NCBI GenBank assembly: GCA_913009915.1
Contig: CAJVYZ010000007.1
Coordinates: 1-14,914 of the forward strand
Source: an uncultured Gemmatimonadota bacterium
GTDB lineage: Bacteria; Gemmatimonadota; Gemmatimonadetes; Gemmatimonadales; GWC2-71-9
Direction: 5' to 3'
Length of the DNA: 14,914 nt
The notes beneath the pieces are model-generated. The model was not told the origin of the DNA. It was given only the letters and a program-made list of their open reading frames with translations, and ran no database searches. Position numbers and translations under genes: made by a program. Below, piece by piece: positions 1 to 14,914 of the stretch. Positions within the stretch are counted from its first letter, which is position 1. Each line of letters begins with the position of its first letter.

Positions 1-1
1 G

Positions 2-1123
2 GTGTTGCGCGGCAACCTGGCCTATGACCGGCGCCTGCCCGAGGGTTTCATCCTCACGCTCGAGGGCATGTACAACAAGGGCATCAACGACTACTTCATC
101 GTCAATCGCAACGTGCCCACGGCCCAAGGGACTGACCAGAATGGCCGCATTGTCTACGGGGTACAAAACTCAACCGGCCGCTCCAACCCGGCGTACTTCA
201 ACTCCGCCGTCTACGGCACCGGCAGCTCGGGCGTGTTCGACCTTGGCAATACCAGTAACAACCAGTCATACAACCTCACGGCAGAACTGAGAAAACTGGT
301 GGGCAACAGCCTGGTGCTGACCGGGGCGTACACCTATTCCCAATCCAAGGACGTCCAGAGTTTCACCTCCAGCCGGGCCACGTCCAACTGGCGGTTCGGT
401 CGTGTCAACGCGGGTGATCAGTTTGCCGACGAGCGGACCTTGTCAGCGTTCGACCGGACCAACAAGGTCACCTTGACGGGCACGTACTTGTTCCCGTGGC
501 AGTCGTGGCAGACGCAGCTGTCGTTGACGTACCTCGGCATGTCGGGGACCCCGTACACCTACATCGCCGGCGGGTCCAGCGGCCGTGGGGACCTCAACGC
601 CGACGGCACCAACGCCAACGACCCGATGTACGTCATCCGCGACGCCTCGGATCCCGGCATCCAATGGAACGACCCGGCCGATGCCCAGGCCTACAATACG
701 TTCATCGGCAGTCTCGACTGCCTCAACAAGCAGCGCGGCACCATCATGACGCGGAATAGCTGCCGCAATCCGTGGCAGAATTTCCTCAACATGAACTTGC
801 GGCAGGCGCTGCCGGCCATGGGCAAGAACGTGATCACGCTCGAAATCGGTTTGTTCAATTTCCTGAACCTGCTCAACAGTGATTGGGGTGTCACCAAGAG
901 CGCCGGTGGCGGCGTGTTCTCCACCCAGACCATCGGACGGGTCAGCGACAGTGTCGACGACGGTAGCGGTGTGTTCATTCCCCAGTTCAACTACACCGGT
1001 CCCACGAACGATGGCAGCGATCCGTCGACCGACACCTACGTCAGCAATGGCCAAGCCTCGAATTCGTGGCAAGTGATGTTCTCCCTTCGTTACGAGTACG
1101 GTGGGATAGGCATAGGATTCTAG
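2..1123 (+). CDS. TonB-dependent receptor, Oar-like, C-terminal part (5' truncated by window edge)
   Basis: This is the C-terminal 373 residues of an outer-membrane TonB-dependent receptor. The plug and the first barrel strands lie outside the window, so the first codon is not a start. What is seen: alternating amphipathic beta-strand segments rich in Tyr, Asn, Gly and Ser throughout; a phrase of the type AFDRTNKVTLTGTYLFPW near residue 149; a calcium-loop-like DLNADGTNAND at 590-622; a Cys pair 14 residues apart (around 716-770) followed by Arg-Asn-Pro-Trp; and a terminal strand ending in Phe (LRYEYGGIGIGF), as expected for recognition by the Bam complex. The Cys pair and the NFLN segments near the end resemble the large Oar/carboxypeptidase-regulatory-domain receptors common in Gemmatimonadota and Acidobacteria (recalled, not searched). 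Substrate cannot be inferred. A hairpin follows the stop, and the next gene is convergent. Confidence 0.85.
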   Translation: MLRGNLAYDRRLPEGFILTLEGMYNKGINDYFIVNRNVPTAQGTDQNGRIVYGVQNSTGRSNPAYFNSAVYGTGSSGVFDLGNTSNNQSYNLTAELRKLVGNSLVLTGAYTYSQSKDVQSFTSSRATSNWRFGRVNAGDQFADERTLSAFDRTNKVTLTGTYLFPWQSWQTQLSLTYLGMSGTPYTYIAGGSSGRGDLNADGTNANDPMYVIRDASDPGIQWNDPADAQAYNTFIGSLDCLNKQRGTIMTRNSCRNPWQNFLNMNLRQALPAMGKNVITLEIGLFNFLNLLNSDWGVTKSAGGGVFSTQTIGRVSDSVDDGSGVFIPQFNYTGPTNDGSDPSTDTYVSNGQASNSWQVMFSLRYEYGGIGIGF

Positions 1124-1142
1124 GCGAGGGCGATTTTCCAGC

Positions 1143-1171
1143 AAAAGAGCCCGGCACCGCCGGGCTCTCTT
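1143..1171. terminator. Bidirectional intrinsic terminator between convergent genes
   Basis: A perfect 10-bp inverted repeat (1146-1155 with 1159-1168) encloses a 3-nt loop, ACC, in the 70-bp gap between the receptor stop (1123) and the lptG stop (1194). On the minus strand the stem is followed by TTTT (1146-1143), so it suits lptFG termination best. On the plus strand the tail is the weaker CTTGCT. The convergent placement supports use in both directions. Confidence 0.8.
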
Positions 1172-1193
1172 GCTCCCTGCTCCTGGCTCCCAG

Positions 1194-2282
1194 TTATGTC
1201 CTCACCCGCCACAGTAGCACTAGGCCCACGACCAGGAAGACCAAGTTGGGGATCCAGGCCGCCAACCGTGGGGCCACTGTCCCGCTGGTCCCGACGGCCT
1301 CGGACAGCTGGATGAACAGCAGGTAGGCCACAGTGGTGCCGAGCGAAATGGCGATGCCGAACGCGGTGCCGGACCGGGGTGAGGTAATGGCCATCGGCGC
1401 GCCGAACAGGGCGATGATGAAGCACGCCCCCGGGAGCGCCAACTTCAGGGCCTGTTGCACTTTCAGTTTGTTGGTGTCGTTGCCCGACCGGTCGAGGGCC
1501 TCGATGTACCTGCCCAGTTCAGCGTAGCGCATTTCTTCCGTGGCCTTGGGCGCCACCAGTAGGTCCTCGGGCCGCTGAGTCAAGGCGCCCAGGATCATGC
1601 TTTCGAAGGCGACTGCCGAATAGACACTCTGGTCGACGATCATGCGGCTGGACCCATGCCACAGGCGCCAGCGGTTCAAGGTCGAATCGAAGGTGGCGCT
1701 GTCGGCGGTGATCGCCAGGCCCGGGTACTCGAGGCTGGAACCCGGGCGCTCAAAGATCGCGTGCTGCAGCTGCTGCCTCTGCAGGTCCAGGGTGCGTACC
1801 GAGTAAACCCAGCCGTTGTCCCCCCGGAATACGAAATTGTAGCGGAACCGCGTGGGTGGCGGACCCTCCCCCGCCTGGATTTCGACCTGTTTGGCCGATG
1901 CCCCGGGTGACAGTTCGCCCACCACTAGTGCCAGGACGGTGGCGGCGGCGCCGGCAAGGAAGATGGGAAACACGATGCGCCGGAAACTCAGGCCCGATGC
2001 CTTGGCGGCGGTGATCTCCGAATGCCGGCCCATGGTCCCCACCGTGAACACTGTGGCGAACAGTACCGCGGCCGGCATGACCAGGTAGGCGTTTTCCGGG
2101 ATGGAATACAAGTAGCTCACCACGATCTCCCGCCACGTGAGGCCATTGCTGAGCAGGCCCCGCAGGTGATCGGTGAGATCGATGAGCACGGCGATCAGGG
2201 GGAACCCCAACGCGGTCAGGACGAAGGTCTTGACCCAGGTCTTGAGTACGTAGCGGTCGAGCGTCGACCGGAGGAGCTTCAC
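1194..2282 (-). CDS. lptG: LPS export ABC transporter permease LptG (YjgP/YjgQ family)
   Basis: Inner-membrane permease subunit of the LptB2FG transporter, which extracts lipopolysaccharide from the inner membrane and passes it to LptC/A. About 362 residues, the usual LptG length. Seen: an N-terminal LDRYVLKTW phrase like other LptG proteins; three hydrophobic segments (about 16-34, 56-82, 103-122); the family signature EITAAKASG (89-97) in the loop that contacts the ATPase; a periplasmic beta-rich domain (about 125-255); and three more hydrophobic segments to the C-terminus. The start chosen is the GTG at 2282, whose GTGA overlaps the lptF stop by 4 bp and gives the family-typical N-terminus. 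A GTG at 2327 would add 15 residues of unremarkable sequence. Neither start has a clear ribosome binding site, so translational coupling to lptF is likely. LptF versus LptG was decided by order and N-terminus. Confidence 0.88.
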   Translation of the reverse strand: MKLLRSTLDRYVLKTWVKTFVLTALGFPLIAVLIDLTDHLRGLLSNGLTWREIVVSYLYSIPENAYLVMPAAVLFATVFTVGTMGRHSEITAAKASGLSFRRIVFPIFLAGAAATVLALVVGELSPGASAKQVEIQAGEGPPPTRFRYNFVFRGDNGWVYSVRTLDLQRQQLQHAIFERPGSSLEYPGLAITADSATFDSTLNRWRLWHGSSRMIVDQSVYSAVAFESMILGALTQRPEDLLVAPKATEEMRYAELGRYIEALDRSGNDTNKLKVQQALKLALPGACFIIALFGAPMAITSPRSGTAFGIAISLGTTVAYLLFIQLSEAVGTSGTVAPRLAAWIPNLVFLVVGLVLLWRVRT

Positions 2283-3805
2283 CTGGGTGCCCGGCGTTGC
2301 GGGAAGCGTTGCTTGATGCTGTCCCACAGGTCCGCGAAATCACCACCCCGGGCCGTCCCCGTGTGGCGGGACACCACCAGCATGCCCAGTATGCCGAAGG
2401 TCGTGAGCAGGATGTTGGGAGCCCACATCGGGATCCACGGATCCATTCGCCCAAGGTCGCCTAGGCTCTCTCCTGCCGTCAGACCCACATAGTAGATGGC
2501 GAACACCGACAACCCGCCTCCGATGACCAGTCCCATCCCACCCCTGGGGAAACGCAACGCCATGGGGATCCCCACCACGACGAACGACAGGCACGCCATG
2601 CTGATGGCCCACTTCTTGTGGATCTCGACCAGATACGCATTGGCCCTCCGGCGGGCCACTCTCTCCACGTCGCGGGCGGCGGAGATGTCGGACCACGGGA
2701 CCAGAGCGACGTTACGATTTGCAACAACTGGCTCGATTTCCGGCTCAGGGTCGACCTTTTTCCTGAAGCGATTCAGCAGCTTCAGCGGGACCAGTGTGTC
2801 TTGTGCCATCTCGGTCGCTTCCGCCGTCTTCGGGAGTAGCAGGGTGATGACACCCTGCCAGGCGTCGCAGATGGTTCTCCGGGGTATGGCCGCATTCTGG
2901 GGGAGACCGGCCAGCGGCGGCAGCTCCATCAAGGCTCGTAAGTCGCTACGGAGGAACCGGTTACGGTCCTGGCGCGATTGAGCGACGTCGCGGCGGGCTT
3001 GCCTGACGATGTCCTGCATCTCACAGGTGGACAACTCGCGGTCGCCTCGCACGGCTTCGGTGGTACCCCGTTCCAGTTGGTTGGACACATTTCGGATCAG
3101 AATGGTGTTCATCTGGAAGGCGGTCAGCCGAAAGGCGCGGGAATCGTCGGTCTCGAACTCATGGATTTCTCCTTGGTGGAGCTTGATCGTGAGGTCCAGC
3201 TGGTTGCCGGCTACCGCCATCTGGCCGCTATCGGCGTAAATGATTCGAGGCCGATCCTGGCTGGTGAGGTCGTAGATGACCACGTCCTTGAGGCGGCCGC
3301 TGTTGGGGTCGATCCGGCTGGACCGGAGGAACAGGCGGGACGGTGGAATCTCGTTCACGATCTGTTCGCTCAGTTCCAGGGTCGGTTTCTTTCTGGCGAT
3401 GTCGAACAACAGGGTGCGGAGCCGGGCATTGGTGCGGGGCAGGACCTGGTCCACGAAGACGAACGTCCCGGCCGACAGCAGGACGCCGGCAACGATCACC
3501 GGAGTCAGCAGTTGGCTGACGCTGATCCCGCTGGCGCGCATGGCGGTGATCTCACTGTCGGCCGATAGTTGGCTGAAGGTGTAGAGTACGGCGAGCAGGA
3601 CGGCCATGGGCATGGTCATGGCGACGATGAACGGGATGCTGAGCGCGAATACCTCGGCGATCACCAGCCAATCCAGTCCCTTCCCAACCAAGTGGCCGAA
3701 ACGGCGGGCCACTTGGTTGAGGAGCATGATGCTGGTCAGGGCCATCAGGGCAAAGGCGAAGGGCCCAGCTAGTTGCCGCAGGATATATCGGTGGAGAAGT
3801 CCCAT
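2279..3805 (-). CDS. lptF: LPS export ABC transporter permease LptF, long form with periplasmic insert
   Basis: Partner permease of LptG in the LptB2FG lipopolysaccharide exporter. Seen: hydrophobic segments at about 14-34, 50-77 and 102-120; the family signature EITAMRASG (85-93); a periplasmic beta-rich domain to about 240; then a charged, helical and Pro-rich stretch (about 245-395); and three hydrophobic segments at about 400-417, 424-444 and 459-478. At 508 residues it is roughly 140 longer than the E. coli protein. Nearly all of the excess lies between segments 3 and 4, so an insert follows the jelly-roll domain, and the frame is open throughout. First gene of a two-gene operon with lptG, starting at an ATG with no strong ribosome binding site. 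It diverges from the sprA-like gene, sharing a short promoter region. No lptB, lptC or lptA is in the window. Confidence 0.9.
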   Translation of the reverse strand: MGLLHRYILRQLAGPFAFALMALTSIMLLNQVARRFGHLVGKGLDWLVIAEVFALSIPFIVAMTMPMAVLLAVLYTFSQLSADSEITAMRASGISVSQLLTPVIVAGVLLSAGTFVFVDQVLPRTNARLRTLLFDIARKKPTLELSEQIVNEIPPSRLFLRSSRIDPNSGRLKDVVIYDLTSQDRPRIIYADSGQMAVAGNQLDLTIKLHQGEIHEFETDDSRAFRLTAFQMNTILIRNVSNQLERGTTEAVRGDRELSTCEMQDIVRQARRDVAQSRQDRNRFLRSDLRALMELPPLAGLPQNAAIPRRTICDAWQGVITLLLPKTAEATEMAQDTLVPLKLLNRFRKKVDPEPEIEPVVANRNVALVPWSDISAARDVERVARRRANAYLVEIHKKWAISMACLSFVVVGIPMALRFPRGGMGLVIGGGLSVFAIYYVGLTAGESLGDLGRMDPWIPMWAPNILLTTFGILGMLVVSRHTGTARGGDFADLWDSIKQRFPQRRAPR

Positions 3806-3822
3806 AACTCTAACTGTCGCGG

Positions 3823-3851
3823 TTGTAGCGACTTGGGGCGCTCGTTATATT
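3823..3851 (+). promoter_or_regulatory. Putative housekeeping-type promoter for the sprA-like gene
   Basis: TTGTAG (3823-3828) and TATATT (3846-3851) are separated by 17 nt, in the only A/T-rich patch of the gap. The predicted transcription start is near 3858. That is downstream of the furthest upstream in-frame TTG codon (3850) and upstream of the GTG at 3898, so it supports the GTG start. A 5-bp inverted repeat, GTCGC (3816-3820) with GCGAC (3828-3832), spans the -35 and could be an operator, but this is weak. Confidence 0.45.
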
Positions 3852-3873
3852 GTTGCAACCACTCTCCATTGAA
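3844..3873 (-). promoter_or_regulatory. Possible lptFG promoter, overlapping the divergent sprA promoter
   Basis: On the minus strand, TTCAAT (3873-3868) and TATAAC (3849-3844) are separated by 18 nt, placing a transcription start about 30 nt upstream of the lptF ATG at 3805. The -10 is good (5 of 6) and the -35 is poor (3 of 6). It shares its A/T core with the plus-strand candidate, so the two would compete for polymerase. Consensus matching only. Confidence 0.3.
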
Positions 3874-3897
3874 TCTAATTCACTTATTCCCTTCCGC

Positions 3898-6800
3898 GTG
3901 ACACGACTTCTCGTCACTCTTTTCGGCCTGTGCCTGATTCCCGCCACCCTGGCCGGCCAAGGCACCCAACCGGACACCGTGCGTTTTGGGGTTCGGAGGG
4001 TCATGGACCGGTCCATTTTCATTCTCAAGGAGCCCCGGGCGTTGCGGTCGCCATGGCTTGGTATACCCCGGCGGTCGCCGGCCCAGGCCGGCCAGGCTTG
4101 GGCCGAGCGAGTGAGCGCCCGGCTGCGGCGCGAGCAGGTCGTGCGAGCCAACACCCAGCTTCTATCACAATTATACGGGCGCATGGCGTTTGCGGTTGCC
4201 GACTCGGCCGACCGGGCCGCGGGCCGGCGGGGGGTGTTGGGTCTCGACCCGCGCTATGCCGATTTGAGTCTGGACGCGCAGGCCCGGTTCGAACTCAGGA
4301 CCGACCGGATCAAGAACGAGCGCTGCACCACCGCTGAGGCCCTGAGGGCCGACTCGGGCTGCCGGGCCAAGTTCAAGGCGCCCAGACTCGATACCGAATT
4401 CAGTGCCCTGGCCGGCGGCGTCATCGCCGAGCGGGTCCACATCAACGTCGATTGGGACTCGCAGCGGGAGCTCGACGCCACCAACACCATTCAGGTGTTC
4501 TACCAGGGACTGGAGGACGAGATCATCCGGCGGATCGAGGTGGGCACGGTGAGTTTCCAGCCTCCGCCGTCCCGGTTCATCACCTCGCAAATACCCAGCA
4601 ACAACTTCGGCGTCAACGCCAGCTTCGAGGTGGGCCCGTGGGGGATTCAGGCGTTGGTGGCCACTCAGGAGGGTAGCGTCGTCAACGAACGACGATTCAC
4701 CATCGGCGCGACCGCCAGCGAACCGCAGGACCGTGCGTTGCGTGATCTGGACTTCGAATCCAACCGGTTCTTCTGGGTGGTCGACCCGACGGTAGTGCCG
4801 GGTTATCCCGCGGTGGACATCCTGAATCTGGCTCAACTGGAGCAGATACCTACCGACGTCCTCCCCAGCCAGGTGCGACTCTATCGTTTCAGGCCGCGCG
4901 CCGGCCAGGGCGCCGCGGATCCCAACCTGGGCGGGATCAACGCTTTCGGCGTTCGCGGTGGCAGCGAGCCTGGTCTCGGTGCCCGGTGGGAGCTGCTGAT
5001 TCAGAATCTCGACTACTACCTCGACCCCAGCGGCCTGTGGTTCGTCCTCAATACCAAGCTGGCATCCGACGAGTATATCAGCGTGAGCTACCTCACCACG
5101 GGAGGGCAGCAGGTCGGCACCTTCCCGGACCGGGACCGGGGTCTGGGTCCCAATCAGGAATACCTTGATACCCTCCAACTGGTAGGAGCCCCGCAGACCC
5201 TGTTCGGACAATCGATTTTCCTGCGGGAAATGCGACACATCTACCGCATCGCGGGAACCGATCTCAACAAGAGCACGCTCACGGCGGCGCTCACGCTCAA
5301 CCGTTCCGAGCGGCCATTGAGTGGCGGCGCAGACACCTACATCGCGTTGCTGGGGTTGGCCCTGCCGACGGACGCCAACATCCTCGACATCGAGAACCGG
5401 GTGTTTCCCCGTGACCGGGATGCCGGCGCCACGACGTCCGTGGGGGAGTCCTATATTGTGTTCCCCCACCTCACCCCCTTCGCCGATGGGACCAAACTCT
5501 CCACCGCCCAGGAGCGGCAGGACTCGCTCTACCGAACCCCGACCTACCTGGTACTCGGCAGTCAGGGGCCGCCTACCAAGTACGCGTTTCGTCTGCAGTA
5601 CGAGGCCGCCGGTGGCAGTGATCGATCACAGGTAAGTCTGAACGCCCTGAGCGTGCAGGAGGGGACCGATCGGCTGGAGCTCAATGGACGGGTGCTGGAG
5701 CGGGGGATCGACTACGAGATCGACTACGCCCTGGGGGTGGTCACCTTCCTCGATCCCGACATTCTTTTCGGGAGCGGGACCGCCCAGTTGGTGGCCAGGT
5801 TCGAAGAGCGCGGGTTCTTCGCCATTGCGCCGACGTCGGTGTTCGGATTGACAACCACTTACTCCCTCGGTGACGTGGGAGCGATCAATTTCATGGGTCT
5901 GTACCAGCAGGAGCAGTCGGCGTTCACCCGGCCGCCCCTGGGGTTCGAGCCGACGGCCAACTTCATCGGCGGGGTGACGACCCAGCTTCGATTCCGCCCG
6001 ACGGGCGTGACGCGATTCCTCAATTCCCTGACTTCTACCCCCGCCACCGCTCCCTCCATCCTGGACCTCAACGCCGAGTTTGCGCTGTCGCGACCCGTGG
6101 CCAACCGGATTGGCGAGGCCTACATCGACGAATTCGAGGCGGATGCCGGGTTCCGGATATCCATGGGCGAGGCGCGGTGGGCACCGGGGAGCATTCCCAA
6201 CCGGACCGATGGGCTATCGCTGCCGGGATTCGGCGTGACCTTCGACACCACCGACGCGGTCCAGATGTCGTGGCAGAATCTCATTCTACGTGGCGGGGCA
6301 GTGGCGCAGGTGTTCCCCCAGGACATCGATCCCGGCATCGTCATCGCCGGGACGGGCGAGAGTCAGGAGACGGTGCTCTATCTGACGTTTCACGCCGACA
6401 CGGCTGGGGGTATCGTCCGGTCGGACAATTCGTCGCTGTGGTCGCGACCGCAGCGGAACGCGGCCCGGTTCCGGCCACTGGTCATCTCCCTCAGCAATAC
6501 CGGCATCGACCTGTCGAACAACCAGTTTCTCGAGTTCTGGATGTTCACCGACTCCCGGTTTACCGCTCCCGAAGACGCCGGTATCGAGTTCATCTTTGAT
6601 CTGGGCACGGTCAACGAAGATGTTCTCGCTCTGGCCCCCGACAGCCTGACGATCACCGGGGTCGACTCGTCGTACACCGGAACCCAACACGTCGGCGTGG
6701 GGCGGCTCGACACCGAACGAGGGGTCACCGGCATCTTCAACGCCCAGACCGACGACGTGGGCATCCTGGGCGATCGGCCGGACTCGATCCTCATCGTGGG

Positions 6801-9800
6801 ACAGGGTCTTACCTTCGATCCGGCACTGTGTCAACGGACGCTCACCAGCGCAGTCGAGGTGTTCCCCTGGGGCGATCTCGAGGTGCAGTGTTCCAACGGC
6901 AACGGGATCCTGGACACCGAAGATCTCAACGGTGACGACGTCCTCAACTTCAACGCGGCCAACGTCGCGGACAACGTCTTTCGCTGGGTGTTCACACCCG
7001 CCGAGCTGGGGCGCTTTTTCGTCCGCAACGGCCGGGTCACCAGCATCGGTCGCTGGAGCCTTTTCCGGATCCCTCTCGACTCTCCTGACCAGGTGCTAGG
7101 CGTTCCCAACGAACGGCTGGTACAGGACCTCAGGCTTACGGTGGCCGGGCCCACCAGTGATGTCGATTCCGTCGTGCGCTGGGGCTTCGCCCGGATGAAG
7201 CTCACCGGGGCGCCCTGGATCAGGCTGGCGGACGCACCGATCGACGGGATCTCCGGCAGCACCGCCAACCCTACCGGAGAGGTGGTGGTCACCACCATCT
7301 CGACGACGGACAAGGCGCTGGGGTATGTCCCGCCGCCGGGTGTGACCAACGCGGGTAACAGCAGCGGCACGTCGGACGATCTGGGAACGGAGATCAACGA
7401 ATCTTCGTTGCGGATCTATACCTTCGACCTGATCACTGGCGAGGCGTTGCAGGTGGACCAGCGCGTGGAGGCCGTCGACCGCTTCGTCGCCGGACCTCAA
7501 AACACGCTGAGCTACGGTGATCTGCGGGTGTGGTTCCGAGGCCGGGGCTCCGGTTGGGATGAGGGCGACCTCGAAGCGTTCCTGAAGATGGGGAGCGACG
7601 ACAACAACTTCTATCTCTATCGGACCCCGGCGAGTACCACCAGTTGGGAGCCGGAGGCGGTCATCGATCTCGACGTTTGGCGGGAACTGCGCAGCCAGGT
7701 GGAAGTGCAGTGGTTGCAGGGACTCCCGCCGAGCGGGGCGGGGCAGTGTGGCATGGGCGATTCCACGGCCTACGTTGCCTGCAGCGGACCGTACCTGGTA
7801 CAGGTGGCCGATCCGGGTATCAACCCACCCAACCTGGCTGCCGTGCAGCAGATATCGGCCGGCATTCTCAGGGTCGCCGCCACCACGGTCATCGATACGG
7901 CCGAGTTGTGGATCGACGACATCCGGCTGACCCGGCCGGTGAACCAGGTCGGTACCGCGCTGGCCATCGACGGCCGGTTGAGTGCGTCCGATGTGGGCGA
8001 CCTGACCTTCGGGTTTACCCGGCGCGGTGGCCAGTTCCGGCAACTGGGCCAGGATCCCAGCTTCCAGACGACCAACAACTTGAACGTCTCCTCGACGCTG
8101 CGGCTCGACCGGTTCCTGCCGCCGGGGCTCGGGTTATTTGTTCCTACCACGATCAGCTACGCCCGCTCGTCGACGGATCCACAACTGGTTGCGGGAACCG
8201 ACATCATCGCCAGCGACCTCGACGGACTGCGAAAGCCGGAATCGTGGTCCACCAGCTTCTCGATGACCGTGCGCCGGAGCCGACAGGGTACCGGTTGGAT
8301 TACCCGCGGGTTGGTGGATCCGTTGGCGTTCACCGGAAGCTTCACTAGCGGACGGGCGCGGCGGGAGTTGTCCCAAACCGCCAACTCGAGCCGGAACCTG
8401 GCCCTCAGCTACAACCTCACACCCGGCTCAACCAGCTTCAGCCTGGGTCTCGGCGGACTGATCGGAGGGCTCCCGGACTGGTTCAGCGGGAGTGAGGCGG
8501 GCGTCGGACTCCGCGACGCCAGGATCTCGCTCGCGCCCCGAAACGTGCGGTTCAGCAGCCGGCTAGGCCGCGACCAGACGGACTTCACCACCTTCCTGGT
8601 TCCAGTGGAACTCCCGAGTGACAGCAACTTCAGTCCGGCTGTATCGCTGTCCCACCTGTGGGTGAATTCCGCCGGTCTAACCTGGCAGCCGTTGGGACTG
8701 TTGACGATGAGCGGTGATCTCAGCAGCACCCGGGACCTCCGCCACTATGAGGATTCGACCTCGATCGGCCGGTTGACCTCGCTGTCCCGCCAGAGTTTCC
8801 TCGGCCTGGACGTCGGCGTAGAGAAATCCAGGACGATGTCGACCCAGATGTCGATCACGCCGCGCATCAACTCCTGGCTCCGCCCGCGGTACGTTACCGG
8901 GAGCACGTTCGGACTGAACCGCGACCTGACGACCCGGAATCCGGTTCGGGTCGACGGCGATACGGCCGGGTCCTTCGTGCTCCCCCAGACCTACAACAAC
9001 AGCCACACCCGCGAGCTGGGGGCGGCGGTGAACCTGGCGCGGCTGGTGCAGTCCGTATTCGGCGACAGCAGCGGTGTCACCTCAGTATTTGCCCGGGCGC
9101 GTCCGTTGGATCTGAGCACCCGGGTTGTCAGGTCGTCCATCTTCGACCTGGCCACGTTCGATCCCAGCGTGGGGTACCGGCTTGCACTGGGTGGGTTGGA
9201 CGAGTTCCTGGCCCAGGGAGGTCAACTGGCCCGCGGGGCTCGGGAAGTGATCACCGACCGAATCTCCACCGGCGCGACCTTCCCTATGGGTATCAGCGCC
9301 CAGTTGACCTACGGCCTGGTGCGCACGGTCCAATTCACTCGGGTGGGGGCGGAATTTCTGGAGACCCGGATCCGGGCGAAGGAGTGGCCCGTCGGCAACG
9401 TCCGGTGGAACACCTCCGTCGTCAGCGGCCCGATCGCGCTCATCGGAATGGGCCTGGTGTTTCGCCGGACGGAAGGGACGACAGTCACGCCCCGAGCCGA
9501 CGGGGGTCAGGCCTCGCTCCGGCTCAACAAACTGAAATCGTTGTCGCCCAATATGAATCTTGCGTTCAGGAATGGCCTGACGCTCACCGCGGGATATTCG
9601 TTGTCCAACAACGAGATCCTCAACAACGGGAACACCACTCTGGTCGAGACCAGTCAGCTCAACGGCACCCTGTCGTATTCGTTTCCGCTTCCCCGGTCCA
9701 TCAGCAGCCGGCGGAGACTGGTCCGGACCTCGCTGACCGCCCTGACCTTCACATCCACCAGCTGTCTCCAACGGCCTGGTGAGGCCGAGTGCCTTACCAT

Positions 9801-9981
9801 CAACGACATCCGACGACAGGAAATCGACGCCTCACTCGACACCGACGTCTCGCAGATCCTGCAGGGCGGGCTCTCACTCAGCTATTCCATCAACGATGCG
9901 CGGCACATCGATCGCAAGACATCCCAGATCATCATCAGTTTAAGTTTCAGTCTCTCGCTCTTTGCCGGAGATTTCCGGTAG
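3898..9981 (+). CDS. sprA: SprA-like giant outer-membrane protein (type IX secretion translocon family)
   Basis: About 2027 residues. In Bacteroidetes, SprA (Sov) is the 36-strand outer-membrane barrel through which type IX secretion cargo crosses the outer membrane. Seen (numbering from the GTG): signal peptide 1-20 ending PATLAG before Gln21; an EDEIIRRIEVGTVSF phrase (from 206), the repeated SprA_N-type element; a second such phrase, GIDYEIDYALGVVTF (about 601-615); the SprA hallmark YIDEFEAD (742-749); a FIFDLGTVNEDVL phrase near 900; an acidic DLNGDDVLN loop (1009-1017); then long amphipathic beta-strand sequence to the end. The mature protein's eight Cys form four close pairs. It is somewhat shorter than the 2300-2500 residues usual in Bacteroidetes. 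The GTG start is preferred over TTG 3850 because it begins a clean signal peptide and lies downstream of the promoter; no ribosome binding site is evident. Family membership is well supported; a working type IX system is inference. Confidence 0.85.
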   Translation: MTRLLVTLFGLCLIPATLAGQGTQPDTVRFGVRRVMDRSIFILKEPRALRSPWLGIPRRSPAQAGQAWAERVSARLRREQVVRANTQLLSQLYGRMAFAVADSADRAAGRRGVLGLDPRYADLSLDAQARFELRTDRIKNERCTTAEALRADSGCRAKFKAPRLDTEFSALAGGVIAERVHINVDWDSQRELDATNTIQVFYQGLEDEIIRRIEVGTVSFQPPPSRFITSQIPSNNFGVNASFEVGPWGIQALVATQEGSVVNERRFTIGATASEPQDRALRDLDFESNRFFWVVDPTVVPGYPAVDILNLAQLEQIPTDVLPSQVRLYRFRPRAGQGAADPNLGGINAFGVRGGSEPGLGARWELLIQNLDYYLDPSGLWFVLNTKLASDEYISVSYLTTGGQQVGTFPDRDRGLGPNQEYLDTLQLVGAPQTLFGQSIFLREMRHIYRIAGTDLNKSTLTAALTLNRSERPLSGGADTYIALLGLALPTDANILDIENRVFPRDRDAGATTSVGESYIVFPHLTPFADGTKLSTAQERQDSLYRTPTYLVLGSQGPPTKYAFRLQYEAAGGSDRSQVSLNALSVQEGTDRLELNGRVLERGIDYEIDYALGVVTFLDPDILFGSGTAQLVARFEERGFFAIAPTSVFGLTTTYSLGDVGAINFMGLYQQEQSAFTRPPLGFEPTANFIGGVTTQLRFRPTGVTRFLNSLTSTPATAPSILDLNAEFALSRPVANRIGEAYIDEFEADAGFRISMGEARWAPGSIPNRTDGLSLPGFGVTFDTTDAVQMSWQNLILRGGAVAQVFPQDIDPGIVIAGTGESQETVLYLTFHADTAGGIVRSDNSSLWSRPQRNAARFRPLVISLSNTGIDLSNNQFLEFWMFTDSRFTAPEDAGIEFIFDLGTVNEDVLALAPDSLTITGVDSSYTGTQHVGVGRLDTERGVTGIFNAQTDDVGILGDRPDSILIVGQGLTFDPALCQRTLTSAVEVFPWGDLEVQCSNGNGILDTEDLNGDDVLNFNAANVADNVFRWVFTPAELGRFFVRNGRVTSIGRWSLFRIPLDSPDQVLGVPNERLVQDLRLTVAGPTSDVDSVVRWGFARMKLTGAPWIRLADAPIDGISGSTANPTGEVVVTTISTTDKALGYVPPPGVTNAGNSSGTSDDLGTEINESSLRIYTFDLITGEALQVDQRVEAVDRFVAGPQNTLSYGDLRVWFRGRGSGWDEGDLEAFLKMGSDDNNFYLYRTPASTTSWEPEAVIDLDVWRELRSQVEVQWLQGLPPSGAGQCGMGDSTAYVACSGPYLVQVADPGINPPNLAAVQQISAGILRVAATTVIDTAELWIDDIRLTRPVNQVGTALAIDGRLSASDVGDLTFGFTRRGGQFRQLGQDPSFQTTNNLNVSSTLRLDRFLPPGLGLFVPTTISYARSSTDPQLVAGTDIIASDLDGLRKPESWSTSFSMTVRRSRQGTGWITRGLVDPLAFTGSFTSGRARRELSQTANSSRNLALSYNLTPGSTSFSLGLGGLIGGLPDWFSGSEAGVGLRDARISLAPRNVRFSSRLGRDQTDFTTFLVPVELPSDSNFSPAVSLSHLWVNSAGLTWQPLGLLTMSGDLSSTRDLRHYEDSTSIGRLTSLSRQSFLGLDVGVEKSRTMSTQMSITPRINSWLRPRYVTGSTFGLNRDLTTRNPVRVDGDTAGSFVLPQTYNNSHTRELGAAVNLARLVQSVFGDSSGVTSVFARARPLDLSTRVVRSSIFDLATFDPSVGYRLALGGLDEFLAQGGQLARGAREVITDRISTGATFPMGISAQLTYGLVRTVQFTRVGAEFLETRIRAKEWPVGNVRWNTSVVSGPIALIGMGLVFRRTEGTTVTPRADGGQASLRLNKLKSLSPNMNLAFRNGLTLTAGYSLSNNEILNNGNTTLVETSQLNGTLSYSFPLPRSISSRRRLVRTSLTALTFTSTSCLQRPGEAECLTINDIRRQEIDASLDTDVSQILQGGLSLSYSINDARHIDRKTSQIIISLSFSLSLFAGDFR

Positions 9982-9999
9982 GGCGCACTCATCGGTATT

Positions 10000-10003
10000 G
10001 GAG
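10000..10003 (+). promoter_or_regulatory. Ribosome binding site of the M28/glutaminyl-cyclase gene
   Basis: GGAG lies 5 nt before the ATG at 10009, within the 27-bp gap after the sprA-like stop. It fixes the start that yields the lipoprotein signal. Confidence 0.6.
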
Positions 10004-10008
10004 CCGAC

Positions 10009-10923
10009 ATGGGGTCGTTGAAATCCGTTCTGTCCATCGCCGCCTCGCTCCTGCTCGCCTGCCAGGGCGAGCAAGCGCCGCCGCGTCCGTTCGATGGGGC
10101 TCAGGCCTTCTCCTATGTCGAGTCCCAGTTGGCCTTCGGGCCGCGAATTCCCGGAACCCCGGAACACCAGGCGGCGGGGCATTGGCTCGACAGCCTAATG
10201 CGGCAACGGGCGGATGCGGTCGTGCTCCAGGACTGGCTGCACGTCTCGCGCGAGGGAGACTCTCTCCCGATGCGCAATGTCCTGGGACGGTTCAATCTGG
10301 ACGCACCCACCAGGATCCTGTTCCTGGCCCACTGGGACACCCGACCCAAGGCCGATGGCCCGAAGTCGTCCGACCCAAACGCCCCCGTGCCGGGCGCCAA
10401 TGACGGTGGATCAGGGGTCGCCGTGCTCCTGGGCATCGCCGACGCGCTACGAGCCCTGCCTCCCTCGACCGGCGTGGATCTCCTGTTGGTGGACGGTGAG
10501 GACTACGGTATCTTCGCCGAAAAAGACGACGTGCTGATCGGCTCGAAATACTTCGCTGACCACCCGCCCGATGGGCCCACCCCTCGCTACGCCATCCTGT
10601 TCGATCTGGTGGGCGACCTGAACCAGCGATTCCCTAAGGAGGGTAACTCCCTCATTGGGGCGCCCGATGTGGTGAAGGAAGTGTGGGATGCGGCCCGCCA
10701 AATCGGCTATGGGCACGTTTTCGTGAACGCCACGGGCCAGGCGATCATCGACGATCACGTGCCGTTGCAACAGGCCGGTATTCCGGCCATCAACATCATC
10801 GATTTCGACTACCAGTACTGGCACACGCCGGAAGACACCATCGACAAGATCAGCGCCGCCAGCCTGCAGGCGGTCGGTGAGGTGGCTCTGGAAATGGTCC
10901 GCCTGGAGGAGAGACGGAACTGA
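10009..10923 (+). CDS. M28-family lipoprotein, glutaminyl-peptide cyclotransferase-like
   Basis: 304 residues. The family either removes N-terminal residues (M28 aminopeptidases) or cyclises N-terminal Gln to pyroglutamate (glutaminyl cyclases). Seen: a lipobox LLLAC with Cys18, the only Cys, so a lipid-anchored envelope protein; AHWDTRP (107-113); GANDGGSG with zinc-ligand Asp132; DGEDYG with general base Glu164 and Asp165 where the human enzyme has the zinc ligand Glu202; FDLVGD (198-203); DDHVPL (249-254); and YWHTPEDT with zinc-ligand His272. The last two motifs and their spacing match human glutaminyl cyclase (DDHIPF...WHT) better than classical M28 aminopeptidases, so cyclase activity is favoured but not certain. 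The gene lies 27 bp downstream of the sprA-like gene on the same strand and is probably co-transcribed. If it acts as a cyclase, its substrates would be exported proteins beginning with Gln. Confidence 0.85.
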   Translation: MGSLKSVLSIAASLLLACQGEQAPPRPFDGAQAFSYVESQLAFGPRIPGTPEHQAAGHWLDSLMRQRADAVVLQDWLHVSREGDSLPMRNVLGRFNLDAPTRILFLAHWDTRPKADGPKSSDPNAPVPGANDGGSGVAVLLGIADALRALPPSTGVDLLLVDGEDYGIFAEKDDVLIGSKYFADHPPDGPTPRYAILFDLVGDLNQRFPKEGNSLIGAPDVVKEVWDAARQIGYGHVFVNATGQAIIDDHVPLQQAGIPAINIIDFDYQYWHTPEDTIDKISAASLQAVGEVALEMVRLEERRN

Positions 10924-11057
10924 CGGGAGGAGTATGAAGTCTGAGGCTTGAGGCCTCTGGGGGAGGTGGCAGTAGGGGAGTTTGTTCTGCAGGTTTTTGC
11001 GCCGCTCGGCAACCCAACGAGCCGGACCTACGGGGCATTCCGCCCCAGATTATATCA
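10924..11057 (+). other. Non-coding gap before the comEA-like gene
   Basis: 134 bp with no convincing gene. It holds a short decayed heptamer repeat (10933-10953), a T5 run (10993-10997) without a strong preceding stem, and two small inverted repeats just upstream of the next ATG: GCTCG/CGAGC (starting near 11014, 9-nt loop) and GGGGC/GCCCC (11032-11036 with 11042-11046). These could fold in a leader RNA. No clear -35/-10 pair or ribosome binding site was found. Confidence 0.5.
10933..10953 (+). repeat. Three degenerate 7-bp tandem units
   Basis: TATGAAG, TCTGAGG and CTTGAGG follow one another without gaps, agreeing on the core TGARG. The array begins 10 bp after the M28 gene stop, and the following sequence (CCTCTGG, GGGAGGT) decays quickly. 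Short and imperfect, so a chance origin in purine-rich intergenic DNA is possible. Confidence 0.4.
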
Positions 11058-11675
11058 ATGCGCAATAGCGAGCGACGGTCGGTACTCGTGATGATCGGTC
11101 TCGCGGTTCTGGGCCACGGGATCAGGCTCGCAATCTCCGATCCCGGCGATCCTCCGGGGGCGGTTAGCCTCCTCCCGGCGCGGGACAGTGCTTCCCTGGG
11201 AGCCCACCGGGACAGGGTTGCCCGGCTGATGCGCCCTCTGGCACAGGGCGAGCAGGTAGATTTCGATCGGGCTTCCGTCCACGAGCTGGTGCGCCTGCCG
11301 CGGGTCGGCCCCAGCGTGGCCAAAGCCATCATTGCCGACCGGGAGCGGCGGGGGCCGTTTGGAAGCCTGGCGGGCCTGGACCGGGTTGCCGGCGTGGGTC
11401 CGGTGCTGTTACGGGCCGTGCAGCCGTTTGCGGCCTTCTCCGGCCATCCGTCTGCCGCCGGGACGGATGGGAACTCGGCCGAGGAGGTCAACGTCAACCG
11501 GGCCACCGTGGATGAGCTGCGGACGCTCCCTGGCATCGGGCCGTCTCGGGCAGCCAAACTGGTGGCTTATCGCGAAGTGCATGGGCCCTTTGCGACCCTC
11601 GAATCGTTGGCCGATGTTCCCGGTATTGGCCCGGGGACCGTAGCCCGGTTGCGCGGCCGTGTCCGGTTGCGCTAA
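11058..11675 (+). CDS. comEA: ComEA-like competence protein with duplicated helix-hairpin-helix DNA-binding unit
   Basis: 205 residues. ComEA proteins bind incoming double-stranded DNA in the periplasm or at the membrane during natural transformation. Seen: a single hydrophobic N-terminal segment (about 8-26), either a membrane anchor or an uncleaved signal; a linker; then two homologous units. Unit 1 (about 67-125) contains VDFDRAS, LPRVGPSVAKAI and VAGVGPVLLRA. Unit 2 (about 144-204) contains VNVNRAT, LPGIGPSRAAKLV and VPGIGPGTVARL. Each unit has two helix-hairpin-helix motifs, giving four in all, whereas a typical ComEA has one unit. Unit 2 is closer to consensus; unit 1 has Arg and Ala replacing key Gly/Ile positions. 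No ribosome binding site precedes the ATG; alternative starts at GTG 11088 or ATG 11091 would shorten the anchor. The pilB/pilT/pilC genes downstream suit a DNA-uptake role. Confidence 0.82.
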   Translation: MRNSERRSVLVMIGLAVLGHGIRLAISDPGDPPGAVSLLPARDSASLGAHRDRVARLMRPLAQGEQVDFDRASVHELVRLPRVGPSVAKAIIADRERRGPFGSLAGLDRVAGVGPVLLRAVQPFAAFSGHPSAAGTDGNSAEEVNVNRATVDELRTLPGIGPSRAAKLVAYREVHGPFATLESLADVPGIGPGTVARLRGRVRLR

Positions 11676-11737
11676 CTGCTTTGGTTTTGGCAACATAGCT
11701 TTGTGAGGGCTGGGTGGGCGGGGCCCCGTGCAACCGA

Positions 11738-11752
11738 TGGCACGATCTTGGC
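11738..11752 (+). promoter_or_regulatory. Sigma-54-type -24/-12 promoter candidate upstream of pilB
   Basis: TGGCACG (11738-11744) is followed after 4 nt by TGGC (11749-11752). The sigma-54 consensus is TGGCACG-N4-TTGC, so the -24 element is complete, the -12 element differs at one base, and the invariant GG and GC dinucleotides are in exact register. The predicted start, near 11763, would give a leader of about 95 nt to the pilB ATG. Sigma-54 control of pilus genes is known elsewhere (for example pilA of Pseudomonas). Confidence 0.5.
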
Positions 11753-11857
11753 GACGGACCACCCGAGATCGGTCGACGTAGGGAGTCGGCCGGATGACCG
11801 GGGCCCGGCACTGCGACGGGTCGGCGTCCCGGGGTTTCCTCGACAACCTGGATAGCC

Positions 11858-13561
11858 ATGACGACAACGGCCACAGGCGGTGACCGCCTAGGCGAGATTC
11901 TGATTCAGGAAGGACTGCTCACTGAAGAACAGTGCAGGCAGGTCCTGTCTGAGCAGGGGTCGTCCGGCCATCGTCTCGGGTATCTGCTCGTCAAACAGGG
12001 CCTGGTGGAGGAGAACGCCATCACCAAGGTGTTGGCGCGCCAGTATCGCATGCCCGCGGTGGACCTGTCGCGATTCGAAGTCGACCCCCACATCTCCAAG
12101 CTGATTCCATCGGACATGGCGCTGAAGCACACGGTGCTGCCACTGAAACGGGAGGGGCGGACCCTGACCGTGGCGATGGCCGATCCGACCAACCTGGGGC
12201 TCATCGAGGACCTCAAGTTCATCACCCGGTACGATCTATTCCCGGTCATTGCCGGGGAATACACGCTCCGCAACCTTATCGAGAAACAGTACGAAACCGA
12301 GGATCAGCAACTCAGCGACATCCTGAAGGATATGGAGGAGGAGGACATCGAAGTCCTCGAGGAGCAGGAAGACGAGGTTGCGACCCAGGCGCAGATCGAA
12401 GATGCGCCGGTCGTAAAGCTCATCAACGGGTTCCTCATTGACGCGGTCAAGCGGGGCGCCAGTGACATCCACATCGAACCGTTCGAGCACGAACTGCGGG
12501 TGCGGTATCGGATCGACGGGGCGTTGCTGGAAGTGATGCGGCCGCCGATCAAGATGCGGGCGGCCCTGACCTCCCGCGTCAAGATCCTGTCGAACTTGAA
12601 CATCGCCGAGCGGCGGTTGCCGCAGGATGGGCGGCTCAAGCTCAAGATGGGTAACCGGGTGATCGACTTCCGTGTCTCGACGCTTCCGGTGTTGTTCGGC
12701 GAAAAAATAGTGCTCCGTATTCTCGACAAGGGGAATCTGACTCTCGACCTGTCGACCTTCGGGTTCGAGCCGAAGGCGGAAACAGATCTGATGACCGCGA
12801 TCGCCAATCCATACGGGATGGTCCTGGTCACTGGGCCTACCGGATCGGGCAAAACGACGACGCTCTATTCGGCCTTGTCCCAGATCAACAACATCGACGT
12901 CAACATCATGACCGCCGAGGACCCGGTCGAGTATAACCTGCAGGGAATCAACCAGGTGCAGGTCCGCCCCGATATCGGCTTGACGTTCGCGTCCGCCCTG
13001 AGATCGTTCCTCAGGCAGGATCCGAACATCATCATGATCGGCGAGATCCGGGATCTGGAAACCGGCAGTATCGCCATCAAGGCGGCGCTCACGGGCCACC
13101 TGGTGTTGTCGACACTGCATACCAACGATGCACCCAGCACTGTCACCCGCATGATCGACATGGGGATCGAGGCCTTCAACGTGGCGAGCGCGGTGAACCT
13201 GGTGGCGGCCCAACGACTGGTCCGGCGAGTGTGCAAGCAGTGCAAGCAGGAGGTCACCTACGATGAAGCCGAACTTCGGGCGCTGAGCAGCGACATCCGC
13301 GCGCTGAGTGACTTTACCTTCATGCGGGGTGAGGGCTGCGACGCGTGTGGCGGCACGGGATACGCGGGCCGCGCCGGACTGTACGAAGTAATGGCCATGT
13401 CGCCCGACCTCAGGAAGCTCATCCTGCAAGGGGCGTCGGTGGCCGATATTCGAGACAAGGCCATCGAAGAGGGCATGCTCACACTGCGGATGGATGGACT
13501 GAAGAAAATCGAACGCGGGGTCACCACACTCGAAGAATTGGTCAAGGAGTCGGCGGAATGA
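11858..13561 (+). CDS. pilB: Type IV pilus assembly ATPase PilB (GspE family) with MshEN-type N-terminus
   Basis: 567 residues. A cytoplasmic hexameric ATPase that powers pilus extension. Seen: N-terminal MshEN/GspE-N domain (about 9-145) with two tandem motif copies (10-33 and 39-62); an acidic linker (about 146-182); the N2 domain with ASDIHIEP (201-208); Walker A GPTGSGKTT (326-334); the Asp box with AEDPVE (353-358); Walker B with IGEIRD and catalytic Glu396; a His box ending LHTND (420-424); and a zinc-binding tetracysteine (Cys459, Cys462, Cys494, Cys497) typical of PilB/GspE and absent from PilT. All catalytic motifs are intact. The ribosome binding site is weak. A sigma-54-like promoter lies upstream. 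The stop overlaps the pilT start by 4 bp (ATGA), indicating one operon. GspE of a type II secretion system is the alternative; adjacent pilT makes PilB much more likely. Confidence 0.95.
   Translation: MTTTATGGDRLGEILIQEGLLTEEQCRQVLSEQGSSGHRLGYLLVKQGLVEENAITKVLARQYRMPAVDLSRFEVDPHISKLIPSDMALKHTVLPLKREGRTLTVAMADPTNLGLIEDLKFITRYDLFPVIAGEYTLRNLIEKQYETEDQQLSDILKDMEEEDIEVLEEQEDEVATQAQIEDAPVVKLINGFLIDAVKRGASDIHIEPFEHELRVRYRIDGALLEVMRPPIKMRAALTSRVKILSNLNIAERRLPQDGRLKLKMGNRVIDFRVSTLPVLFGEKIVLRILDKGNLTLDLSTFGFEPKAETDLMTAIANPYGMVLVTGPTGSGKTTTLYSALSQINNIDVNIMTAEDPVEYNLQGINQVQVRPDIGLTFASALRSFLRQDPNIIMIGEIRDLETGSIAIKAALTGHLVLSTLHTNDAPSTVTRMIDMGIEAFNVASAVNLVAAQRLVRRVCKQCKQEVTYDEAELRALSSDIRALSDFTFMRGEGCDACGGTGYAGRAGLYEVMAMSPDLRKLILQGASVADIRDKAIEEGMLTLRMDGLKKIERGVTTLEELVKESAE
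13544..13549 (+). promoter_or_regulatory. Ribosome binding site of pilT
   Basis: AAGGAG lies within the end of pilB, 8 nt before the ATG at 13558. It confirms that ATG over an in-frame open stretch reaching back to 13345, which would overlap pilB by more than 200 bp. Confidence 0.8.
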
Positions 13562-14685
13562 CCTTCAATTTACGGGCGCTTCTCGAGGAGATGATCGAAA
13601 AGGACGCCTCGGACCTGCACATCACGGCGGGGGAGTGTCCCAAGCTGCGCATCGATGGCAATATCTTGAGCTCATCCTTCGTCGAGCCGATGACGCCAAA
13701 AGATACGCTGCAGATCGCCTATTCGGTGTTGACGGAAAACCAGAAGAAGCGATTCGAAACCGAAGACGAACTGGACTTCTCGTTCGGCATCCAGAACCTG
13801 GCACGCTTCCGCGGGAACTGCTTCAAACAGCGTGGCTGTGTCGGCATGGTGATCCGTATGATCCCCTTCCAGGTGCGGACCTTCGAGGAGCTGGGTCTCC
13901 CACCGGTCGTCGCCAAGATGTCGAGCCGTCCGCGGGGGCTGGTACTGGTGACGGGTCCGACCGGATCCGGGAAATCGACCACCCTGGCGGCGATGATCGA
14001 CAAGATCAACAAGGAACGGCAGGGACACATCATAACGGTGGAAGACCCGATCGAATTCATCCACCGCCACCAGTCTTGCATCGTCAATCAGCGCGAAGTA
14101 GGCACGGACACGAAGAGCTTCGCCAACGCACTGAAGTACGCCCTAAGGGAAGACCCGGATGTCATTCTGATAGGCGAGATGCGCGATCTCGAGACCATTA
14201 GCGCCGCGCTGACCATTGCGGAAACCGGGCACCTAGCCCTGGCCACGCTTCACACCAATTCAGCCGCTGAATCGATCAACCGGATCATCGACGTGTTCCC
14301 GCCGACCCAGCAGTCACAGGTCCGCGCCCAGTTGGCCTTCGTGCTCGAGGGCGTGATTACCCAGACGCTGCTGCCGCGGGCCAAGGGCCGCGGGCGGGTG
14401 ATGGCCGTCGAGATCATGGTGGCAACGCCGGCTATTCGGTCACTCATTCGTGACGACAAGATCCATCAGATCTACTCGGCGATGCAGTCAGGCAAGAAGC
14501 ATGGCATGCAGACGATGAACGACTCGCTGTACAATCTCTACGTCCAGCGGGAAATCCTCATGGAGGAAGCGCTAAGGTGTTCGCCGGATCCTAACGCACT
14601 CATGCGCATGGCAGGACAGACGCCGGTGGAAGAGCAGGATTTCATGAACGTTGATGACAAGAACGCCCGCCCGGCGTATCGCTGA
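13558..14685 (+). CDS. pilT: Type IV pilus retraction ATPase PilT
   Basis: 375 residues. A cytoplasmic hexameric ATPase that depolymerises the pilus, powering twitching and the pulling-in of DNA. Seen: an N-terminal domain with ASDLHITAG (17-25) and RIDG (31-34); Walker A GPTGSGKS (133-140); the Asp box VEDPIEF (161-167); Walker B with LIGEMRD and Glu207; a His box with GHLALATLHTNSA (224-236); and AIRSLIRDD (292-300), the C-terminal AIRNLIRE-type motif that marks PilT and is needed for retraction. There is no tetracysteine, which distinguishes it from PilB. A C-terminal tail of about 25 residues is poorly conserved in appearance. It begins inside the pilB stop codon region (4-bp overlap), and pilC follows 17 bp later, giving the pilB-pilT-pilC order known from Myxococcus. 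Confidence 0.96.
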   Translation: MTFNLRALLEEMIEKDASDLHITAGECPKLRIDGNILSSSFVEPMTPKDTLQIAYSVLTENQKKRFETEDELDFSFGIQNLARFRGNCFKQRGCVGMVIRMIPFQVRTFEELGLPPVVAKMSSRPRGLVLVTGPTGSGKSTTLAAMIDKINKERQGHIITVEDPIEFIHRHQSCIVNQREVGTDTKSFANALKYALREDPDVILIGEMRDLETISAALTIAETGHLALATLHTNSAAESINRIIDVFPPTQQSQVRAQLAFVLEGVITQTLLPRAKGRGRVMAVEIMVATPAIRSLIRDDKIHQIYSAMQSGKKHGMQTMNDSLYNLYVQREILMEEALRCSPDPNALMRMAGQTPVEEQDFMNVDDKNARPAYR

Positions 14686-14688
14686 TCG

Positions 14689-14696
14689 AAGGAGGT
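14689..14696 (+). promoter_or_regulatory. Strong ribosome binding site of pilC
   Basis: AAGGAGGT, a near-perfect anti-16S match, lies 6 nt before the ATG at 14703, in the 17-bp pilT-pilC gap. Confidence 0.85.
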
Positions 14697-14702
14697 CGCC
14701 CC

Positions 14703-14848
14703 ATGCCACTTTTTGAATACACCGCCAAGAACGCCCAAACCGGCCAGATCATGAAGGGCCAGCGTGAGGCGCAGTCACAGGACGACGTCGTCCGGTATAT
14801 CCGCAACAACCGGATGATCCTCGTGAACATCCGCGAGGCCCCCAAGAC
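14703..14848 (+). CDS. pilC: Type IV pilus inner-membrane platform protein PilC, N-terminal fragment
   Basis: Only the first 48 residues are genomic. PilC (GspF family) is the inner-membrane platform that couples PilB and PilT to the pilus. The fragment begins MPLFEYTAKNAQTGQIMKG and continues with a DDVVRYIRNNRMILVNI stretch, the usual start of PilC/GspF proteins (an aromatic residue with YTAK, then a helix with a short strand leading into a V-I-x-E-type end). It has a strong ribosome binding site and follows pilT directly. The apparent stop at 14868-14870 and the seven residues before it come from adapter sequence, so the truncation is technical and not a pseudogene. Confidence 0.85.
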
Positions 14849-14914
14849 AGATCGGAAGAGCGTCGTGTAGGGAAAGAGTGTAGATCTCGGTGGTCGCCGG
14901 AGCATTAAAAACAA
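14849..14914. other. Illumina TruSeq adapter read-through and A-rich tail (assembly artefact)
   Basis: From 14849 the sequence matches, base for base for 51 nt (to 14899), the reverse complement of the Illumina TruSeq universal adapter, beginning AGATCGGAAGAGCG. The next seven bases (14900-14906) match the remainder of that adapter with two substitutions, and 14907-14914 is A-rich, as happens when a read runs past the end of the adapter. It is not genomic DNA and should be trimmed. The adapter sequence is recalled from general knowledge. Confidence 0.97.

Follow-up and report, generated by a model that had tools for sequence, protein, structure and literature searches.

The type IX secretion system (T9SS) of Flavobacterium and Porphyromonas includes the outer-membrane translocon SprA/Sov, the carrier PorV, the sortase PorU and PorKLMN. 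The PorL/PorM motor is credited with the energy-using step of export, in which PorV and its cargo leave SprA. The available text of PMC11285876 lists T9SS as possible in other FCB phyla, Gemmatimonadetes included. The coincidence of T9SS with high Q-values is a question raised in the available text of PMC5837995, where single species outside Bacteroidetes with high Q-values had already been reported.

Here, we describe a window (the whole stretch of DNA analysed, 14,914 nucleotides) from an uncultured Gemmatimonadota bacterium. The probable Gemmatimonadota origin proposed in a first-pass annotation agrees with the named records closest to the glutaminyl cyclase (QC) gene adjoining sprA, which are Gemmatimonadetes/Gemmatimonadota MAGs. 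With a probability of roughly 75%, the locus belongs to a PorV-dependent, type-IX-like exporter with no recognisable PorL/PorM motor, and capping by QC is envelope upkeep.

Identification of the translocon and its locus

The protein encoded at 3898..9981 (+ strand, 2027 aa) scores 455.3 bits (E 4.7e-136; cut-off 200) against the NCBIfam model TIGR04189, 'T9SS outer membrane translocon Sov/SprA', and 40.3 bits (cut-off 27) against Pfam SprA_N. It also matches the Flavobacterium SprA chains 6h3j and 6h3i at E 3e-21. The SprA-type translocon claimed in the first-pass annotation is borne out by these searches, which include the two profile models that it had suggested. The phrases on which it had relied, YIDEFEA, FDLG..NEDVL and EDLN-D--LN, were all read in the translation, and F746 (YIDEFEA), G903 and E907 (FDLG..NEDVL) and D1009 (EDLN-D--LN) are invariant in all 16 aligned orthologues (13 Gemmatimonadota, two KSB1 and one Calditrichia). 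Structure models were obtained for two overlapping parts of the protein, with mean pLDDT of 72.2 and 78.1. The suggested comparison with Flavobacterium SprA came out in the same direction: both part models rank the four solved SprA entries 8gl8, 8gl6, 6h3j and 6h3i first (E 8e-33 to 3e-54), with a TM-score by query of 0.39–0.49 because each model covers one part only. Judged from its sequence, in both family and predicted fold, 3898..9981 encodes a genuine full-length SprA translocon.

The open reading frame extends uninterrupted over 2043 aa, from a TTG at 3850, an alternative start, to the stop at 9981. At 3898, a GTG opens straight onto the predicted signal peptide (3898..3957, + strand), MTRLLVTLFGLCLIPATLAG|QGTQ, with Gln as the first residue after LAG and the cut site placed by eye. 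Two genes for LPS export permeases lie upstream on the − strand, one LptG-like (1194..2327; PF03739, 230 bits) and one LptF-like and divergent from sprA (2279..3805; PF03739, 286 bits). The QC gene (10009..10923, + strand; PF04389), which encodes a predicted lipoprotein with an M28 fold, begins 27 bp after sprA. It is followed on the + strand by conserved neighbours, which encode a ComEA-like helix-hairpin-helix protein (11058..11675; TIGR00426), the type IV pilus ATPase PilB (11858..13561; TIGR02538, 751 bits) and the type IV pilus retraction ATPase PilT (13558..14685; TIGR01420, 505 bits; start taken from the open reading frame list, family search run on 13555–14685). In most families read, sprA likewise stands between LptFG and QC-ComEA-PilB-PilT.

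PorV-family carrier and candidate cargo

SprA is widespread in the phylum, being found in 88 of 121 sampled genomes, and the PorV model NF033709 is matched above its cut-off in 75/121. When a strong PorV match is defined as E 1.35e-25 or better, which retains four fewer genomes than the NF033709 cut-off, such matches occur in 71/88 SprA-positive and 0/33 SprA-negative genomes (Fisher 2e-17, a statistic that ignores kinship). Two SprA-negative genomes, G039 and G095, have PorV matches slightly short of this limit (E 7e-23 and 4e-24, respectively), and in the SprA-positive genomes G012, G016, G019, G057, G066 and G100 the match is absent or no better than in many SprA-negative genomes. The PorV copy of the window's own genome, which is 76.5% complete, is cut by a contig end; it scores 45.7–49.2 bits, below the cut-off of 90, and is likewise no better than matches in many SprA-negative genomes. 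A weak PorV match on contig C163 of the same genome was rejected as OmpP1/FadL (PF03349). At the level of these sequence matches, co-variation of PorV with SprA is present though imperfect.

The PorV gene is frequently preceded by genes for a TonB-dependent receptor and then a protein of ~1300 residues, and the order receptor-cargo-PorV-GWxTD was found in five of the 17 stretches read from other genomes (G043, G011, G029, G049 and G050). The corresponding gene of the window's own genome is on contig C127, where PorV does not come next after it, and encodes a 1331-aa protein that finds matches at E 1e-10 in 27 genomes, all of them SprA-positive. Against the sorting-domain model TIGR04183 (cut-off 23), this protein scores 22.6 bits in the genome search (23 with neighbours) and 17.6 bits with hmmscan; its C-terminus was judged by eye to be like those of eight other proteins. 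The predicted type-IX-like sorting domain is formally marginal, and the ~1300-residue protein encoded with PorV and the receptor is probably one cargo. An assignment of the 1331-aa protein as PorU was rejected, as it has no C25 domain.

Motor and sortase

Profile searches detected GldL/PorL in none of 121 genomes and GldM/PorM in none of 60 SprA-positive genomes, yet the same models do match four of ten other genomes (Porphyromonas circumdentaria, Anaerophaga, one Flavobacteriales and one Sphingobacteriia). Models of this kind could overlook a divergent motor, and the joint presence of SprA, PorV-family and CTD-like proteins would also fit a full type IX system of the Bacteroidota kind whose PorL/PorM and PorK/PorN have diverged beyond what the family models recognise. 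The PorU sortase (C25, PF01364) was not found in the window's genome and was found in six of 121 genomes, namely G031, with a weak match, and the five genomes of f9, from another class of the phylum. These five, with 5–16 PorV and 11–33 TIGR04183 matches in addition to PorU, suggest a busy, powered system. Given that the motor models match the four Bacteroidota controls but none of the genomes searched here, we regard a complete system as possible but rather unlikely.

The first-pass annotation had asked whether a complete system or SprA alone was present, and had named the partners to be sought. The answer is divided: a PorV-family protein and candidate cargo with sorting-domain-like ends were found and co-vary with SprA, but the GldL/GldM motor was not found in the genomes searched, and neither was PorU in this class, save for the weak C25 match in G031.

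Glutaminyl cyclase and glutamine after signal peptides

Among PDB chains, the QC best matches 3tc8, which carries the label leucine aminopeptidase (E 3e-58), and the glutamine cyclotransferase 6qro (E 3e-57); we take both to be from Bacteroidetes. C18, D132, E164, D165 and H272 are invariant in 15 QC orthologues and are candidate active-site residues, some presumably candidates for metal binding.

Of 27 SprA N-termini inspected by eye, 22 have Gln right after the signal peptide. Custom signal-peptide cut predictors were dropped as noisy, with many cuts 1–5 residues off. Gln was placed at +1 by the first predictor in 2/30 proteins of the window's own genome, 1/18 of G012 and G043, 0/23 of G004 and G072, 2/22 of G018 and 3/21 of G057; by the second in 22/77 of f1–f3 and 4/14 of the own genome; by the third in 20/105 (f1–f3), 3/24 (own), 7/22 (genus g23), 8/43 (Bacteroidota control) and 0/22 (E. 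coli); and by the fourth in 8/74, 4/15, 0/17, 9/47 and 0/19 of the same groups. Since Gln after the signal peptide amounts to ~71% in Bacteroidetes in the available text of PMC5837995, these predictors lose most of the Gln signal. Enrichment was therefore measured with a test that picks no cut site, which gave 8 Gln vs 2.7 expected in the window's own genome (z 3.7, n=13) and 46 vs 17.6 expected in f1–f3 (z 8.8, n=68); the references are z 7.6 for the Bacteroidota control, z 0.6 for E. coli and z 0.3 for an inner-window control. Gln is enriched after predicted signal peptides in the window's organism class, as in Bacteroidota. By the same test, enrichment is weak in g23 (z 1.6, n=12) and absent in f9 (0/8 windows). 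Some other letters reach z 2–3 in single groups, namely T (own genome and g23), E (Bacteroidota control), and D and N (E. coli).

In 44 of the 62 genomes that were compared, sprA and QC share a strand and lie within 4 kb of each other, and the two genes are directly side by side also in KSB1, Calditrichia, Neomarinimicrobiota and one Bacteroidota MAG. Along with the Gln that begins most SprA N-termini, this arrangement would fit a functional pair of SprA and QC in which capping belongs to the type IX pathway. Such a pairing is improbable, as QC of either type is kept in 30/33 SprA-less genomes, an unrelated plant-type QC is the sole QC in 29 genomes, and type IX export is not controlled by cyclisation according to the available text of PMC5837995. 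Obligate dependence of SprA on the adjoining QC was rejected, each being kept without the other.

Loss of sprA

Several lineages have lost sprA cleanly. LptF directly adjoins QC in SprA-less loci (8/20 stretches; 6/26 Gemmatimonad-named loci), and LptF, QC, ComEA and PilB are retained in these loci where labelled. On a PilB tree (33 rows), SprA takes seven changes, four of them forced by well-supported branches. On the same tree, PorV changes in the same way as SprA in a mean of 3.6 of four independent pairs and never in the opposite way (p 0.125). PorV mostly goes along with SprA while the neighbouring genes stay, which points to PorV, rather than the neighbours, as the partner of SprA. Export of non-CTD substrates by SprA, for example in the service of LPS or pili, is an improbable reading, even though every class read keeps divergent LptFG beside sprA and most also have PilBT downstream.

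Proposed mechanism

In the preferred reading, a PorV-dependent exporter with no recognisable PorL/PorM motor, proteins that carry a C-terminal sorting domain and are exported by Sec would pass from the periplasm into the SprA pore. Their sorting domain would bind a PorV-family carrier docked at the side opening of SprA, and carrier and cargo would then exit SprA sideways to the cell surface; the PorV and CTD mechanism is drawn from the available text of PMC10994853. SprA would most likely act at the outer membrane as in Bacteroidota, and the energy for carrier ejection would come from a source other than any recognisable PorL/PorM motor. The ~1300-residue cargo may sit on the surface together with the TonB-dependent receptor, since it is encoded with PorV and that receptor. 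Judged from gene content, SprA would be active in export and the cargo may pair with the receptor. QC probably caps the N-terminal Gln exposed by signal peptidase I on SprA and many other exported proteins; this looks like routine maintenance of the envelope, passed on in one operon with sprA, and not like a part of export itself.

A broader scenario, which we offer tentatively and consider doubtful, is an ancestral FCB type IX exporter without PorL/PorM, in which SprA, PorV and CTD cargo would be enough at the outer membrane, energy would perhaps be supplied via the TonB-dependent receptor, sprA and QC would originally have formed one operon, and the Q-rule and the pore would have arisen together.

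Comparison with known systems

A lineage with SprA, PorV and cargo that tend to be lost jointly, and in which no motor was seen, would make the strict need for the motor testable by comparison and genetics. Additionally, the Gln rule and QC in this class, and the position of QC behind sprA in several phyla, reopen the question of why T9SS and high Q-values coincide.

The locus is an instance of the candidate FCB T9SS suggested in PMC11285876. The available text of that source holds no gene-level account for Gemmatimonadetes; the co-loss, the gene cluster and the undetected motor come from the present analysis. Like the Bacteroidetes with an animal-type glutaminyl cyclase and the Q-rule, this organism has a QC of the same family, a predicted lipoprotein, and Gln enriched after signal peptides; unlike them, it lies outside Bacteroidota, its QC is encoded directly behind sprA, and some lineages have a plant-type QC instead. 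In contrast to the T9SS of Flavobacterium and Porphyromonas, PorL/PorM were not detected, and PorU was not found in this class apart from the one weak match. The system nevertheless shares with that T9SS the SprA family and fold, a PorV/PorQ-family carrier and candidate type A-like C-terminal ends, and it is distinguished by its cluster of TonB-dependent receptor, CTD protein and PorV and by the placement of sprA in an LptFG-sprA-QC-pil locus.

Identity and fold of the translocon

The window is an entire contig (CAJVYZ010000007.1) of a 3.47 Mb genome in 676 contigs that is 76.5% complete. The reading frame at 3898–9981 on the forward strand is single and unbroken, is open from 3850 and encodes 2027–2043 residues. 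The first-pass annotation described it as a SprA-type outer-membrane translocon in a probable Gemmatimonadota genome, and both parts of this description are borne out. The product scores 455.3 bits against TIGR04189 in a curated model search (cut-off 200) and 40.3 bits against Pfam SprA_N (cut-off 27), and resembles the Flavobacterium SprA of known structure (E 3e-21); the closest named records to the neighboring glutaminyl cyclase (QC), among the best 80 of 591 loci, are Gemmatimonadetes/Gemmatimonadota MAGs.

The protein was modeled as two overlapping pieces from an alignment with 15 orthologues, with a mean pLDDT of 72.2 for residues 150–1340 and 78.1 for residues 840–2027. The first piece has four PDB matches at E ≤0.001, all of them SprA (8gl6, 8gl8, 6h3i and 6h3j; E 3e-54 to 5e-35). 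The same four entries rank first for the second piece (E 4e-39 to 8e-33), followed by other outer-membrane proteins starting at E 1e-7. For both pieces the TM-scores are low (0.39–0.49 of the query, rmsd 14–16 Å) because each covers only part of the barrel. SprA entries lead for both partial models. The Gemmatimonadota pore is a real SprA and adds a member to an already known family.

Across 121 genomes sampled from the phylum (120 that are at least 85% complete, plus that of the window), TIGR04189 matches 88 and exceeds its cut-off in 86. One stretch from genus g23 scores as high as 1251 bits; our guess is that a g23-like sequence may have gone into building the model. The literature seen on the subject, mostly titles and abstract openings, did not describe Gemmatimonadota SprA at the level of genes.

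Organization of the sprA locus

Loci were mapped by script for 40 stretches of sample genomes and for 80 named loci, the best 80 of 591 by similarity to the window QC. At least four named contigs match sample contigs exactly in length, so the two sets overlap and are not independent. In these maps, LptG and LptF are divergent from sprA. In families f1–f4 and f8, sprA is mostly followed by QC, ComEA, PilB and PilT; g23 is without the M28-type QC, and f5 and f9 have QC elsewhere, away from sprA. The far end of the window (14849–14914) joins, by eye, adapter-like sequence to the start of a pilC-like gene; we take this sequence to be an Illumina adapter, and the junction is an assembly artefact.

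Of the 26 Gemmatimonad-named loci within the best 80 of 591, 15 have SprA immediately before QC, and six have LptF adjoining QC and no SprA; the remaining five comprise one that begins at QC (L245), one with SprA 3.8 kb upstream (L264) and three that show no SprA (L267, L271 and L282). LptF is beside QC in 8/20 SprA-less stretches; in the rest, greedy ORF choice masks LptF or QC, or the layout is not resolved. Sixty-four sample genomes have both sprA and QC, two of them with no SprA row listed. Among the 62 compared, the genes share a strand within 4 kb in 44 and are unlinked in 18, some at contig ends. The SprA loss in genome G039 may be an assembly gap, since its QC match begins at a contig end.

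Among the same best 80 of 591, 53 loci are neither Gemmatimonad-named nor Glassbacteria, and SprA is directly ahead of QC in six of them. These are from Calditrichia (L268), KSB1 (L277 and L301, both in the order LptG-LptF-SprA-QC), a Bacteroidota MAG (L278, SprA split over two ORFs and left out of TIGR04189 scoring), Neomarinimicrobiota (L300, an 847-residue ORF corresponding to the model's later portion) and an unclassified bacterium (L321, SprA cut by the contig). All five SprAs scored pass the TIGR04189 cut-off (841, 792, 914, 230 and 363 bits). Given this adjacency in other phyla, the pair is likely ancestral or has moved together. This pairing across phyla and the glutamine rule in the class of this organism, described below, are the least expected results.

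Glutaminyl cyclase

The gene at 10009–10923 (forward strand) sits 27 bp behind sprA and carries the Pfam label peptidase M28. The best solved relatives of its product are 3tc8 (labeled leucine aminopeptidase, E 3e-58) and 6qro (glutamine cyclotransferase, E 3e-57), and further solved relatives are also named glutamine cyclotransferase; the top ones, these two included, are presumably Bacteroidetes proteins. Matches to plain aminopeptidases reach E 1e-15 at best and those to animal QCs about 1e-9. The lipobox cysteine, D132, E164, D165 and H272 are all kept in 15 orthologues. Despite the M28 label, the product is a predicted glutaminyl cyclase.

The M28-type (animal-type) QC occurs in 86/121 genomes at E 1e-20; the plant-type QC (PF05096), to which it is unrelated, occurs in 44/121, two of them weakly. 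The two are largely mutually exclusive (M28-type only 71, plant-type only 29, both 15, none 6; Fisher 1.8e-11, kinship not corrected), and at least one type is present in 115/121. This looks like repeated replacement of one QC by another under a need for the activity.

Glutamine after signal peptides

Enrichment of glutamine right after signal-peptidase I sites was measured without picking a cleavage site, by counting the signal-peptidase motif plus Gln against shuffled windows. The motif is enriched in the window's own genome (8 vs 2.7 expected, z 3.7, n=13), in families f1–f3 (46 vs 17.6, z 8.8, n=68), in f4, f5, f6 and f8 (z 3.6, n=9) and in genus g41 and others with only the plant-type QC (z 4.1, n=10). 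Enrichment is weak in g23 (z 1.6, n=12), and none was found in three of the five genomes of f9, which belongs to another class (n=8). A Bacteroidota control gave 21 vs 5.3 expected (z 7.6, n=41), a mixed set of KSB1, Calditrichia, Ignavibacteria and others z 4.1 (n=14), and E. coli z 0.6 (n=14). With SprA-sized ORFs removed, f1–f3 still give z 8.0; an inner control window gives z 0.3. Compared directly with the small E. coli set, f1–f3 differ significantly (42/66 vs 3/14, p 0.006). With p values of 0.08 for the named Gemmatimonad loci, 0.24 for the mixed set and 0.2 even for the Bacteroidota control, the other differences are not significant. Glutamine follows the SprA signal peptide, by eye, in 22/27 N-termini (absent in L301 and L104, ambiguous in L092 and L105), and in the SprA of L099 as well.

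In the parts of the literature consulted, the rule is said to hold "exclusively in the Bacteroidetes phylum" (PMC10653852) and is termed Bacteroidetes-specific (PMC5837995). The latter paper, as far as consulted, gives high Q-values for single species outside Bacteroidetes (Ignavibacterium album 77%, Chloroherpeton 55% and some cyanobacteria), reports that the type IX secretion system (T9SS) and high Q-values coincide, and argues against a mechanistic link; "Gemmatimonad" was not found in its main text.

PorV carrier and candidate cargo

The type IX carrier model NF033709 (PorV family) matches 105/121 genomes, 75 above cut-off. For genome counts a single-match limit of E 1.35e-25 was applied, which covers 71 genomes, four fewer than the model cut-off. 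At this limit PorV is present in 71/88 genomes with SprA and 0/33 without (Fisher 2e-17, kinship not corrected). Two SprA-less genomes, G039 and G095, have matches slightly below cut-off (E 7e-23 and 4e-24), and the other 16 that match score weakly, within the OmpP1/FadL range, as does contig C163 of the window's own genome. PorV is lacking or weak in SprA-containing G012, G016, G019, G057, G066 and G100, and the window genome's own copy, cut by a contig end, likewise gives no strong match. On a PilB tree of 33/40 loci, with PorV labeled at E 1e-20, SprA presence changes seven times, four of them forced by well-supported branches. PorV changes the same way in a mean of 3.6/4 independent pairs and never in the opposite way, which is not significant (p 0.125) because the pairs are too few.

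In five of 17 stretches from other genomes (G043, G011, G029, G049 and G050), a receptor gene is followed by genes for a 1265–1345-residue protein, PorV and a GWxTD protein, as assigned by similarity to G043 proteins. The domains of this reference are CarboxypepD_reg and Plug (a TonB-dependent receptor), PorV_fam (132.6 bits) and GWxTD. In the window's own genome, contig C127 holds the receptor end and a 1331-residue protein, with no PorV found after it, and contig C394 holds PorV and the GWxTD protein. A GWxTD-domain protein follows PorV in several genomes, for example at 1599–3038 of C394 and in G043. At 2–1123 of the window lies a C-terminal remnant that appears TonB-dependent-receptor-like by eye, with no Pfam match; similar long proteins occupy the same place in relatives.

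The 1331-residue family is found in 27/121 genomes at E 1e-10, all with SprA; its matches in f9 and G096 are pieces only. Its final ~90 residues resemble, by eye, a type A sorting domain (FxNLP...IRIYxxSGVL...W(D/N)xRNR...GVYFYH...GRM). The corresponding model, TIGR04183, scores marginally in hmmscan (17.6–22.5 bits, cut-off 23), and the end of the PorZ model gives 28.5–37.8 bits (cut-off 260). The receptor/long protein/PorV order is kept in G044 (L180) and G030 (L179), where the long proteins are unlinked to the family at E 1e-8 and have C-terminal ends that are alike by eye; TIGR04183 gives 16.4 bits for the former and no match for the latter.

Motor and sortase components

The first-pass annotation had posed a complete type IX system against SprA alone. 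The PorV family and a sorting-domain-like cargo speak for more than the pore, and the motor proteins GldL and GldM were not found. GldL (TIGR03513) is detected in 0/121 phylum genomes and GldM (TIGR03517) in 0/60 SprA-containing ones. Since the phylum search had no positive control, ten genomes from the QC-similar loci served as a GldL control. Both proteins were found in the same four, all Bacteroidota (Porphyromonas circumdentaria, Anaerophaga, one Flavobacteriales and one Sphingobacteriia MAG); GldL gave no match in those of Balneolales, another "Bacteroidetes" MAG, Ignavibacteriae, Glassbacteria, Calditrichia and Kryptonia. Across the 121 genomes, the C25 sortase PorU is confined to five f9 genomes and a weak match in G031. 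These f9 genomes (G001, G003, G005, G007 and G009), perhaps Glassbacteria, also have 5–16 PorV and 11–33 TIGR04183 matches, and this richer set is still without a GldL or GldM match.

In Flavobacterium, according to the parts consulted of two reports, motor disruption leaves cargo trapped on the translocon, and energy is needed for ejection of carrier and cargo (PMC10994853, PMC12635249). Here, with a TonB-dependent receptor in the PorV cluster, a TonB/ExbBD energy route is at most thinkable. The SprA of the window most likely belongs to a type-IX-like exporter that depends on PorV and has no recognizable motor. The system around SprA is a variant of a known system.
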